In this document: in pieces, positions 1-64,000 of the stretch
How the letters are laid out: every line of letters starts with the position of its first letter
Position numbering within the stretch: position 1 is the first letter of the stretch
Source of the DNA: Candidatus Aphodovivens excrementavium
Lineage (GTDB): Bacteria; Actinomycetota; Coriobacteriia; Coriobacteriales; Eggerthellaceae
Reading direction: 5' to 3'
DNA: 64,000 nt
NCBI GenBank assembly: GCA_018715935.1
Contig: DVKR01000033.1
Location: 1 to 64,000, forward strand
Made by a program: the position numbers and the translations under genes
Notes under the pieces: generated by a model
Told to the model about the DNA's origin: nothing
Database searches by the model: none
Seen by the model: only the letters and a program-made list of their open reading frames with translations

Positions 1-10
1 AAGGCAAGGA

Positions 11-89
11 AACCGAGCGGATTGCGAGTGCGACCGGAACCGAGCGGATTGCGAGTGCGACCGGCCGAATAGATTGTGAGTGCAGCCAG
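11..89. repeat. 27-bp tandem repeat, about 3 copies
   Basis: Two identical 27-bp units (11-37 and 38-64) and a diverged third (65-89), each with the core GATTGCGAGTGCGACC or a variant. No gene is seen around them. This is one of many short tandem arrays in the intergenic DNA of this window. Confidence 0.85.
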
Positions 90-145
90 ACCCGAATGGA
101 TTGCCGCCGACTTCGATCCAGCAGAGGGCAACCGATCTAGGGGAG

Positions 146-204
146 ATCGCTCTAAATCGAAAGAAATTGACTTCACGTGGAAAAAACTTTCGTTTTAGAG
201 CGAT
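146..204. repeat. 18-bp inverted repeat (hairpin A)
   Basis: Arms 146-163 and 187-204 are complementary at 17 of 18 positions, with a 23-nt loop. The outer part of each arm is ATCGCTCTAAA or its complement, which recurs in the hairpin at 301-361. There is no T-tract placed as in a Rho-independent terminator. Confidence 0.85.
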
Positions 205-300
205 AGTAATTCGCTGGGATAATTACGAGTTCTCTCGCATAGCGCGTCATCTGCGGAAATAAGCATAGGTAAATCAACGACGAGCGGTAGGCTAAAGAAC

Positions 301-361
301 AATCGCTCTAAACCGCATCTTTTTTCCAAAGAGCAGAAAAAAGATGCGGTAAAGAGCGATT
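301..361. repeat. 26-bp inverted repeat (hairpin B)
   Basis: Arms 301-326 and 336-361 are complementary at 24 of 26 positions around a 9-nt loop. The outer arms again carry AATCGCTCTAAA-like sequence, so the element has four copies of one motif in alternating orientation (146, 204, 301, 361). It may be a REP/MITE-like element or a structured RNA. A terminator for uvrA is less likely because the T-run lies inside the stem. Confidence 0.85.
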
Positions 362-375
362 TTCAAGGAGTCGGC

Positions 376-420
376 AGCCGAAGGGAGGATCGCGTAGCCG
401 AAGGGAGGATCGCGTAGCCG
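376..420. repeat. 20-bp direct repeat at the uvrA 3' end
   Basis: The 20-bp unit starting AGCCGAAGGGAGGATCGCGT occurs at 376-395 and 396-415, with the first 5 bases again at 416-420, directly beyond the uvrA stop codon. Confidence 0.9.
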
Positions 421-422
421 CG

Positions 423-3311
423 CTACTCCCCCATGCCCAGCATGCGGCGGAGGAAACGCCCGGTGTAGCTGCCCTCAACCTGGACGACCTGCTCGGGGGT
501 TCCCTTTGCGACGATCGTGCCGCCGCGCTCTCCGCCTTCTGGGCCTAAGTCCACGATGTGGTCGGCGCTTTTGATGACGTCGAGGTTGTGTTCGATCACC
601 AGCACCGTATTGCCCGCATCCACCAGGCGCTGCAAAACCGCCAAAAGCTGGCGCACGTCCTCGAAGTGAAGTCCGGTGGTGGGCTCGTCGAGAATATAGA
701 AGGTCTTTCCCGTCTGGCGGCGTTGAAGCTCGCTTGCAAGCTTCACGCGCTGAGCCTCGCCGCCCGAAAGCGTGGTTGCGGGCTGACCGAGGCGAATGTA
801 GCCCAATCCCACATCGAACAGTGTTTGCAGCTTGCGCTTGATGCCTGGAATGTTCTCGAAGAACGCAAGCGCGTCTTCGACGGTCATGTCCAACACGTCG
901 GAGATGTTCTTGCCGCGATACGTCACCTGCAGCGTCTCGCGGTTGTAGCGCGCGCCGCCGCACACCTCGCAGGGAACGTAGACATCGGGCAGGAAGTGCA
1001 TCTCGATCTTGATCTGCCCGTCGCCCTTGCACGCCTCGCAGCGCCCGCCGTTGACATTGAAGCTGAAACGCCCCGGGCTGTAGCCGCGCGCCTTGGCCTC
1101 TTGCGTACTGGCGAACAGCGCGCGGATGTCGTCCCAAAGCCCGATGTAGGTTGCTGGGTTGCTGCGCGGCGTGCGCCCGATGGGGCTTTGGTCGATGTTG
1201 ATGACCTTGTCGACGTTCTCAAGCCCGGTGATCTTTCGATACGCGCCGGTGCGGCGATGCGCATGGTTGACGCGGTTGGCCAGCGCCGGAGCCAGCGTGT
1301 CGGTGACCAGCGAGCTTTTGCCCGACCCCGAAACGCCCGTTACAACCGTCAGCGTGCCGAAGGGAACTTCCAGCGTGACGTTTTTGAGATTGTTCTCCTT
1401 TGCCCCCGTGAGCTTCAAGCTGCCGCGCTTGGGATGCCGACGCGCTTGGGGAACCTCGATCTTTCGGCGCCCGCTCAGGTAATCTGCGGTAAGAGATCCT
1501 GGCGTGGCGGCCACTTCCTCGGGCGTGCCGATGGCAACCACCTCGCCGCCGTGCTCGCCCGCTCCCGGACCCATGTCAACCACGAAGTCGGCGCTGCGGA
1601 TGGTGTCTTCGTCATGCTCGACAACCACAACGGTGTTTCCCAAATCGCGCAAGTGCTCAAGCGTGGCAATGAGGCGTTCGTTATCGCGCTGATGCAGGCC
1701 GATCGAAGGCTCGTCCAGAATATAGAGAACGCCCATCAGACCCGCGCCGATTTGCGTGGCCAAGCGGATGCGCTGCGCCTCTCCGCCGGAGAGCGTTGCC
1801 GTAGCGCGCTCGAGCGTCAGGTAATCGAGGCCGACGTCCACCAAGAACTTTAGGCGAGCTTTGATCTCCTTGACGATTGGCCCGGCAATAGTATCCTGCT
1901 GGCCTTCAAACGAGAGCCCCTCGAAGAAATGAAGCGAATCCGCTGCGCTCATCTCGCATACGTCGTGGATGGACTTACCGCCCACCGTCACGGCAAGGAT
2001 CTCGGGCTTCAAGCGCCTGCCGTGGCACGTTTGGCACGGGACGATGGCAAAATAGCTCTGCAGGCGTTCGCGCTGCGTGTCGCTTTGCGCCTCCTGGTAG
2101 CGATGCATCACCGCCTCAAGCGCGCCCTCCCACTCGATGTACCAGTAGGTTTCCCTGCCGTCCACCGTCACGTAGTCGACGCGCACCTTCTCCTTGCCCA
2201 AACCGTTCAAGATGCCGTCACGCACCTTTTTGGGAAGGTCTTCCCACGGCGTGTCAGGCGAAGCGCCCAGGTGCTTGCAAACCGCGCGAATGACCTGGGG
2301 ATAGTAGTTTCCCGTCTTAAACGGGGCGAGGGCGCCGTCGGCCAGGGAGAGCGAAGGGTCTGGAACGACGAGGGTGGGGTCAACCTCTTCGCGGCTGCCG
2401 ATGCCCAGGCAATCGGGGCAGGCGCCGTAAGGCGCGTTGAAGGAGAAGTCGCGCGGCTGAAGCTCGTCCATCGAGTGGCCGTGCTCGGGACAGGCCAGCG
2501 CGAGAGAGAAGATGTGCTCGCCCTCCGCAAGCCCTCCGGTAGCGCCCGACGAGGTATGCCCGCCGTCACCCAGCGGCTTTCCGTCGTCGCCAAGGATCTG
2601 GACCAGAACGCGCCCCTCGGCCAGCTTGGTGGCAAGCTCAACCGCTTCCGCAATGCGGCTCTGCGCGCTCTCTTTCAGCTGAACGCGGTCCACCACCACG
2701 TCAATGAAGTGCTTGATCTTCTTGTTCAAGGTGCGCGGCTCTCCCTCAAGGCGCACCACTTCCCCGTCTATGCGCACGCGGCTGAAGCCCTCGTGCGCGA
2801 GATCGGCGAACAGTTTGGTGAACTCGCCTTTGCGTCCGGTTACCACCGGAGCCATAATGATGGCCTTCGCACCGGGCGCCAACGACAGGATCGCGTCGGT
2901 CACCTGGTCGGTCGTCTGCTTTTTGATGGGGCGTCCGCACTCAGGACAATGCGGCGTGCCCACGCGCGCGAACAGCAGGCGCAGGTAGTCGTAGATCTCG
3001 GTAGTGGTGCCCACGGTGGATCGCGGGTTTCTGCTGGTGGTCTTCTGGTCGATAGAGACCGCCGGGGAAAGGCCGTCGATGCTGTCGAGGTCGGGCTTTT
3101 GCATCTGCCCTAAAAACATGCGCGCGTAGCTTGAAAGGCTTTCCACGTAGCGACGCTGCCCTTCGGCATACATCGTGTCGAAGGCCAGGCTCGACTTTCC
3201 GCTGCCGGAAAGGCCGGTGATCACCACCAGCTTGTCGCGCGGAATGGCGAGGTCTATGTTTTTGAGATTGTGCTCCCTGGCACCTTTTATGACGATGGCG
3301 TCTTGACCCAT
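423..3311 (-). CDS. uvrA: UvrABC excinuclease subunit A
   Basis: Damage-recognition ATPase of nucleotide excision repair; works as a dimer that loads UvrB at lesions. About 962 residues, close to the usual 940-960. It has two ABC modules: an N-terminal Walker A ([12 protein letters not shown]), two LSGGEAQR signatures, a second Walker A ([11 protein letters not shown]), and Cys-rich zinc modules ([18 protein letters not shown]). The start was set at the ATG of [13 protein letters not shown] because conserved UvrA sequence begins there; 23 upstream in-frame codons look non-native. A Gly-rich insert ([16 protein letters not shown]) lies in the first half. No LexA-type box was recognised upstream. 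Confidence 0.97.
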
Positions 3312-3650
3312 CGAACGCACCTGCACTTTCAATCGCTCAGCGCTCCATGCGGCGAAGCGCGTGCCTGCTCGACGCTCCATTCAGCGAAGCGCGTGCCTGC
3401 TCAGTCTTTCAAATATCCCGCTGCGCGCAGGAATGGTTTTGCACAACCTTGCATTCTAACGTTTTTGAACCGGTAAGGCTGGAATCTGCACCCACCGAAC
3501 AAACAAGACACGATGACGGAGCGCGCATTCGCTTCGCTGAGACGCGCGCTTCGGGGAGGGGTCGGATGCAGAAAGCCCTTCCGCTCACCCGCGCGGACGC
3601 AAAAGCCGGTGAACCCAGCCCGTCGCCCTGGCGCCGGTGGAGGTTACCGT
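3312..3650. other. repeat-containing interval between uvrA and xerC
   Basis: 339 bases without a supported gene. It contains a 32-bp direct repeat in the uvrA upstream region (3342-3402) and a second copy of the xerC 3' end (3581-3611). Short ORFs here lack start signals and family resemblance. A TAGAAT-like -10 for uvrA near 3450 is possible but has no good -35. Confidence 0.6.
3342..3402. repeat. 32-bp direct repeat upstream of uvrA
   Basis: Units begin GCTCCATGCGGCG at 3342 and GCTCCATTCAGCG at 3374 and share AGCGCGTGCCTGCTC. They lie within the first hundred bases upstream of the uvrA start. Confidence 0.85.
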
Positions 3651-3677
3651 TCACCCGCGCGGATGCGCAAGCCGGTG
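3581..3677. repeat. duplicated xerC 3' terminus
   Basis: Bases 3647-3677, which include the last codons and TGA stop of xerC, recur at 3581-3611 with 27 of 31 identities. In the gene direction both copies read ...CCGCGCGGGTGA. The downstream copy is outside any gene. Confidence 0.85.
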
Positions 3678-4676
3678 CACTTCCTTCAGCCGAGCGACGC
3701 TCACATGGGTGTAGACCTGCGTGGTAGACAGGCTTACATGTCCGAGCATTTCCTGCACGCTGCGCAAATCGGCGCCGCCGTTGAGCAGGTCGGTGGCGAA
3801 CGTGTGGCGCATGTCGTGCGGCGAGTACGTTGTGTCGACGCCCGCCTTGAGCAACGTTGCCTTGAACATCTTGCGCATGGCGTCGGTGGAATAGCGCGCC
3901 CCCCTGTTCGAAACGAAGAAGTAGGGCTCGCCCGCTTTCTCCACGAGCTTGGGGCGTCCGCAGGTCGCATAGGTCTTCAACGACCTCACGGCCATATCAT
4001 GGAGCGGTATGATGCGCTCTTTCGAGCCTTTGCCGTAGACCTTCACCTGGCACAGGTCGAAATCGACGTTGGCAAGCAGCAGCCCCGACGCCTCTGAGAT
4101 TCGAGCGCCGCACGCGTAGAGAAACTCAAGCAGCGCCTGGTCGCGCAGCTCTTCTGCCCACTGCTTCGAACCGACCTCCACAGACGCCTTCTCTGGCTGG
4201 GCGGAGGCGCCGTCGCCGCCGGTGCTGCGCGCATGCACTTTCAGGATGCGCGCCATGTCCGCTGCAGAAATGACGCGCGGGAGCTTCCTACCTTGGCGAG
4301 GCCCTTGTAGCACGCTAACCGGGTCGGAATCGACCTCCCCTTCCGCCATCAGCCAGCGAAAAAACGTGCGAAGCGCCGAAAGGCGTCGGTTGATGGTGGT
4401 GCGCGAATACCGCGCCTGATCGAGTTCGGCCAGATAACGGCGAAGCTGGCGATGTGTTGCGCAGAGGGGGTCTATGCGCAGACGCTGCGCCCATCTCAGA
4501 TAGTCGGACACGTCAACGTGGTACGCGCGCACGGTATGCTCGGAAAGCCCCCTGTTGCCGGCAAGGTAGTCGCAAAAGCGCACGAGCAGCTTGTCGGGAC
4601 GCCCGCCCGGCTCTTCCGCTGCGTGGGACTGCTGCGTGCCTGCGCCTGCGCGACGAGGGTCGCTAGGCATGGTCAT
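3651..4676 (-). CDS. xerC: XerC/XerD-type tyrosine recombinase
   Basis: Site-specific recombinase of the family that resolves chromosome dimers at dif. 341 residues, somewhat longer than the usual about 300. Catalytic residues are visible: Arg192 (GARISEA), Lys216 (GKGSKE), His287 and Arg290 (HDMRHTFAT), His313 (LGHVS) and the nucleophile Tyr322 (TTQVYTHV). An N-terminal SAM-like core-binding domain spans about 25-115. An extra stretch of about 20 residues (about 150-172, STGGDGASAQPEK) sits between the core-binding and catalytic domains. Start MTMPSD has GGAAAG upstream and overlaps the trmFO stop by 14 bases, implying translational coupling. The trmFO-xerC pairing is also seen in Firmicutes. 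No integron or phage context, so a housekeeping role is likely. Confidence 0.92.
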   Translation of the reverse strand: MTMPSDPRRAGAGTQQSHAAEEPGGRPDKLLVRFCDYLAGNRGLSEHTVRAYHVDVSDYLRWAQRLRIDPLCATHRQLRRYLAELDQARYSRTTINRRLSALRTFFRWLMAEGEVDSDPVSVLQGPRQGRKLPRVISAADMARILKVHARSTGGDGASAQPEKASVEVGSKQWAEELRDQALLEFLYACGARISEASGLLLANVDFDLCQVKVYGKGSKERIIPLHDMAVRSLKTYATCGRPKLVEKAGEPYFFVSNRGARYSTDAMRKMFKATLLKAGVDTTYSPHDMRHTFATDLLNGGADLRSVQEMLGHVSLSTTQVYTHVSVARLKEVHRLAHPRG

Positions 4677-6051
4677 GAGGCTTTCCGCCATCTTCCAACG
4701 CAAGACCGGCGCGTGCGAGCGCCGAAAGGTACGACTCGAGCGCCGCAGCCCCTCGCCGAGCATAAGCGGCATAGCGGTCGCGCTTGTTGCGAACCTTCTG
4801 CTCGAGCGGAGCCATGATGCCGAAGTTCACGTGCGAAGGCTGATAGCCAACCGTGGCGGGGCTGGTGGCATAGGCCAGCAAGGCGCCGAACGCCGTCTCG
4901 CGCGGAAGCAGGGGCGCTTCGACGCCCTGAAGCTTCGCCGCAACCGACACCGCGACGTGCAGTCCCGAGCGAATTGCCTCGCAATATCCTTCCGTGCCCG
5001 CCAGCTGCCCGGCAACGTAGACGGGAGCCGGCAAAGAGCCGGCTTTCAACTGCAGAGAAGCATCGAGAAGACGCGGCGCGTCAATGAACGTGTTGCGGTG
5101 CATAACGCCGTAGCGCGCGAATTCGGCTTCCTCCAAACCGGGAATCATGCGGAACACGCGGCGTTGCTCGGGAAAGGTGAGGTTGGTTTGAAAGCCGACG
5201 AGGTTGTAGCTTTGCCCTTCGGCGTCCTCGGCGCGAAGCTGCAGCGCGGCCCACGGACGGCGGCCCGTGCGCGGATCGGTCAGGCCGACGGGCTTCAACG
5301 TGCCGAAACGCGGGGCGTCGTGGCCTTTTCGAGCAATCTCCTCGATGGGCTGGCACGCCTGAAAAAGCTCTTTGGTCTCGAAATCGCGCATGATGACGCG
5401 CTCGGCGCCCACCAGCTCGTCGATGAAGGAGTCGTACTCCTCGCGCGTGAACGGCGCGTTGAGATAGTCGCCGGGCTGATCCTGCGAATCCTCGTAGCGG
5501 CTTTGACGGAACAGCTTGGTCATGTCGAGCGAGTCGGCCATAACGATGGGGGCGGCGGCGTCGTAGAACGCAAGGTAGTCGCCGCCCACGAACCGCGAAA
5601 GGTCGCTGGCAAGCGCATCGGAAGTCAGAGGCCCTGTCGCAAGCACCACGGCTTGAGCATCCCGCATCTCGACGGCAAGGGAAACCGCCTCGCGGCGCTC
5701 CAGCGTGATGAGCGGATGCCCCTCTACCGCCCGGGTGACCTCGTCGGAAAACGCCACGCGATCGACGGCGAGCGCGCCGCCGGCGGGCACCGCGCAGCGA
5801 ACGGCGGCGGCGTAGAGGCGCGACCCGAGCGCTTCAAGCTCGTGCTTGAGCATGCCCGCGGCGCTGTCGGGCTTGGTGCTTTTGAGGGAGTTCGAGCACA
5901 CCAGCTCGGCGAGCCCGTCGGTTTTGTGCACGGGCGTGGGACGCACGGGGCGCATTTCAACCAGCCGAACCGCAATGCCCCGGTCGGCGAGCTGAAGCGC
6001 CGCCTCGCTGCCCGCCAGGCCCGCTCCTATGATTGTTACGAAACTAGACAT
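4663..6051 (-). CDS. trmFO: tRNA (uracil-5-)-methyltransferase, folate/FAD-dependent (TrmFO)
   Basis: Forms 5-methyluridine at tRNA position 54 using methylene-tetrahydrofolate and FADH2 rather than SAM. 462 residues. The N-terminal FAD-binding Rossmann motif GAGLAGSEAA and the family signature TPVHKTDGLAELVCSNSLKS are present, as is the C-terminal G-x-x-P-SHVNFG segment (GYQPSHVNFG). Start MSSFVTIIGAG is the only Met before the dinucleotide fold. It shares an overlapping junction with xerC downstream, so the two are probably one transcript. Confidence 0.96.
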   Translation of the reverse strand: MSSFVTIIGAGLAGSEAALQLADRGIAVRLVEMRPVRPTPVHKTDGLAELVCSNSLKSTKPDSAAGMLKHELEALGSRLYAAAVRCAVPAGGALAVDRVAFSDEVTRAVEGHPLITLERREAVSLAVEMRDAQAVVLATGPLTSDALASDLSRFVGGDYLAFYDAAAPIVMADSLDMTKLFRQSRYEDSQDQPGDYLNAPFTREEYDSFIDELVGAERVIMRDFETKELFQACQPIEEIARKGHDAPRFGTLKPVGLTDPRTGRRPWAALQLRAEDAEGQSYNLVGFQTNLTFPEQRRVFRMIPGLEEAEFARYGVMHRNTFIDAPRLLDASLQLKAGSLPAPVYVAGQLAGTEGYCEAIRSGLHVAVSVAAKLQGVEAPLLPRETAFGALLAYATSPATVGYQPSHVNFGIMAPLEQKVRNKRDRYAAYARRGAAALESYLSALARAGLALEDGGKPHDHA

Positions 6052-6138
6052 GCCAGCAAGGATACCTCACCGCATGCGCCCGCGCATGCGCAAGCTCGCG
6101 CATCCACACGAAACCACCGCGCCTTCGCGCGGCTTGCA

Positions 6139-8088
6139 CTAACCTTCAATCATCTGTTGAACGTAAACGTCGTTCCTCAAATCGCGCGCATGGGCATTCG
6201 ACAGCTCGCCGGCGCGTCGCATTCCCTTTATGCACTCGAGCTCGCGAGAGAGCGCCTGGTCCTGAATATCGATGACGGCCTCGCGCACCCTGTCGAGCGC
6301 GAGCATGTGTGCGCCAATTCCCTCGGCGTCTTCGTTCTCGTCGCGCTCAATCTCGCGCAGGGCTTCGGCAAGGGCGTCAGAGGTGTCGAACAGCTCCTCC
6401 ACGCGCGCAGCAAGGGCGAGCCCGCGCGCGCCGACCTCCGGGCTCGCGTGAGGAGCAAGCTCCGCGATGCGATCGGCATAGCGCTTCATCACGATGGCAG
6501 TGGCGGGCTCGTCCACCTCCTCGGGAAGGTAGCTCAAAACGCCGCGCTCGGCAGCAGCCTCCCCTGCAGTCGAAGAGGGCCCGGACGAAACGCCGACAGA
6601 AGCCCCCTCGAGCCGTTCGCGCTCGGCCGCCTGCGCCTTCGCCACCCGTTCGCGCGCTTCGTCCAGATAGCGCTCCAGCTCGTCTAGCGACACCGGTCCC
6701 GATGACGCGGGCGCGCCCGCCTCGCGCACCGCCCCGGTTGCGGCGCTATCGTGCTGGATGAACGCGATCACCCGCTCGAGCAGGACGATCTCTGCATCCA
6801 CATAGGGGCGCGAACGCTTCTCGTGCGCCTTGCGCGGCGCCAGCAGCCTGAGCGCGAAGTTCGCCAAAAGCAGCGTGCACAGGATGACCCCCGATGCAAG
6901 CGACAACAGCTCGGCACGATACGGAAACGCCGCGCCTCCTTCAACGGCAAGCGGGATGGTGAGAATGAGCGCCAGCGTCACGCCGCCCTTCGAGCCGGCA
7001 AACGTCATGGCAAGCGCGCTTTTGATTGCCGGGCGCGTGAAGCACAGGCGCACGCGCCCGCCGCGGCAGCGCATATCGACCACATCCATGCCCAAGATCC
7101 AAACGAACCTGACCGCCTCAAGAACAAGCGTCAGGGCAAGAACGACGCCGACGAACCCGGCGGCGTCGAACAGTCCGCCGTCGAGGGCGGACGTCAGAAC
7201 GCGCGGAAGCTGCATGCCCAGCACGACGAAGATGATGCCGTTAAGGACGAACTCGAGCGTCTTCCACACGCTCGCCGATTGCAGGCGCTGGCGCGCAGTG
7301 GACGCCGTCCGCTTCTGGGGGAGCAGCGACAGCATCATGCCCGCCATCACCACGGCGATGACGCCGCCGAGATGCAGCTGCTCGCACGCCAGGTAGATGA
7401 CGAAGGGCACCAAAAGCTCCAGCACGACGTGAACCGTGGGGTTCTCGAGCCCGAACTTGCGCACGCCCAGCAGCAGCAGCCAGAACAGAAAGCCCAGCAC
7501 AAGCCCGGCCACCATGCCTCCGAACAAGTCGAGCGCAAACTCCTCTCCGGCATGGGCGAGAGAGAACGACCCCGACACCGCAACACCGATCGCGCAGGTG
7601 AACCCCACCGTGCCGGTGACGTCGTTGAGCAGCGCCTCGCCCGTGAGCAGCGCCTCGTGCCGTTTCCCGAAACGAAAGTCCTTAGAAAGAGACGTGATGG
7701 CGGTGGCGTCGGAAGACCCCATGGCCGCGCCGACGGCAAGGCAGGCGGCAAGGGGAATTGCCGGAAGCAGCGCATGGAGCGAGAACCCAACCGACACCAT
7801 GACCAGCAGCACCAGCCCGGTGACAAGAGATGCGATGCCCCAGCGGTTCCGCCACAGCTCCGAAGAATTGGCGTGCCTGGATTCGTTGAAGTGAAGCGGC
7901 GCAATGAACAGGACGAACAGCAGCTCGAAGTCTATTCCTTCGGTAAGCGACGTGGGGATGGCGAACGCAACCGCCGCGCCGATCGCAATCTGCACAAGCG
8001 GCAGCGAAACCCCGCGCACGATTTGGTCGAGAAGACTAGAGGCGACGATCGCAACCAACAGGAACAAGACGAGTTCAAGCAGCTCCAT
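6139..8088 (-). CDS. Na+/H+ antiporter, CPA1/NhaP type
   Basis: Membrane exchanger of Na+ (or K+) for protons. 649 residues: about 12 hydrophobic segments in the first about 410, then a long charged cytosolic tail. Family motifs include the ASSDATAITSL segment and EALLNDVTG, which carries the acidic transport site. The tail (about 470-649) is rich in Glu/Arg with predicted helices and a low-complexity stretch (GVSSGPSSTAGEAAAERG). The ATG of MELLELVLF was chosen over an upstream in-frame start because AAGGAG sits 7 bases before it. Transcribed alone or upstream of trmFO (87-bp gap). Confidence 0.9.
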   Translation of the reverse strand: MELLELVLFLLVAIVASSLLDQIVRGVSLPLVQIAIGAAVAFAIPTSLTEGIDFELLFVLFIAPLHFNESRHANSSELWRNRWGIASLVTGLVLLVMVSVGFSLHALLPAIPLAACLAVGAAMGSSDATAITSLSKDFRFGKRHEALLTGEALLNDVTGTVGFTCAIGVAVSGSFSLAHAGEEFALDLFGGMVAGLVLGFLFWLLLLGVRKFGLENPTVHVVLELLVPFVIYLACEQLHLGGVIAVVMAGMMLSLLPQKRTASTARQRLQSASVWKTLEFVLNGIIFVVLGMQLPRVLTSALDGGLFDAAGFVGVVLALTLVLEAVRFVWILGMDVVDMRCRGGRVRLCFTRPAIKSALAMTFAGSKGGVTLALILTIPLAVEGGAAFPYRAELLSLASGVILCTLLLANFALRLLAPRKAHEKRSRPYVDAEIVLLERVIAFIQHDSAATGAVREAGAPASSGPVSLDELERYLDEARERVAKAQAAERERLEGASVGVSSGPSSTAGEAAAERGVLSYLPEEVDEPATAIVMKRYADRIAELAPHASPEVGARGLALAARVEELFDTSDALAEALREIERDENEDAEGIGAHMLALDRVREAVIDIQDQALSRELECIKGMRRAGELSNAHARDLRNDVYVQQMIEG

Positions 8089-8284
8089 GATGCTCCTTAG
8101 CGAGTGTTGACAGGATGCAAGCACCCTACCACAGTTCGCCACTGAAGCAGCGGGAAACTGCCCGAGCGACGCAAAGAGCCGCTCGTTCAGGCAAGCCGTC
8201 GCGGCACGAGTCGTTACGATGCGGGTCGTTACGCCGCCCGCCTACCCCCTACTCGCCCCCGGATCCGGACAAGCGCCGAGAGGC

Positions 8285-8344
8285 GCATTTCCCGGCTAGG
8301 GCGTTAGGCGTATTTCCCAGTTAGAACGTTAGGCGCATCCCGCC
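8285..8344. repeat. 25-bp direct repeat, 2.4 copies, downstream of trmL
   Basis: Units start GCATTTCCC (8285), GTATTTCCC (8310) and GCATCCCGC (8335) and share GTTAGGC. They fill the space between the trmL stop and the antiporter promoter region. A smaller 15-bp duplication (GTCGTTACG) lies at 8208-8235. Confidence 0.8.
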
Positions 8345-8367
8345 CGTGCGGCGCAGCGATAGGCCCA

Positions 8368-8829
8368 TCAGCACAGGCCTGAGAATCCCTGTTGCCGCAT
8401 AGCCTCATACACCGCAATGGCAACCGTGTTCGACACGTTCAGGCTGTCGAGCCCTGCACGCATGGGAACGCGCACGCAGCTGCGCTCATATGCAGAGAGG
8501 ATTGCGGGGTCGATTCCCCTGCTCTCGCGACCGAACAGCAAATAACTGTCGGCTCCGTAAGCCACGTCGGTGTAAAGCCTGCTCGCCTGGCCGGTGAACA
8601 GATGCAGTTCGTCGGCGCCATGCTCCTGCAGAAACTCCTCCACACACGCCCAGCGGACGATGTCCACCTTGTCCCAGTAGTCGCACCCCGCGCGCTTGAG
8701 GTTGCGCGCCGTCGCATGAAAGCCCATGGGCTCAATGAGGTGAAGCCGCGCGCCGACGCACGCGCAGGTGCGCGCGACGTTGCCGGCGTTTTGAGGGATC
8801 TCCGGTTCAACAAGAACGATGTTGAGCAT
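8368..8829 (-). CDS. trmL: tRNA (cytidine(34)-2'-O)-methyltransferase TrmL
   Basis: SPOUT-class methyltransferase that 2'-O-methylates the wobble base of tRNA-Leu. 153 residues, the usual compact length. Motifs: PEIPQNAGNVAR at the N-terminus, LLFGRESRGI (SAM knot) and the C-terminal LNVSNTVAIAVYEA. The ATG start of MLNIVLVEPEIP fits the family. It is preceded on the same strand by the ABC-F gene with an intergenic stretch of about 210 bp. Confidence 0.95.
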   Translation of the reverse strand: MLNIVLVEPEIPQNAGNVARTCACVGARLHLIEPMGFHATARNLKRAGCDYWDKVDIVRWACVEEFLQEHGADELHLFTGQASRLYTDVAYGADSYLLFGRESRGIDPAILSAYERSCVRVPMRAGLDSLNVSNTVAIAVYEAMRQQGFSGLC

Positions 8830-8963
8830 GAAAACTCGCTTTCATATAACTCGACAGGCTGCGGCGCACGCACCGCAATGCCTAAGCTTTACGGTTTTAT
8901 TGGCAGGAAAGGCCTCCTCCAGCGCCCCGACGAAGAAGCAGCGGCAACGGCAGCGGCGCGCCG

Positions 8964-9051
8964 GCTCGCCCGTCTTCAGGTCGGCGAGCCTACAGAGCTG
9001 CCCGACGAGCACGCTCGCCCGTCCTCGGGTCGGCGGACCTACAGAGCGGCC
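8964..9051. repeat. duplicated 3' terminus of the ABC-F gene
   Basis: Bases 9013-9051, containing the last codons and TAG stop of the ABC-F gene, recur at 8964-9002 with 34 of 39 identities and a period of 49 bp. In the gene direction both copies read GCTCTGTAGG. The downstream copy lies between the gene and trmL. Confidence 0.85.
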
Positions 9052-11258
9052 TGGCGAGCCATTTCGGCTTCCAGCTCTTCGGTGAGGGTGAACCATTCCT
9101 CTTCCGCCTCCGCAATGCGCTTTTTGAGCGCGGCATGCTCGGCAATCACGTCGGTTGAAGCGTCTTCGTTCAGGTAGAAGTCCGGATCCGCCAAAAGGGC
9201 AAGGATCTCTTCCATGCGCGCATTGTCGCGCTCCATCTGGGCATCCAGCTCGGCAATGCGCTTGCGGTGGTTCTTCAGCACGGCATACGCGCGATTGCGC
9301 GCTTCGGCTTCTCGCCGCTTTTGCTCTTTGCTCTTCGGCGCGCTTCCGCGCGGAGCCGTGAGCTGCGCGCCAGACTTGGCAGACGCGCTATCCGACGCGC
9401 TTCCCTTTGGCGCACCCGTCCCGCGGCTTGCGGCTTTGCCGGACGAGGCGGAAGACGCCGCTTCGGCGGGCCGCTCCGCAGCACGCGCGTTGGCCGCTCC
9501 CCCGTCGGTGGATCCGGGAGCCCGACGAGAGCCGTGCGAAGCAGGCTTTGCCCCTCTTCTGCCCGTAACGGCGCCCGTATCTCCCGACCCCTTGCTGCGC
9601 GGGATCTCCTCTCCCATCACCTCGTCAACAAGCGAAGCCTCCTCCGGCGCAGGGTTGTCCAGCTGCCCGCTCTTGAACAAGTAGTAGTCGTAGTCGCCGT
9701 CGTAGACGGTAACCTTGCCGGCACGCACTTCCACAATGCGGTTAGCCACCCCGCGAATAAGGTGACGGTCGTGGGTGATGAAAAGGATGGTGCCCTCGAA
9801 GGCGTTGAGAGCCTGCTCGAGGATGTCGGCGCTGGCGATGTCAAGGTGGTTCGTGGGCTCGTCCAGGCACAGAAGCGGACGCGGCGCCACAAGCATCTTC
9901 GCCAACGCCAGGCGGCTCTTCTCCCCGCCTGAAAGCACGCTCACCTTCTTGTCAACCGCATCGCCTTCGAACAAAAACGCCCCCAGCAGCGTTCGCACTT
10001 GGCTGATGGTCCTCCCGGGAGCCACGTGGTCGAGCTCTTCGAACACCGTGTTGCCGGGCGAAAGCTCTTCGAGCTGGTGCTGCGCGTAGTAGGTCTTGCT
10101 TACATGCACGCCGTATTCGACAGAGCCCGCGTCGGGGGCAAGCACCCCGGCGATCATCTTGAGCAGCGTCGATTTGCCCGCGCCGTTCGGCCCGACCAGA
10201 GCGATCTTGTCGCCGCGGTACATGGTGAAGTCCAGCCCGTCGTAGACGACCTTGTCGCCGTAGCGCTTCACCAGCCCACGTGCGCGCACCACTTCGTCGC
10301 CCGTGCGGGGCGGCTGCTTGAAGTTGAAGTGAACGGATTTCTTCTCTTCCGGAATAACGATTCGCTCTGCCTTCAGGCGCTCGAGCTTCTTGAGGCGATC
10401 CTGCGCCTGACGAGCCTTGGTCGCCTTGTAGCGGAACTTCTCCACGAACGCCTCTAGATGGGCGATTTCCTCGTCCTGCTTCGCCTTGTCCAGGCGCAGC
10501 TGCTCGATGCGCGCCGCACGCGCCTTCAAGTAGGTCGAGTAGTTGCCCTTGTAGAGGTTCACCCGGCAGTTGCCCACTTCCGCCACGCGGTCGACCATGT
10601 TGTCCATGAACGCGCGGTCGTGGCTGACCACGATGACCGTGCCGGCATACCCGCGCAAAAACCCTTCGAGCCATTTGACGCTTTCGAGGTCGAGATGGTT
10701 AGTGGGCTCGTCGAGCAAAAGCACTTCCGGGTTTCTGATAAGCAGCTTGGCAAGCGCGATGCGCATTTGCCAGCCGCCCGAAAAGTGCAGGGTGGACTGA
10801 GCGAGGTCGTCGGGCTTGAACCCAAGGCCGAACAGCACGCTTTTCACCTTCGCCTCGATGGTGTAGCCGCCCAGCCTCTCATAGGTGTCGCGCGCCCTGC
10901 CGGCAGCGGCAAGCTGCTGTTCGGAGGGATTCTCGCCCAGCTCGGCCTCTAGCTTGCGCAGACGCTGCTCTGCCTCCAGAACTTCCACCTGCGACGACAT
11001 GACCTCGTCGAAGATAGGGCGATTCTCCATCTCGATGGCCTCTTGCTCCAGGTAGCCGACGCGAGCGCCCCTGGCGAACAGGATACGCCCCTCATCGGCG
11101 TCCTCCTGCCCCGAGATGATGTTGAGCAGCGTGGTCTTGCCGGCGCCGTTTGGCCCAACCAGCGCCAAGCGGTCGTACTCCTCGAGACGAAACGTGACGT
11201 CAGAAAACAGGGTGCGCCCCCCGAATGACTTAGAGATATGCTCCACTTGCATGATCAT
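9039..11258 (-). CDS. ABC-F family ATPase (Uup/EttA-like translation factor)
   Basis: Soluble tandem-ABC ATPase expected to act on the ribosome E site (ABC-F), not a transporter. 739 residues. Domain 1 has Walker [13 protein letters not shown] and signature HFSGGWQMR; the linker region is basic and coiled; domain 2 has [12 protein letters not shown] and [11 protein letters not shown]. There is no membrane segment. A roughly 110-residue Ala/Ser/Gly-rich linker (about 540-640) separates domain 2 from a C-terminal coiled coil (about 650-735), as in Uup. Start MIM has GAAAGG upstream; the second Met is also possible. The 3' end is duplicated downstream. Confidence 0.93.
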
Positions 11259-11408
11259 ACGCGCGCACGCCTTTCAATATTTCAGCCGCCTGGTTTTAGC
11301 GGCGGAATCGATAACGACCGACCGCTAATGATAGCCGATATTGCCGCTCAGAGCCAAAAGCCCCACTGAGACGCCACCAGGAATGCGACCGACGTACAAT
11401 AGGGACGT

Positions 11409-11522
11409 ACTCGAATTGAGCGAGCACTCGAACTGAGCAAGCGCCCGATCGGGCAAGCGCACAACTGGGCAAGCGCTCGTATTGAGCGAGCACTCGATCG
11501 GGCAAGCACTCGAATTGAGAGT
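11409..11522. repeat. 16-17-bp tandem array with palindromic units, about 7 copies
   Basis: Successive units of 16-17 bp, each holding a near-palindromic core such as CTCGAATTGAG, CCCGATCGGG or CTCGATCGGG followed by CAAGC or CGAGC. The array sits between the ABC-F start and the small ORF at 11535. No spacers, so it is not a CRISPR. Confidence 0.85.
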
Positions 11523-11534
11523 TAGGGGCACACT

Positions 11535-11717
11535 ATGACCATGAACCCCCACACAACTTCTTCCCAGTTGCGCGCAGAGCGACTCACCACGCAAAACGCC
11601 CGCGCGGCCCAACTAGGACCATCAAAAGCGGCGAAGCGCACGCTTGCGCCTGCTGCGCTGATCAGCGCAGGGTTCATCCTTGCCGTAAGCCTGATAGCGA
11701 AGGTGTTTTACGACTGA
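11535..11717 (+). CDS. small tail-anchored membrane protein, unknown function
   Basis: 60 residues with a polar Thr/Ala/Gln-rich N-terminus and one C-terminal hydrophobic segment (about 40-57, AALISAGFILAVSLIAKVF) ending in YD. I do not recognise a family. Upstream sequence GTTAGGGG is a weak ribosome binding site. It stands alone, following the palindromic repeat array and preceding tRNA-Val. The membrane segment and clean position between repeats argue for a real gene, but chance is not excluded. Confidence 0.4.
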   Translation: MTMNPHTTSSQLRAERLTTQNARAAQLGPSKAAKRTLAPAALISAGFILAVSLIAKVFYD

Positions 11718-11891
11718 GAGACCTGATGCGGCTTTTGGAAGTGCAGGACGCGCCTGCCACTGACGCGCGGCGAGGCCACCGCTGATGCGAGACGGGTCAA
11801 CCGGAAACGCGAAAGACATCAACGGCTGACGTGCGGAGGAGCCGCCGAAATGCGAAGCGCGGCAGCGCCCCGATATTTCGAAAAATAATGT

Positions 11892-11920
11892 TTGACCTAC
11901 CGACGAGCTTCTACTACAAT
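11892..11920 (+). promoter_or_regulatory. promoter of tRNA-Val
   Basis: TTGACC at 11892-11897, a 17-bp spacer and TACAAT at 11915-11920, about 43 bases before the mature tRNA 5' end. A good sigma70-type match. Confidence 0.75.
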
Positions 11921-11962
11921 ACTTGCTTGCTGACGCGCAGAAATGCGCATGAGCAAACGTTT

Positions 11963-12037
<75 letters not shown>

Positions 12038-12047
12038 TGAAACACTA

Positions 12048-12084
12048 GGTCATCGGCACAACTTGCCGGTGACCTTTTTCTTTT
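12048..12084 (+). terminator. Rho-independent terminator of tRNA-Val
   Basis: Stem GGTCATCGGC (12048-12057) with GCCGGTGACC (12065-12074), followed by TTTTTCTTTT. Confidence 0.9.
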
Positions 12085-12416
12085 CCGAGGCACGGCTGTT
12101 AAGGTTTGTATCACTACCGGACTACGACTCAGCTGAGAGCTTTGCTTTTGGCGCGCTCATTTCGTTGAGTCGATCAAAAGGGACGGCTTCGAACCTTCCC
12201 CACCATTTCACCCGCCGACTTCTTTGACTCCTTCTAAATGGGAATGGCACAAAACAAATCGATTCCGAAATACGCCTCATATCGCTCACTGGAGTTCCTT
12301 GCAGAGTTTCAAATAGCAAGCTATAGCCTCTCCAAAATCAATCTTTTCTATCCACGGCGCTGCAGAATCAGAAACGGACTGAACGACTTGACTCACACGT
12401 CATGTTTATGTTCATT

Positions 12417-12585
12417 TTCAAAACGTGGCAGAAATTTGCGGTTGGGGCAATAGTTCTATCGATGCGAAATCGGCTGAGTATACTCGACCTGGCATTTTGC
12501 TTGCTGCACGAGCGCGATACGGCGCCATTTCACATCACCATTCGAAATATTTCTGCCCCAACCGTAATTTTGTGCCAGTTTTCAA
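12417..12585. mobile_element. candidate MITE-like element with about 32-bp terminal inverted repeats
   Basis: Left end 12417-12449 and right end 12554-12585 are inverted copies sharing CGGTTGGGGCA, TGGCA and an AT-rich stretch, with a few mismatches and one gap. The about 100-bp centre encodes nothing recognisable. The size and ends fit a small non-autonomous element, but no target-site duplication or related transposase is visible here. Confidence 0.5.
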
Positions 12586-12684
12586 GATCAATATACTTTG
12601 ACGCCTCGCAAACAGCAACGACGCCACGCGAGCTTGCAGCGAGGGCTAAAGAGCGACGCAACAAAACAGGCGAACGGAGGGCGC

Positions 12685-12868
12685 CGCAGGCGGGCAGTCA
12701 AAGCCAGAGAGCGACGCAGGCGGGCGTGCAAGGCAGGAGAGCGACGCAGGCGGCGAAGGCGGGAATCGAAGGGCTCCGCAGGCAGGAACCGGAGGATACC
12801 GCAGGCGGGCGTGCAAGGCCAGAGATCGGCGCAGGCGGGCAACGAGGACCAGGAGCGCCGCATGCGAA
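12685..12868. repeat. about 30-bp tandem array, 6-7 copies
   Basis: Units start GCAGGCGGGC at 12685, 12715, 12745, 12777, 12800 and 12830, with a degenerate last unit at 12859. Three units are 30 bp and the others vary between 23 and 32 bp. Consensus beginning GCAGGCGGGCGTGCAAGGC. Confidence 0.8.
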
Positions 12869-12948
12869 GAGCGAAATAGCGCCGAAAAGCGGCCAGCATG
12901 AGATACGGGAGTACCGTAAAACGCCTTCTCGAGGATAATGGAATCCGT

Positions 12949-13044
12949 CAGACAAGGTGTCTGCCAGGCAAGGCATCTATCAGGCAAAGCACCAGCCAGA
13001 CACAGCATCCGCCAGGCAAGGCGTCTGCCAGGCAAGGCGTCTGC
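12949..13044. repeat. 16-bp tandem array, 6 copies
   Basis: Exactly six 16-bp units (consensus CAGGCAAGGCGTCTGC) end 41 bases before the SRAP start codon. The last two units are identical and the others differ at a few positions. Confidence 0.92.
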
Positions 13045-13085
13045 CGGATTGAACAGAAACTGCCAATCGAGAGAGGGACAAGGTC

Positions 13086-13703
13086 ATGTGCGTGAGATTC
13101 TGTCCGCTTACCGCAGAGGAGGCCCAAGCCGCAATCGACTCGCGAGGCACGGGCAGCCACGCCATCCGCCTAATAGAAGACCCCGACCCCGCGCTCGACG
13201 CGCGCCCCGGCTCCACCGTCCCGCTTTTCGTGCCTGATAAAACAGGCGAACTTCGCGTCGAGAGCTTTGAATGGGGCTTCCCGCTCGACGGCAAGCCCTA
13301 CGCCGTATTCAACACGCGCATCGAAACTGCGCTCGATCAGCTCAAAAGCGGCGGACGAGGCATGTGGGGCGAAGCCATCGCGCAAGGACGCTGCCTTGTG
13401 CCCGTGCGCGCCTTCTACGAGTCCCATGCCACCGAGCGCACCATCAGCCCGAAAACCGGTAATCCCGTCAAACGCCAATACCGCTTCCGACTTCCCGGAG
13501 CCCGCGCGTTTCTCCTCGCCGCCGTCCAGATGGATGGACGCTTCTCGATTGTCACCACTGAGCCCAACGCCAGCGTTGCGCCAGTGCACAACCGCATGCC
13601 GCTCGTCCTCGGGAGAGGCGAATCGAGCGTTTGGCTTGGCCCGGACTTTGCGAGCCTGGTCAACCGCAATTCGATCGGGCTCGAGTCCGTTCCGGAACGG
13701 TAG
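13086..13703 (+). CDS. SOS response-associated peptidase (SRAP, YedK/HMCES family)
   Basis: Forms a covalent thiazolidine crosslink with abasic sites in single-stranded DNA, shielding them during replication. 205 residues. The catalytic Cys is residue 2 (MCVRFCP), so the start is fixed. Other family features are the conserved Asn/Arg (FNTRIET), Glu in FYES and His in HNRMP. Upstream GGGACAAGG serves as ribosome binding site. It is a lone gene; a 16-bp tandem array lies in the presumed promoter region. No LexA box was seen. Confidence 0.9.
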   Translation: MCVRFCPLTAEEAQAAIDSRGTGSHAIRLIEDPDPALDARPGSTVPLFVPDKTGELRVESFEWGFPLDGKPYAVFNTRIETALDQLKSGGRGMWGEAIAQGRCLVPVRAFYESHATERTISPKTGNPVKRQYRFRLPGARAFLLAAVQMDGRFSIVTTEPNASVAPVHNRMPLVLGRGESSVWLGPDFASLVNRNSIGLESVPER

Positions 13704-13739
13704 ACTACCAAAACCGAAAGAGCAAAATGGGATCGTCCG

Positions 13740-14468
13740 TCAAGCGAGCGCCGATCTGCAGCTAAACCTCCACGCGCAGGCGCAGGTGGCGTCGGAAACG
13801 TCGGGATAGCAGCTCTCGCAGGTGCACTCGATGCGCGAGTCCAAGGTACGGGCAAACCCGCCGTATTCAATAAGCCCGACCGGTTTGCAGGGGTGAAACT
13901 CCATGCCCTTTCGCGCACGCGCCGTCTGGACGCGGCAGCTCACCACCCGGAACAAAAGATCGTCTCCGTCCCAAACGATCTCAGTCTCGTTGCAGGGCGA
14001 CGTTAGCTTCAACGGCAGCGCACGCGCAAGCCCCTCCAAGCCGCAGTCGTCTTCAAGTTGCAAGAAACGCTTGAGTCTTTGAGCCTCGCTTACCGTGAAA
14101 CGCTCCCATGCGCTGGCATCGTAGTGCATGGCGGCATCCATGCCCATTTCAGACTCGAGCGCCTGAAACCATGTCCCGTCAATCGCAAAGAGGTTTTTCG
14201 AACACATTTGAACATATTCCAGCAACTCGCTGCGCGAAAGCCGGCTGAGCGCCTCATCCGATGCCGATCCCTCGGTATGCAATCGTTTACTTGCCACTCC
14301 CTCGATACTCAATTGTTCACCTGCTGGCTCCTCGGTATGCAATCGTTTACTTGCCGACCTCTCGGTCTGAAATCGTTTATCTGCCGATCCCCTGGTTTGC
14401 AATCGTCTACCCGCCAATCCCTCGGTTCGCAATCGTTTACCTGCCTCTGGCCCAAACCGCATCATTCC
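13740..14468 (-). CDS. DUF6125-like protein with N-terminal decapeptide repeats
   Basis: About 242 residues. Residues 8-67 are six 10-residue repeats (consensus ASKRLHTEGS), encoded by six 30-bp repeats. The rest resembles DUF6125-type proteins of anaerobes from memory: ELLEYVQMCSKNLFAIDGTWF, NETEIVWDGDDLLFRVVSCR, KGMEFHPCKPVGLIEYGGFA and a Cys-rich end (ECTCESC, CACAWRF). The Cys-rich end suggests metal binding, but the function is unknown. Start set at the MM pair with AAAGGG just upstream; ATG at 14480 is an alternative. Divergent from the LRR gene. Confidence 0.72.
   Translation of the reverse strand, partial: GMMRFGPEAGKRLRTEGLAGRRLQTRGSADKRFQTERSASKRLHTEEPAGEQLSIEGVASKRLHTEGSASDEALSRLSRSELLEYVQMCSKNLFAIDGTWFQALESEMGMDAAMHYDASAWERFTVSEAQRLKRFLQLEDDCGLEGLARALPLKLTSPCNETEIVWDGDDLLFRVVSCRVQTARARKGMEFHPCKPVGLIEYGGFARTLDSRIECTCESCYPDVSDATCACAWRFSCRSALA
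14268..14447 (-). repeat. coding 30-bp tandem repeat, 6 copies
   Basis: Six in-frame 30-bp units encode A-S/G-K-R-L-x-T-E-G-x decapeptides at the N-terminus of the DUF6125-like protein. Copies 4 and 6 are the most alike; copy 5 is the most diverged. Confidence 0.9.
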
Positions 14469-14483
14469 CTTTAGACGCATTAG

Positions 14484-14556
14484 TATAATCTTACATGTAA
14501 GCGCTCTCGGCGCTTGCGCTTCTTTGGCGAATATGAAGAGGTGGTTGTTACATGTA
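14484..14556. promoter_or_regulatory. divergent promoter region with paired TTACATGTA sites
   Basis: TATAAT at 14484-14489 faces the LRR gene, and on the other strand TATACT lies close to the DUF6125-like start. Neither has a good -35. The perfect 12-bp palindrome CTTACATGTAAG (14490-14501) abuts these -10s, and TTACATGTA recurs at 14548-14556 over the LRR start codon. This looks like operator sites of an unknown regulator. Confidence 0.45.
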
Positions 14557-16522
14557 TTGCGCGCATTGCAGAGCTCAACTCCCCGACAACACTCTGATCT
14601 GCCCGGATTGCAACAGCTATGCCAAAGGCGAGAGCTGGACCTGCCCCGCTTGCGACGCATCCAATCCGTCGCAAGCACTGTTCTGCCCCAGCTGCGGGTT
14701 TAGCCTTACGGCAGCAGAGCAAAGCCGCAACAGCAACACTCCGTCGCAAGGAAGCGAGAACGCGACAACCGAAAAGCAAGCAGCGTCGAAGTGCACAGAC
14801 CCTGGCGCGCAAGAGCACATGGGCGACGCCTCAGCAAACGCTCAACCAAGCGCCAGCTCCCACGAAACGCCAGGAACCGAACAAAACGCCAGCTCCACTG
14901 AGGAAGCTGCCGCCGCGAACGCCAAGCCGTCTGACGCTTCAGCCCAAAAGAAACGCCCGCTCGTCCCTATCGTCGCCGCAGTAGTGGCGGTGGTTGCGCT
15001 GGCGGCCGTCTTAGGCACGATGGCCTACCTTAAAATAGGCCCGTTCACACCGCCGGAAACCGTCGTGCTGCAGCTTGACGACGTATCCGACGAGGCGCTT
15101 CGCACGTATTTGGAAACCTACGTCGACACCAACAACACCGGCGCTGTCTCCGACGAAGAAGCCCAGGCAGTCACCGAAATCGGAACCCTCGATGCCGGAG
15201 AATCGGAAGGTAACGGCCTGTTCGGACTGGGCATCACCGATCTTTCGTGCTTGAGCGTGTTTCCCAACCTGCAAACGCTTGTATGCTCCAACAACTCACT
15301 CGCCACGCTTGACATCTCGGCCAACAGCCAGCTGCAGAACCTGCTGTGCTCGGGCAACCAACTCAGCTCGCTTGACGTGTCGAACAACGCGAACCTGCAG
15401 CAGCTCGTCTGCTCCAACAACGCCCTTTCGGAGCTTACGGTTGCAGGCAACGCGAACCTGCAAAACATCGCCTGTGCCGGCAACGCCATCCCTTCGCTTG
15501 ATCTCTCTGTCAACACGCAGCTCGTCTCCATCGACTGCAACGACAACCAAATGGCAGAGCTCGTTGTGCCCGCAACCACTACGCTTACCACGGTGCATGC
15601 CACCGGTAACGAGCTGTCGAGCATAGACGTGTCGCAGGCGCCCAACATAACCGACCTCCAGCTCGATTCCGGAATCGCCATCACCGGCGCCGCCTTCGAG
15701 GACCAGGCAGCTGCCGCGATGCTGCAGGATATGTTCCTTCCGTACTTCATGACGGTCGTAGGCTCATCCACCACTGTCGATCAGGCGTTTCCCGTTGAAG
15801 CCGGCGAAAACCCTAACGTGGACATCCGCCTTTTTAAGAGCATTTTCGCGTCGGAGTTTGTCGAAGAGTACGTGAGCAGCCCCCTGCCCAGCGAGCGCTT
15901 TGAAACAAGCGGTTGGGACAGCGACCATTACTATCTGGACATTCCCGAAGCAAGCGTTCGAGCGGTTCTTGCCTCATACTTCGGATCCTGCCCCGAAGAC
16001 CTGAGCTATCTTTCTGCCGACAATTCGCCCGAGACGAGCGCCAACTACAACGGGGACGGCACGGTGACGGTAGGCGTGAGCAGCGTGGCAATAGGCTTCT
16101 CAACCTCCGCCGCGAATTGGTCAAGCTACGGGCCGTATGTTGCCGGCGACATCTCGGTTACGGGCACTTACGGCGTCTACAGCGATCAGTTCCGTCATAA
16201 CTTCCACGCGGTGTTCAAGGAAGACCCGAACAGCGTTTTCGGATACCACCTCGACTCCGTCACCTTCCTGGGCACCGACACGATCTTCAACCACGAGACG
16301 TTCGACTACTACGGTTACATGATCGACCAGATCACCGCAAAGGGTCTGGCGGAAGGCATTGACGGATACGAAGACAGGGAAGAAAACAGCTCGGAGGTCA
16401 CCGTAAGGGGCGTTTACGACCGTCCTGACCATGTTGGAACCGTGGCTTGGTTCAAGATTGACAAGCTCACGCGTCAGATCTACATCATGGAGCCAGGCGA
16501 CGAGGACTACTCGCCCATTTAA
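14552..16522 (+). CDS. zinc-ribbon, single-TM, leucine-rich-repeat surface protein
   Basis: 656 residues. Two N-terminal zinc ribbons (Cys3/6/17/20 and Cys31/34/45/48), a low-complexity linker, one membrane segment (about 136-157) and an outer part. The latter starts with an EF-hand-like stretch (DTNNTGAVSDEEA), then 21-residue LRRs of the LxxLxCSxNxLxxLDVSxN type (about 225-370), then an unrecognised C-terminal domain of about 280 residues. The predicted topology puts zinc ribbons inside and LRRs outside. GAGGTGG precedes the ATG. Role unknown; possibly surface binding or sensing. The 3' end is duplicated downstream. Confidence 0.82.
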   Translation: MYCAHCRAQLPDNTLICPDCNSYAKGESWTCPACDASNPSQALFCPSCGFSLTAAEQSRNSNTPSQGSENATTEKQAASKCTDPGAQEHMGDASANAQPSASSHETPGTEQNASSTEEAAAANAKPSDASAQKKRPLVPIVAAVVAVVALAAVLGTMAYLKIGPFTPPETVVLQLDDVSDEALRTYLETYVDTNNTGAVSDEEAQAVTEIGTLDAGESEGNGLFGLGITDLSCLSVFPNLQTLVCSNNSLATLDISANSQLQNLLCSGNQLSSLDVSNNANLQQLVCSNNALSELTVAGNANLQNIACAGNAIPSLDLSVNTQLVSIDCNDNQMAELVVPATTTLTTVHATGNELSSIDVSQAPNITDLQLDSGIAITGAAFEDQAAAAMLQDMFLPYFMTVVGSSTTVDQAFPVEAGENPNVDIRLFKSIFASEFVEEYVSSPLPSERFETSGWDSDHYYLDIPEASVRAVLASYFGSCPEDLSYLSADNSPETSANYNGDGTVTVGVSSVAIGFSTSAANWSSYGPYVAGDISVTGTYGVYSDQFRHNFHAVFKEDPNSVFGYHLDSVTFLGTDTIFNHETFDYYGYMIDQITAKGLAEGIDGYEDREENSSEVTVRGVYDRPDHVGTVAWFKIDKLTRQIYIMEPGDEDYSPI

Positions 16523-16614
16523 AGACCCGCGCACGTTAGGCTGTTGCTAACCTCGGGATGCTCATAGGGCTTCGCCCGGACTACTCGCCCATCTGAAACC
16601 CCCGCGCACGTTAG
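16504..16614. repeat. duplicated 3' terminus of the LRR gene
   Basis: Bases 16504-16539 (last codons, TAA stop and downstream GCGCACGTTAG) recur at 16578-16614 with few changes. The second copy has TGA in place of TAA and runs into the stop codon of the convergent PNP gene. Confidence 0.88.
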
Positions 16615-17474
16615 ATCTGCTCGATCACGCCGCGCACTACCGCGGCAAAACCGCCGGCTGCCTTATAGGCGGCTTCGAACACTTCTTCGTTGCAGGGGTC
16701 GGCATCCCCCACACCGCATGCCATATTGGAAACGAGGGAGATTCCCAGCACGCGCATGCCCACGTGGCGCGCGGCGATGACCTCTTCGCATACCGACATG
16801 GCAACCGTGTCGGCGCCCCACGCGCGAAACGCGCGTATTTCCGCCGCGGTTTCAAAGCTGGGGCCTTTAAGCCCCAGATACACGCCCTCTTGAACCGGCA
16901 CGCCCTGCTCGCAGGCAACGCGACGCGCAAGCTCGCGCAACTGAGGGTCGTAGCAGTTGAGCATCGAGAAAAACCGCGGGGCGATCTCGTTCGGCTCAAG
17001 CCCGACGATGGGGTTTCTGCCCGTGAAGTTAATGTGGTCGGTCATAAGGCACAGGTCGCCCACCTGATAGCTCTCGTTTATCGCGCCGGCGGCGTTGCTG
17101 GTGATAAGCGTTTCCACCCCCAGCCAATGCATGAGCCAAATGGGAAAGGCCACCTCTTGAGAGGTGTTGCCCTCGTAGCCGTGCAAACGCCCCTGCATGC
17201 ACAGCACCTCTTTGCCGCCAAACGTTCCCGCTACGAAACGCCCTTTGTGTCCCTGCACCGTAGAGCGATTCATATGGGGGACGTCTTCGTAGGGAATGAA
17301 CAGCGCGTCTTCTATTTGATCGGCAACGACGCCCAATCCAGAACCCAGGGTGATGCCGATCTTAGGGCAGCGCGCGCCAATCTGGGCGCGCACGTAGGCG
17401 CAGGCTTCGTCGAGCTGCGCTATCAACCTGTTGCGAGCCTCATTTGTTTGAACTGAGTCTGTTTCGGTTGCCAT
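16611..17474 (-). CDS. punA: purine nucleoside phosphorylase, trimeric class
   Basis: Phosphorolysis of inosine/guanosine (and deoxy forms) to base plus ribose-1-phosphate in purine salvage. 287 residues, typical for the trimeric class. Features: GITLGSGLG phosphate-loop region, VQGHKGRF, GRLHGYEG, LITSNAAGAIN, GVYLGLKGPSFET and SNMACGV near the C-terminus. The ATG of MATETDS was chosen because GAAAGG lies 8-12 bases before it; a GTG 9 bases upstream is less likely. Downstream of prmC on the same strand with a 119-bp gap. Confidence 0.93.
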   Translation of the reverse strand: MATETDSVQTNEARNRLIAQLDEACAYVRAQIGARCPKIGITLGSGLGVVADQIEDALFIPYEDVPHMNRSTVQGHKGRFVAGTFGGKEVLCMQGRLHGYEGNTSQEVAFPIWLMHWLGVETLITSNAAGAINESYQVGDLCLMTDHINFTGRNPIVGLEPNEIAPRFFSMLNCYDPQLRELARRVACEQGVPVQEGVYLGLKGPSFETAAEIRAFRAWGADTVAMSVCEEVIAARHVGMRVLGISLVSNMACGVGDADPCNEEVFEAAYKAAGGFAAVVRGVIEQI

Positions 17475-17553
17475 GGATGCCACCTTTCAACGAACGGTCT
17501 GCGCAAATCAAGGATACCGTACGAATGATACCACTAGATCATGTCCACTAATT

Positions 17554-17599
17554 GAAGCCCATCCGATCAACGAGATAACGGAAGCCCATCCGATTAACG
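17554..17599. repeat. duplicated prmC 3' terminus
   Basis: The 19-bp segment at 17581-17599, which contains the prmC stop codon, recurs at 17554-17572 with one mismatch (TAA becomes TGA), period 27 bp. Confidence 0.88.
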
Positions 17600-18793
17600 A
17601 CGGCACACGAGGACGCGCGGGCGTCCCGCAAGGTCGTTGACCGTCTTCGCCGAAGCGAAACCGCATTCCAGCGCGATGGACGCGGCGTCTTCAAGATGCT
17701 CCTCGTGAAGCTCGCACACGAAAGAGCCGCCCGCTTTAAGGGCGCGATGCGCCCAAGGAGCCAGCCGGCGGAAGACGTCCAGCCCGTCTGCGCCGCCGTC
17801 AAGCGCCAAGGCGGGCTCGAACGCAGAAACCTCTTGCGGAACATCGGCGAGAACGCGCGTGGGGACATACGGAGGGTTGGACACCACCAAAGAAAACCGC
17901 CCCAGAAAACGCTTAGGAATAGGCGACCCCAAATCGCCCTGCAGCACCTTGATGCGCTCGTCCAGGTGAAGGTCGGCGACGTTTTGGCGCGCCAGCGCAA
18001 CCGCCTCGTCCGACACGTCGACGGCTATCACGCGCGTGTCCGGGCGCTCCGAGGCAATCGAGCATGCAATGCAGCCCGACCCCGTGCAAACGTCCGCCAC
18101 AAGGAAGTATGGCGACATGCCCGCGCCCTCGTCGCTAGACTCCAAAGACGCAGCAGGGCTCGGGTCGCTTGGCTCACCTGCGCCCTCGTTTCCGGACGTC
18201 AAAGAAGTATCGGAACTCGGGTCGTCCGGGTCGCTTGGGTCGCTTGGGTCGGCCGCGCCCGAATCGCGCTCGGCGTCATTTCGCGCAGGGTCGCCGTCTT
18301 CCGCCTCCGCCTGCGCGAGGTCCTCTTGTTCGGCTTCCGCCATAGCGGCCTCGATGCGCGCCTTCCATGACGCAATGGCCTCGGTCTCCTTAGCAGAAGA
18401 CTCTTCGCTCCAACGCGCCTCGCGCTTGGCGGCGGCAGGCAGGCATGCAAGCGCCTCGCTCACCAGCACCTCGGTTTCGGGACGGGGAATAAGCACGCCC
18501 GGTCGGACTTTGATTGTAAGGTAGCGAAACGGCGCCTCGCCCGTGATGTACTGCAGAGGCTCCCCCGTGCCGCGCCGCGCCACGTAGTCGTGCAAAACGT
18601 CCAACTCGCCCCGATCGAGCGGCCGCTCGGGGTTCAGATACAAATCGATTCGCGAAAGCCCGCAGGCTTCAGTAATGAGCCATTCGGCGGAAACGCGCGG
18701 GTTTTCGTCTCCTTTTCGCTGCAAGTACCCGATCGTCCAGTCAAGCGCCCGCTTGACCGTCCAGATATCAGAGGTGTTGTCGGCAGAGTTCAC
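17594..18793 (-). CDS. prmC: peptide chain release factor N5-glutamine methyltransferase
   Basis: Methylates the Gln of the GGQ motif in release factors. 399 residues, about 110 more than usual. N-terminal helical domain 1-115 (RPGVLIPRPETEVL), SAM-binding motif VADVCTGSGCIA (about 232-243) and the substrate motif NPPYV (306-310). Between them, residues about 120-228 form an acidic, repetitive insert (SDPSDPDDPSSD, EGAGEPSDPSP) absent from typical PrmC. It follows prfA, its substrate gene, with 110 bp between. Confidence 0.94.
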   Translation of the reverse strand: MNSADNTSDIWTVKRALDWTIGYLQRKGDENPRVSAEWLITEACGLSRIDLYLNPERPLDRGELDVLHDYVARRGTGEPLQYITGEAPFRYLTIKVRPGVLIPRPETEVLVSEALACLPAAAKREARWSEESSAKETEAIASWKARIEAAMAEAEQEDLAQAEAEDGDPARNDAERDSGAADPSDPSDPDDPSSDTSLTSGNEGAGEPSDPSPAASLESSDEGAGMSPYFLVADVCTGSGCIACSIASERPDTRVIAVDVSDEAVALARQNVADLHLDERIKVLQGDLGSPIPKRFLGRFSLVVSNPPYVPTRVLADVPQEVSAFEPALALDGGADGLDVFRRLAPWAHRALKAGGSFVCELHEEHLEDAASIALECGFASAKTVNDLAGRPRVLVCRR

Positions 18794-18874
18794 AGAAATA
18801 GCCCGTCCTTGTCACGATGGCAATAATCGCAGAGGTCGACTCAAAGTCAGCGAAAGGGAATGCAGCGTCGACCG

Positions 18875-18894
18875 GTTCTGCCGATCGGCAGAAC
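18875..18894. repeat. 20-bp perfect palindrome downstream of prfA
   Basis: GTTCTGCCGATCGGCAGAAC is fully self-complementary and is followed by GGCAGAACC. It lies in the prfA-prmC gap. With no T-tract it is more likely an mRNA hairpin or protein site than a terminator. Confidence 0.85.
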
Positions 18895-18903
18895 GGCAGA
18901 ACC

Positions 18904-19962
18904 TTACACTGCCGCCTCGAGCTTGCGCGCGCGATCGGCGGCCTGGAGCGCCGTGATTACCTCGCCGAGGCCGTCACCCAAAAGAACGCTGTTGTAGGTG
19001 GAGTTGAAGCCGATGCGGTGGTCCGTTACGCGGTCTTGCGGGCCGTTGTAGGTGCGAATCTTCTCGGCGCGGTCGCCCGAGCCAATCTGAGCAAGACGCT
19101 CGGCGCCCTCTGCTGCCTGCTGTTCGGCGAGCATCTTTTCGTAGAGGCGCGCACGGAGCACTGCCATAGCCGCGATCTTGTTCTGCAGCTGACTTTTTTG
19201 ATCCTGCGATTGCACGACCAAACCGGAAGGCAGATGCGTGATGCGCACGGCGGAGTCGGTGGTGTTAACGCACTGACCGCCCGGGCCGCCGGCGCGATAC
19301 ACATCGATGCGCAAGTCGTTTTCGTTGATCTCGACGTCGATCTCGTCGGCCTCGGGCAGCACGGCAACCGTCGCCGTGGACGTGTGAATGCGCCCCTGGC
19401 TTTCGGTCTTGGGAACGCGCTGCACGCGATGCACTCCCGATTCGAACTTCATAATGGAGTAGACCTTGTCGCCCTTGACCTTGAACTGGATCTCTTTGTA
19501 GCCGCCAGCCTCGGAAGGCGAAACGTCCATCGTCTCGGTTTTCCAGCCCTGCGATTGCGCAAAGCGCTCGTACATCTTGTAGAGGTCGCCGGCGAAGATA
19601 GCGGCCTCGTCGCCGCCGGCAGCCGCGCGAATCTCCACGATGATGTCCTTCTCGTCGGCGGGATCCGCCGGAATGAGCATGAACTTGATGTCCTCTTCGA
19701 GCTGGGGCAGCCGAGCCTCAATTCCCGCGATTTCCTCTTGAGCGAACTCCTTCATGTCGGCATCCGCAAGCATTTCCTTGGCGGCGGCAAGATCGTCTTC
19801 AGCCTGCACGAACTCGCGCGCCTTCTTTACCAAAGGCCCTTGGTCGGCATACTCCTTGGCAAGTCGGTTGTATTCTTTCTGGTCTGACAATACCGCCGGA
19901 TCGCCCATCTTTGCCTGCAGCTCTTCGTAGGCATTGATGATCTTTTCCAGCTTGTCTCGCAT
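18904..19962 (-). CDS. prfA: peptide chain release factor 1
   Basis: Terminates translation at UAA and UAG. 352 residues. The stop-codon-reading tripeptide position reads PKT in [10 protein letters not shown] (P-x-T class, RF1 not RF2), and the catalytic GGQ lies in [17 protein letters not shown]. Start MRDKLEKI has AGGAAA 8 bases upstream; a Met 15 bases earlier is less well placed. Followed by prmC. A TATAAT at 20060-20065 lies upstream. Confidence 0.97.
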
Positions 19963-20059
19963 GTTGGTTTCCTGCATAGAGGCACGCTTCCTATCTTTAC
20001 TACGTTGCTATCGATTGATTGAGGGCGCAGTCAAGCGCCGCGAGTTTTCGCAACTTTTA

Positions 20060-20065
20060 ATTATA
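20060..20065 (-). promoter_or_regulatory. -10 element probably of the prfA-prmC transcript
   Basis: TATAAT on the minus strand, just beyond the trxB stop and about 100 bases before prfA. No clear -35 is seen at 16-18 bp. Confidence 0.4.
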
Positions 20066-20078
20066 GCAAAGAATGAAG

Positions 20079-21029
20079 CTACAAAGACAGGTGTTCTGCC
20101 GCCTGCTCTGCGCACACCGCTCCGTCGGACACGGCGGTAACCACCTGTCGGAGCTGCTTGGTGCGAACGTCGCCGGCAGCCCACACGCCCTCAACGCTTG
20201 TGGCGCCCGTCTCGTCGGCGACGATATAGCCGGTCTGATCGAGCTTAAGCGCGCCCTGCAGAAACTCGGTATTGGGCAAGGTGCCAACGGCCACGAACAA
20301 TCCCGACACGTCCAAAGAGCGCTCTTCCCCGCTGTTCTTGTCGCGCACGACAACGCGGGCGAGCGCCCCCGCCTCATTCGCCTCAAGCGCAGATACGGTG
20401 GAATTCCACACGAACTCGACGTTGGGCAAGTCCGCCAGACGCTGATGGTACACGGCCGTAGCCCGCAGCTGGTCGCGCCGATGAACGAGGTACACCTTCT
20501 CGCAAACGCGCGCCAAGTACAGCGCGTCGGCTACAGCGGTGTTTCCGCCGCCCACCACGGCGACGGTCTTGCCGCGGAAGAAATTGCCGTCGCAGGTGGC
20601 GCAGTACGACACGCCTCTGCCCGTGAGCTCCTCCTCGTTGGCAACGCCCAGCTTGCGCGGACGGGCGCCCGTGGCAACAACCACGGTGCGGGCATAGTGC
20701 GTACCGAACGGCGTGGTAAGCGCCTTCGGGGTTGCCGTCAAGTCAACGGCGGTTACCTCTTCGCTCAGCGTTTTCACACCGAAGTTGTCGGCCTGTTGCT
20801 TCATGGCGTACGCAAGCTGAAACCCCTCCGTTCCTTCGGGGAAGCCCGGGTAGTTCTCCAGCTGGTCGGTTTGCGCAAGCTGGCCGCCCGGAGATAGACG
20901 CTCGAACACCACCGCGCTCAGCCCCGCGCGCGCCGCGTACAAGCCCGCGGTCAGACCGGCAGGGCCTGCACCGATTATTGCCATATCGACAACGTCGGGA
21001 GCCGTTGCCTTGTCATGAGATTCCGTCAT
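20079..21029 (-). CDS. trxB: thioredoxin-disulfide reductase
   Basis: NADPH/FAD flavoenzyme that reduces thioredoxin. 316 residues. FAD motif GAGPAGLTAG near residue 20, redox-active CATC in SYCATCDGNFF, NADPH motif GGGNTAVADA and C-terminal FAD segment GVWAAGDVR. The ATG of MTESHDK was chosen because AAAGAGG is 9 bases upstream. Divergent from degV. Confidence 0.96.
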   Translation of the reverse strand: MTESHDKATAPDVVDMAIIGAGPAGLTAGLYAARAGLSAVVFERLSPGGQLAQTDQLENYPGFPEGTEGFQLAYAMKQQADNFGVKTLSEEVTAVDLTATPKALTTPFGTHYARTVVVATGARPRKLGVANEEELTGRGVSYCATCDGNFFRGKTVAVVGGGNTAVADALYLARVCEKVYLVHRRDQLRATAVYHQRLADLPNVEFVWNSTVSALEANEAGALARVVVRDKNSGEERSLDVSGLFVAVGTLPNTEFLQGALKLDQTGYIVADETGATSVEGVWAAGDVRTKQLRQVVTAVSDGAVCAEQAAEHLSL

Positions 21030-21344
21030 AAGCGCATCCTCTTTCCCAGCATTTTGCCCGCTCACGCCACCCACTTACTGCTGGAAGCAGTATACGCTCT
21101 CCCCCGCATCCCATAAGGGAGCTTGAAGGAATACGGTGTCGAAACTCGGCGGGAGATGTGCGAGAGCGCCAAGCCAGTGGAAAGCTGTCGAAAGCCCGCC
21201 CTCTGTAGATAGTGCGGTTTGCACAATAACCTACCGCCCGAACGTTTTGTAAAAGGAGCGTAATGGTATCATACGAATGAATTTGGCGATTCTTTCAAGC
21301 GCGCATCGCCTGAGCAATGCTTAAGACAACAGAACCGAGGCGCT
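21030..21344. other. divergent trxB/degV promoter interval
   Basis: 315 bases without a gene. A possible degV promoter has TATCAT at 21267-21272 with a TTTTGT-like -35 16 bp upstream. An AAAAGGAG site precedes a 5-codon ORF (21263-21280) that probably has no meaning. Two small direct repeats but no array. No riboswitch recognised. Confidence 0.5.
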
Positions 21345-22199
21345 ATGATACTCATAACCGATTCTGCTTCCGACATCCTTGAAGACGAAGCAGCTGATCT
21401 TCGGGTTCACCTCGTACCTCTTGACATCATGTTTGCCGGAGAGCATTTCACCAGCAACACGCACGAGACGTTCGACAACTTCTACCGCCTTCTTGCCGAG
21501 CGGGACGATTTTCCCGTTACCAGCCAACCTTCGCCCGAGGCGTATCTTGAACTCTACCAGAAAGCCCGGCGCGAGCAGGAAGAGGTGCTGGTCATCTGCC
21601 TGTCGGGCGCCCTGTCGGGAACTGTCGAGTCGGCGCGGATTGCGGCAGACCTTTCCGGATGGCAAGACCACATCACCATCGTTGACACGCGCCACGCCAT
21701 CGCTTCGCAGCGCCTCATGGTGGAAGAGGCGGCGCGCATGAGAGACGAGGGGAAAAGCGTTCAGGAGATTGTCGCCCATCTCGAGTTCCTGCGCGACCAC
21801 ATTCGCATCTGCGGCGTGTTGGACAAGCTCGAATACCTCCGTCGCGGCGGCCGCATCCCCGCAGGCCTCGCGAAAGTCGGAGACCTTCTCAGCATCAAGG
21901 CCGTGGTGGCAGTGAACGACGGTGCCGTTTCCCCCGTTGGAAAGGCGCGCGGCAGACACGCCGGCGAAAAGCGGCTGTACCAGGAGTTCGAGAAGCACCC
22001 CCACAATCCCGCCTGGCAGATCACCTTCGTCTATTCGCTTGGCCTAAAGATCGTGAAGGAGTTCGCCGACGCATTCTGCGAGCACTACAGCATCGACTGC
22101 ATGAAAACGCGCATGATTCAGATTGGCCCCACCATCGGAGCGCACCTAGGCCCTGACTGCGTAGGGCTGTGCTTCGTCACCAAAGACCCGGTTCAATAG
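21345..22199 (+). CDS. DegV family fatty-acid-binding protein
   Basis: 284 residues. DegV/FakB-type fold: N-terminal ITDSASDI, Ser/Thr-rich FPVTSQPSPEAY (fatty-acid head-group site), LSGALSGTVESAR and a C-terminal IGPTIGAHLGPDCVG. FakB proteins present fatty acids to the kinase FakA, but no fakA is near here, so the partner is unknown. Followed by ldh after 39 bp. Confidence 0.9.
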   Translation: MILITDSASDILEDEAADLRVHLVPLDIMFAGEHFTSNTHETFDNFYRLLAERDDFPVTSQPSPEAYLELYQKARREQEEVLVICLSGALSGTVESARIAADLSGWQDHITIVDTRHAIASQRLMVEEAARMRDEGKSVQEIVAHLEFLRDHIRICGVLDKLEYLRRGGRIPAGLAKVGDLLSIKAVVAVNDGAVSPVGKARGRHAGEKRLYQEFEKHPHNPAWQITFVYSLGLKIVKEFADAFCEHYSIDCMKTRMIQIGPTIGAHLGPDCVGLCFVTKDPVQ

Positions 22200-22238
22200 C
22201 CGCGCCTGAGGCGTCGGCACTCGCTGAAAGGATGTTTG

Positions 22239-23189
22239 ATGCCAGCTATCACCGCTCGGAAAGCAGCCATCATCGGCTGCGGGTTCGTGGGCTCCTCCAT
22301 TGCGTTTACGCTCATGCAAAGCGGCCTGTTCAGCGAAATGGTTCTGCTTGACGTAGACCAGAACCGGGCGGAGGGCGAGGCGCTTGATATCGCTCACGGC
22401 ATGCCGTTTGCCAGCCCCATGAGCATCTACGCGGGTTCCTACGCAGATGCCGCCGACGCCGACATCGCCATCATTACCGCCGGCGCCGCGCAAAAACCGG
22501 GCGAAACGCGCCTCGATCTCGTCAACAAAAACGTAGCTATTTTCAAATCCATCCTCCCCCAGCTCACTCAAGCGGGCTTTGACGGAATCATATTGGTGGT
22601 GTCCAACCCGGTTGACATCCTCACCTATGTTGCGCTCAAGCTCTCAGGCCTGCCGGCAAGCCGCGTCATCGGGTCGGGCACGGTGCTAGACACCGCACGG
22701 TTCAAATACATCCTTGGGCAGCACTTAGGCGTCGACCCGCGCAACGTGCATGCACGCATCATCGGCGAGCACGGCGACAGCGAGATTGCCATTTGGTCCA
22801 CGGCAAACGTGTCCGGCATTCCGGTTAACGACTTTTGCGAGCTGCGCGGGCACTTCGACCACGAAGAGTCGATGCAACGCATCGCAAACGACGTGAAGAA
22901 CTCCGCCTACGAGATCATCGAAAAGAAAAAGGCCACCTATTACGGCATCGCGATGTCGGTAAAACGCATCTGCGAAGCCATCATGCGCGACGAGAAGCCC
23001 ATTCTCACGGTGTCAAGCTACCAAGACGGCCCCTACGGGCTGCACGACGTGGTTCTGTCGATGCCCTGCGTCGTCGGGCGCGGCGGCGTCGAGTACCAAG
23101 TGCCCCACCCTCTCGACGAGCACGAAACAACCCGCTTGCACGAGTCGGCCCAAACGCTGCGCGGGATCATCGAGCAGCTGGAGCTGTAG
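22239..23189 (+). CDS. ldh: L-lactate dehydrogenase
   Basis: Reversible NADH-linked reduction of pyruvate to lactate. 316 residues. Rossmann motif GCGFVGSS, substrate loop GAAQKPGETRLDL with Gln85 at the position that favours pyruvate over oxaloacetate (malate dehydrogenases have Arg), and catalytic His in GEHGDSE. Start ATG has AAAGGA 7 bases upstream; a TTG one codon earlier is not preferred. Probably cotranscribed with degV. Confidence 0.93.
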   Translation: MPAITARKAAIIGCGFVGSSIAFTLMQSGLFSEMVLLDVDQNRAEGEALDIAHGMPFASPMSIYAGSYADAADADIAIITAGAAQKPGETRLDLVNKNVAIFKSILPQLTQAGFDGIILVVSNPVDILTYVALKLSGLPASRVIGSGTVLDTARFKYILGQHLGVDPRNVHARIIGEHGDSEIAIWSTANVSGIPVNDFCELRGHFDHEESMQRIANDVKNSAYEIIEKKKATYYGIAMSVKRICEAIMRDEKPILTVSSYQDGPYGLHDVVLSMPCVVGRGGVEYQVPHPLDEHETTRLHESAQTLRGIIEQLEL

Positions 23190-23300
23190 CGCGCCGCATC
23201 CGAGCAGCGCAAGCAATCGAGGCCGCAACGTCTGCGATCGCGGCGCGCAGCCAGACGGAAATGCGGCGGGCGGCGGGCGGCAAGCCGCAAAGGCGCGCGA

Positions 23301-24863
23301 CTACAGCGCGTAGACCCCCGTCGCCATCCAATACGGCACCGACACAAGCAGACCCGCCAGGCAGATGGCCAGGTAAACGGCGCAGTACGCCGCCATAGGG
23401 GCGTGGTTGACCATACGGCCGTCCACCGAGTAGAACGCCGCCATGTAGATGGGGTTCTGATACATCATGAACCAGGGGTTCACCATCGCGTAGACGGCAA
23501 TGCCCACAACCCACGGGTTGATCCCGAGCGAGATGGCCATCGGCGCCATGAACGCCATGAAGATGTTGATGAAGGCCATCTCGGACGCGATGACGAAGCG
23601 CAGCGCCACCGTTACCAAGGCGATGCCCGCCACGAACAGAAACGGCGAGAACGCCAGATGCTCGAGCGCAGGTCCTACCAGCTCGACCACCCAGGTGTCG
23701 ATGCCGGTGTAGGAAAACACCGTCGCAAGTCCCATTGCCGTGCCGATGAAGACGAGGTTCTCCCAGTTGAGAGAAGAGCGGAACTCCTTGAGCGTGCAAA
23801 CGCGCAGTCCCAAAAACGCGGCGACGCCCGCAATGCCGACGGCGACCGATGGGACGCCGTGCAACGGTTCGAGCACCCACAGCGCCACCGTTGCCAAGAT
23901 GATGACGAGCATCTTCTTCTCGGCGGCAGACATAGGACCCAGATCGGCCTCATCGATGGGATGGGGCTTTGCGGCGGATCTTTCGGACGAAGCGGCATCG
24001 GGCGCTCCGTCTCCGCAGCCGGCGGCGCCGCCGGCTGCGACGGCCGCCTGAGCGCCACCAGCTGCCGCAGCCTCTTGAGCGCTGCGACGCGCATCGCCCC
24101 GGCCGCGCTTTCGGCGCCGCTCAGCTTTAGGGCCGTACAGCAGGACGATCACGGCGTAGTTGACCACCGTCACAAACAAAAACCACGGCAGCGCCGCAAC
24201 GAACCATCCCGCCATATTGAAGCGCGCCTGCACGTCTTCGGGATAGAACGCCAACAGGGCATAGCCGATCACGCACGCGCTGACGAACAGCGGGCCGACC
24301 GTGCGCACGCCGGTGAGCGACGCAAGGAACAGGCCGTTCATCTGCCTGCTTTTCGGCTTATAGCCAAGCGACTCGCCGATGCCGAACGCCAGCGGCGTGA
24401 TGACGGCAAGCTTTGCGGACATGCTGGGGATAAGCGGGCCGATAACCGTGCCCGACGCGATGATGGCAGCCGTTTGAGCCTTGAAAGTTGCAGGGAACCT
24501 GCTGAGAACGACATGCGCGATGCGCGTGGTAAGACCGCTCGCCTTCATTCCCACGCCCAGGCCGAATGCCGCGAACAGCAGCCACCACGTTTCGCCCGAA
24601 AACGAAGCGAACACCGTTTCCACAGGGACGCCGGCAACGGCAATGAACAGCACCGCCATGATGAGAGCGGTAACCATCTCGGGAAAAACGCGCAGCACCC
24701 ACCACACGATCGCCCACAACAGAATGCCGAGCGCCTGGGCAGCCTGGGCAGAAAGCCCCGCAGCAGGAAGCGCCAACGCCGCCGCCACGCCCACTGCCAC
24801 GCCGGCGGCAGCGCCCGCGTAGAGCAGCTTCTTTTTCGTCTTGTCGTTCATCTGCGACGCCAT
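23301..24863 (-). CDS. DASS/SLC13-family anion symporter
   Basis: Membrane carrier of the divalent anion:Na+ symporter family (dicarboxylates, citrate or similar). 520 residues, about 11-12 hydrophobic segments. The first half contains GPLIPSMSAKLAVITPLAFGIG (SNT-like ion site region) and the second half FIGTAMGLATVFSYTG and FVIASEMAFINIF. A cytosolic loop in the middle (about 240-310) has a basic run (RRRKRGRGDARR) and an Ala/Gly-rich low-complexity stretch. Start has GGGGAGG 8 bases upstream. Substrate cannot be told from sequence alone. Convergent with ldh. Confidence 0.88.
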   Translation of the reverse strand: MASQMNDKTKKKLLYAGAAAGVAVGVAAALALPAAGLSAQAAQALGILLWAIVWWVLRVFPEMVTALIMAVLFIAVAGVPVETVFASFSGETWWLLFAAFGLGVGMKASGLTTRIAHVVLSRFPATFKAQTAAIIASGTVIGPLIPSMSAKLAVITPLAFGIGESLGYKPKSRQMNGLFLASLTGVRTVGPLFVSACVIGYALLAFYPEDVQARFNMAGWFVAALPWFLFVTVVNYAVIVLLYGPKAERRRKRGRGDARRSAQEAAAAGGAQAAVAAGGAAGCGDGAPDAASSERSAAKPHPIDEADLGPMSAAEKKMLVIILATVALWVLEPLHGVPSVAVGIAGVAAFLGLRVCTLKEFRSSLNWENLVFIGTAMGLATVFSYTGIDTWVVELVGPALEHLAFSPFLFVAGIALVTVALRFVIASEMAFINIFMAFMAPMAISLGINPWVVGIAVYAMVNPWFMMYQNPIYMAAFYSVDGRMVNHAPMAAYCAVYLAICLAGLLVSVPYWMATGVYAL

Positions 24864-24888
24864 GCGCGACGCCTCCCCTTGAATTGCC

Positions 24889-25536
24889 CTAACGTGTCGC
24901 TCGCTGCGCCGTGCGGGTTACCGACACGACGCGAAGCGGCTCCGCAGCGGGATGCGCGGCTTTCCACTCGTCCAGACAGGCACGCAGCAGCACGTCGGGA
25001 CGAAGGCTGCCGGTCGGCTTTGCCTCAAGCTCGAACGTCACCACCTTGCCCCGCACCATCGGCTCTTCGGCTAAAAACTCAGAGACAACCAGGGTCTTCT
25101 GCTTCTTCTTGCGGACGACCTGCACCGTTTCGGGAAACGCAAGGCCGTCTTCCGGTTCCTCAGACAGTTCCGCCCGATACGTCGCAAACGGATAGGCAAC
25201 CGAAGCCGCCGCGTCTCTCGATTCGATGTAGCGGCACGCGTGCGGCATCAGGTCGGGCACGCTTGCGTCTTGAAGCGCGGCGAGCGCACGCTCAGGCGCC
25301 ACGTAGCGCGTCATCTGCAAGTCGAAGATCTCGCATGTGCTGCCCACGCCAACCGGCAAGGCAGACCCGAACGCGATTTTCATATGGGGAGAAAACCCCT
25401 GGCTCACCGCAAAGGGCAAGTCTGCGCGACGCACGGCGCGCTCGAGCGCACGGGCGATTTCAAGATGCGAAAGCAGCGACAGCCGCCCAAGCTTCACGTA
25501 TTCGACTCGCAAACGGAAAAGATTCGGATCAGGCAT
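24889..25536 (-). CDS. TIGR03936/DUF2344 radical-SAM-linked protein
   Basis: 215 residues of the family found next to TIGR03960 radical SAM proteins: LFRLRVEYVKLGRLSLLSHLE at the N-terminus (split here from a longer motif), VSQGFSPHMKIAFGSALPVG, and KPTGSLRPDVLL. Its start codon overlaps the stop of the radical SAM gene (TAATG), so the two are coupled and likely act together. Function of the pair is not established; a tRNA or ribosomal modification role is only speculation. The upstream in-frame extension is discarded. Confidence 0.9.
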   Translation of the reverse strand: MPDPNLFRLRVEYVKLGRLSLLSHLEIARALERAVRRADLPFAVSQGFSPHMKIAFGSALPVGVGSTCEIFDLQMTRYVAPERALAALQDASVPDLMPHACRYIESRDAAASVAYPFATYRAELSEEPEDGLAFPETVQVVRKKKQKTLVVSEFLAEEPMVRGKVVTFELEAKPTGSLRPDVLLRACLDEWKAAHPAAEPLRVVSVTRTAQRATR

Positions 25537-27446
25537 TACGCTTGCCCTCCTTCCTGGAAGCGGGCACCGGCGGCCACACGCTGCTGTACCACTTCGTTTT
25601 CCGCAGCTAGGCTGGGGCAGGCTCCACATGCCGTGCACGACCCAAACGTGCAGTCGGGCGTGGTAACTCCCTTTTGCGCCCGTTTGCGCTCAAGGGCCAA
25701 GAACTTGGTGCTCACGCCGGTTGAGATATGCGACCAGGGCATCACGCGCGCAGTGTCGTAGGTCGTTTGCGCGATCGAGGCGGGGTCGAGGCTCAGCTCC
25801 GATGCGGCGTCGCGCCATGCCTGCTCGTTAAAGCATTCCGTCCACGCGTCGAAGCGCGCGCCGCGCTTCCAGGCGGCCTCCACCCATTCCGCCGCCTCGC
25901 GCCCGCCGCGGCTCATCACCGCTTCGATGAAGCTGGTTTCCGGGTCGTGCCAATGAACGTCAACCGCCCGGTACTTGACAGAGCGGCGCAAAAGACCCAC
26001 GCGGCGAAGCGCTTCTTCCGGAGAGATCTGCCCATCCCACTGGAACGGCGTTTGCGCCTTAGGCACGAACAGCGCGCATGAAACGCTCACGCGGACGCTG
26101 CCCCGCTGCTCGGGCGCAACCGCCGCTTTAGCTCGATCGTAGGCGCGCTGCGCAAGGCTTGCGATGCCTTTGATGTCGTCGTCGGTTTCGGTGGGCAGGC
26201 CAATCATGAAATACAGCTTGCAGCGTCGCCATCCGGCGGCAAACGCCGCGTCTATGGCGTCGAACAGGTCCTTTTCGGTGACGTTCTTGTTGATGACGTC
26301 GCGCAGACGCTGCGTTCCCGCCTCGGGCGCAAAGGTGAGCCCGCCTTTCTTCTGGCCGGCAACAAGACCGGCCATGTCGACGCCAAAGGAGTCGAGCCTC
26401 TGGGAGGGCACGGAAATGCGAACCCCCTTGCCGTCGAGGGCTCGGTTAAGGCGCGTGAGAATCTCGGCGATCTGCGAGTGGTCGGTTGACGACAGAGAGG
26501 TGAGGCTCACCTCGTCGTAGCCAGTTTCCGCCAAGCCCTGTAAAACGGAGTCAACGATGTTGTCGGCGGAGCGCTCGCGCACCGGACGATACATCATGCC
26601 CGCTTGGCAGAAGCGGCAGCCGCGCGCACATCCGCGCAGGATCTCGACATTGAGGCGGTCGTGCACGACCTCGGAAAAGGGAACGATGCACGGCTCCCAT
26701 CCGCTGTTTTTGGCAAAGCCCGCATACAGCCGCTTGGAAATAACCGTCGGAAGCCCCTCTTCGCACGGTCGGATCCAGCTTCCTTCGTTTTGCGCCTCGT
26801 CCTCGTCAAGCCATGCGTAGAGAGAGGGTACGTACCATCCCTCTACGTGAGCGAGCGCGCGCAATATGTCTTTGCGGGATGCGCCCTCGGCGCGCAGCGC
26901 GCGAATGAGCTGCAGCGCTTCGGGAACCACCTCTTCCCCTTCGCCGATGGAGATCGCGTCGAAAAACGGCGCGTAAGGCTCCGGGTTGTAGGCGCACGGG
27001 CCTCCGCCCAACACGAGCGGGTCGTGCTCTGCGCGATCTGACGAGCGCAGCGCGATGCCCGCCAAGTCAAGCGTCTCCAGCACATTCGTTGCCGCCAGCT
27101 CGTGAGGAAGCGTAATCCCGATGACGTCGAACTCGCTGAGAGGCGCACAGCTCTCGAGGCTAAAAAGCGGAATGCGGCGCTCGCGCATCGCGTCGCAAAA
27201 GGAAGGCGCCGGAAGGAACGCGCGCTCGGCGCACAGGTTGTCGGCGGCGTTGACCGCGTTGACCAGAATGCGCAGGGCTTGGTTGGCTTGCCCAAGCTCG
27301 TAGGTGTCGGGGTACACCATGCAAAAGGAGAAGTCGGCGTCTGCTTTCTTGGTTCTCCCGAATTCGTGGTCGATATAACGAGAAGGACGCTCGGCCTCAA
27401 GCAGCAGCGGCTCGATACGCGGCCAAAGATCGGTAACGGGCAACAT
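25536..27446 (-). CDS. TIGR03960-family B12-binding-like radical SAM protein
   Basis: 636 residues. N-terminal domain with VGLPDTYELG-like segment (CMVYPDTYELG) and LVLGGGPCAYNPEP, radical SAM CxxxCxxC in RGCARGCRFCQAG, EAGTQRLRDVINKNV, and a C-terminal Cys cluster CTFGSCTACGAC typical of this family. Start ATG of MLPVTDLW follows AGGGG. Overlaps the DUF2344 gene by one base and lies 9 bp after the DUF697 gene. Reaction unknown. Confidence 0.92.
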   Translation of the reverse strand: MLPVTDLWPRIEPLLLEAERPSRYIDHEFGRTKKADADFSFCMVYPDTYELGQANQALRILVNAVNAADNLCAERAFLPAPSFCDAMRERRIPLFSLESCAPLSEFDVIGITLPHELAATNVLETLDLAGIALRSSDRAEHDPLVLGGGPCAYNPEPYAPFFDAISIGEGEEVVPEALQLIRALRAEGASRKDILRALAHVEGWYVPSLYAWLDEDEAQNEGSWIRPCEEGLPTVISKRLYAGFAKNSGWEPCIVPFSEVVHDRLNVEILRGCARGCRFCQAGMMYRPVRERSADNIVDSVLQGLAETGYDEVSLTSLSSTDHSQIAEILTRLNRALDGKGVRISVPSQRLDSFGVDMAGLVAGQKKGGLTFAPEAGTQRLRDVINKNVTEKDLFDAIDAAFAAGWRRCKLYFMIGLPTETDDDIKGIASLAQRAYDRAKAAVAPEQRGSVRVSVSCALFVPKAQTPFQWDGQISPEEALRRVGLLRRSVKYRAVDVHWHDPETSFIEAVMSRGGREAAEWVEAAWKRGARFDAWTECFNEQAWRDAASELSLDPASIAQTTYDTARVMPWSHISTGVSTKFLALERKRAQKGVTTPDCTFGSCTACGACPSLAAENEVVQQRVAAGARFQEGGQA

Positions 27447-27454
27447 AGACACCC

Positions 27455-28600
27455 CTACCCTTCCTGCGCTGCAGAAGCGCTTGCCGACGCAAAACCCGAA
27501 TCGGGCGAACCTTGAGCGGTATCCTTCGAAGCTCGCGCGCCCAGCGGTGAAGCTGTTGCCGCGGCATTGCGCGCCGCGCTCGAAACCGATTCGACAACCG
27601 CCTGTGCGCAGCTTGCGCCCTGTACCACCGCCTCGCGCGCGCGTCCCACCACATCGGCGAGACCGGCGCACGAGCCGCCCGCCTCGAAGTACTCGATGGC
27701 AGCGCGCCCCATCGCCTCGGTTCCCGCATAGCCGATGGCGGCCTTAACCGCCCACCCGAGCGCCGGAACCAGGCCGACCAGCTGGCGCGCTACGCTGCGG
27801 CAGGCGAAGGCGCCGCCAACTACACAGGCAAGCTCTTTTACGCGCGCAAGCGACATAGGCTGGCCGTACGCGGCGGCAATCTGCAGCAGCATCTTGGCCT
27901 GGTTAAGCGTCATTACGGGCAAATCCGCCCCGGGGAGCAGCACCACCAAGCCGACGCCTGCGTTTTGAACGGAGGTTGCCCCCACCGCCTCCAGCGAGAG
28001 CGGACGGCGCACGAAGGGAAACGCCAGGGCGAACGCCAGACGCTTGTCGCGGCATGCGGCAACAACCCATGCCCCCATGCGCTCGAGCAGCTGTTCTTCC
28101 AGCTCCTGCGTCAGCACAACAGGCTCCTCGTCCGCCGAGTAAACAAACCCGCTCAAAGGCGTCTTGCCCCGCAGGGTGTCTGAAAGGCGCGCGAGGCCGG
28201 AAGCCTGCTTCCCGCCAGCCGAAACGATGTCGCCCTGGGGAATGGCATGCCCGTTCGCGGCGGCGATTTCTGCCACCAAGGCGGGAAGCGTCGTGACGAC
28301 CATGGCGGGCACGCCCACGGCGCGAAGGGCTGCCGCCGCTTCGCCTACCTGCTCGCCCAAGCCCGCAACGATCACGCCTGCATCGTCTCCCGGGTACGGC
28401 GAGCGCAGCGCGTCAGCAAGCGAGCGGTAGGTCACGCGCGCATGGGGGGCGGTTGAGGTGAACGCCCGGTAGACGCAGGCAAGCGCGTCGTCGGTGCATG
28501 TGCTGTCGACATACACCGTCACAGACACCGGCGTCTTAGACGCCTCGTCGATATTGGTTGCCTCGTCAACAACCGCTTTTACATCAATGGGTAGCTGCAT
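27455..28600 (-). CDS. DUF697 domain protein
   Basis: 381 residues. N-terminal half has mixed alpha/beta character without a visible nucleotide motif; residues about 235-320 match DUF697 (LNQAKMLLQIAAAYGQPMSL, GGAFACRSVARQLVGLVPALGW), a hydrophobic helical domain often linked to GTPases such as YcjF-type proteins. No P-loop here. The ATG of MQLPID has AAGGA upstream and overlaps the rodA stop by 17 bases. Probably membrane associated. Role in envelope growth is inferred from its operon only. Confidence 0.82.
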   Translation of the reverse strand: MQLPIDVKAVVDEATNIDEASKTPVSVTVYVDSTCTDDALACVYRAFTSTAPHARVTYRSLADALRSPYPGDDAGVIVAGLGEQVGEAAAALRAVGVPAMVVTTLPALVAEIAAANGHAIPQGDIVSAGGKQASGLARLSDTLRGKTPLSGFVYSADEEPVVLTQELEEQLLERMGAWVVAACRDKRLAFALAFPFVRRPLSLEAVGATSVQNAGVGLVVLLPGADLPVMTLNQAKMLLQIAAAYGQPMSLARVKELACVVGGAFACRSVARQLVGLVPALGWAVKAAIGYAGTEAMGRAAIEYFEAGGSCAGLADVVGRAREAVVQGASCAQAVVESVSSAARNAAATASPLGARASKDTAQGSPDSGFASASASAAQEG

Positions 28601-29816
28601 AACCGTCCTTCTTCCCACTTGCCGCACCGTGCGACCACACCGAGCCGATCAGTCCCAAAAGGGCGAAATTAACAACCATAAACGACGAGCCGTAGCTTAC
28701 GAAGGGCAGCGGGATGCCTGTGATTGGCATGAGGCCTATGTCCATGCCGATGTTTTCGAGGATCTGGAACATCCACATGCCCACGACGCACATCACAATT
28801 ACCATGCCGAACAAATCGCCGCACGATCGCGCGATGCGAATGCAGACGATGATGAGAGCGGCGTACAGAATCAGCAGCGCCATTGCGCCCACAAACCCCA
28901 GCTCTTCGGCAAGCACGCAGAAGATGAAGTCGGTTGGCGCTTCGGGCAGATAGCCCAACGTGCCCTGCGAGCTTTGCATGAGGCCCTTTCCGAACAGCCC
29001 GCCCGAGCCGATGGCGATCATGGCCTGCTGCAAGTTGTAGCCCTCGTCGGACATGTCGGCGCTGTTTTGGTTCATAAACACCAAAAGGCGATTGCGCTGA
29101 TACTGTTTGAGCAGGCGATATTCCCACGAACCGTCCGCCGTGCGATACTTCAGCAGCTCGTCGATGGCAAACACCGCCACAATCGCGGCGACGAAAAGGC
29201 CCAAGGTGACAAGGAGGTACTTCAAGCGCGCGCCGCCCGCAATGAGAGCGACGGCGGCAATGAACAAATACACCAGGCCAGTTCCCAAGTCGGGCTGCGT
29301 CATTATGCAGAGGAACGGCACGAGCATGATGCCAAGCGCTTTGCAGTACTCAAGCGGATTATCGAGCTTGCCGCCATAGCGCGCCATCACGCTTGCGTCC
29401 AAAAGAATGACCGTGATCTTTGCGAATTCACCGGGCTGCAGCTGCATGCCCAGGCGAATCCACGACTGGGCGCCCATGCCGGCGTCGGTGCCCAGCCCCG
29501 GGATGTGCGGCGACAGAATGAGCACGACGTTCACGATAAGGAAGATGCGCGTCATGCCCGCCAAGCGTCGATAGTCCAGCCGCCAAATAGCCGCCATGAC
29601 GACAATGCCCGCGGCAACGCCGAGCGCCTGGCGGGAAAAGCTGTAATCGGGGTCGTTGGAAACCGCCGACCAAACCACCACCAGCCCATAGGACACCAAC
29701 AGCGTCACGATAACCAGAAAAGGAAGATTCAAAGCAGGGAACCGCCGTTTTTTCGTAGAGCGCGCAACCGCCTTGTCAGGCGTTGCAAGCGAGTCTATTT
29801 GGGGCAACGATGCCAT
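28584..29816 (-). CDS. rodA: RodA, SEDS-family peptidoglycan glycosyltransferase
   Basis: Polymerises lipid II during lateral wall growth with its partner PBP2. 410 residues, about 10 membrane segments. SEDS motifs: WIRLGMQLQPGEFAKI, QPDLGTGLVYL, catalytic-loop region EGYNLQQAMIAIGSGG, TDFIFCVLAEELGFVG and GIPLPFVSYGSS. The PTDFIF and GIPLPF forms fit RodA better than FtsW. 35 bp after mrdA. Confidence 0.95.
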   Translation of the reverse strand: MASLPQIDSLATPDKAVARSTKKRRFPALNLPFLVIVTLLVSYGLVVVWSAVSNDPDYSFSRQALGVAAGIVVMAAIWRLDYRRLAGMTRIFLIVNVVLILSPHIPGLGTDAGMGAQSWIRLGMQLQPGEFAKITVILLDASVMARYGGKLDNPLEYCKALGIMLVPFLCIMTQPDLGTGLVYLFIAAVALIAGGARLKYLLVTLGLFVAAIVAVFAIDELLKYRTADGSWEYRLLKQYQRNRLLVFMNQNSADMSDEGYNLQQAMIAIGSGGLFGKGLMQSSQGTLGYLPEAPTDFIFCVLAEELGFVGAMALLILYAALIIVCIRIARSCGDLFGMVIVMCVVGMWMFQILENIGMDIGLMPITGIPLPFVSYGSSFMVVNFALLGLIGSVWSHGAASGKKDGYAATH

Positions 29817-29851
29817 AGCTCCTCCTTTCTCCTATACAGTCCAATGCGGGT

Positions 29852-32002
29852 TTAGTCGGTCCTGCCGCCCGACGTCACGGAAATCTCTACCGATTCGCCG
29901 CCGAAGCCGGCGATGTAGCCCATGTCGGCAAGCGTTCCCGCCTCGTAGGACATAACCGCGCCCATCGCCTGCGCTCCCAACGGCGCCGCCGTGGACGATC
30001 CGCCGCCGCCTTGCTCAACCACGCAGGTAACCACGTACCGAGGGTCGTCTTTTGGCCCGTAGCACGCAAACCACGCGTAGTCGTTTTGGCCGGCAACCTC
30101 GGCCGTGCCCGTTTTCGAGCAGATGGTGGCAGGATCTACGCCGTTTTCCCTGAACGCTTCGGCGATGCCGGCGTTTTCGGTCGTAACGCCGTTGAGCGCG
30201 TTGCGCACAAGCTCGAGGTCGGCCTGCGACGCCTCGGGGGTCGCAACCACCTCGGACTGGTAGGTGACAACCACTTCGCCGTCGGCGTTTCGCACCTCTT
30301 TCAGCAGGTGGGGCTTCATGATGTTGCCGGTGGCGATGGCGCCGTAGGCAACCGCCAGCTCTATAGGCGTAACGAGCACATAGCCCTGCCCGATGCTCAT
30401 GTTGGTGCTGTCGCCGCCTTGCCATTGCGCCTCTTCGGGGCGGTTGCGGAAATACTCCGCCTTCCACTCCGGCCCGGGGATTCTGCCCGCCGACTCGCCG
30501 CTGATGTCGATGCCGGTGAGCTGGTCGAGCCTGAACTTCGCCAGATAGTCCTGCATGGCGGTAGAGCTGATCTGGCCCGACTGCCCCCTGTCGTAGAACT
30601 CCTTGGCAATGCTGTAGAACACGACGTCGCAGGAGTTGACGATGCCGCCGTAGAGGTCGAGTTCGCCGTGGCCGCTATGGTTCCAGCAGCGCTGCGGCTG
30701 CCCGGTGTTCCAGCCATCCCAAGAGCCGGTGCAGTTCCACGTGGTCGTGGTCGTGCAGATCCCGTTTTCCAAAGCCGCCAGGCTCGTGAACGCCTTGTAG
30801 GTTGAGGCCGCAGGGTATTGGCCCGAAATCGCCCGGTTCAGCATCGGGTTGTAGGACTCGGACGACGAGTAGACGTCCCACACGTCCTGGGTGATGCCGC
30901 CCACGAACAGAGACGGGTCGAACGTCGGATAGTTGGCCATGGCGATAATGCCGCCGTCGCGCACGTCCATGACCACGATGGCGCCGCCCGTTCCCGTGCC
31001 CTCGCCGATAACGCCGTTCGGGGCTATGGTCTGGGCAAGCATGCGGTCGCACGCGTATTGCACCGGTCCTCTGATGCACAGGTAGAGGTCGGACCCGCGC
31101 GTGGGCTGCGTTTCGCTCACCACCTCCACCACGTTGCCGTGCGCGTCGGCTATCACGCGGCGCACGCCGTGGTCGCCGGCAAGCAGGTCGTCGTAGGCCT
31201 GCTCGATGCCGGTTTGGCCAACGTCGTCTCCCAGCTCGACGTCGCGCCCCTCCGACAGAGTCTCTAGCTGTTCCTCTGCAACCGAGCCGGTGTAGCCAAG
31301 CGTCTGGGCGGCAAGCGCCCCGTACGGGTAGTCGCGCACCGTGCGGGTTTGCACGGTCACCCCCGGAAACGCCTCGGCGTGCTCTGAAATGAACGCGATG
31401 TCGCGCAGCCGCACGTCGCTTGCAACTACGCGCTGGCTTTGCGCGCCGCTGGTGGAATCCTGGATGCGCTGGCGGACCACGTTGTAGGGAACGCCCAGAA
31501 CCGAGGAAAGCCTCAGCAGGATGTCGCGATCGTCGGCAACCTCCGGGTCGGAAAGCACCGTATAGGACGATTTATTGGTAACCAGCGCCACTCCGTCGGC
31601 GTCGTAGATGATGCCGCGGGGCGCAGGCGTGGACACGTTGGCGTACATGTTCTCCGCAGCCTCGCGCGCATAGGAGCCGCCGGAAAGAACCTGCAGGCCC
31701 CAAAGACGCACCGACAAGGCGCCGAAAATGGCCGCGCCCAGCACGCTGATTGCCGTGAAGCGCGGCTTCAGCGAATCGGCAGGGTTTGCGGCGGCGGTGG
31801 TGGTCTGGGCGGCGGAGGCGGTGCTTTTCGCCGATTCCGCATGAGAAAGCGAAGAGGACACCCCTACCGAGTCGATAGAGCGAACCGTCTTTTTTACCGA
31901 CGCGTAAGACCCCTTCGAGCGGTTCCTCACGGCGAAGACAACCAAAATGATGGCCACCACCACCAGGAGGGCCAGCACGGCAGCAACAATGGCGACGACC
32001 AT
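29852..32002 (-). CDS. mrdA: penicillin-binding protein 2, class B transpeptidase
   Basis: Crosslinks peptidoglycan in the elongasome. 716 residues. Catalytic motifs STYK (YPAASTYKAF), SCD at the SxN position (NSCDVVFYSI) and KTG (SKTGTAE). The N-terminus is odd: a first hydrophobic segment (about 1-26) precedes a roughly 55-residue Ser/Ala/Thr-rich linker and the normal PBP2 anchor (about 85-105). The start is supported by AGGGCGG overlapping the mreD stop 9 bases away and by lack of a later good start. Between mreD and rodA. Confidence 0.94.
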   Translation of the reverse strand: MVVAIVAAVLALLVVVAIILVVFAVRNRSKGSYASVKKTVRSIDSVGVSSSLSHAESAKSTASAAQTTTAAANPADSLKPRFTAISVLGAAIFGALSVRLWGLQVLSGGSYAREAAENMYANVSTPAPRGIIYDADGVALVTNKSSYTVLSDPEVADDRDILLRLSSVLGVPYNVVRQRIQDSTSGAQSQRVVASDVRLRDIAFISEHAEAFPGVTVQTRTVRDYPYGALAAQTLGYTGSVAEEQLETLSEGRDVELGDDVGQTGIEQAYDDLLAGDHGVRRVIADAHGNVVEVVSETQPTRGSDLYLCIRGPVQYACDRMLAQTIAPNGVIGEGTGTGGAIVVMDVRDGGIIAMANYPTFDPSLFVGGITQDVWDVYSSSESYNPMLNRAISGQYPAASTYKAFTSLAALENGICTTTTTWNCTGSWDGWNTGQPQRCWNHSGHGELDLYGGIVNSCDVVFYSIAKEFYDRGQSGQISSTAMQDYLAKFRLDQLTGIDISGESAGRIPGPEWKAEYFRNRPEEAQWQGGDSTNMSIGQGYVLVTPIELAVAYGAIATGNIMKPHLLKEVRNADGEVVVTYQSEVVATPEASQADLELVRNALNGVTTENAGIAEAFRENGVDPATICSKTGTAEVAGQNDYAWFACYGPKDDPRYVVTCVVEQGGGGSSTAAPLGAQAMGAVMSYEAGTLADMGYIAGFGGESVEISVTSGGRTD

Positions 32003-32011
32003 GATGCCGCC

Positions 32012-32536
32012 CTACAGATGCGCCGGCGTGCCTGGCCCCATCGGAGACGGAGGAGCCAGCAAGCGCGAAACGAGGGGGAACAAGATCAGCCCAATCACGC
32101 AATCGTAGAGACCGCAAGGAAGCACGCGGTAGATCAAGGCGCTCACGATGTCGGCTCCGGCGCCGAACGAAAGCGCGAACAGGCCCATGACAAGCTCGAG
32201 GAGAAACGAGGCGACTGCCATCACCACAAGCGGAATCAAAACGGTGTCGTTGTTGAGGGCCGCAAACACGCGCGAGGCGATAAAGCACACGATCACCAGC
32301 GTGAGCGAAGAGGACCCCACCGGCGTCCCCACGCACAAATCGGCAACGAGCCCCAGCACAAAGGGCAGCACCGGACCAGAAAACGTCGGGCGAACAATTG
32401 CCACCAGCAGGCAGTACACCGCAATGAAGTTAGGCATGGCGGAAAACAGCGCTATCGCCGGAGCAACTATCAGCTGCAGCAAAACGGCGACCACTGCCCC
32501 TACAACAACCGGGAGCGTATCGCGAAGGTCTGTCAT
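32012..32536 (-). CDS. mreD: rod shape-determining protein MreD
   Basis: 174 residues, about five membrane helices. Membrane component of the Mre complex. Weakly conserved family; the call rests on hydrophobic profile, the PNFIAVYCLLVAIVRPTFSG region and position between mreC and mrdA. Start overlaps the mreC stop by 4 bases (ATGA). Confidence 0.9.
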   Translation of the reverse strand: MTDLRDTLPVVVGAVVAVLLQLIVAPAIALFSAMPNFIAVYCLLVAIVRPTFSGPVLPFVLGLVADLCVGTPVGSSSLTLVIVCFIASRVFAALNNDTVLIPLVVMAVASFLLELVMGLFALSFGAGADIVSALIYRVLPCGLYDCVIGLILFPLVSRLLAPPSPMGPGTPAHL

Positions 32537-33417
32537 TGTTCGCCGCCCCCTTCCGTTGAAGACTCGTCTGTGGTGGAAGATGCGCCGACGGAGCGAACCA
32601 CCGTCACCTCTTCGAGCGACGAGGCGTCTGCGTTGGGAGACACCACCACCGTTGCCGGCGAGCCGCCCTCTCCCTCGTCAACGCGCACAACCGTGCCGAT
32701 GATCAAGCCGCTGGTATAGCTGCCGCCCAAGCCGGAGGTAACCACCACGTCACCCACCGCAGCCTGAGCTTCCTCGTCGAGGTCTTCCAAATACAGCAGG
32801 CCTTCGAGAGACCCTCTCACAATTCCCTCGGCGCGGCTCGACTGCACCATGGCCGCCGCGCCCGACTGAGAGTCGGTAAGCAGGCGAACCTCGCTCGTGG
32901 TGGCGCCCACCGAGGCAACCTGCCCCAGCACGCCCGTAGAGCCCATTACCGTCATGCCGGCCTCGACGCCGTCTTCTCTGCCGGCGTCGATGCTTATGGT
33001 CTGGTTCCACGCCGTGGCGCTTCTGCCTACGACTCGCGCGGAAATGCCGTCGATGTTGAAGCGGTCGGTCATATCCAACAGCTCTTGAAGACGGGCTGCC
33101 TCCTGACGGTATTCTTCCGTCTGGGCGACAAGCGCGCGCAGCTGCTGGTTGCTCTCGCGCAGCGCCGAAAGCGTATCCTCGTCTGCCGTGGCATCCGCCA
33201 CGGCATCCTGAGCCTGCTCCGTCCCCGACTGAACATACGCGCCCGCCAGGCTCAACGGGGCAACGACGTCCCCCGCAACAGCCTGCGCGGTATGCAGCGG
33301 GCCGCTCTCGCCTTCCCGGGAATAGACCGTGACAAGCACGATGGATACCACCAAAAGCACGACAAGGAGGATGCGCGACGCAAAGCCTCCAGCATTGTTT
33401 TGCCTATGAAGCGCCAT
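32533..33417 (-). CDS. mreC: rod shape-determining protein MreC
   Basis: 294 residues: short basic cytosolic N-terminus, one membrane segment (about 15-35), a coiled coil (about 65-110, LRESNQQLRALVAQTEEYRQEA), then the beta-barrel domain with GVLGQVASVG, LLTDSQSG and VVTSGLGGSYTSGLIIG. Extracytoplasmic scaffold linking MreB and MreD to PBP2. Ends in a Ser/Thr/Glu/Gly tail. 18 bp after mreB. Confidence 0.95.
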   Translation of the reverse strand: MALHRQNNAGGFASRILLVVLLVVSIVLVTVYSREGESGPLHTAQAVAGDVVAPLSLAGAYVQSGTEQAQDAVADATADEDTLSALRESNQQLRALVAQTEEYRQEAARLQELLDMTDRFNIDGISARVVGRSATAWNQTISIDAGREDGVEAGMTVMGSTGVLGQVASVGATTSEVRLLTDSQSGAAAMVQSSRAEGIVRGSLEGLLYLEDLDEEAQAAVGDVVVTSGLGGSYTSGLIIGTVVRVDEGEGGSPATVVVSPNADASSLEEVTVVRSVGASSTTDESSTEGGGEQ

Positions 33418-33435
33418 ACAGAAGAATTCCGGCCT

Positions 33436-34491
33436 TTATTTGGTTCGCATGAGCGTCTGTTTCAGGGCGGTGGGAGTCTCCAGAACCTTCAGGCAGCCAG
33501 ACACCACGTTGGTAAGAGCCGTCTCGCTCACCCAGACAGGAATTTCAAGCTTGTCGGTGAGATAGCGGTCCAAGCCCGAAAGCAACCCGCCGCCGCCAGT
33601 AAGCAGAATACCGTTTTGGATGATATCGCTTGCCAGGTCGGGGTTGGTCTTTTTGAACGTCTCTTTGATATGGATGACCATTTCCTCGATGGGCGCCTGC
33701 AATGCGGCACGCACGTCCTCCGACTGAATGGTCACCTCTTTTGGCTGCTCGGTAATCATGTCCTGGCCGGAAATGATCATGTCGCGCTCGCGGCCGTCTT
33801 CGAACGGCAAAATGGAGCCGATCTTGATCTTAATGACCTCTGCGGTGCGCTCGCCAATCTTAATGCCCAAAAGCTCGCGCAGATGCATCGCAATCGCCTC
33901 GTCCAAGCGATTGCCCGCCAAGCGCAGCGACGACGACGCGACGATGCCGCCCAACGAGATGACGGCGACCTCGGTGGTGCCGCCGCCGATGTCCACCACC
34001 ATGGAGCCGGTCGGCTCGGTAACGGGCAGATCGGCGCCCATAGCCGCTGCCATGGGCTCCTCGATGAGGTAGGCCTGGCGCGCGCCCGCCTGAATGGCGG
34101 CTTCGAACACGGCGCGCTTCTCGACCGACGTCGCCCCGCAGGGAATGCAGATAACGATGCGCGGCTTTGCCTGCCACGGGTACTTTCGCTGGATGGCCTT
34201 GTTGATGAAGGCGGAAAGCATCGCCTCGGTAACGTCGTAGTCGGCGATAACGCCGTCTTTCAAAGGGTGCTCGGCAGAGAAGGCTTCGGGCGTATGGTTG
34301 ATCATGTTTTTCGCTTCATGACCAACGGCGAGCACGCGATGGGTGCTCTTCTCAATTGCCACTACGGAAGGCTCGTTGATGACGATGCCCTCGCCCTTGA
34401 TGGCAACCAGCGTATTCGCAGTTCCCAGGTCGATGGCCATGTCGGTTGACATCTGGCCAGGCAGCTGAGAAAAGATATCAAAAATGGACAT
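33436..34491 (-). CDS. mreB: rod shape-determining protein MreB
   Basis: Bacterial actin that guides the elongation machinery. 351 residues. Actin-fold motifs: DLGTANTLV (phosphate 1), GVIADYDV, CIPCGATSVEKRAV, VVDIGGGTTEVAVISLGGIV (phosphate 2) and LTGGGGLLSGLD (adenosine). The ATG of MSIFDIF has AAGGGG upstream. First gene of a long operon mreBCD-mrdA-rodA-DUF697-radical SAM pair with short gaps or overlaps throughout. Confidence 0.97.
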   Translation of the reverse strand: MSIFDIFSQLPGQMSTDMAIDLGTANTLVAIKGEGIVINEPSVVAIEKSTHRVLAVGHEAKNMINHTPEAFSAEHPLKDGVIADYDVTEAMLSAFINKAIQRKYPWQAKPRIVICIPCGATSVEKRAVFEAAIQAGARQAYLIEEPMAAAMGADLPVTEPTGSMVVDIGGGTTEVAVISLGGIVASSSLRLAGNRLDEAIAMHLRELLGIKIGERTAEVIKIKIGSILPFEDGRERDMIISGQDMITEQPKEVTIQSEDVRAALQAPIEEMVIHIKETFKKTNPDLASDIIQNGILLTGGGGLLSGLDRYLTDKLEIPVWVSETALTNVVSGCLKVLETPTALKQTLMRTK

Positions 34492-34530
34492 AAAGGCTAA
34501 CCCCTTGTGAGCGTTTTCATACAAACTCGG

Positions 34531-34558
34531 ATTCTAACACAGCCTTTTTTAGTGGAAA
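34531..34558 (-). promoter_or_regulatory. possible promoter of the mre operon
   Basis: On the minus strand TAGAAT (34531-34536) with TTTCCA 16 bp upstream, about 40 bases before mreB. The -35 match is modest. Confidence 0.4.
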
Positions 34559-34647
34559 GCCCGCCTATCCCAAATTCACGAAGGACGCAAAGCTGCACCT
34601 TTTCAGCTGCGTAAAGCGCAGCCGGCGCATACGAGACATAGGAACAG

Positions 34648-34679
34648 AAAAAAGTACCGGACAATCTGCCATTGTCCGG
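34648..34679 (-). terminator. Rho-independent terminator of the hydrogenase operon
   Basis: 9-bp perfect stem (34657-34665 with 34671-34679, CCGGACAAT) and a 5-base loop; on the minus strand it is followed by TACTTTTTTC. Confidence 0.9.
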
Positions 34680-34745
34680 CACCTTGCATGGTGGGTTATC
34701 GCCCGGGCGTTACGCCAGGCTCCAACGTAAACCTCAGCGCACGCC

Positions 34746-36035
34746 TTAGTGCACGCTGCAGCTTAGGCACGGGTCGTAGGCGCGCACGAGCTTCTCTACC
34801 TCCAAGCGAATCTCGTCTTCGCCCGCACCCTCGGCAACCAGCTTCTCGGCGAGCACGCGCATATCGGCTTCCAGATTCGCCACGTTTTGCGCGGTTGGCG
34901 TGATGATGGAGGCGTGGAGCACCCTCCCCTGCTCGTCGAGCTCCAGCTGATGGAACAGCGCGCCGCGCGGAGCCTCCGTGAAGCCGACCCCAACCCCTGC
35001 GGCAACCTCGAAGGGCGCCGGAGCGCTGGACCCTTCGAACTCGTCGTTTGCCAAACGGCGGCACAGCGCCGCACAGCGCTCCAGCGCATCCACCAGCTCG
35101 ACCGCCTGGGCGACGTTGTTCTGGAAGGGGTTGCGCTCGGGGGGACGCAGCCCCACCTTCGCCGCTGCAAGCTTCGCTTCGCGCCCCAAGAACTGCCACG
35201 ATTGGTTGATGCGCGCCAAAGCGCCCGTGAAATAGGGCTTCTGCGTGGTGCGCACGCGGGCGAACAGCGCAGCGGAATGCGCGACGCCGTACTCCTCGAT
35301 GGCGCGCTCCACCTCATCGCAGTCGAACGAAAGCGCCGCGTCGATAAACCGCGCCATGCGGGAGTCGGAGACGGCGTAGCGGTCGGGCGCGCCCATCGCC
35401 AGCATGTCGCCGGCGGTCTGAATGCTGGGAGCTTTGAACGAGTGGAACAGATCGACCGCATGCACGGCAAACTCCACGCTCGCCTCAAGCTTGTCGGCCA
35501 GCTGGAGGTATTCCTCACGGCCAATCTCGTGGGTGAAGCCGCCCACAACCGCCGTGATGGGATGAACAGAACGCCCGCCGACCTTGGTGCACAGCTCGTT
35601 GCCAAGCGCCTTCAGCTCCAAAGCGCGGTCGAAAAGCTCCGGCGACTGATCGGCAAGGGGGAACACGCTTTTGTGTCCCAGGAAGTCGGGCGCGGCGAAC
35701 ACGAACAGGTGCGTTGCGTGATTCTGCAGATACGACCCATAGACCAACAGGTCGCGCAGGGCGCGCGTGCGGTCGGAGACCTGAACGCCGAAAATGCGCT
35801 CGATGGCCAAAAGATCGGTTACCACATGGCTTGCCGAGCAGATGCCGCAGATGCGCGAGGCGATGTAGGGCACCTCGTCAAAGCGCCGGCCGCGAACCAT
35901 GCTTTCGAACAGGCGCGCAGGCTCGACGACGTTCATCTCGACCGTCTTGACCTCGTTATCCTCAATGACCACGCGCACGTTGCCATGGCCCTCGATGCGG
36001 GCGATGTGATCTACTTGAATCGCGGTTTTCGTCAT
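34746..36035 (-). CDS. hydA: [NiFe] hydrogenase group 3b, large (alpha) subunit
   Basis: Carries the NiFe active site of a cytosolic NAD(P)-linked hydrogenase. 429 residues. Nickel ligands: Cys63/Cys66 in RICGICSASH and Cys423/Cys426 in DPCLSCSVH. The protein ends exactly at His429, so the usual C-terminal peptide removed by an endopeptidase is missing. A 12-bp imperfect duplication spans the stop (AGCGTGCACTAA then GGCGTGCGCTGA). Start MTKTAIQ has GAGG 8 bases upstream; an in-frame Met 7 codons earlier overlaps hydD. Last gene of hydBGDA. Confidence 0.93.
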   Translation of the reverse strand: MTKTAIQVDHIARIEGHGNVRVVIEDNEVKTVEMNVVEPARLFESMVRGRRFDEVPYIASRICGICSASHVVTDLLAIERIFGVQVSDRTRALRDLLVYGSYLQNHATHLFVFAAPDFLGHKSVFPLADQSPELFDRALELKALGNELCTKVGGRSVHPITAVVGGFTHEIGREEYLQLADKLEASVEFAVHAVDLFHSFKAPSIQTAGDMLAMGAPDRYAVSDSRMARFIDAALSFDCDEVERAIEEYGVAHSAALFARVRTTQKPYFTGALARINQSWQFLGREAKLAAAKVGLRPPERNPFQNNVAQAVELVDALERCAALCRRLANDEFEGSSAPAPFEVAAGVGVGFTEAPRGALFHQLELDEQGRVLHASIITPTAQNVANLEADMRVLAEKLVAEGAGEDEIRLEVEKLVRAYDPCLSCSVH

Positions 36036-36048
36036 GCGATCATCCTCA

Positions 36049-36831
36049 CTAGGCATCCCGCAGCGCGGGGTCTGTCTGGTTGAACATCTCAAGAGCCTTG
36101 TCGAAGCGCTCCACCGCCACGCCCGCCGTCTTGCACGCTTCGCGCGCGGCGGGCAGGTTCGCGTCGGGGGAAAGCCCCGCACAGCCGTTGCAGGGACGCC
36201 CCAGGTTCACGCACCGGGCACCGCAGCCCGCGCGCGTCACCAGGCCAAGGCACATTACGCCCTGTTGGTAGAAACAGCCGGTTTCGTTTCGCTTGCACGA
36301 GCCGCACAGGGTGGCGGTGCTGATGGTTTTGTTGGAGCCGTAGAGCGCGCGCTGCAGCACGTCGATGAAGTCGTAGCTGTCGATAGGGCAGCAGCGCACC
36401 TCGAAATCAACCGGAACCACCGAGCCCACCGACCGCGGGGAGATCATCTCGCCGCACGCGTCGGGCACGTCCTCATACACGCTTACCGGACGCTCGATGA
36501 AGTCTTCGGCGGCCATGCCGGGAATGCCCGCCGTTGTGGCGCACGCGCCAATCGCAATGAGCACAGAGGCCTTCTTGCGCAGCTCGAGCACGGTGCGCTC
36601 GGATTCCTCGGTGGTAACCGCCCCTTCGATTACCGCAACGTCGAAGCTCTCCGGCATCGGATCGCTGGAAGCGAGCTGCCAGTATTTCAAGTCTATCTGC
36701 CCCAGCACGTCCATCAGGTGCGCTTCGGCGTTGGTGATCTGCAGCTGGCAGCCAAAGCAGCTGGCCAGGCCCACCACGACAACGCGCAAAGCGTCGGAGC
36801 GATCTTGGATGGCGTTAGATTGTGTGTTCAT
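36049..36831 (-). CDS. hydD: [NiFe] hydrogenase group 3b, small (delta) subunit
   Basis: 260 residues. Holds the iron-sulfur clusters that pass electrons from the NiFe site; Cys-rich: LASCFGCQ near the N-terminus, GACATT, RCCPIDSYDF and a C-terminal set (LCGSCKRNETGCFYQQG, CGARCVNLGRPCNGC). Matches the small subunit of the oxidoreductase family used by group 3 hydrogenases. Start MNTQSNAI follows GGATGGAGCG. 16 bp after hydG. Confidence 0.92.
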   Translation of the reverse strand: MNTQSNAIQDRSDALRVVVVGLASCFGCQLQITNAEAHLMDVLGQIDLKYWQLASSDPMPESFDVAVIEGAVTTEESERTVLELRKKASVLIAIGACATTAGIPGMAAEDFIERPVSVYEDVPDACGEMISPRSVGSVVPVDFEVRCCPIDSYDFIDVLQRALYGSNKTISTATLCGSCKRNETGCFYQQGVMCLGLVTRAGCGARCVNLGRPCNGCAGLSPDANLPAAREACKTAGVAVERFDKALEMFNQTDPALRDA

Positions 36832-36847
36832 GGTATCGCGCTCCATC

Positions 36848-37759
36848 CTACATCGATCCCTGAATGTTCTTGGCTTCCCAGTAGTTGAACACCGGGCCGT
36901 CGATGCACACGTACTGGTGGCCAATCTGGCAATGGCCGCACTTGCCCATGCCGCACTTCATATGGCGCTCGAAGCTGCAGTAGATGTGGTCGTAGTCGAT
37001 GCCCTTCTTGCTCATCTCGTCGATGACGAACCGGTACATCACCGGCGGGCCGCACACCGCGCCAAACGTATTGCCCGGATCGATCTCCAACTGGGCGAAC
37101 GGCACGGTGACCACGCCCACTTCCCCATCCCACGTGGGGTCGGGATGGTCTACCGTCAAATGCAGCTCGAAGTCTTTGCGGTGCTTCCACATCTCGAACT
37201 GGTTACGGAACATCACCTCCGATGGCGAGCGCGAGCCGTAGATAATGGTGACCTTGCCGAAGTCGCTGCGCTCGTCGTGAATGTTGTTGATGAGCGAGCG
37301 CAAAGGCGCGATGCCAAGGCCTCCCGCCACAAGCAGGATGTCGTGCCCGCGCATGTCGTCGATGGGAAAGCCCCTTCCAAACGGGCCGCGGATGCCCACG
37401 ATGTCGCCGCACTGCATCTTGTGAAGCGCCTCGGTGAACGTTCCCGCGCGGCGGATGCAAAGCTCGATAAAGCCCTGCTTGGTAGGCGAGCTCGAAATGG
37501 AGATGGGGGCCTCGCCCACACCGAACAGAGACAGCTCGACGAATTGACCGGGCTGGTGGTGAAACGCCTCGCGAATGCGGTCGTCAACCAGGCGGAACTC
37601 GAACAGCTTCTCGTGCTCGGTGAGGTCGGTGATGGAGGTAATGCGCGCCGGCCAGGGGCGATAGGGGTTCGCCGCCATCAGCTGGGCGCCGCTCCTGCGC
37701 TCGGGCGACTCCTCGAACGGACGGACCCTCACCGTGGAAACCGCACAGCTACTGGGCAT
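36848..37759 (-). CDS. hydG: hydrogenase gamma subunit, FAD/NAD(P)-binding
   Basis: 303 residues. Diaphorase module: FAD-binding beta-barrel (about 30-125), NAD(P)-binding domain with LLVAGGLGIAPLRSL and AVCGPPVMYRFV, and a C-terminal [2Fe-2S] site CGMGKCGHCQIG...VC. Resembles dihydroorotate dehydrogenase electron-transfer subunits and sulfhydrogenase gamma. Not the radical SAM HydG of [FeFe] maturation. Overlaps hydB by 11 bases. Confidence 0.93.
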   Translation of the reverse strand: MPSSCAVSTVRVRPFEESPERRSGAQLMAANPYRPWPARITSITDLTEHEKLFEFRLVDDRIREAFHHQPGQFVELSLFGVGEAPISISSSPTKQGFIELCIRRAGTFTEALHKMQCGDIVGIRGPFGRGFPIDDMRGHDILLVAGGLGIAPLRSLINNIHDERSDFGKVTIIYGSRSPSEVMFRNQFEMWKHRKDFELHLTVDHPDPTWDGEVGVVTVPFAQLEIDPGNTFGAVCGPPVMYRFVIDEMSKKGIDYDHIYCSFERHMKCGMGKCGHCQIGHQYVCIDGPVFNYWEAKNIQGSM

Positions 37760-38786
37760 CGGCGGCCCCCTTCCTCTCGAAGAACTTCAGCACCTCGATG
37801 GGGTTGATGTTGGCCTTGCACGCCTTCACGCAGCGTCCGCACCCAACGCACAGCATGCGGTCGTGCGTGGCCAAAAACCCGTTGAGCTTGTGATACATGC
37901 GATGACGCACGCGCGTTGCCGCATCGGAACGGAAGTTGTGCCCGCCTGCAACCTCGGCAAACTGAGGCGCCGTGCAGGCGTCCCACACCCGCTCGCGCCT
38001 CCCGGTCTTTCCGTCGGGCTCCAGGGTGTCGCGAATGTCGAAGCAAAAGCAGGTGGGGCACACCGACGAACAGGCCGTGCAGGAAAGGCATTTGCTGCCG
38101 AACTCGTCCCAGAATGAATCCTCGTGGAAGGCGTCCATCAGCATGGCGACTTCCTGGATCTTGGGAATGTCGGGGTTGAACGCCGCCTGGCGCTTGCGCG
38201 TGGCGTGACGGAACTCAACGCGCTCCTCGTCGGTAGCCTCGCGCGGGTTGCAGGCCGACTCCAGGATGTTTGCGGCCTCGACGCTGGAAATGCTTACCAG
38301 GTACTTCCCGCCGATGTCCTGAAGGAACAAATCGTAGCCGAAGCGCGCCTCGTCCGAGCTCCACAGATGGCAGAAGCACGTCTCGGTGGGCATGCAGCTG
38401 ATGCCCACTATCAAAGTGGCGGCGCGACGCGCCTGGTAGTAGGGGTCGGGGTAGCGCCCGTCTTTGAACACGACGTCAAGGCGGTTGAGCGCGTTGATGT
38501 CGCAGGCGTGGGCGCCGAAGATGACGCGCGGCGTGATCTCGGCGGTGAAGTCGGTCACCTGGTTTTCGCGCGAATCGAACGTCATCAGGGTTTCCTTCGG
38601 CGGAAGGAAGTACTTCTTGGGAGAGGTTATCGTGCGATCGTAGTTGAGCTCGATTTGATCGGGAGAGGTGATGACGTCGAAGGCGTACACTTTGCCTTTT
38701 CTCACCGGCGCCACTACCTCGTAGGCCTCCATGAACGCCGACACCAACGCCGGCACTTCGGAGGCTTCAATAACTCGGTACAGCAT
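37749..38786 (-). CDS. hydB: hydrogenase beta subunit, two [4Fe-4S] clusters
   Basis: 345 residues. Sulfhydrogenase beta-type protein with two ferredoxin-like motifs in the C-terminal half: CLSCTACSSVCPTC and CVGCGRCVKACKANINP. N-terminal half includes VIFGAHACDINALNRLD. Relays electrons between the diaphorase subunit and the small subunit. First gene of the hydB-G-D-A order known from Pyrococcus sulfhydrogenases (group 3b). Ribosome binding site is weak. Confidence 0.93.
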   Translation of the reverse strand: MLYRVIEASEVPALVSAFMEAYEVVAPVRKGKVYAFDVITSPDQIELNYDRTITSPKKYFLPPKETLMTFDSRENQVTDFTAEITPRVIFGAHACDINALNRLDVVFKDGRYPDPYYQARRAATLIVGISCMPTETCFCHLWSSDEARFGYDLFLQDIGGKYLVSISSVEAANILESACNPREATDEERVEFRHATRKRQAAFNPDIPKIQEVAMLMDAFHEDSFWDEFGSKCLSCTACSSVCPTCFCFDIRDTLEPDGKTGRRERVWDACTAPQFAEVAGGHNFRSDAATRVRHRMYHKLNGFLATHDRMLCVGCGRCVKACKANINPIEVLKFFERKGAADAQ

Positions 38787-38865
38787 GTTCTCGTCCGTTC
38801 TCGTCTGGATGATTTCAAGCCGTATGGACCAAACTCCCGCGCTCGCAGGCGCTGCCGCATAAAGA

Positions 38866-38918
38866 AAGCCCCCGGTTCCCCCTGCCCACGAAGTGGGAGG
38901 ATCGGGAACCGGGGGCTT
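38866..38918 (-). terminator. strong hairpin terminator downstream of ndk
   Basis: 15-bp perfect stem AAGCCCCCGGTTCCC (38866-38880) with 38904-38918, plus an inner CCCAC/GTGGG hairpin. On the minus strand it runs into TTTCTTTA. Confidence 0.85.
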
Positions 38919-38946
38919 ACCAAGCTTGAGCTAAGCGCGCTTTGGG

Positions 38947-39357
38947 CTATTCAGCCGGGAAGAACACGCCGATCTCGCGTTCGGCGGACTCGGGGGAATC
39001 CGATCCATGGATGACATTTTCGTCCATCACGAGACCGAAATCGCCGCGAATCGTGCCGGGGGCCGCTTCAGCCGGATTAGTGGCGCCCATGAGAGAGCGG
39101 CATTTTGCCACAGCGCCTTCGCCGGAAACGACCATCTTCACAACCGGGCCGCTGGTGATGTAGGAGATCAGACCCTCGTAGAAGGGCTTGCCCTCGTGCT
39201 CGGCGTAGTTGGCCTTTGCCTGCTCGGGGGTAACCATGCCCAGCTCCATGCGCTCGATGGTCAGGCCGGCGCGCTCGAAGCGGTTGATGATCTCGCCGAT
39301 GTGGCCGTTGCGCACGCCGTCGGGTTTAATCATGCTGTAGGTTTTTTGGATTGCCAT
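38947..39357 (-). CDS. ndk: nucleoside diphosphate kinase
   Basis: Equilibrates nucleoside di- and triphosphates. 136 residues, the normal length. N-terminal TYSMIKPDGV, and the phosphohistidine in ENVIHGSDSPESAEREI. Lone gene with a strong hairpin downstream. Confidence 0.97.
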   Translation of the reverse strand: MAIQKTYSMIKPDGVRNGHIGEIINRFERAGLTIERMELGMVTPEQAKANYAEHEGKPFYEGLISYITSGPVVKMVVSGEGAVAKCRSLMGATNPAEAAPGTIRGDFGLVMDENVIHGSDSPESAEREIGVFFPAE

Positions 39358-39555
39358 TGAATCCTGCCTTTCGATGTCTTTCGTTTCGCTCTTACCTAGT
39401 ATCGTGCCAGTCGAATGCGCTCGGCTCGGCCTTTACGCCGCCGAGCAGGCGCCGTACTGCGTCATACGATGCACTACGGCGCCATTCGACCAAATGCCCT
39501 GTTGAGGCCTAGCCCGCAGGCTGTGCGGACGACCTTTGCCCCGAATACTGAAACG

Positions 39556-40905
39556 CTAGTTTCTGCTGGGGAAATACAGCTCGACGTCGGATACCTTCCA
39601 CCCAATAAGATCGCGCACCAACGACACGCGGTAGTCGATCTGACCGCCTTCGGGAGCGTCGGCGGTGACGTAGAGCGTCGAGGTGCTCATCGATTGCTCG
39701 GTGCCGTTGACGGTGACGTCGGCATCCTCCACCAAGATGTCGCCAATGGAGCTGGCGGTGGCTTCGTCAACGCTGGAAGCCAGAACCGACTGCGCATCCG
39801 AGGGGTTCGCGAACAGCTGCTTGGTCACCGTTTCCTGAGAGGGAAAGCCGTAGCCCTGGGTGTAGAGGAAGGCGCATGCCCCCACTGCCACCAGCAGCAA
39901 CACGATGATGACGATGAAGATCTTCAGACCCACCCCGCGGCGCTTGCGGTCCTGCTTCATCATGCCGCGCGACCACTGCTCAAGCTCCTCGTCGGAAGCG
40001 GTAAAGAAGCGGTCGTCGCCTTCGCCCAAGTAGGGCTGGTCGGCGGAGTAGGCGTCGGCATAATAGTAGGGGTCCTGGTTCGCGTAGGGGTCTCCCGCGT
40101 CTTCGGGGTAGATTGTGGAGCCGTCAGCGGCAACGTCAAGCCCCGACATGTCTGCAACCGGAGCAATCGCCTGCGTTACCTCGGAATTGCCCTGCGCGAT
40201 TGCGGCGATCGCGCGCTGATAGTCGACGCTCGCGGAGTCGCTGAGGTAGTAGGTCTTGTCGGCGATGGCCTGCTCGAAGGCGTGAACCGCCTTTTGCATC
40301 TGGCCGCTTGCCACATAGGCCTGCCCCAGGTTCGCGTTCAGCTTGTTGCGCGTGTCGGGACGCATGTCGAACTGCAACGCGCTCTCGTAGGAAGCAACTG
40401 CGTCGCCGGGACGCCCCAGCGCCATAAAGCAGATGCCCAGATTCAACAACGCCTTCGTGGGATCGGGGTTCGTCTCGTCAAGCGCGGCTTCGCGGAAGGC
40501 GACGCCGGCCTCGGCCGACTTGCCCAGCTTCAAAAGCGCGCTGCCCATCCCGCTGTAGGCCTTGTAGGGCGTCTCGTACCGCTCGTCGGCAACGGCAGCC
40601 TGGAAATGCTGGACGGCGTCCTCGTAGTCGTGCAAAGACGCATACGCCATGCCGAGGTTGTAGTTAACCGCGCCCAACGCAGCGTAGGCGGTATCCGCCG
40701 TGGCCTGCGTGTAGGCGTGGATGGCCTCGTTAGGGTCTTTCAGCCTTATAAGGCAGTTGCCGATCTGGTGGTACAGAAGGCCAGCTTCGCCCGGAGCCAA
40801 AGGCGACGATGCGTCTTGAAGGCACTGGGTGAACAAGTCAAGCGCCTGGCGGAAATCTTTCGCCGCACTCGCGGTGCGCGCCTGTTGAAATAGCTCGTTG
40901 TTCAT
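39556..40905 (-). CDS. TPR protein with C-terminal membrane anchor
   Basis: 449 residues. TPR-type helical repeats fill about 1-225 (for example GLLYHQIGNCLIRLKDPNEA, ALLNLGICFMALGRPGDAV). An acidic Tyr-rich linker follows (DAGDPYANQDPYYYADAYSA), then a basic patch, one membrane segment (about 326-347) and a roughly 100-residue outer domain. TPRs would be cytosolic. Likely an envelope scaffold; no specific function recognised. 59 bp after the cyclophilin gene on the same strand. Confidence 0.82.
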   Translation of the reverse strand: MNNELFQQARTASAAKDFRQALDLFTQCLQDASSPLAPGEAGLLYHQIGNCLIRLKDPNEAIHAYTQATADTAYAALGAVNYNLGMAYASLHDYEDAVQHFQAAVADERYETPYKAYSGMGSALLKLGKSAEAGVAFREAALDETNPDPTKALLNLGICFMALGRPGDAVASYESALQFDMRPDTRNKLNANLGQAYVASGQMQKAVHAFEQAIADKTYYLSDSASVDYQRAIAAIAQGNSEVTQAIAPVADMSGLDVAADGSTIYPEDAGDPYANQDPYYYADAYSADQPYLGEGDDRFFTASDEELEQWSRGMMKQDRKRRGVGLKIFIVIIVLLLVAVGACAFLYTQGYGFPSQETVTKQLFANPSDAQSVLASSVDEATASSIGDILVEDADVTVNGTEQSMSTSTLYVTADAPEGGQIDYRVSLVRDLIGWKVSDVELYFPSRN

Positions 40906-40963
40906 CTGGTTCCTTTGATTGCAGTAACAGTGGAACGGTTTCTAACCAAATGCGGGAAACAGC

Positions 40964-41497
40964 CTATTCCGAAGCGTTCTCGATCTCGATGCCTTCGATA
41001 ACGTCGCCAACGCGGAGCTGGCCGATAACGTCCATACCGTCGATGGTCTGGCCGAACACCGTATAGCCAGAGTCGAGCATGGGCTGAGGGCCAAGGCAGA
41101 AGTAGAACTGAGAGCCGGCGGAGTTGGGGTTCTGGGAACGCGCCATCGCCAGTGCTCCGTCCTTATGCTCGTTGTGCGGGTTAGTGGTGAACTCCTCTTG
41201 AATGGAATAGCCCGGTCCGCCCGTGCCAAGACCTGCGAAGGGGTTGCCTGCCTTCTCCACTACCTCCTCGGGAGTGAGGTCGCGCGTATTGGGGCAGCCG
41301 CCCTGGATAACGAACCCGGGGACGTAGCGATGGAACTTCAGATTGTCGTAATAGCCCTTGCGTGCCAGCTCGACGAAATTGCCCACGTGGATGGGGGCGT
41401 CGTTGCCCGCAAGCTGCACGCGGATCGTGCCCTTGGAGGTCTTGATAACAGCGATCTCGTCGCCTGTCGGCTGATACTCTGGGGTGTACATGGCCAT
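40964..41497 (-). CDS. peptidyl-prolyl cis-trans isomerase, cyclophilin type
   Basis: Protein-folding catalyst. 177 residues, cytosolic (no signal peptide). Cyclophilin motifs: TSKGTIRVQL, NFVELARKGYYDNLKFHRYVPGFVIQGG (catalytic Arg in FHR), GALAMARSQNPNSAGSQFYF and GYTVFGQTIDGMDVI. Start ATG of MAMYTPEY has AAAGGAG 5 bases upstream; the longer upstream frame is discarded. Confidence 0.95.
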   Translation of the reverse strand: MAMYTPEYQPTGDEIAVIKTSKGTIRVQLAGNDAPIHVGNFVELARKGYYDNLKFHRYVPGFVIQGGCPNTRDLTPEEVVEKAGNPFAGLGTGGPGYSIQEEFTTNPHNEHKDGALAMARSQNPNSAGSQFYFCLGPQPMLDSGYTVFGQTIDGMDVIGQLRVGDVIEGIEIENASE

Positions 41498-41717
41498 ACT
41501 GGCTCCTTTTGTCCGGTTACCTATTTCTTTGCACTCGTTCGTTTGCAAAGCGCGGCGTCAGGCTTGCCGGAAACCGGCAGTCGCCCCGTGTGCGCACAGC
41601 CAAACAACCGCATACGAAATCTGATTCTAGCAGTAGGTTGCCCCTATCAGGCCGAAAACCTTACAACATCCATGTAGGAATGCACCCGCGAACTGCCAAA
41701 GGAAGAAAACGCATGAA

Positions 41718-41748
41718 AGAAAACGAGCCAGAAGCATACGCTTCTGGC
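41718..41748 (-). terminator. Rho-independent terminator of tRNA-Glu
   Basis: Perfect 9-bp stem GCCAGAAGC (41727-41735) with 41740-41748 and a 4-base loop; minus strand continues TCGTTTTCTTTC. Confidence 0.85.
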
Positions 41749-41758
41749 CCGGTACGTG

Positions 41759-41833
41759 TGGTGCCCCCAACGAGAATCGAACTCGTGTCTCAGCCTTGAA
41801 AGGGCCGCGTCCTGACCTCTAGACTATGGGGAC
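41759..41833 (-). tRNA. tRNA-Glu (TTC)
   Basis: 75 nt with encoded CCA. Acceptor GTCCCCA pairs with TGGGGGC; the anticodon arm CGGCC-CTTTCAA-GGCTG gives anticodon TTC; T-loop GTTCGATTC. Confidence 0.96.
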
Positions 41834-41863
41834 GAACATGCTTTCTCTGGCGAAAGCTCGACT

Positions 41864-41891
41864 ATTATACACTAGCGGGTTGGGAGCGCAA
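41864..41891 (-). promoter_or_regulatory. promoter of tRNA-Glu
   Basis: Minus strand: TTGCGC (41886-41891), 16-bp spacer, TATAAT (41864-41869), about 31 bases before the tRNA. It sits immediately after the glycosyltransferase stop. Confidence 0.7.
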
Positions 41892-41894
41892 GAG

Positions 41895-42866
41895 CTAATT
41901 TTCTCCGCGCTGCCTCAAATCTGCATAAGTTTGAATAACCTGCACCTCGTACTGTTTGCGCGTCCCCTTCACCACCGTGTCGAGGATCAACCCGCACGTC
42001 AGGGAAATTGCGCCGCAGAACACCAGCGAAACGGCAAGCAGCGCGCTGGGAAGACGCGGAACCAGCCCTGTGTAGGCGTACTCGACGATTACCGGAATGC
42101 CGGCGATAAGACCCAGGATGCAGAATATCAGCGCCAGCCATCCAAAGAGCGCAAGCGGGCGGTAGTCTTTGAACAGCGACATAATGGTGAAAATCACCTT
42201 GATGCCGTCCGAGAACGTGGAGAGCTTCGACTCGCTGCCTTCGGGGCGGTCGCGGTAGTCGATAGGCACCTCGGAAATGCGCCAGCGCTTGTCGACCGCG
42301 TGAATGGAAAGCTCGGTCTCGATTTCAAACCCCGGCGACAAAACGGGCATGGTTTTTGCAAAGACGTCGTTGAACGCGCGGTACCCGGTCATCACGTCGG
42401 AGAATTTGAACCCGTAGATCAGCTTGATGAGGAATCTAACGAGGTTGTTGCCGAAACCATGGAAGGCGCGGTCGTTCTCTTCCCCGTAGGTGCCGTTCGA
42501 CAAGCGATCCCCCACGACCATGTCGGCTTCGTCGGCGGCCAGAGGGGCAATGAGGTCGCGCGCGGCTTCTGCCGGATAGGTGTCGTCGCCGTCAACCATG
42601 ACGTAGTAACGAGCGTCGATATCGCGCAGCATCTGGCGAACGACGTTGCCCTTGCCCTGGCGACGCTCGGTTCGAACAATGGCCCCGTGCTCCGCCGCGA
42701 TGCGGCCCGTCCCGTCCGAGGAGTTGTTGTCGTAGACGTAGATGCGCGCACCAGGCAGCTCGCGCTTGAAGTCGTCAACCACCTTGGCGATGGTGACCGC
42801 CTCGTTGTAGCAAGGAATCAAAACGGCTACGTCACCGTAGGAATAAGACTGAAAGCTATTGTTCAC
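41895..42866 (-). CDS. family 2 glycosyltransferase, polyprenyl-phosphate type (DPM1-like)
   Basis: About 323 residues. GT-A domain with VAVLIPCYNEAVTIAKVV, YDNNSSDGTG, DGDDTYPAEA (DxD-like) and MTGYRAFNDVF; two C-terminal membrane segments (LALFGWLALIFCILGLIAG and a later one). Expected to transfer a sugar from a nucleotide sugar to a lipid carrier. GTG start chosen (VNNSF) because GGAAGG lies 8 bases upstream; a TTG 45 bases earlier is the alternative. Confidence 0.88.
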   Translation of the reverse strand: MNNSFQSYSYGDVAVLIPCYNEAVTIAKVVDDFKRELPGARIYVYDNNSSDGTGRIAAEHGAIVRTERRQGKGNVVRQMLRDIDARYYVMVDGDDTYPAEAARDLIAPLAADEADMVVGDRLSNGTYGEENDRAFHGFGNNLVRFLIKLIYGFKFSDVMTGYRAFNDVFAKTMPVLSPGFEIETELSIHAVDKRWRISEVPIDYRDRPEGSESKLSTFSDGIKVIFTIMSLFKDYRPLALFGWLALIFCILGLIAGIPVIVEYAYTGLVPRLPSALLAVSLVFCGAISLTCGLILDTVVKGTRKQYEVQVIQTYADLRQRGEN

Positions 42867-43281
42867 CTGATCTGCCTTCCACGATACACATGCCGTAAAA
42901 GTGTAGCTCAATTCTGGTTAAAAGTTGATCTTGCGTGCCAAATTCATCATGAACGCAAGATCCAGGTTTTCAGGCAACGGTCATACCGCTGCAGCCTTTT
43001 CTGCCGTAGCCTTCGAGTTGAAAGCCGATCCCCGCCCAAACGAGCCGGCAGCCTGCTTATCGCCTGCGGCGCCGGGAGTCGTATGAGTACGGGACGCACC
43101 GAGCGCCTGAGCGGGAATGCCCAAGATGACCGAAGCAAGATTCATGCGCATCGGTATAGCAGCCCTGTGCAGATGGAGATACGCACTGCGAGTCCGATGA
43201 TTTTGCTGGTATTCTATATTGATGCACGAAATTGCAGGTCGCGTTGGAAAAGCCGGCGCCAGGTGAAATACGAGGTGTACA
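42867..43281. other. interval between GT2 gene and PF09818 gene
   Basis: 415 bases. A perfect 10-bp inverted repeat GATCTTGCGT / ACGCAAGATC lies at 42927-42936 and 42953-42962. One possible small ORF is listed separately. Both flanking genes read away from this interval, so their promoters should be here, but none was clear. Confidence 0.5.
42981..43145 (-). CDS. possible small protein, 54 residues
   Basis: ATG-started ORF, sequence beginning MNLASVILGIPAQALGASRT and ending KATAEKAAAV. Ala-rich with no recognised family. There is no good ribosome binding site. It would be upstream of and co-directional with the GT2 gene. Listed because the frame is open and codon use resembles its neighbours; may be chance. 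Confidence 0.25.
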   Translation of the reverse strand: MNLASVILGIPAQALGASRTHTTPGAAGDKQAAGSFGRGSAFNSKATAEKAAAV

Positions 43282-45399
43282 GTGAGTACAGATTTCGGCC
43301 AAGGAAACCGCAGCAGCTACAAAACCCATCGCAGCGGAGGCCGCGACGACCGTCGCGGCGGCGGAAGCTTCTCGAAGGGACAGCGCCAGGGCGGCGGGTT
43401 CCGCGGAAAGGGAGAGCATCGCGAGGGTGGCCTCCCCGGGAAAGGCGACCGGCGCGATCCCAAGCGCTTCGGCGATCGCGGCGAGCACAAGCCCTACGGC
43501 CAGCGCGCCGGCAAGCCGTTCGGCGACCGCCAATCCAACGGGCGCTTCGACGGGCCTCCGCGCGAGCGCCAAAATTTCAACCGGGGCGGCCGCCCCGGTG
43601 TTCGGCGCGACAGGAACGCGCCCTTCACACCCAACAACGGCGACAGCGAGCTGCTGAAGGGCATCCTCGAGCGCATCGGCGGAAAGAGCTTCGGCGCCTA
43701 CCGTGATGTCGAGGGCACCTATGCGTTCGACGGCTACGAACTGCACATCGACCGTGTGCAGCGCGACCCCTTCGCACCGCCGTCGAAGATCGTCGTCCGC
43801 GTCCCGCAGGACACGGCGGGATTCGACCCCGAGCTCTTCGCGCAGCCTTGGCGCCGGACGGCCGTCGAAGACCACATCCTACGTGCATTCGGCCAGGCGA
43901 TTGCAAAGAACTCCTTCGATTTCGCCGATTTCATCAAGGGCGGCGCGTTCAACACAAGCCGCCCCACGCCTGAAATCATCGCCCGCTCCGCCTGCACGCT
44001 TGATAAGGAGGCGCTGACGGTGAGGTTCGAGGCGACGTTCCCCGCACGCGAGCGCTCCATTGCCGCACGCGAGTTCGAGACTATGTTCTTCGATGCCCTG
44101 CCGCGCATCGTGCGCGATTCCCTTCTATCGGTAAGCTACGCGGAAGGCGCGCTTGAAGCCGTCGCCAACCTTGCCGACGATCAGCATGCCCTGCGCAGGG
44201 CGCTCGCCGAGCGAGACCTGGTCGCGTTCGTCGCCGACGGGGCCATCTTGCCCCGCGAGACGGGCATCTCGCAGCGTCCGATGAAGGACGCGAAGCCCTT
44301 CGCGTCCCCCGAATCCTTGCGCATCGGCATCGAGACGCCGCACTCCGGCACCGTGTTCGGCATGGGCGTCCCCGCAGGCGTCACGCTGATCGTGGGGGGC
44401 GGATACCACGGCAAGTCCACTCTGCTCAAAGCTATCCAAAACGGCGTGTACGACCATATCGCCGGCGACGGGCGCGAGTTCGTCGTATGCGATCCCACCG
44501 CCACCAAGCAGCGCGCCGAAGACGGGCGCAGCGTGCGCGGCACGGATATCTCGCTGTTCATCAACAACCTGCCCAGCGGCATCTCCACCGAAAGCTTTTG
44601 GACCGACAACGCGAGCGGCTCCACCTCCCAAGCCGCCTCCACCGCCGAAGCACTCGAAGCACGCTGCAAGCTGTTCCTCATCGACGAGGACACCTCAGCC
44701 ACCAACTTCATGGTGCGCGAACCGCTCATGCAGGCAGTCATCGCACGCGACGTGGAACCTATCACCCCCTTCGTCGAACGGCTGCGCGACCTCTACGAGC
44801 AGACAGGCGTCTCCACCATCATCGTCGCCGGATCCTCCGGAGCGTTCTTCGGCGTGGCGGACACGATCATCCAGATGGAAAACTACGAGCCCAAAGACAT
44901 CGCGGACATCGTTGAGAAGGCATGCGCCGAGCAAGGCGGCCTGAGCGTGCCGAGGGCCGCCGGCTTCAGCCGCCCGAATGCTGACCGCCTGATCGCGCCG
45001 CCTCAGCACCCCTTGGTGGTGAAGACCGCCTCCGATGCCCGCAAAGCCGATAAGGAGCGTCGAGAAGGCCATGCCCGCAAGGAGCCGGAGCGGTTGAGCG
45101 CCAAAGTTCTCGGCGGCGTGGACGTGCGCGTGGGCTCCGTCGGGTCGGATCTGCGCTTTGTCGAGCAGATGATCGATGCCGAACAGGCGAAGACGCTTTC
45201 CCTCATCGTGAAGCGCTGCATGGAAGGCGACCTGATGTCGCGCATGAGCGTCGTCGAGATCGTCGACGAGCTCTGGCGAAAGCTCGAGAATGAGGGCTTC
45301 GAGGCGGTGAGCGACACACGCCGTCTTGAAGGCGGAATGGCGATGCCGCGCCGCGAGGAGATCTTCTGCTGCCTCAATCGCCTGCGCCCGCGCGACTAA
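43282..45399 (+). CDS. PF09818 ABC-class ATPase with RG-rich N-terminus (MRB1590-like)
   Basis: 705 residues. The first about 115 are Arg/Gly-rich, typical of RNA-binding tails. The core is the predicted ABC-class ATPase family: LIVGGGYHGKSTLLKAIQNG (P-loop), DISLFINNLPSG, signature-like ASGSTSQAAS and LFLIDEDTSATNFM (Walker B). A trypanosome relative, MRB1590, is an RNA-binding protein of the editing machinery, so RNA contact is plausible; the bacterial role is unknown. GTG start with GAGGTG upstream. Confidence 0.88.
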   Translation: MSTDFGQGNRSSYKTHRSGGRDDRRGGGSFSKGQRQGGGFRGKGEHREGGLPGKGDRRDPKRFGDRGEHKPYGQRAGKPFGDRQSNGRFDGPPRERQNFNRGGRPGVRRDRNAPFTPNNGDSELLKGILERIGGKSFGAYRDVEGTYAFDGYELHIDRVQRDPFAPPSKIVVRVPQDTAGFDPELFAQPWRRTAVEDHILRAFGQAIAKNSFDFADFIKGGAFNTSRPTPEIIARSACTLDKEALTVRFEATFPARERSIAAREFETMFFDALPRIVRDSLLSVSYAEGALEAVANLADDQHALRRALAERDLVAFVADGAILPRETGISQRPMKDAKPFASPESLRIGIETPHSGTVFGMGVPAGVTLIVGGGYHGKSTLLKAIQNGVYDHIAGDGREFVVCDPTATKQRAEDGRSVRGTDISLFINNLPSGISTESFWTDNASGSTSQAASTAEALEARCKLFLIDEDTSATNFMVREPLMQAVIARDVEPITPFVERLRDLYEQTGVSTIIVAGSSGAFFGVADTIIQMENYEPKDIADIVEKACAEQGGLSVPRAAGFSRPNADRLIAPPQHPLVVKTASDARKADKERREGHARKEPERLSAKVLGGVDVRVGSVGSDLRFVEQMIDAEQAKTLSLIVKRCMEGDLMSRMSVVEIVDELWRKLENEGFEAVSDTRRLEGGMAMPRREEIFCCLNRLRPRD

Positions 45400-45637
45400 A
45401 CGCCTGCAACCTGCAATCGCAAACATATCATCGCCTAGCCTTTGGACATGGCGTCCCTACCTGAAAAATGAATGAACGATCATATTGGATTAGACAGAGC
45501 GAAGTTTTATGACAAAATACAGGTGCAAACGGGCTTTTCACGGCAAAACGAATAGAAACCTGCCCGGAAAACCAGCGCAAGGCAAACCTTAAGCATCGCA
45601 GGCGCAACAAGATGTGCAAAGCACGAAAGGACGCTCG

Positions 45638-46027
45638 GTGAAAAAGCTCATAGCCCAGTTCATGAAATTCGGCGTGGTGGGAGCCATCGCCTTCGTGATC
45701 GACTACGGCCTGCTTGCGCTGCTCACTGAGGCGTTCGGAGTCAACTACCTCGTGAGCGCCACCATATCGTTCACCGCGTCGGTCGTGTTCAACTACGTTG
45801 CCTCGATGCGCTATGTGTTCACGCACAAAGAGGACATGAGCCGGCGGCGCGAGTTTGTGATCTTCGTGGTGCTGTCGGTTATCGGGCTCGGCATCAACAA
45901 TGCGTGCATGTGGGCAGGCGTCGAGCTTTTGGGCGTCCATTACCTCATTACGAAGATAGCCGCAACGTTCATCGTGATGATCTGGAATTTCGTCACGCGA
46001 AAGATCTTTCTCGACGCCGGAGAGTAG
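45638..46027 (+). CDS. GtrA family membrane protein
   Basis: 129 residues, four membrane helices: KFGVVGAIAFVIDYGLLALL, SATISFTASVVFNYVAS, REFVIFVVLSVIGLGINNA and ITKIAATFIVMIWNFVTRKI. GtrA-type proteins are thought to help move polyprenyl-linked sugars across the membrane. GTG start supported by AAAGGA 6 bases upstream; a GTG 8 codons earlier is weaker. May serve the GT2 enzyme encoded about 2.8 kb away. Confidence 0.9.
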   Translation: MKKLIAQFMKFGVVGAIAFVIDYGLLALLTEAFGVNYLVSATISFTASVVFNYVASMRYVFTHKEDMSRRREFVIFVVLSVIGLGINNACMWAGVELLGVHYLITKIAATFIVMIWNFVTRKIFLDAGE

Positions 46028-46059
46028 CCCTGCCCCGCCGCCCTGTTCCGGCAGAAGGG

Positions 46060-47388
46060 CTATCCGCGCCGGAAGATGCTTGCAACCTCGACATGGGGTG
46101 TCTGAGGGAACAGGTCTACCGGCGTTGCGCGCGTCAGCGTGTAACCCTGCTCCTCGAAACGAGCTACGTCGCGAGCCCACGTAGCAGGGTTGCAACTTAC
46201 ATAGGCAACCCGTTCCGGCGCGGCGCACGCGATGCTTTCCACCACCCCGTCGGCAAGCCCCGCCCGAGGCGGATCTACCACCAACGCATCCAAACCCCCC
46301 AGCTCGGGAAGCTCCCGGGCGGCATCTCCGCCTATCACTTCCACTTCCGCACGGTTTTCCTCTGCGTTGCGGCGCAGGTCTCGCACCGACGAGCCGGCAG
46401 CCTCAACGGCAAGCACGTCTGCCCCGGCGCGCGCCAGCGGAATGGAGAACGTTCCGCCGCCGGCATACAAATCGGCCACGAGCATTCCCTCCAAAGACGA
46501 AGACCCGCCACCCAAGCCTTCCACCACCAAGTTCACTAGCTTTTCCGCTTGCGCGGTGTTCACCTGGAAAAACGACGGAGCGCTTGTGCGGTACCGGTAG
46601 CCGCACAGCTCCTCTTCCCAGCATCCCTTGCCCTGCAGCACCTCGACCTTTTTCACCTTGCGCGCTTTGCCGGGGTCGGCAAGCACGCGCACGATCGACG
46701 TCGCACGCAACGCGCTCGAAAGCGTTTTGGCCACGGCAGCGCGCGGAAACGCGCCGGGCGTGGTCCACAGCGCCACCTCGACCTCGCGCGTGCGCACGCT
46801 GCCGCGCACGCCAACACGGAATAGCCCCAAATCGGAGGATCCCAGCACATAGCGAAGCGCCCCGCGAAGTGCTTTGGGGGCTTTTTGGATGGGCGATACC
46901 GCAATCGGGCAGGTGGCGGGAACGACGGGCTCGTGCGACCCCTCACGCGTGAAACCGAGAGCGAGCGACCCATCGCTGCCTTGGCGCGCGGTAAGCTCGA
47001 GCTTGTTGCGATACCCCGTTTGCCGCTTGCTGGGAACGCACGCCTCAACGCGCTGTCTCGCCGTCTCGGCATCGAAGTGCGCCGTTCGCTCGAGCGCGGC
47101 AATTACGTTGTCGCGCTTGGCCTCAAGCTGGGCCTCATATGCCAAATGCTGCCAGGAACAGCCTCCGCACGCGCCCCCCATCTCGCAAAACGGCATGGCT
47201 CGAGCCTCGGAGGGCTGCTCAAGACGAACGATCTTGGCGCGCGCGAACGACGGCTTCTCCTCCACTATCTCAACAACCGCCACATCGCCCGGAGCGCCCT
47301 GCTCAACGAACACCGCCTTGCCCGAGTCGAGATGAGCTACCGCTTCAGACCCGTATCCCATGCGCTCAATGCGAACTGTTTGCTCCAT
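46060..47388 (-). CDS. RlmD/TrmA-type RNA (uracil-5-)-methyltransferase
   Basis: SAM-dependent m5U methyltransferase, likely acting on 23S rRNA or tRNA. 442 residues. N-terminal TRAM domain (about 1-55), Fe-S cysteines CEMGGACGGCSW with a later Cys, SAM motif LYAGGGTFSIPLA, and catalytic SCNPATWARD preceded by VVDPPRAG. Since trmFO already makes m5U54, the target is more likely rRNA (RlmD or RlmCD-like), but this cannot be decided by reading. Confidence 0.9.
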   Translation of the reverse strand: MEQTVRIERMGYGSEAVAHLDSGKAVFVEQGAPGDVAVVEIVEEKPSFARAKIVRLEQPSEARAMPFCEMGGACGGCSWQHLAYEAQLEAKRDNVIAALERTAHFDAETARQRVEACVPSKRQTGYRNKLELTARQGSDGSLALGFTREGSHEPVVPATCPIAVSPIQKAPKALRGALRYVLGSSDLGLFRVGVRGSVRTREVEVALWTTPGAFPRAAVAKTLSSALRATSIVRVLADPGKARKVKKVEVLQGKGCWEEELCGYRYRTSAPSFFQVNTAQAEKLVNLVVEGLGGGSSSLEGMLVADLYAGGGTFSIPLARAGADVLAVEAAGSSVRDLRRNAEENRAEVEVIGGDAARELPELGGLDALVVDPPRAGLADGVVESIACAAPERVAYVSCNPATWARDVARFEEQGYTLTRATPVDLFPQTPHVEVASIFRRG

Positions 47389-47415
47389 AGTTTCGTGGAT
47401 TCCCCTTCGATCTAA

Positions 47416-47444
47416 TTTCGTTTTAGACCATCATAGCGTATAAT
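47416..47444 (+). promoter_or_regulatory. promoter of tRNA-Arg
   Basis: TATAAT at 47439-47444, 12 bases before the tRNA; the -35 (TTTCGT, 17-bp spacer) is poor. Confidence 0.55.
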
Positions 47445-47455
47445 TCTGAAGGCTT

Positions 47456-47531
47456 GCCCTCGTAGCCCAGTGGATAGGGCGTCTGCCTCCGGAGCAGAAG
47501 ACCGCAGGTTCGAATCCTGTCGAGGGCACCA
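47456..47531 (+). tRNA. tRNA-Arg (CCG)
   Basis: 76 nt with CCA. Acceptor GCCCTCG pairs with CGAGGGC; anticodon arm CTGC-CTCCGGA-GCAG gives anticodon CCG; T-loop GTTCGAATC. Confidence 0.96.
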
Positions 47532-47542
47532 TTTCGAACTGT

Positions 47543-47570
47543 AGGCCGGCGTATGTGTCGGCCTTATTTT
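47543..47570 (+). terminator. terminator of tRNA-Arg
   Basis: Stem AGGCCG (47543-47548) with CGGCCT (47559-47564), followed by TATTTT. Confidence 0.75.
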
Positions 47571-47605
47571 CATAGATACGAACCGCCTTACCCGATGTGG
47601 AGTAG

Positions 47606-48937
47606 ATGGATAGCACGAACACGCATACGACTGAGCCGACTGACGGCAGCGCCGCGCCGCAAGAGACCTTAGAGCCAACGGCTTGCTCCGAGCAAGAGCA
47701 GCCGCCGGTAGTGCTCATCATGCATGCCTCGGTGGGCTCTGGGCATCGCAGCGCCGCCAAGGCCATCGCGCAAGCGTTCGACATCCTTACCGCCTCCCAC
47801 CAGGAAGGCATTCCCGAAAACCTCGAAACCGAAGTGCTTGACATTCTCGACTGGGGTCGCATCAAGTTCGACGGCGACAAAACCGCCTCGCTGTTCACCG
47901 GGTTCACGCGGCCAATCTACGATCTCACGTGGCGCTACACGTTCACCGGGCGCCTGCTTTGGGGTGGCGGCACCATCTGGTCGCGCATCATGTTTCCCGC
48001 CCTTACCGAGCATGTGCGCAAGCGTCCCCCGCTCGCGGTGATATGCACCCACATCACCGCCGCCAACGCCGCAGTGGGCGCGCGAATGCTTTCCGGCCAG
48101 AACTTCCCCATCGTATGCGTGCCCACCGACTATGAAACAGAAGGCCTGTGGCCCCACCTGCATTCAGACTTGTTCTGCGTTGCGAGCGAGTCCATGGCAG
48201 AAACGCTGCGACCGCGCAAGGTGCCCGAAGAGCGCATCCTCATCACCGGAATTCCCACCCGCGAGGACTTCCGCAAAAGCTACGACAAAACCCTCGTTCG
48301 CGCCGAATTGGGACTGCCTGAAGACAAGCAGATCGTCCTGGCTTTGGCAGGCGCCTACCTACCACGCCCCTACATACGCTTCAGGGAGACTCTCGACGAG
48401 ATCCTGCCCTACCTTCACACGCTTAGCGGCATGCACGTAGCCATTGTCGCAGGCAACGACGAAGAGTATGCGCGCCATCTGCGCGCGGCAGTTTCCGACC
48501 TTGGCCTTGGCAACGTCACCGTGTTCGACTACGTTGAACAGATGGCGGCTCTGATGGCCGCGAGCGACTTGGTGATCTGCAAATCGGGCGGGCTGACGGT
48601 AACCGAGTGCCTCTGCGCGCGCGTTCCCATGATTTTGCTCGGCAAGGCCTACGGCCAGGAGAACATCAACGTGCGGACGCTCACTGCGCTGGGCGCCGCA
48701 ATGCACGTTACTACCGCCCGCGAGCTTGTTGACGCGCTGCGCCACATCTCACGCAACCCGCAAAGCGTCGACGCAATGCTCATCAACGGAAGCTTTCTGC
48801 GACGACCGGACGCCGCACGCGATATTGCCAAAGCGGCCATCGCCTTGGCGCAAAAGCCTCCGGCCGCCAACGACCCCACGCGAAAAAAGCGCTTCATGCA
48901 CTTCTACTGGGGAAAGAAACCCGCGCATATTCGCTAA
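47606..48937 (+). CDS. MGDG synthase/UgtP-like GT28 glycosyltransferase
   Basis: 443 residues. N-terminal VLIMHASVGSGHRSAAKAI (acceptor-side glycine loop of the MGDG synthase family), middle IVCVPTDYETEGLWPH, and C-terminal donor-binding GT28 region LVICKSGGLTVTECL and ILLGKAYGQE. Such enzymes glycosylate diacylglycerol to make membrane glycolipids. A polar acidic N-terminal extension of about 34 residues precedes the fold. 30 bp before the helicase gene, so possibly cotranscribed. Confidence 0.9.
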   Translation: MDSTNTHTTEPTDGSAAPQETLEPTACSEQEQPPVVLIMHASVGSGHRSAAKAIAQAFDILTASHQEGIPENLETEVLDILDWGRIKFDGDKTASLFTGFTRPIYDLTWRYTFTGRLLWGGGTIWSRIMFPALTEHVRKRPPLAVICTHITAANAAVGARMLSGQNFPIVCVPTDYETEGLWPHLHSDLFCVASESMAETLRPRKVPEERILITGIPTREDFRKSYDKTLVRAELGLPEDKQIVLALAGAYLPRPYIRFRETLDEILPYLHTLSGMHVAIVAGNDEEYARHLRAAVSDLGLGNVTVFDYVEQMAALMAASDLVICKSGGLTVTECLCARVPMILLGKAYGQENINVRTLTALGAAMHVTTARELVDALRHISRNPQSVDAMLINGSFLRRPDAARDIAKAAIALAQKPPAANDPTRKKRFMHFYWGKKPAHIR

Positions 48938-48967
48938 CCGACAAAAGACCGAAAGGATCTTACGTAT

Positions 48968-50494
48968 ATGACTTCATTTGAATCGCTCGGATTGTCCGAG
49001 CGCGCGCTCAAAGCCGTGGAACTTCTGGGGTACCGCGAGCCCACCCCCGTGCAACAACGCGCCATCCCCGTGGTTGCCGAAGGCCGCGACATCATTGCCG
49101 CCGCAAAGACGGGCACCGGCAAAACGGCGGCGTTCTCTTTGCCCTTGCTCGACCGCGTTGAGTTCTCGCAACGCAACCAAGGCCCTAAGGTTCTGGTGGT
49201 AACGCCCACGCGCGAGTTGGCCGAGCAAATCGCACAGGTGTGCTCCACCATCGCGCAGGCGACGCACCACCGCATCGCCTGCGTAGTTGGAGGCCTGTCC
49301 TACAAGCCCCAGATCGCCGCGCTTAAACGAGGCGTGGACGTTCTTATCGCAACCCCCGGGCGCCTCATAGACCTCATGGACCAAAAGGCCGTTCGCCTTG
49401 GAAATTTAGAGGCGTTGGTACTCGACGAGGCAGACAGAATGCTGGACATGGGCTTTTGGCCTTCCATCAAGCGCATCGTGGCGGCGTCGCCCGCCTCGCG
49501 CCAAACGCTTTTATTCTCGGCGACAATCGACGATGCCGTGAACAGACACGCGGCCTCGCTTCTCACCAAACCGAAGCGAATTGAAGTTGCCCATCGCGGC
49601 GACGTAGCCGACACCATCGACCAGTACCTCGTTCGCCTCCCGAAGCTCGCACGCCCCGAGGCGCTCTATGCCCTGCTCAACGAGAAGGGGGCTCACCGCG
49701 TGATGGTTTTCACGCGCACTAAGCGCGGCGCCGACACCGTATGCCGTCGCCTTCGCAAGGCAGGTTACTCCGCCGAGCCCATTCATGCCGACAGGTCCCA
49801 GAACGCGCGAAAGCGCACGCTCGAGCGCTTCAGCAACGACGAGATCGACATCGTAGTTGCCACCGACGTGCTTGCCCGCGGCATCGACGTAAGCCAAGTG
49901 GCCTATGTGGTGAACTACGACCTGCCCTCCCCTGCCGAAAGCTACGTCCATCGCATAGGCAGAACCGGCCGTGCAGGCGAAACCGGTTTTGCGGTGTCGT
50001 TTGTCACTCCGGAGACCGAAAGCGAGCTCGCAGCAATAGAGAAGCTGATCAAGCAGCAGATCCCCCTTATGGAGCTGAAGGGCTTTACCGAGCAGGACGC
50101 CCAGCTCAAGGCGGCAGAAAAGCAGGCGAAGCAAGAAGCCAAGACGGACCCCGAAATCGTGCAGGTAAGAAAAGAGCTTGCGTCGAAGGCGCGCAAGAAG
50201 CGCAAGAAGGCCGCTCGCAACGAACCGGCGCCGTCGAACCGCAGCAGCGCGAAGCCCTCAACATCCAAGCGCGCGAAGGCAAAACGGCGCGAGCAGATCG
50301 ACGCCGCAGAAACCGCCGCGCAGCAAACCGGCCAACGCACCGAAGCTGCGAAGAAGCGCTCGAAACGCGCCCCGCAAGCGGCGCAGGCGCGGCATCGCAC
50401 GCCGAAACGCGCTACCGCGAAGAAGGGCGATTTTCGCCCCGGGCGTGCGCATCGGGCAGACGTCGCGCGCAAGCGCACGGGAAAGAAGAACTAG
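48968..50494 (+). CDS. DEAD-box RNA helicase
   Basis: ATP-dependent RNA helicase. 508 residues. Q motif (EPTPVQQ, about 24-30), Walker A AAKTGTGKT (about 45-53), PTRELAEQ, VLDEADRMLDMGF (DEAD), SAT, and motif VI HRIGRTGRAG. The C-terminal about 135 residues are Lys/Arg/Ala-rich and low in complexity, an RNA-binding tail as in cold-shock helicases (RhlE/CshA type). The gene's last codons are tandemly duplicated beyond the stop. Confidence 0.95.
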   Translation: MTSFESLGLSERALKAVELLGYREPTPVQQRAIPVVAEGRDIIAAAKTGTGKTAAFSLPLLDRVEFSQRNQGPKVLVVTPTRELAEQIAQVCSTIAQATHHRIACVVGGLSYKPQIAALKRGVDVLIATPGRLIDLMDQKAVRLGNLEALVLDEADRMLDMGFWPSIKRIVAASPASRQTLLFSATIDDAVNRHAASLLTKPKRIEVAHRGDVADTIDQYLVRLPKLARPEALYALLNEKGAHRVMVFTRTKRGADTVCRRLRKAGYSAEPIHADRSQNARKRTLERFSNDEIDIVVATDVLARGIDVSQVAYVVNYDLPSPAESYVHRIGRTGRAGETGFAVSFVTPETESELAAIEKLIKQQIPLMELKGFTEQDAQLKAAEKQAKQEAKTDPEIVQVRKELASKARKKRKKAARNEPAPSNRSSAKPSTSKRAKAKRREQIDAAETAAQQTGQRTEAAKKRSKRAPQAAQARHRTPKRATAKKGDFRPGRAHRADVARKRTGKKN

Positions 50495-50556
50495 CTGCGC
50501 GGCCACGATAAGCGTACGGGAAGGAATAACTAGCTGCGCGGCCACGATAAGCGCAC
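50471..50556. repeat. 39-bp tandem duplication across the helicase stop codon
   Basis: Copy 1 (50471-50509) contains the last codons and TAG stop of the helicase gene; copy 2 (50510-50548) is nearly identical with the same TAG; a partial third starts at 50549. Confidence 0.92.
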
Positions 50557-50780
50557 ACCCCTCTCTGAACTCGCCCAATGGCGCATCGCATAGGCAGTTT
50601 GCCTGAGAAAGCAGCGGTGCGCCATCCGCTTTTTGCTGCGCCTTCGTTGTAAAACATTGTTTGTCGCTGCAAGAAAACATGCGCCTTATGCCGTCCAATC
50701 CCCCCGTTTGTCGGATGCCCGAACAGGCAAACACCCTCGAGCCGTTAAGGTAAATGTCGATAAGCGAACAGGAGGGTTTA

Positions 50781-51161
50781 ATGAGGATTGCCGTAGCAAG
50801 CGAAGGGCTCGAGGTCTCACCGTACTTTGGAAGCGCAACAAGCTTCATGTGCTATACCGTGCAACGCGGGATCATCACCGAATGCCAGAATATGCCCAAT
50901 CCCGAGCTACCGTTCGACAAGCTGGTGGAGCTGTTCCTTGAGCTTGGTATCGACGTGCTCATTACCGGCCGCATCGAGTACGCCATCGCGAACAAACTGT
51001 GCCACTCGGGCATTGAAGTGGTTGCCGGCGCCAATGGTAACGCCGCAGACGTGGCTCGTGGCTATTTGAGCAAAACGCTTACCGGGGTTGAAGAGGTGTG
51101 CCACATCTCCGATCCTACGTTCACCATCGGCGCTCCTCACGAAGCCGCACATTTCGCATAG
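50781..51161 (+). CDS. NifX/NifB-domain iron-molybdenum cofactor-type protein
   Basis: 126 residues of the dinitrogenase iron-molybdenum cofactor biosynthesis superfamily: MRIAVASEGLEVSPYFGSAT and LGIDVLITGRI, GIEVVAGANGNAADVARGYL. Most such proteins outside diazotrophs bind Fe-S or other metal clusters, with unknown role. ATG with AGGAGGG 5 bases upstream fixes the start. No nif genes nearby. The 3' end is duplicated downstream. Confidence 0.85.
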   Translation: MRIAVASEGLEVSPYFGSATSFMCYTVQRGIITECQNMPNPELPFDKLVELFLELGIDVLITGRIEYAIANKLCHSGIEVVAGANGNAADVARGYLSKTLTGVEEVCHISDPTFTIGAPHEAAHFA

Positions 51162-51226
51162 GCTTTGCAGCAATTCCCCGCACGAGTCGCACGGGCGGGA
51201 CCCCGCGAAGCCGCACATTTCGCATT
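51141..51226. repeat. duplicated 3' terminus of the NifX-like gene
   Basis: The 20 bp CGAAGCCGCACATTTCGCAT at 51141-51160, ending one base into the TAG stop, recur exactly at 51207-51226; the base after the copy differs, so no stop is formed there. Confidence 0.9.
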
Positions 51227-51244
51227 GCAGATTGCGAATGCAAC

Positions 51245-51280
51245 AAAAAAAGGCTCCCGCAAATTGCGGGAGCCTTTTTT
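51245..51280. terminator. bidirectional terminator between NifX-like gene and rplT
   Basis: 11-bp stem GGCTCCCGCAA (51252-51262) with 51264-51274, flanked by A-run on the left and TTTTTT on the right, so it works for both convergent genes. Confidence 0.93.
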
Positions 51281-51307
51281 AGCAGTATGTCGTAAACCGC
51301 TGAGGGC

Positions 51308-51661
51308 CTACAGAGCCTTCTTGGCAACCTCGGCGATAGCGGCGAACGCGGCGGGGTCGTTGACGGCCATGTCGGCCAGAACCTTGCGGTCGAGCTCGAC
51401 GCCTGCCTTCTTCAGACCGTTCATGAACACGGAATAAGACAGGCCGTTGATGCGGGCGGCGGCGTTAATGCGGGTGATCCACAGACGACGGATCTCGCGC
51501 TTCTTGTTGCGACGGTCGCGATACTGGTACTGCAGCGAATGCTGTACCTGCTCTTTAGCCGCCTTGTAGCTGCGGGACTTTGCGCCATAGTAGCCCTTGG
51601 CGCGATTCATGATAGTGCGGCGCTTCTTATGAGCGTTCAGTGCACGCTTTACACGAGCCAT
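51308..51661 (-). CDS. rplT: 50S ribosomal protein L20
   Basis: 117 residues, the normal length; begins [15 protein letters not shown] and includes [17 protein letters not shown] and RRDRKRDIRRLWI-like sequence ([19 protein letters not shown]). In many bacteria L20 also represses its own operon. Third gene of infC-rpmI-rplT. Confidence 0.98.
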
Positions 51662-51680
51662 TCTGTATCTCTCCTTCTAA

Positions 51681-51878
51681 CTAACGCAGGCCGATGTTAC
51701 GAGCGACGTTCTTTGCGTCGGCTGCGGAAACAGCAGACTCGTGACGGAAATTACGCTTGCGCTTGGGGCTTTTCTTGGTGAGGATGTGGCTTTTGTAGGC
51801 CTTGCCGCGCATGATCTTACCGGAACCCGTTACGCGGAAGCGCTTCTTGGATCCGCTGTGGGTCTTCATCTTAGGCAT
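51681..51878 (-). CDS. rpmI: 50S ribosomal protein L35
   Basis: 65 residues, starting [20 protein letters not shown]. Overlaps the 3' end of infC by 8 bases, with AAGGA upstream of its ATG. Confidence 0.98.
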
Positions 51879-52464
51879 TGGTGTCCTTCCCTTCTTCTTC
51901 CTTCTTGTCGTCGGTCTTCTTCTTTTTCTTTGCCGCCACAGCCGAGGGCAGCGGAGCAATGAGCATATGCATGTTGCGACCTTCCATCTTCGGCTGGCTT
52001 TCGATTACCGCCACGTCTTTCAGGTCGTCGGCCAGACGCTCCAAAATGGTCAGGCCTTGTTCGGGATGCGCCATCTCGCGTCCGCGGAACATGATGGTGA
52101 TTTTCACCTTGTTCCCCGCGTCCAAGAAGCGCAGCACGTGCTTTTTCTTGGTGGTGTAGTCGCCAACGTCGATCTTCGGACGAAACTTCATTTCCTTCGT
52201 CTCGATCTTCGACTGGTTCTTACGCGCCTGCTTCGCCTTGATTGCCTGGTCATACTTGAATTTGCCGTAGTCCATGATGCGGCATACCGGCGGGTTGGCG
52301 TTAGGAGCAATCTCCACAAGATCCAGCCCTTCATCATCGGCGATTCGCTGAGCTTGCGCCAGCGAATAGATGCCCATCTGCTCACCATCGAAGTTGATCA
52401 GACGGCACTCACGTAACGTGATCTGGTCGTTGAGCCGAGGCTCCTGAGCAGCTATTGCGCTCAC
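51871..52464 (-). CDS. infC: translation initiation factor IF-3
   Basis: Prevents premature subunit joining and checks start codons. 197 residues: N-domain ([22 protein letters not shown]), linker (KAKQARKNQ), C-domain ([31 protein letters not shown]) and a Lys/Glu-rich tail not found in most IF3. The start is not certain: GTG (VSAIAAQ) with AAAGGA just upstream was chosen; the third codon after it, ATA, would mimic the rare-start regulation known for infC. Confidence 0.93.
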
Positions 52465-52493
52465 CTTCCTTTCCGTGCGGCATGGCCGCAAAC

Positions 52494-52522
52494 AAAAAAC
52501 CCGCAGCTTCAGGCTGCGGGTT
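52494..52522 (-). promoter_or_regulatory. intrinsic terminator (attenuator) in the infC leader
   Basis: 10-bp perfect stem AACCCGCAGC with a 5-base loop followed on the minus strand by TTTTTTGTTTG, about 30 bases before infC and inside its own leader. Upstream GGTTCG (52583-52588 complement) could pair with the terminator's CGAACC side as antiterminator. In Firmicutes L20 drives such attenuation; that mechanism here is inferred. Confidence 0.7.
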
Positions 52523-52631
52523 CGCGTACACAAGAAACCGAATGCGGTTAATATCTAGGCGACCCATCAGCAGCCGAAGCGCCGAACCAGGTGGGAGGCG
52601 TTGCGCCCCCTCTTGTTTGAACAGCTCGCAT

Positions 52632-52659
52632 AGTCTAGCACATCTTGCCGCGCGCGCAA
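52632..52659 (-). promoter_or_regulatory. promoter of infC-rpmI-rplT
   Basis: Minus strand TTGCGC (52654-52659), 16-bp spacer, TAGACT (52632-52637). Would give a leader of about 160 nt. Confidence 0.55.
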
Positions 52660-52699
52660 GAGATCTTCACATATCCGCTTGGATCAGCGTGTCCGAACC

Positions 52700-53914
52700 C
52701 TACGCGTCAACAAACACGTAGATCAAGCGAATCGTGTCCGCCAGATTGTCCGACGCATTTGCGGTAGTGTAGTCGTACGAAAGCGTCGACGACCACGCAT
52801 GCGAAGCGCCGTCGATATCGACAGTGCCCTCGAAGGTGTAGTTCTCACGCACCAAGGTGGTTCCGTCGCTGTCGTAGGTGGAATACTCCGCCTTGTCGTC
52901 GGGAAGAACAGCTGCGCCCTCCTCTACGGGGATGCCTGCTTCGGCAAGGGTTTTCTCTACAACGTGCTCGTTGGTTACCGCGTCGGCAAAGCTCAGCGAG
53001 CCAAACCCCAAAGAAGACGTCGGCGCGGAATAGCCCGCCTGCACCACGGCTCCCGCTTCGTCGAGCCCCAGATACACCGTCGGCGTGCCCGAGCGCGTAT
53101 CTGCGGGCTCCTCCGTCAAAGCGACGGTGACGCTGGTCCTCACCGGATTGCCCTCTTCGTTGACCTCGGTGGTGGCGGTGACGGTCGCACCGTGGCCAAC
53201 CGCCGAGATGGCGTCTTCCTGCGTGAGCCCCAAAAGGCTCGTGAGATCCGGGGCGGTAACAATCTTTTCCGCCTGCTCGTTGGCGTCCTCAACGCCTTCC
53301 TGCAACTCGTCGTCGGTTTGGTTCTGCGTGCTTGCGGCCATCTGCACAGCCGTTTCGGAAGCGGTGCGGACAAGCATCACGCCTGCAACGACGGCGGCAA
53401 CCAGCAGCACCACCAAAACGACGATGACGCCAATGAGCACACTACGCATACGGCGCGATTTGTGCTGATAGGCCGGAACGGGCTCCTCTTTCCCATGGCG
53501 TCCCGATACGCGCTCCTTGTCGGAATCGCGCAAAGCGGCGTCGTCGGCAACGAGCAAAGGAGGCAGCTCGGGAGGCTCAAGGCTTTGGAGCGCGTCAGGA
53601 TACTCGTCTTCCTTGTCGCCTTGGTAGCTGAAAGACCCTGCGTGAGAGCCCTCGCCCACCGGCGCGAACGCCTCGGTTAGTCCGATGTGCTCATCTCCGG
53701 CGGCCTCGGCCTGGAGAAACGCTTCGCCATCCACCGGCGCGAACGCCTCGGTCAGCCCGATGCGGTCTTTCTCGTCGTCGGAAGATACGCCAAGCGCCGT
53801 TTCGGGAGCCTGATCCTCAACCGAGCGAGAGCGGTTGCCGGCGCGCCTTGCGCCTTTGCCGCCTTCGGAGTCGATCTGATTGCCGTCTAGTTTGTTTTTG
53901 GCATGTTTGGCCAT
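52700..53914 (-). CDS. single-pass membrane protein of unknown function with an internal peptide repeat
   Basis: 404 residues. A polar, acidic N-terminal half, a basic patch (HKSRRMRS), one membrane segment (about 155-178, SVLIGVIVVLVVLLVAAVV) and an outer domain of about 225 residues. The N-terminal part contains IGLTEAFAPV twice, 25 residues apart. I do not recognise the outer domain. Start ATG of MAKHAKN follows GGGGAGG. Next to another small membrane protein on the same strand. Confidence 0.75.
   Translation of the reverse strand: MAKHAKNKLDGNQIDSEGGKGARRAGNRSRSVEDQAPETALGVSSDDEKDRIGLTEAFAPVDGEAFLQAEAAGDEHIGLTEAFAPVGEGSHAGSFSYQGDKEDEYPDALQSLEPPELPPLLVADDAALRDSDKERVSGRHGKEEPVPAYQHKSRRMRSVLIGVIVVLVVLLVAAVVAGVMLVRTASETAVQMAASTQNQTDDELQEGVEDANEQAEKIVTAPDLTSLLGLTQEDAISAVGHGATVTATTEVNEEGNPVRTSVTVALTEEPADTRSGTPTVYLGLDEAGAVVQAGYSAPTSSLGFGSLSFADAVTNEHVVEKTLAEAGIPVEEGAAVLPDDKAEYSTYDSDGTTLVRENYTFEGTVDIDGASHAWSSTLSYDYTTANASDNLADTIRLIYVFVDA
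53657..53762 (-). repeat. 75-bp-period coding direct repeat
   Basis: The about 31-bp segment CACCGGCGCGAACGCCTCGG... occurs at 53657 and 53732 and encodes the two IGLTEAFAPV copies. Confidence 0.85.
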
Positions 53915-54006
53915 GATCGCGCCTCCCCTTTCCTGTTTATACGCCCGCATCCTGCTCTATCCCCTGCGCCGACAGCGCTCCGACGCGGGAAATGCAAGAC
54001 GACAGG

Positions 54007-54426
54007 CTACATGAAGAATAAATAGTATACCGCGAAGGCCAAAAGCCCAATGGCGGCAAGCACGATCACCGCTTTTTGAACGGCGCCCATCTTGAAGCTC
54101 TCAAGGTCGTCCAGGCTGGTGGGCGCTGCGTCTTTTTCGGCCTTTCGCTGCCGTTTCTCCTCTTGTTCAACTGCTGGTTGAACCTTCTCGGCACGTCCCT
54201 CGGGGTTCGTTTCGCCGCTCTCGTCGCAACGCTGCTCAAGGCTTTCCCCGACAAGCTCCTCGGGGCGTTTATCCCTGCGCTCTTCTACGCGCGGTCTTTC
54301 CCTATCGCCTGCAGCCCTACCGTCTTCACCAAAGACGTCGTTCTGCGCGCCGGCGTGAATGACCACCTCGTCTTCGGCCTCGTCGCTCACCGTGATGCGG
54401 GAAAACCCCAAGTTGTCAGAAACCAC
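54007..54426 (-). CDS. tail-anchored membrane protein, unknown function
   Basis: 139 residues. Highly charged Glu/Arg-rich body (about 15-110) and one C-terminal hydrophobic segment (about 117-138, AVIVLAAIGLLAFAVYYLFF). GTG start with GGAG 9 bases upstream. No recognised family. Lies 92 bp upstream, on the same strand, of the membrane protein gene at 52700-53914. Confidence 0.6.
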   Translation of the reverse strand: MVSDNLGFSRITVSDEAEDEVVIHAGAQNDVFGEDGRAAGDRERPRVEERRDKRPEELVGESLEQRCDESGETNPEGRAEKVQPAVEQEEKRQRKAEKDAAPTSLDDLESFKMGAVQKAVIVLAAIGLLAFAVYYLFFM

Positions 54427-54846
54427 GTGTTACCGCTCCTGTCTTGTATCGCCTGCAAGTTTCGGAAACCGCCGATGAGGCGCCGGAGCATGGCGGACGG
54501 AAACCGAAAGCCCAAAGCAAGCATCGAAGTCGCAGCGCGGCAACGTCTAGCGCTGGCGAAAACCTACGCCGACGAAGGCCTGCGGAGGCACAGGCCGCTG
54601 CGCTCAAATCATTGGTACCTATTATCTACTATCGACAGATCGGCATCGCCTTTCGGATGCAAAACGACCCCTTCGGCAGATTAAAATCATATTAACAATG
54701 TATTCATCTTTCCTCCACATCCTTTATTACGGTAAAGTATGCAAATACGTTTGACGCGCTCCCACCTGGGGTCGCGTCTGCGGAATGGACGCCAAGCGTC
54801 CTGATCAGTGCCCCACGAAGAGGGGCGGAGGGAAGGAGATCATCCG
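54427..54846. other. interval upstream of the oppA-type gene, with structured leader
   Basis: 420 bases without a supported gene. The last about 85 bases form a leader that can fold: GGACGC/GCGTCC (54787-54801) nested in TGGGG/CCCCA (54766-54816). I cannot match this to a known riboswitch. No clear promoter; the sequence near 54725-54750 is AT-rich. Confidence 0.45.
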
Positions 54847-56484
54847 ATGGAAGAGAAGTATTCGTTTAGCAGGCGCCGTTTCCTCGGTCTGCTGGGTGCT
54901 TCCGCAGCAAGCTTTGGCCTGGTAAGCATGGCCGGCTGCAGCGGCGGCGAGCAGTCCGGTGGCGAGAGCGGTGGCGGAGATGCCGGCGCAGGTGTCGCCG
55001 ACTCCATCACCTACGCTCAAAGCGCCGACCCGCGCGCCCTTGACCCGGCGTTCTTTGACGACGGCGAGTCTGCCAAGGTTGCAGCGAACATCTTTGAGGG
55101 TCTGTATCGCTTCGGCGACACCGACACCACGGTTGTTCCGTGCCTGGCAACCGACCTGCCCGAAATCAGCGATGACGGCCTTGAGTACACCATTGCGCTG
55201 CGCGAAGGCGTCAAGTTCCACGACGGCACCGACTTCAACGCCGCCGCTGTGGTGACCTCCATCGAGCGTCAGCTTGAGCCCAACCGCACGTCCGACATGC
55301 CCTACGCTTCCTTCGTATTCGGCGAAGAGGCTGCAGGCACCGGCGTCGCCTCCGTTGAGGCCGTTGACGACTACACCGTAAAGATCACGCTGCGTGCCGC
55401 CAACACCGCGTTCGAAAAGAACCTGGCCATGGCTTTGGCAGCACCGATCGTGTCCCCCGCTTGCCTGGAAGCAGCAAACGGCAACGTCGGCGAGGATCCC
55501 ACCGGCGCCGGCACCGGCCCCTACAAGTTCGTCAGCTGGACCAAGCAGTCCAACGTCACGCTTGAAGCCAACGAGGAGTACTGGGATACCGAGAATGCGC
55601 CCAAGACGAAAAACGTCGTGTTCCGCATCATCCCCGAGAACAACACGCGCGTGACCGCTCTGACCAACGGCGAAGTCGACATCATCGACGGCGTCGACCT
55701 GGCATCTGTTGATCAGATCACCAACAACGGCTACGAGCTGTTCGCCGAGGACGGCATGACCATCAACTACATGGCGTTCAACACCGACTCCGGCGTATGC
55801 ACCGACAAGGAAGTCCGCAAGGCAATCGCTCAGGCCGTCAACGTGCCCGAGCTCGTCGAGACGGTCTACGGCGACTACGCCACCGTGGCAACCTCCGTTA
55901 TGCCGTTCTTCATGGCTCCTTACGTCGAGGACATCAAGCAGACCGAATACGATCCCGATGCCGCCCGCGAGACGCTGGCAGCCAAGGGCGTAACCGAGCT
56001 CGCCTGCATGACCTACACCAACTCCCGCCCCTACAACACCAAGGGCGGCTCCGAGCTCGCTCGTCTGATTCAGGGCTACCTGCAGGAGGTCGGCGTGACG
56101 GTGAACATCACCGAGTACGACTGGACCACCTACAAGACCAAGTGCCAGACCGATCCCTACGACATCTGCTTCTACGGCTGGACCGGCGACAACGGCGACC
56201 CCGACAACTTCATGAACCTGCTGGCCGACTCCAACTGGTCCATCAACGTCGCCCGCTGGAGCAACCAGGAATACCAAGACCTCATCGCTCAGGGCATTTC
56301 GCTGCCCGACGGCGAGGAGCGCAACGCCATCTACCACCAGTGCGAGGAAATGGTGGCCGAGGAGCAGCCGTGGCTGCTGATCTCCCACTCCCAGAACCTG
56401 TGCGGCTACAGCCCGAAGGTTCACGACTTCTACTATCATCCCACGGGAGTCGTATTCATGAAGGGCGTTTCGAAGGACGCGTAA
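54847..56484 (+). CDS. oppA: peptide ABC transporter substrate-binding lipoprotein (SBP family 5)
   Basis: Captures peptides outside the cell for OppBCDF. 545 residues. Signal peptide combines a Tat motif (SRRRFLG) with a lipobox (VSMAGC), so the mature protein is lipid-anchored and probably exported folded. Family 5 signature: GLYRFGDTDTTVVPCLA and LREGVKFHDGTDFNAAAVV. Start ATG with GGAAGGAGA upstream; the longer in-frame upstream part is rejected because it would bury the signal. Followed by two hairpins before oppB. Confidence 0.93.
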   Translation: MEEKYSFSRRRFLGLLGASAASFGLVSMAGCSGGEQSGGESGGGDAGAGVADSITYAQSADPRALDPAFFDDGESAKVAANIFEGLYRFGDTDTTVVPCLATDLPEISDDGLEYTIALREGVKFHDGTDFNAAAVVTSIERQLEPNRTSDMPYASFVFGEEAAGTGVASVEAVDDYTVKITLRAANTAFEKNLAMALAAPIVSPACLEAANGNVGEDPTGAGTGPYKFVSWTKQSNVTLEANEEYWDTENAPKTKNVVFRIIPENNTRVTALTNGEVDIIDGVDLASVDQITNNGYELFAEDGMTINYMAFNTDSGVCTDKEVRKAIAQAVNVPELVETVYGDYATVATSVMPFFMAPYVEDIKQTEYDPDAARETLAAKGVTELACMTYTNSRPYNTKGGSELARLIQGYLQEVGVTVNITEYDWTTYKTKCQTDPYDICFYGWTGDNGDPDNFMNLLADSNWSINVARWSNQEYQDLIAQGISLPDGEERNAIYHQCEEMVAEEQPWLLISHSQNLCGYSPKVHDFYYHPTGVVFMKGVSKDA

Positions 56485-56546
56485 GGCATTCCGAGAACGC
56501 TTTTCTGTCGCGACCGCGCTACGTATCTAGCAAAGCTGGCTGCGAA

Positions 56547-56581
56547 GCAACCGGGCCCGGTACACCACCGGGCTCGGTTGC
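56547..56581 (+). terminator. hairpin after oppA, mRNA 3'-end or attenuator
   Basis: 15-bp stem GCAACCGGGCCCGGT with 56567-56581 (one G-U-type mismatch), loop ACACC. Only GTTTAG follows, so termination would be weak. Confidence 0.6.
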
Positions 56582-56642
56582 GTTTAGAAAGATACGCTTA
56601 AGCGCAGCCACGGCGGGACGCTGCATGCAAAAGACGGCACCT

Positions 56643-56674
56643 GCCGCGCAGCAGATTCGCTGCGCGGCGTTTTG
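56643..56674 (+). terminator. likely intrinsic terminator between oppA and oppB
   Basis: 10-bp perfect stem GCCGCGCAGC (56643-56652) with 56659-56668, then GTTTTG. Partial termination here would give more OppA than permease. Confidence 0.65.
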
Positions 56675-56881
56675 TGGGATTTGCGCCGTTTTTTTCATGG
56701 AGCGCACCGCTTGTTGCGTTTTTCTCGCATATCGGCACAGGTTGCGATACACTTTCCCCTTGGCTTTTACACGGGAAAGCTGATCATGCGCTTCGCTAGA
56801 CGGGGGCGAAGCGTTGGGAACAATGGCGCCGGCCTACGTTCCCCCCTGTCTCACAACAGGAAAGGCAAGAAGGGGGCTTTT

Positions 56882-57901
56882 GTGCTTCAATACATCATCA
56901 AACGCATTCTTTTGGTGATTCCTGTCTTGCTTGGCGTTACCGTCATCATCTTTCTGATCACCCGCGTTCTCGCGGCGGACCCGGCACCGGTCGTGTTGGG
57001 CGAGCACGCGACGGCTGATCAGATGGCTGCATGGCGCGCCGACAACGGACTGGATGATCCTATCTGGCTGCAGTACATCAACTTTATCGTGGGCGCCGTG
57101 CAAGGCGACCTCGGTACGTCGTACTACACCCACACGTCCATCACTAAAGAAATCGCCGCACGCTTCCCGGCAACCGCAGAGCTTGCTGTCTGCGCCATCA
57201 TCGTTGCCGCCGTGCTGGGCATCACGCTGGGCGTCATCGCCGCAGTGAAGAAGAACAAACTCGCCGACAACATCAGTATGGTCATCGCCTTGATCGGCGT
57301 TTCCATGCCGGTGTTCTGGTCCGGTATTTTGCTCATTCTTCTGTTCTCCGGCATTTTGGGATGGCTGCCCTCGAGCGGTCGAATCGACCCGCTCATGCAG
57401 CCCACAGGAGGCACCGGCTTCTACATCATCGACACCATCGCCCGCGGCGACTGGGAGGCGTTAGGAGATGCGCTTTACCATCTCGTCCTTCCCACCATCA
57501 CGCTGTCGCTGTACTCCATGGCCATCATCACGCGCATGACGCGCTCCGCCATGCTTGACACGCTCAAGGCCGATTACGTGCGCACCGCCCGCGCGAAGGG
57601 CCTCTCCAAGCGCTCGGTCTACATCAAGCATGCTCTGCGCAACGCGATGCTTCCGGTCACGACCGTTATCGGACTGCAGTTCGGCAGCCTGCTTGGCGGC
57701 GCACTGCTTACCGAAACGGTGTTCAGCTGGCCGGGAATCGGCAAATACGCCGTCGACTGCGTGCTGAAAAGCGACTTCCCCGCCGTTCAGGGCATCGTAA
57801 TTTTGGTGGCGGTGATCTTCGTGTTCATGAACCTTATCGTCGACATTATTTACGCTTACCTTGATCCGCGCATTAAATACGGCGCAAAGGAAGAGGGGTG
57901 A
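56882..57901 (+). CDS. oppB: peptide ABC transporter permease, OppB type
   Basis: 339 residues, six membrane helices, with the inner-membrane component signature ALRNAMLPVTTVIGLQFG and N-terminal YIIKRILLVIPVLLGVTVIIF. GTG start with AAGGGGG 5 bases upstream. The gene stops one base pattern away from oppC (GTGA). Confidence 0.95.
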   Translation: MLQYIIKRILLVIPVLLGVTVIIFLITRVLAADPAPVVLGEHATADQMAAWRADNGLDDPIWLQYINFIVGAVQGDLGTSYYTHTSITKEIAARFPATAELAVCAIIVAAVLGITLGVIAAVKKNKLADNISMVIALIGVSMPVFWSGILLILLFSGILGWLPSSGRIDPLMQPTGGTGFYIIDTIARGDWEALGDALYHLVLPTITLSLYSMAIITRMTRSAMLDTLKADYVRTARAKGLSKRSVYIKHALRNAMLPVTTVIGLQFGSLLGGALLTETVFSWPGIGKYAVDCVLKSDFPAVQGIVILVAVIFVFMNLIVDIIYAYLDPRIKYGAKEEG

Positions 57902-57906
57902 TCTGC

Positions 57907-58836
57907 ATGAGCCAGAACAAACAGCTCGCTACCGAGCCCGCCTCTGCCGTAGAAGCCCCCGCGGCTCCCGTGCGCGAGAAGCGCGAAGGCATTTGGCGCG
58001 ACGTGATTGCCGGCATCGTCTCGAACAAGGCATCGCTGGTAAGCGGCATCTTCATCCTTATCTTGGCGGTTATCGCGATTGTTACGGCGGTTGCCCCCGG
58101 CATCCTGCCCTACGATCCCTACGCCCAAGATCTCGGCCAATCGCTTTTGCCCCCCTCGGCTGAGCATTGGTTCGGAACCGACCTTCAAGGACGCGACATC
58201 TTCTGCCGCGTCATGGTGGGCACCCAGATTTCGCTCTCTGTAGGCCTGATTGCTGTTGCCTTCTCGCTTACCATCGGCGTCATCCTGGGCTCCATTGCCG
58301 GTTACAAGGGCGGCTGGGTAGACACCGTCATCATGCGCATCATGGACATGATGCTAGCCATTCCGTCCATCCTTTTGGCAATTGCCATCATGGCGGCGCT
58401 CGGTCCTGGCATTGAGAAGGCCGTTGTCGCAATCGGTTTGGTATCCATCCCCGAATACGCGCGTATCGTCCGTTCGGAAATACTTGCCATCAAGGAAAAC
58501 GACTACGTTGCCGCCGCACGCGTTATCGGCGATTCTAACTTCAAGATCGTCTTCCGCCATGTTCTGCCTAACGCCTTGCCGTCCATCATCGTTCGCGCAA
58601 CGCTGGGCATCTCGTCTGCGATCCTCGACTGCGCCGCCTTGGGCTTCTTGGGTCTGGGCGTGCAGCCGCCTGCCGCAGAGTGGGGCGACATGCTTGGTCG
58701 CGGACGCAACGAGCTGTTCCGTGCTCCGTGGCTGATGATTTTCCCTGGTCTTGCCATCACGCTTGCCGTGCTTGCGTTCAACTTGCTTGGCGACGGCATC
58801 CGCGACGGTCTTGATCCTAAGTCGAGGAAGAGGTAA
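57907..58836 (+). CDS. oppC: peptide ABC transporter permease, OppC type
   Basis: 309 residues. Cytosolic N-terminus, then six membrane helices; family features [13 protein letters not shown] (typical OppC/DppC), and [22 protein letters not shown] of MSQNKQ with GAGGGG 8 bases upstream was preferred to a GTG overlapping the oppB stop. Confidence 0.95.
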
Positions 58837-58840
58837 TTCC

Positions 58841-59956
58841 ATGCTGTTATCCGTGAAGAACCTCTGCACCGAGTTTCCGGTTAAAAAGGGTGTCGTAAAA
58901 GCCGTTGAGGACGTCAGTTTCGAAATGGACGAAGGCGAGATCCTTGCCATCGTGGGCGAATCTGGCTCTGGCAAGTCGGTAACCAGCCTGTCGGTAATGG
59001 GGCTTTTGGCCGAGCCCGGCCACGTTGCAGGCGGCTCTATGGAGTTCATGGGCAAAGACCTGGTGAACTTGCCGGAAAAGGAATACCGCGAGATTCGCGG
59101 CAACGACATCGCCATGATCTTCCAAGAGCCCATGACGTCGCTCAATCCGGTATATCGCGTTGGCAACCAGATTGTGGAAGCCATTCGCACCCATGAGAAG
59201 ATCGACAAAAAAGAAGCGCTTGAGCGTGCGGTTGACCTGCTGCGCAAGGTTGGCATCCCCAGCCCCGAGAAGCGCATCTACGACTACCCACATCAGATGT
59301 CGGGCGGCATGCGCCAACGCGTGATGATTGCTATGGCGCTGGCGTGCAACCCGAAGCTTCTTATCGCCGACGAGCCAACTACCGCGCTTGACGTTACCAT
59401 CCAGGCACAGATCCTGGACCTGTTGCGTCGTCTGCGCGAAGAGACGGGCATGGCAGTGCTGTTGATCACCCACGACCTTGGCGTCGTGTCTGAGACCGCC
59501 GATCACGTGGTGGTTATGTACTGCGGACAGGTCGTCGAAGAAGCCGAGGTGCGTTCGCTGTTCGACCATCCCATGCATCCGTACACCCTCGGCTTGCTGA
59601 AGTCCATCCCGCGCCTGTCTGACGACGACTCCAAGCGCCTCTACACCATCAAGGGCATGGTTCCCAACCCGCTTGAGATGCCCCCGGGATGTCACTTCTC
59701 CGACCGTTGCGAGCAGTGCATGGACATCTGCCGTCAGAAGATGCCCGAGCTCGTGCAGGCGGGCGACCACAAGGTTCGCTGCTTCCTCTACGAAGACGCC
59801 CAGGGCAACGTCGCAAGCGACACTTTGTTAGAGAAGGCCGTGGCCGCCGCTGCAGAGGCCGCGCGCGACACCGATCCCGACCTTGATGCGCTAGACGCCT
59901 TCACCCCTGCGGTGGAGCAATCCGATACCGATTCCAAAGAGGAGGTGGCGAAATAA
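58841..59956 (+). CDS. oppD: peptide ABC transporter ATPase, OppD type
   Basis: 371 residues. Walker A GESGSGKS, signature [12 protein letters not shown], Walker [13 protein letters not shown], and the C-terminal oligopeptide-transporter domain with Cys cluster ([17 protein letters not shown]) that binds an Fe-S cluster in some members. A polar acidic tail of about 45 residues follows. Stop overlaps the oppF start (TAATG). Confidence 0.95.
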
Positions 59957-61014
59957 TGAGCGTTGAAGAGCGTAACGCAGCCGCCGCTGCTGCGAGCGGC
60001 CGCAAAAGTGCCGACGACGACATCCTTATCGACGTCCAGCACCTAACCAAGCGATTCGCCGCCGACCGCAACTTCTTCGGCAGGGCGAAGTCGTATGTGC
60101 ATGCCGTTGAAGATGTCAGCTTCTTTATTCGCCGCGGCGAGGCGTTTGGCCTCGTAGGCGAGTCGGGCTGCGGCAAGACAACCATCGGCAAGATGATCGC
60201 CAACCTGCTTACCCCGACTTCCGGAAAAATCATCTTCGAAGGCCAAGACCTCGTTCAGATGTCTCCGGCCGAGCGCAATAAGCACTGCAAAGACATTCAG
60301 CTTATCTTCCAGGATCCCTACGCCTCGCTCAATCCGCGCATGCGCATTGGCGACATCATTGCAGAGCCTATTCTGACGAACAAGCTTATGCCGCGCGATC
60401 AGGTTGACGACCGCGTATGCGAGCTGCTTGAGCACGTAGGCCTGGCAAGCTACATGCGCAACCGCTACCCGCACGAGTTTTCTGGCGGACAGCGTCAGCG
60501 TGTGGGTATTGCGCGCGCCCTGGCGGTACGTCCTAAGCTGATCATCTGCGACGAGCCCGTTTCGGCACTCGACGTGTCCATTCAGGCGCAGGTGCTCAAC
60601 CTTCTGGACGACCTGAAAGAGAAGTTCGGCCTGACGTATCTGTTCATCGCGCACGGCCTCAACGTCGTCAAGCACGTATCCGACCGCGTTGGCGTGATGT
60701 ATTTGGGCAAGATGATGGAGATTGCCCCGAAGCAGAGTCTCTACAACGACCCTCTGTCGCCTTACACCCAGGCCCTGCTTTCTGCAATCCCGTCGGTCGA
60801 CCCCAACGACAAGCGCGAGCGCATCATTTTGGAAGGCGACGTCCCCAGCCCCATCGATCCGCCTCCGGGATGCCGCTTCTCCAGCCGCTGCTTCGCCAAA
60901 GTTGAAGGCTGCGAGGAGTCGGCACCGCCTCTTGACGAGGTCAAGCCGAACCATTGGTGCGCCTGCCATCGCTATGATGCGTGCCGCAAGGCACCGGCTG
61001 CCGCAACCGACTAA
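59956..61014 (+). CDS. oppF: peptide ABC transporter ATPase, OppF type
   Basis: 352 residues. Walker A GESGCGKTTIGK, signature FSGGQRQRVGIA, Walker B IICDEPVSALD, and C-terminal Cys-containing domain (GCRFSSRCFAKVEGC). Partner of OppD in the ATPase heterodimer; translationally coupled to it. Confidence 0.95.
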   Translation: MSVEERNAAAAAASGRKSADDDILIDVQHLTKRFAADRNFFGRAKSYVHAVEDVSFFIRRGEAFGLVGESGCGKTTIGKMIANLLTPTSGKIIFEGQDLVQMSPAERNKHCKDIQLIFQDPYASLNPRMRIGDIIAEPILTNKLMPRDQVDDRVCELLEHVGLASYMRNRYPHEFSGGQRQRVGIARALAVRPKLIICDEPVSALDVSIQAQVLNLLDDLKEKFGLTYLFIAHGLNVVKHVSDRVGVMYLGKMMEIAPKQSLYNDPLSPYTQALLSAIPSVDPNDKRERIILEGDVPSPIDPPPGCRFSSRCFAKVEGCEESAPPLDEVKPNHWCACHRYDACRKAPAAATD

Positions 61015-61075
61015 CTGCTTCGCAGCTACGCTTCGTAGCACGCCGAAATCAGCTGCCGATGACATACGCGCCCAG

Positions 61076-61105
61076 AAAGACCCGCTTCGGCGGGTCTTTC
61101 TTTAT
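61076..61105 (+). terminator. Rho-independent terminator of the opp operon
   Basis: Stem AAAGACCCGC with GCGGGTCTTT around a TTCG tetraloop, followed by CTTTA. Confidence 0.9.
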
Positions 61106-61194
61106 CCTGCGTCAGCGCTCCCCTTGCCAGTTCCCAGGCCCGCTGATGGCGCCTTGCGCATCAAACACTGCGATAACGCAGCACCCCCTCGCCG

Positions 61195-61264
61195 GTTCCT
61201 AGGCGTACTGAAGCAATTTGGAACGCCTGACCACGAATCAAGCCAGTTCCTAGGCGTACTGAAG
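61195..61264. repeat. 19-bp direct repeat, 51-bp period
   Basis: GTTCCTAGGCGTACTGAAG at 61195-61213 and again at 61246-61264. A looser relative (CCAGTTCCCAGG) lies near 61128. Sits in the presumed promoter region of the M16C gene. Confidence 0.88.
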
Positions 61265-61337
61265 AGATTATGAGAAAATACACTCGAACATGTATCGGGG
61301 TGCATAGCCCTCAGCCAGCATAAGGAAAGGTCACGTT

Positions 61338-64000
61338 ATGGAGGAATTGATACCAGGATCTACCGTGCACGGCTTTTCGGTTCTACGTTGCGAAAAGCTT
61401 CCTGAAATCGACGGAAAGGCGTATCTGCTCAAGCATGATAAAAGCGGCGCTCGCCTGCTGTACTTGAAAAACTCAGACTCGAACAAAGCCTTCTCCATTT
61501 CATTTAGAACCCCTCCCCAAGACAGCACCGGAGTCTTTCACATCCTCGAGCATTCCGTGCTTAACGGCTCGGAAAAGTTCCCAGTAAAAGAGCCTTTCGT
61601 GAACCTGCTCAAAAGCTCTATGCAGACGTTCCTCAACGCTCTCACGTTTTCCGACAAGACGATGTATCCGGTAGCCAGCACCAACGAGCAAGACCTGATC
61701 AACCTCATGGACGTCTATCTTGACGCGGTTTTTCACCCAACCATCTACCGAAAGCGCGAGGTGTTTGAGCAAGAAGGCTGGCACTACGAGCTTGCCGACG
61801 AAAGCGAGTCCGCTTCAGGTCGCCTGCGCTACAACGGCGTGGTCTACAACGAGATGAAAGGCGCCCTTTCCGATCCGAGCTCAGTGCTCTTCGACGAGCT
61901 GCAGGCAGCGCTTTTCCCCGACAACGCCTATCGATTCGAAAGCGGCGGCGAGCCCAGCGTAATCCCAACTCTCACCTACGAGGGCTATTTGGACGAGCAT
62001 CGGCGGCATTACCGGCTCGACAACAGCTACCTCACGCTCTACGGCGATGTATCCATCGACTCCATGCTCGAGTTCTTAGATACGCAGTACCTGTCCCCCG
62101 TCGCCGACGAACAGGCTGCCGATCGCGCACGACGAATCGAAGAGTCGGAGCTGACGGAAGCCGACCTTGCGCCCCGCACGCTCAAGATGCAGGCGCCGGT
62201 TCGCTCCCTCGGCAATGTGCGCACCATGGACACCGCTCCGGAAAACGCCTGCATGGGCGCGGCGTTCGTAATTGGAACCTCGTCCGACCGAACCCGCGTT
62301 ATGGCGGTAGACGTGCTCTTAGACGCCATCATGGGCAGTAACGAAGCCCCTCTCAAGCGTGCGCTGCTTGATGCGGAGCTTGCAGGGGATGCCATCGGAT
62401 CCCTTGCAGAAGCCACCTTGCAGCCTTTCGTCGTGCTGGAGCTCAAGGGCCTGAAAGACGGTGTTTCGGCGCGTTTTCGCCAAACGGTGCGCAACGAGCT
62501 GGAACGCCTCGCAAGCGGCGGGCTCGATCATGCGCTTATCGAGGCGTCGCTTTCTCGCTACGAGTTCCTCATGCGCGAAAGCGCATATGGCATGGCAGAC
62601 GGCGTAGCCCTTGCCATCTCCGCATTGAGCGGATGGCTCTACGACGACGAGCAGCCCACGCGCTACCTGAAATACGAAGACGACTTCGCTCTTTTGCGCG
62701 CGGCGCTCGACACGACCTACTTTGAGGATTTGATTCGAGAGGTCTTCCTCGACAACCCGCATGAGGCCGAAGTTGAGGTTCGCCCCGAACCGGCAGAGGG
62801 GCCAACCGACGAGCAGCAGCGCTTGGCCGACGTTGAAGCACGCATGACGCGCGACGATTTTGCCCGCATCGAGGCGGACGTGGAGTCGCTGCGTGCGCTT
62901 CAGGCTCAGCCGGATACCCCGGAAGCGCTTGCCACCCTGCCCCGCCTGCTTCGCAGCGACGTGCAGGATGCGCCCGCCGAGCCGTCGTATTATCTCGATG
63001 AGCGCAAGCCTGTTCCCTGCCTTCGCCATGACGTGCCCACGCATGGCATCGCCTACGTTTACGGCTATTTCAACTTAGACTCAGTGGACTTCGAAGAGCT
63101 GCCCTACGTTAGCATCCTGTGCAGCGTACTAGGCAAGCTGGGCACGCAGAGGCACAACGCATCCGAGCTCGACACGCTCATCAACGGCAAGCTGGGCAAC
63201 CTCTCGTTTTTCACGGAGCTCTATGAAAGCGACTCCCACGCCGATCTCGTTCGGCCAAAGCTCGTAGTGGGCGCGAGCGCCCTGTCAAAACAGCTGGCAC
63301 ACCTTGCCGCCCTTCCTCAGGAAGTGATGCTCGCTACCGATTTTTCCGACACCGAAAAAATCAGAGACATTCTCGCCCAGCGAAAGATCGGCATGGAGCA
63401 AAGCTTCGCGCAGGCGGGGCATTCGGCGGCAATGAGCCGTGTGTCCTCCTACTATCAGCCATCGGGCGTGCTGCGTCAGCAGCTTGGCGGAGTGGAGTTC
63501 TACCGCTTCCTGAAAGACCTTCTGGCTCATTTCGAAGAGCACGCAGAAACGCTGTCGCAGAAGTTGACCGACCTTGCTCGGAGACTGTTTACCCGCAACG
63601 GACTTACGCTCAGCTTTGCCGGCTCTTCGGAAGACTACGATGCCTACTGGAACGCAGCCGAAACGCTGCCCGCATCGTTGGACGCAACGCGCCATTCGCT
63701 CGTTATCCCCAAGCCGCGTATTCTCAACGAGGCGTTTATCGTGCCAACCGACGTAAGCTACACATCGCTAGGCTACGACCGCAGGCAGCTAGACGCCGCG
63801 CTTCCCTACACCGCGTCATGGCAGGTGGGAGTGCGTGCGCTCACCTACGACTACCTCTGGAACGAAGTGCGCGTTCGCGGCGGCGCCTATGGCGTTGGTT
63901 TCCAGGCAACCCGCACAGGCGCCCTCCGCTTCTACTCCTACCGCGACCCTCACGTAGACGAAACGCTTGAGCGCTTCAAGGCGGCTCCCTCGTGGCTGCG
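61338..64000 (+). CDS. M16C (insulinase-like) metalloprotease, partial
   Basis: Zinc peptidase of the presequence-protease/falcilysin type that degrades peptides; 887 codons in the window, continuing beyond it. Inverted zinc motif HILEH (68-72) and the third ligand Glu172 in NEMKGAL. A second half-domain is present, with RVRGGAYG near the end. ATG start has AAAGG 7 bases upstream. No signal peptide, so it is cytosolic, where it could process peptides brought in by the neighbouring opp system. The frame is intact to the window edge. Confidence 0.93.
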   Translation, partial: MEELIPGSTVHGFSVLRCEKLPEIDGKAYLLKHDKSGARLLYLKNSDSNKAFSISFRTPPQDSTGVFHILEHSVLNGSEKFPVKEPFVNLLKSSMQTFLNALTFSDKTMYPVASTNEQDLINLMDVYLDAVFHPTIYRKREVFEQEGWHYELADESESASGRLRYNGVVYNEMKGALSDPSSVLFDELQAALFPDNAYRFESGGEPSVIPTLTYEGYLDEHRRHYRLDNSYLTLYGDVSIDSMLEFLDTQYLSPVADEQAADRARRIEESELTEADLAPRTLKMQAPVRSLGNVRTMDTAPENACMGAAFVIGTSSDRTRVMAVDVLLDAIMGSNEAPLKRALLDAELAGDAIGSLAEATLQPFVVLELKGLKDGVSARFRQTVRNELERLASGGLDHALIEASLSRYEFLMRESAYGMADGVALAISALSGWLYDDEQPTRYLKYEDDFALLRAALDTTYFEDLIREVFLDNPHEAEVEVRPEPAEGPTDEQQRLADVEARMTRDDFARIEADVESLRALQAQPDTPEALATLPRLLRSDVQDAPAEPSYYLDERKPVPCLRHDVPTHGIAYVYGYFNLDSVDFEELPYVSILCSVLGKLGTQRHNASELDTLINGKLGNLSFFTELYESDSHADLVRPKLVVGASALSKQLAHLAALPQEVMLATDFSDTEKIRDILAQRKIGMEQSFAQAGHSAAMSRVSSYYQPSGVLRQQLGGVEFYRFLKDLLAHFEEHAETLSQKLTDLARRLFTRNGLTLSFAGSSEDYDAYWNAAETLPASLDATRHSLVIPKPRILNEAFIVPTDVSYTSLGYDRRQLDAALPYTASWQVGVRALTYDYLWNEVRVRGGAYGVGFQATRTGALRFYSYRDPHVDETLERFKAAPSWL

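Follow-up and report, generated by a model that had tools for sequence, protein, structure and literature searches.

A predicted group 3b [NiFe]-hydrogenase of Coriobacteriia encoded at its mature length, without a C-terminal maturation tail

The window analysed here, 64,000 nucleotides of contig DVKR01000033.1 from Candidatus Aphodovivens excrementavium (Eggerthellaceae; assembly GCA_018715935.1), carries a hydB-hydG-hydD-hydA operon on its minus strand, placed between ndk and mreB (Table 1). The four products match the sulfhydrogenase beta, gamma, delta and alpha models and the expected Pfam domains (E values of 1e-80 and 5e-77 for HydA against the NCBIfam sulfhydrogenase alpha families), with all four scores lying below the NCBIfam equivalog cut-offs. 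Between the hydA stop and mreB we found no protease gene. The terminator-like hairpin beyond hydA is weak when taken alone, as three such sites were found against 5.3 expected in a shuffle test.

Table 1 Features of the hydrogenase locus, in positions of the window
Feature	Position	Strand	Basis or remark
Terminator-like hairpin and T run, about 60 bp past the hydA stop	34651..34685	-	15-pair stem
TAA stop immediately 3' of His429 of hydA	34746..34748	-	Position kept in 105/105 lineage members
hydA, large (catalytic) subunit	34746..36035	-	429 aa; translation, NCBIfam, nearest solved chains
Second nickel-ligand motif, DPCLSCSVH, the last nine residues of hydA	34749..34775	-	Sequence
hydD, small subunit	36049..36924	-	Sulfhydrogenase delta, Oxidored_q6; coordinates as called mechanically; the true start lies further inside the ORF
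hydG, FAD/NAD(P)-binding subunit	36848..37759	-	NCBIfam/Pfam matches
hydB, 4Fe-4S subunit	37749..38786	-	NCBIfam/Pfam matches

The 3' end of hydA reads ...RAYDPCLSCSVH on the minus strand (...VRAYDPCLSCSVH), followed by the TAA at 34748-34746, three codons for GVR and a TGA. HydA is encoded at exactly mature length, with His429 as its last residue and zero C-terminal extension; the initial annotation's description of an end at DPCLSCSVH without a maturation peptide can be read directly off the strand. The 12-bp duplication over the stop that it also described did not hold up: AGCGTGCACTAA and GGCGTGCGCTGA are identical at only 9 of 12 positions, and the window holds 179 adjacent 12 + 12 pairs at least as alike. 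Because the bases at this site are unrelated in the closest relatives (87% identity), where the stop position is unchanged, the repeat neither made nor shifted the hydA stop, and it is a chance match.

A single scan of 84,980 species genomes returned 56 loci with hydA relatives (50-87% identity), all from Coriobacteriia or from records with no label finer than Actinomycetota; in each of the 56, the stop codon comes straight after S[SA]VH. Whole-genome searches brought the set, hereafter lineage A, to 105 distinct sequences including that of the window (45-100% identity). Every one of them ends at the same His without a tail, on TAG (54), TAA (33) or TGA (18), and the sequences beyond the stop are unrelated among members. 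The tail-less end extends through Eggerthellaceae and into many of the deeper families of Coriobacteriia, Gordonibacter and Eggerthella sinensis being among its carriers; a search of IMG/VR found no members. Since the end is shared by all 105 genes while stop codon and 3' sequence vary, the missing peptide is, as judged from these comparisons, an old and fixed trait of lineage A and not a recent one. In one record, from Raoultibacter timonensis (L020, 8001-9287), the hydA open frame scores 338 bits, half of its relatives' score, and tblastn gives a full-length alignment, so the record may contain a frameshift.

Selection on the gene points the same way. Against two 87% identical genes, dN/dS of hydA is 0.084/0.96 and 0.097/0.72 (about 0.09-0.13), and the last 12 codons differ from those of the 87% relatives at 3-4 codons with no amino-acid change, which argues for strong purifying selection. 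C63 and C66 (RxCGxC), C423 and C426 (DPCxxC) and H429 are invariant in 24 aligned lineage members, as is R357, and the relatives retain the hydBGDA order, with the small, FAD and FeS subunits adjoining hydA. A recent truncation in the window strain, in which a mutation at the stop removed the tail and left a dead or decaying enzyme, could draw on the imperfect 9/12 repeat that spans the stop, but the end shared by 105 of 105 relatives on different stop codons, a dN/dS of about 0.1 and the operon kept intact in relatives make it exceedingly improbable. Thus, of the two options that the initial annotation had left, recent removal of the peptide falls to the lineage-wide tail-less end and the purifying selection, and maturation without proteolysis is supported; nor do close relatives carry a normal extension, as it had allowed, all 105 members ending at the same His. 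Equally hard to credit is a tail made by programmed stop readthrough or frameshift. The three codons (GVR) between two stops in the window would suit such a device, but TAG, TAA and TGA are all in use across lineage A, and the frames past the stop share no common peptide even between 87% identical genes.

By sequence, the solved chains nearest to HydA are T. kodakarensis HyhL and P. furiosus SHI alpha, and the fold nearest to its AlphaFold model (mean pLDDT 89) is mature P. furiosus SHI alpha (TM 0.90). Because residues 425-429 are modelled with low confidence, the model confirms the fold and is silent on closure of the C-terminus. In our tree, HydA groups with known group 3b large subunits and apart from the 3c-like rows; together with the four-gene operon and both Cys-pair motifs, this identifies hydBGDA as a predicted group 3b-type cytoplasmic NAD(P)-linked [NiFe]-hydrogenase. 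Its sequence, its fold and the operon agree in assigning it to 3b rather than to groups 2b, 2d, 4c, 4e or 4g, and the hallmarks of a proteolytically matured hydrogenase, an extension and a neighbouring cognate HycI-family protease, are absent. NADP(H)-coupled turnover of H2 is predicted from the encoded FAD/NAD-binding subunit. The sub-cut-off scores of all four subunits might instead mark a conserved protein that is no longer a hydrogenase and has taken another redox job, for which cofactor and proofreading would be unneeded. This is quite unlikely, given that the four Cys ligands are invariant, as are R357 and the terminal His, that the nearest fold is a mature hydrogenase subunit, and that the small, FAD and FeS subunits are kept beside hydA in relatives.

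Most [NiFe]-hydrogenases carry a short C-terminal tail that is removed by a dedicated protease in the last assembly step. The canonical group 3b enzymes that we sampled conform: those of other Actinomycetota and of proteobacterial plasmids are tailed, mostly by 7-10 aa, the sample outside Actinomycetota consisting of plasmid records and solved archaeal chains. Coriobacteriia themselves hold a second 3b lineage (36-39% identity, motif DPCISCSTH), in which a conserved 8-aa tail, [YH][LV]DV[ET]F[VKL][RG], is present in 12 of 12 tail-bearing members with C-termini read and the distance from the hydA end to the start of a PF01750 protease gene is at most about 0.3 kb in 14 of 14 genomes searched. 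Taking only distinct group 3b genes that have 0.7 kb of flank or more, a same-strand HycI-type protease gene lies directly downstream of 53 of 67 tail-bearing genes vs 0 of 105 tail-less ones (98 of lineage A, with L020 added, and 7 others). With lineage A left out, the counts are 53 of 67 and 0 of 7 (Fisher p 6e-5); these sequences are non-independent, hence the need for a tree. As 14 tail-bearing 3b genes also have no neighbouring protease, a missing neighbour does not amount to a protease missing from the cell.

Several further features of the two Coriobacteriia lineages were seen in passing. In a class sample of 300 genomes, with at most five candidates scored per genome, they never occur together (the second in 17 genomes, the first in none of these), as would be expected if one excluded or replaced the other. 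Lineage A occupies a fixed site, ppi-TPR-ndk-hydBGDA-mreB. In one genome (G044, L106), this same ndk-mreB site is taken by an operon of the other 3b lineage that has neither tail nor protease, and another (G148, L100) has a tail-bearing other-lineage operon with its protease adjoining ndk; set against loci L006-L061, this looks like operon replacement in place. Across 3b C-termini, Val before the terminal His (SVH/AVH) pairs with tails of 0, 4 or 7 aa, and Thr or Ala there mostly pairs with tails of 7-10 aa.

Mapped on the group 3b tree, tail state changes six times, or five times in the tree without three long rows. A single tail-less clade was rejected by a constrained-tree test (p-AU 1.8e-38). 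The tail-less branches are lineage A (DPCLSCSVH-stop in the window), family f42 (G345, G387, G426, G407 and G485; CFSCSVH-stop), genus g23 of Eggerthellaceae (G191 and G268; CISCSTH-stop), G044 (CISCSTH-stop), G518, and G579, which lies near a contig end. In all five tail-less branches with enough flank, the neighbouring protease is absent. At the 21% rate at which tail-bearing genes lack one, five of five would have a probability of 4e-4, a rough figure that assumes independence; a phylogenetic independent-pairs test yielded 3-5 pairs, too few to reach 0.05. On the tree, then, the tail appears to have been lost in 5-6 separate group 3b branches, jointly with the protease gene in several of them. 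The sister of the tail-less f42 branch is a 3b large subunit whose tail has four residues (SVH-IVKT; L298, G603:C91:19105-20352), a possible intermediate in tail loss; its genome (G603, 92% complete) has HypD and gave no HycI match.

We then considered maturation genes genome-wide. PF00374 alone splits 3b subunits and overlooks divergent group 4 enzymes, so protein BLAST and explicit C-termini were used. In the genome of the window (2.08 Mb, 99% complete), HypF, HypC, HypD and HypA are all found, as the initial annotation had thought worth checking. An endopeptidase specific to HydA, which it had also raised, is not seen: the sole HycI-family gene is of the HyaD/HybD type and adjoins, on another contig, a tail-bearing group 1 large subunit ending in ACAVHITEPATGKSFETVTSPWGVK. 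Among Coriobacteriia outside Eggerthellaceae, 14 of 14 genomes with a tail-bearing 3b enzyme have at least two HycI genes, one of them beside 3b. The 40 lineage A genomes outside Eggerthellaceae have none (5), one (32) or two (3), and in the three two-copy genomes the extra gene adjoins a second group 1 enzyme. In lineage A, each well-assembled genome examined holds HycI for another hydrogenase. The extra HycI of G268 adjoins a tailed group 4 enzyme that resembles HycE. Two lineage A genomes lack HycI (G018 and G114) but, being drafts, carry no weight here, and the first was dropped as a case of HydA without HycI since HypD is also missing, indicating an assembly gap; in G199, HydA is apparently the sole large subunit, accompanied by an orphan HycI. 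G407 of f42 (a 98% complete draft) makes the strongest case: the tail-less 3b subunit is the only PF00374 gene and HypD is present, with no HycI match at E up to 1; the picture in the draft G387 is similar, the large-subunit counts of both being subject to PF00374 possibly missing divergent group 4 enzymes.

These counts bear on a further explanation, in which HydA is not cleaved and the HycI of the group 1 enzyme nevertheless engages it, either chaperoning HydA or checking its nickel. In Salmonella, one maturation protease binds a large subunit devoid of the peptide, a function other than cleavage has been proposed (PMC7654741), and most lineage A genomes have one HycI. Every HycI examined is, however, accounted for by another, tailed hydrogenase, and G407 keeps its tail-less 3b subunit and HypD with no HycI, albeit in another tail-less lineage. 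We regard this explanation as unlikely.

Other large subunits with unusual ends turned up in the same genomes. A NuoD/FpoD-like subunit of 363 aa (G000:C37:9718-10809, L062) ends in DPCISCTER with no extension, and a 648-aa group 1-like subunit (L334 4913-6859, G044:C3) ends tail-less in FDPCIACAVH. Group 1 large subunits of deeper Coriobacteriia have an in-frame TGA, one each, where the last motif has its first Cys (DP-TGA-xxCxxH; L205-L208, L211, L212, L215-L220, L222-L224 and L226, also G345, G426, G518, G528 and G340), a pattern that resembles selenocysteine [NiFeSe] hydrogenases. Their Eggerthellaceae counterparts (G000, G191, G268) have Cys, and both kinds are tailed.

Taken together, it is very probable that HydA is translated at its mature length and matured by Hyp proteins without proteolysis, tail and protease having been lost jointly. 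Fe(CN)2CO and Ni would be inserted by the general Hyp proteins into a precursor that no tail holds open, and the C-terminal Cys-x-x-Cys-Ser-Val-His segment (Cys423/Cys426, His429) would close over the site unaided; the endopeptidase step would be absent because HydA has nothing to cleave. In lineage A, the tail and the protease gene were probably lost together before the sampled Coriobacteriia diverged, with the same joint loss in several other group 3b branches. Because this loss recurs, the two would act in group 3b as a removable proofreading module. We also think it likely, with somewhat more reserve, that this module is dispensable and that its two parts disappeared jointly on five or more occasions within Actinomycetota, one of them at the root of the old Coriobacteriia lineage that holds a fixed position between ndk and mreB, so that nickel loading and site closure proceed without proteolytic proofreading, in some genomes without any maturation protease. 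That the enzyme is active, that it pairs with its predicted electron partner and that the tail serves as a proofreading device are inferred.

That tail-less hydrogenases exist in other groups is already known. As far as could be checked, the group 3b case and the repeated joint loss of tail and protease are new: group 3b is absent from the lists of tail-less exceptions in reviews (PMC7294309, PMC12134894, PMC7654741), and we found no report of a tail-less group 3b enzyme in the open-licence literature, an earlier remark, e.g. in the HydDB source paper of 2015-16, being possible. The reason that a disposable tail with its own protease is needed in most [NiFe]-hydrogenases is still debated, since some enzymes are killed by tail removal and others are not. 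Within group 3b there are natural pairs of sisters that differ in having tail plus protease (G044, G191 and G268 vs tail-bearing genes of the same well-supported clade), and the tail requirement could therefore be mapped to residues. A tail-less 3b enzyme might also be made in another host without a species-specific protease, which P. furiosus SHI needs to have supplied. For the family Eggerthellaceae, steroid 21-dehydroxylation that depends on H2 has been reported, as has formation of H2 by E. lenta with 'unconfirmed hydrogenases' (PMC11835702); involvement of an enzyme of the window type in this metabolism is only a suggestion.

The closest known systems are P. furiosus SHI (PF0891-0894) and T. 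kodakarensis HyhL, which share the four-subunit layout, give the best sequence and fold matches, and finish on DPCxSCSVH once mature; in the deposited mature chain from P. furiosus (9e15_B), the last residue is the His aligned with His429 of the window. Theirs are translated with four extra residues (-VVRL in P. furiosus), whereas the window HydA has none, and no neighbouring protease. The best studied 3b enzyme, P. furiosus SHI, is inactive when unprocessed and requires removal of VVRL by FrxA (PMC2865534), and E. coli Hyd-2 and R. eutropha SH were left without the cofactor when the tail was deleted genetically (PMC7294309); the requirement in these three enzymes counts against maturation of HydA without proteolysis. 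The 3b operons of Burkholderia savannae, Paraburkholderia and Rhodococcus plasmids have the same subunit order and a large subunit 36-39% identical, but a 9-aa tail and an annotated maturation protease gene that overlaps the hydA end. Groups 2b and 2d (H2 sensors), 4c (CODH-linked), 4e (Ech) and 4g resemble HydA in having no encoded extension; they are naturally tail-less and matured without proteolysis (PMC7294309, PMC12134894, PMC7654741), with the usual Hyp proteins thought to mature them (PMC7294309, PMC12134894), whereas the window enzyme is of the soluble, NAD(P)-linked group 3b type. R. eutropha MBH engineered without the HoxG tail is active with a lower yield (PMC7294309) and reaches the same tail-less end state, but as a laboratory construct of group 1d, where the state in the window is natural and old.
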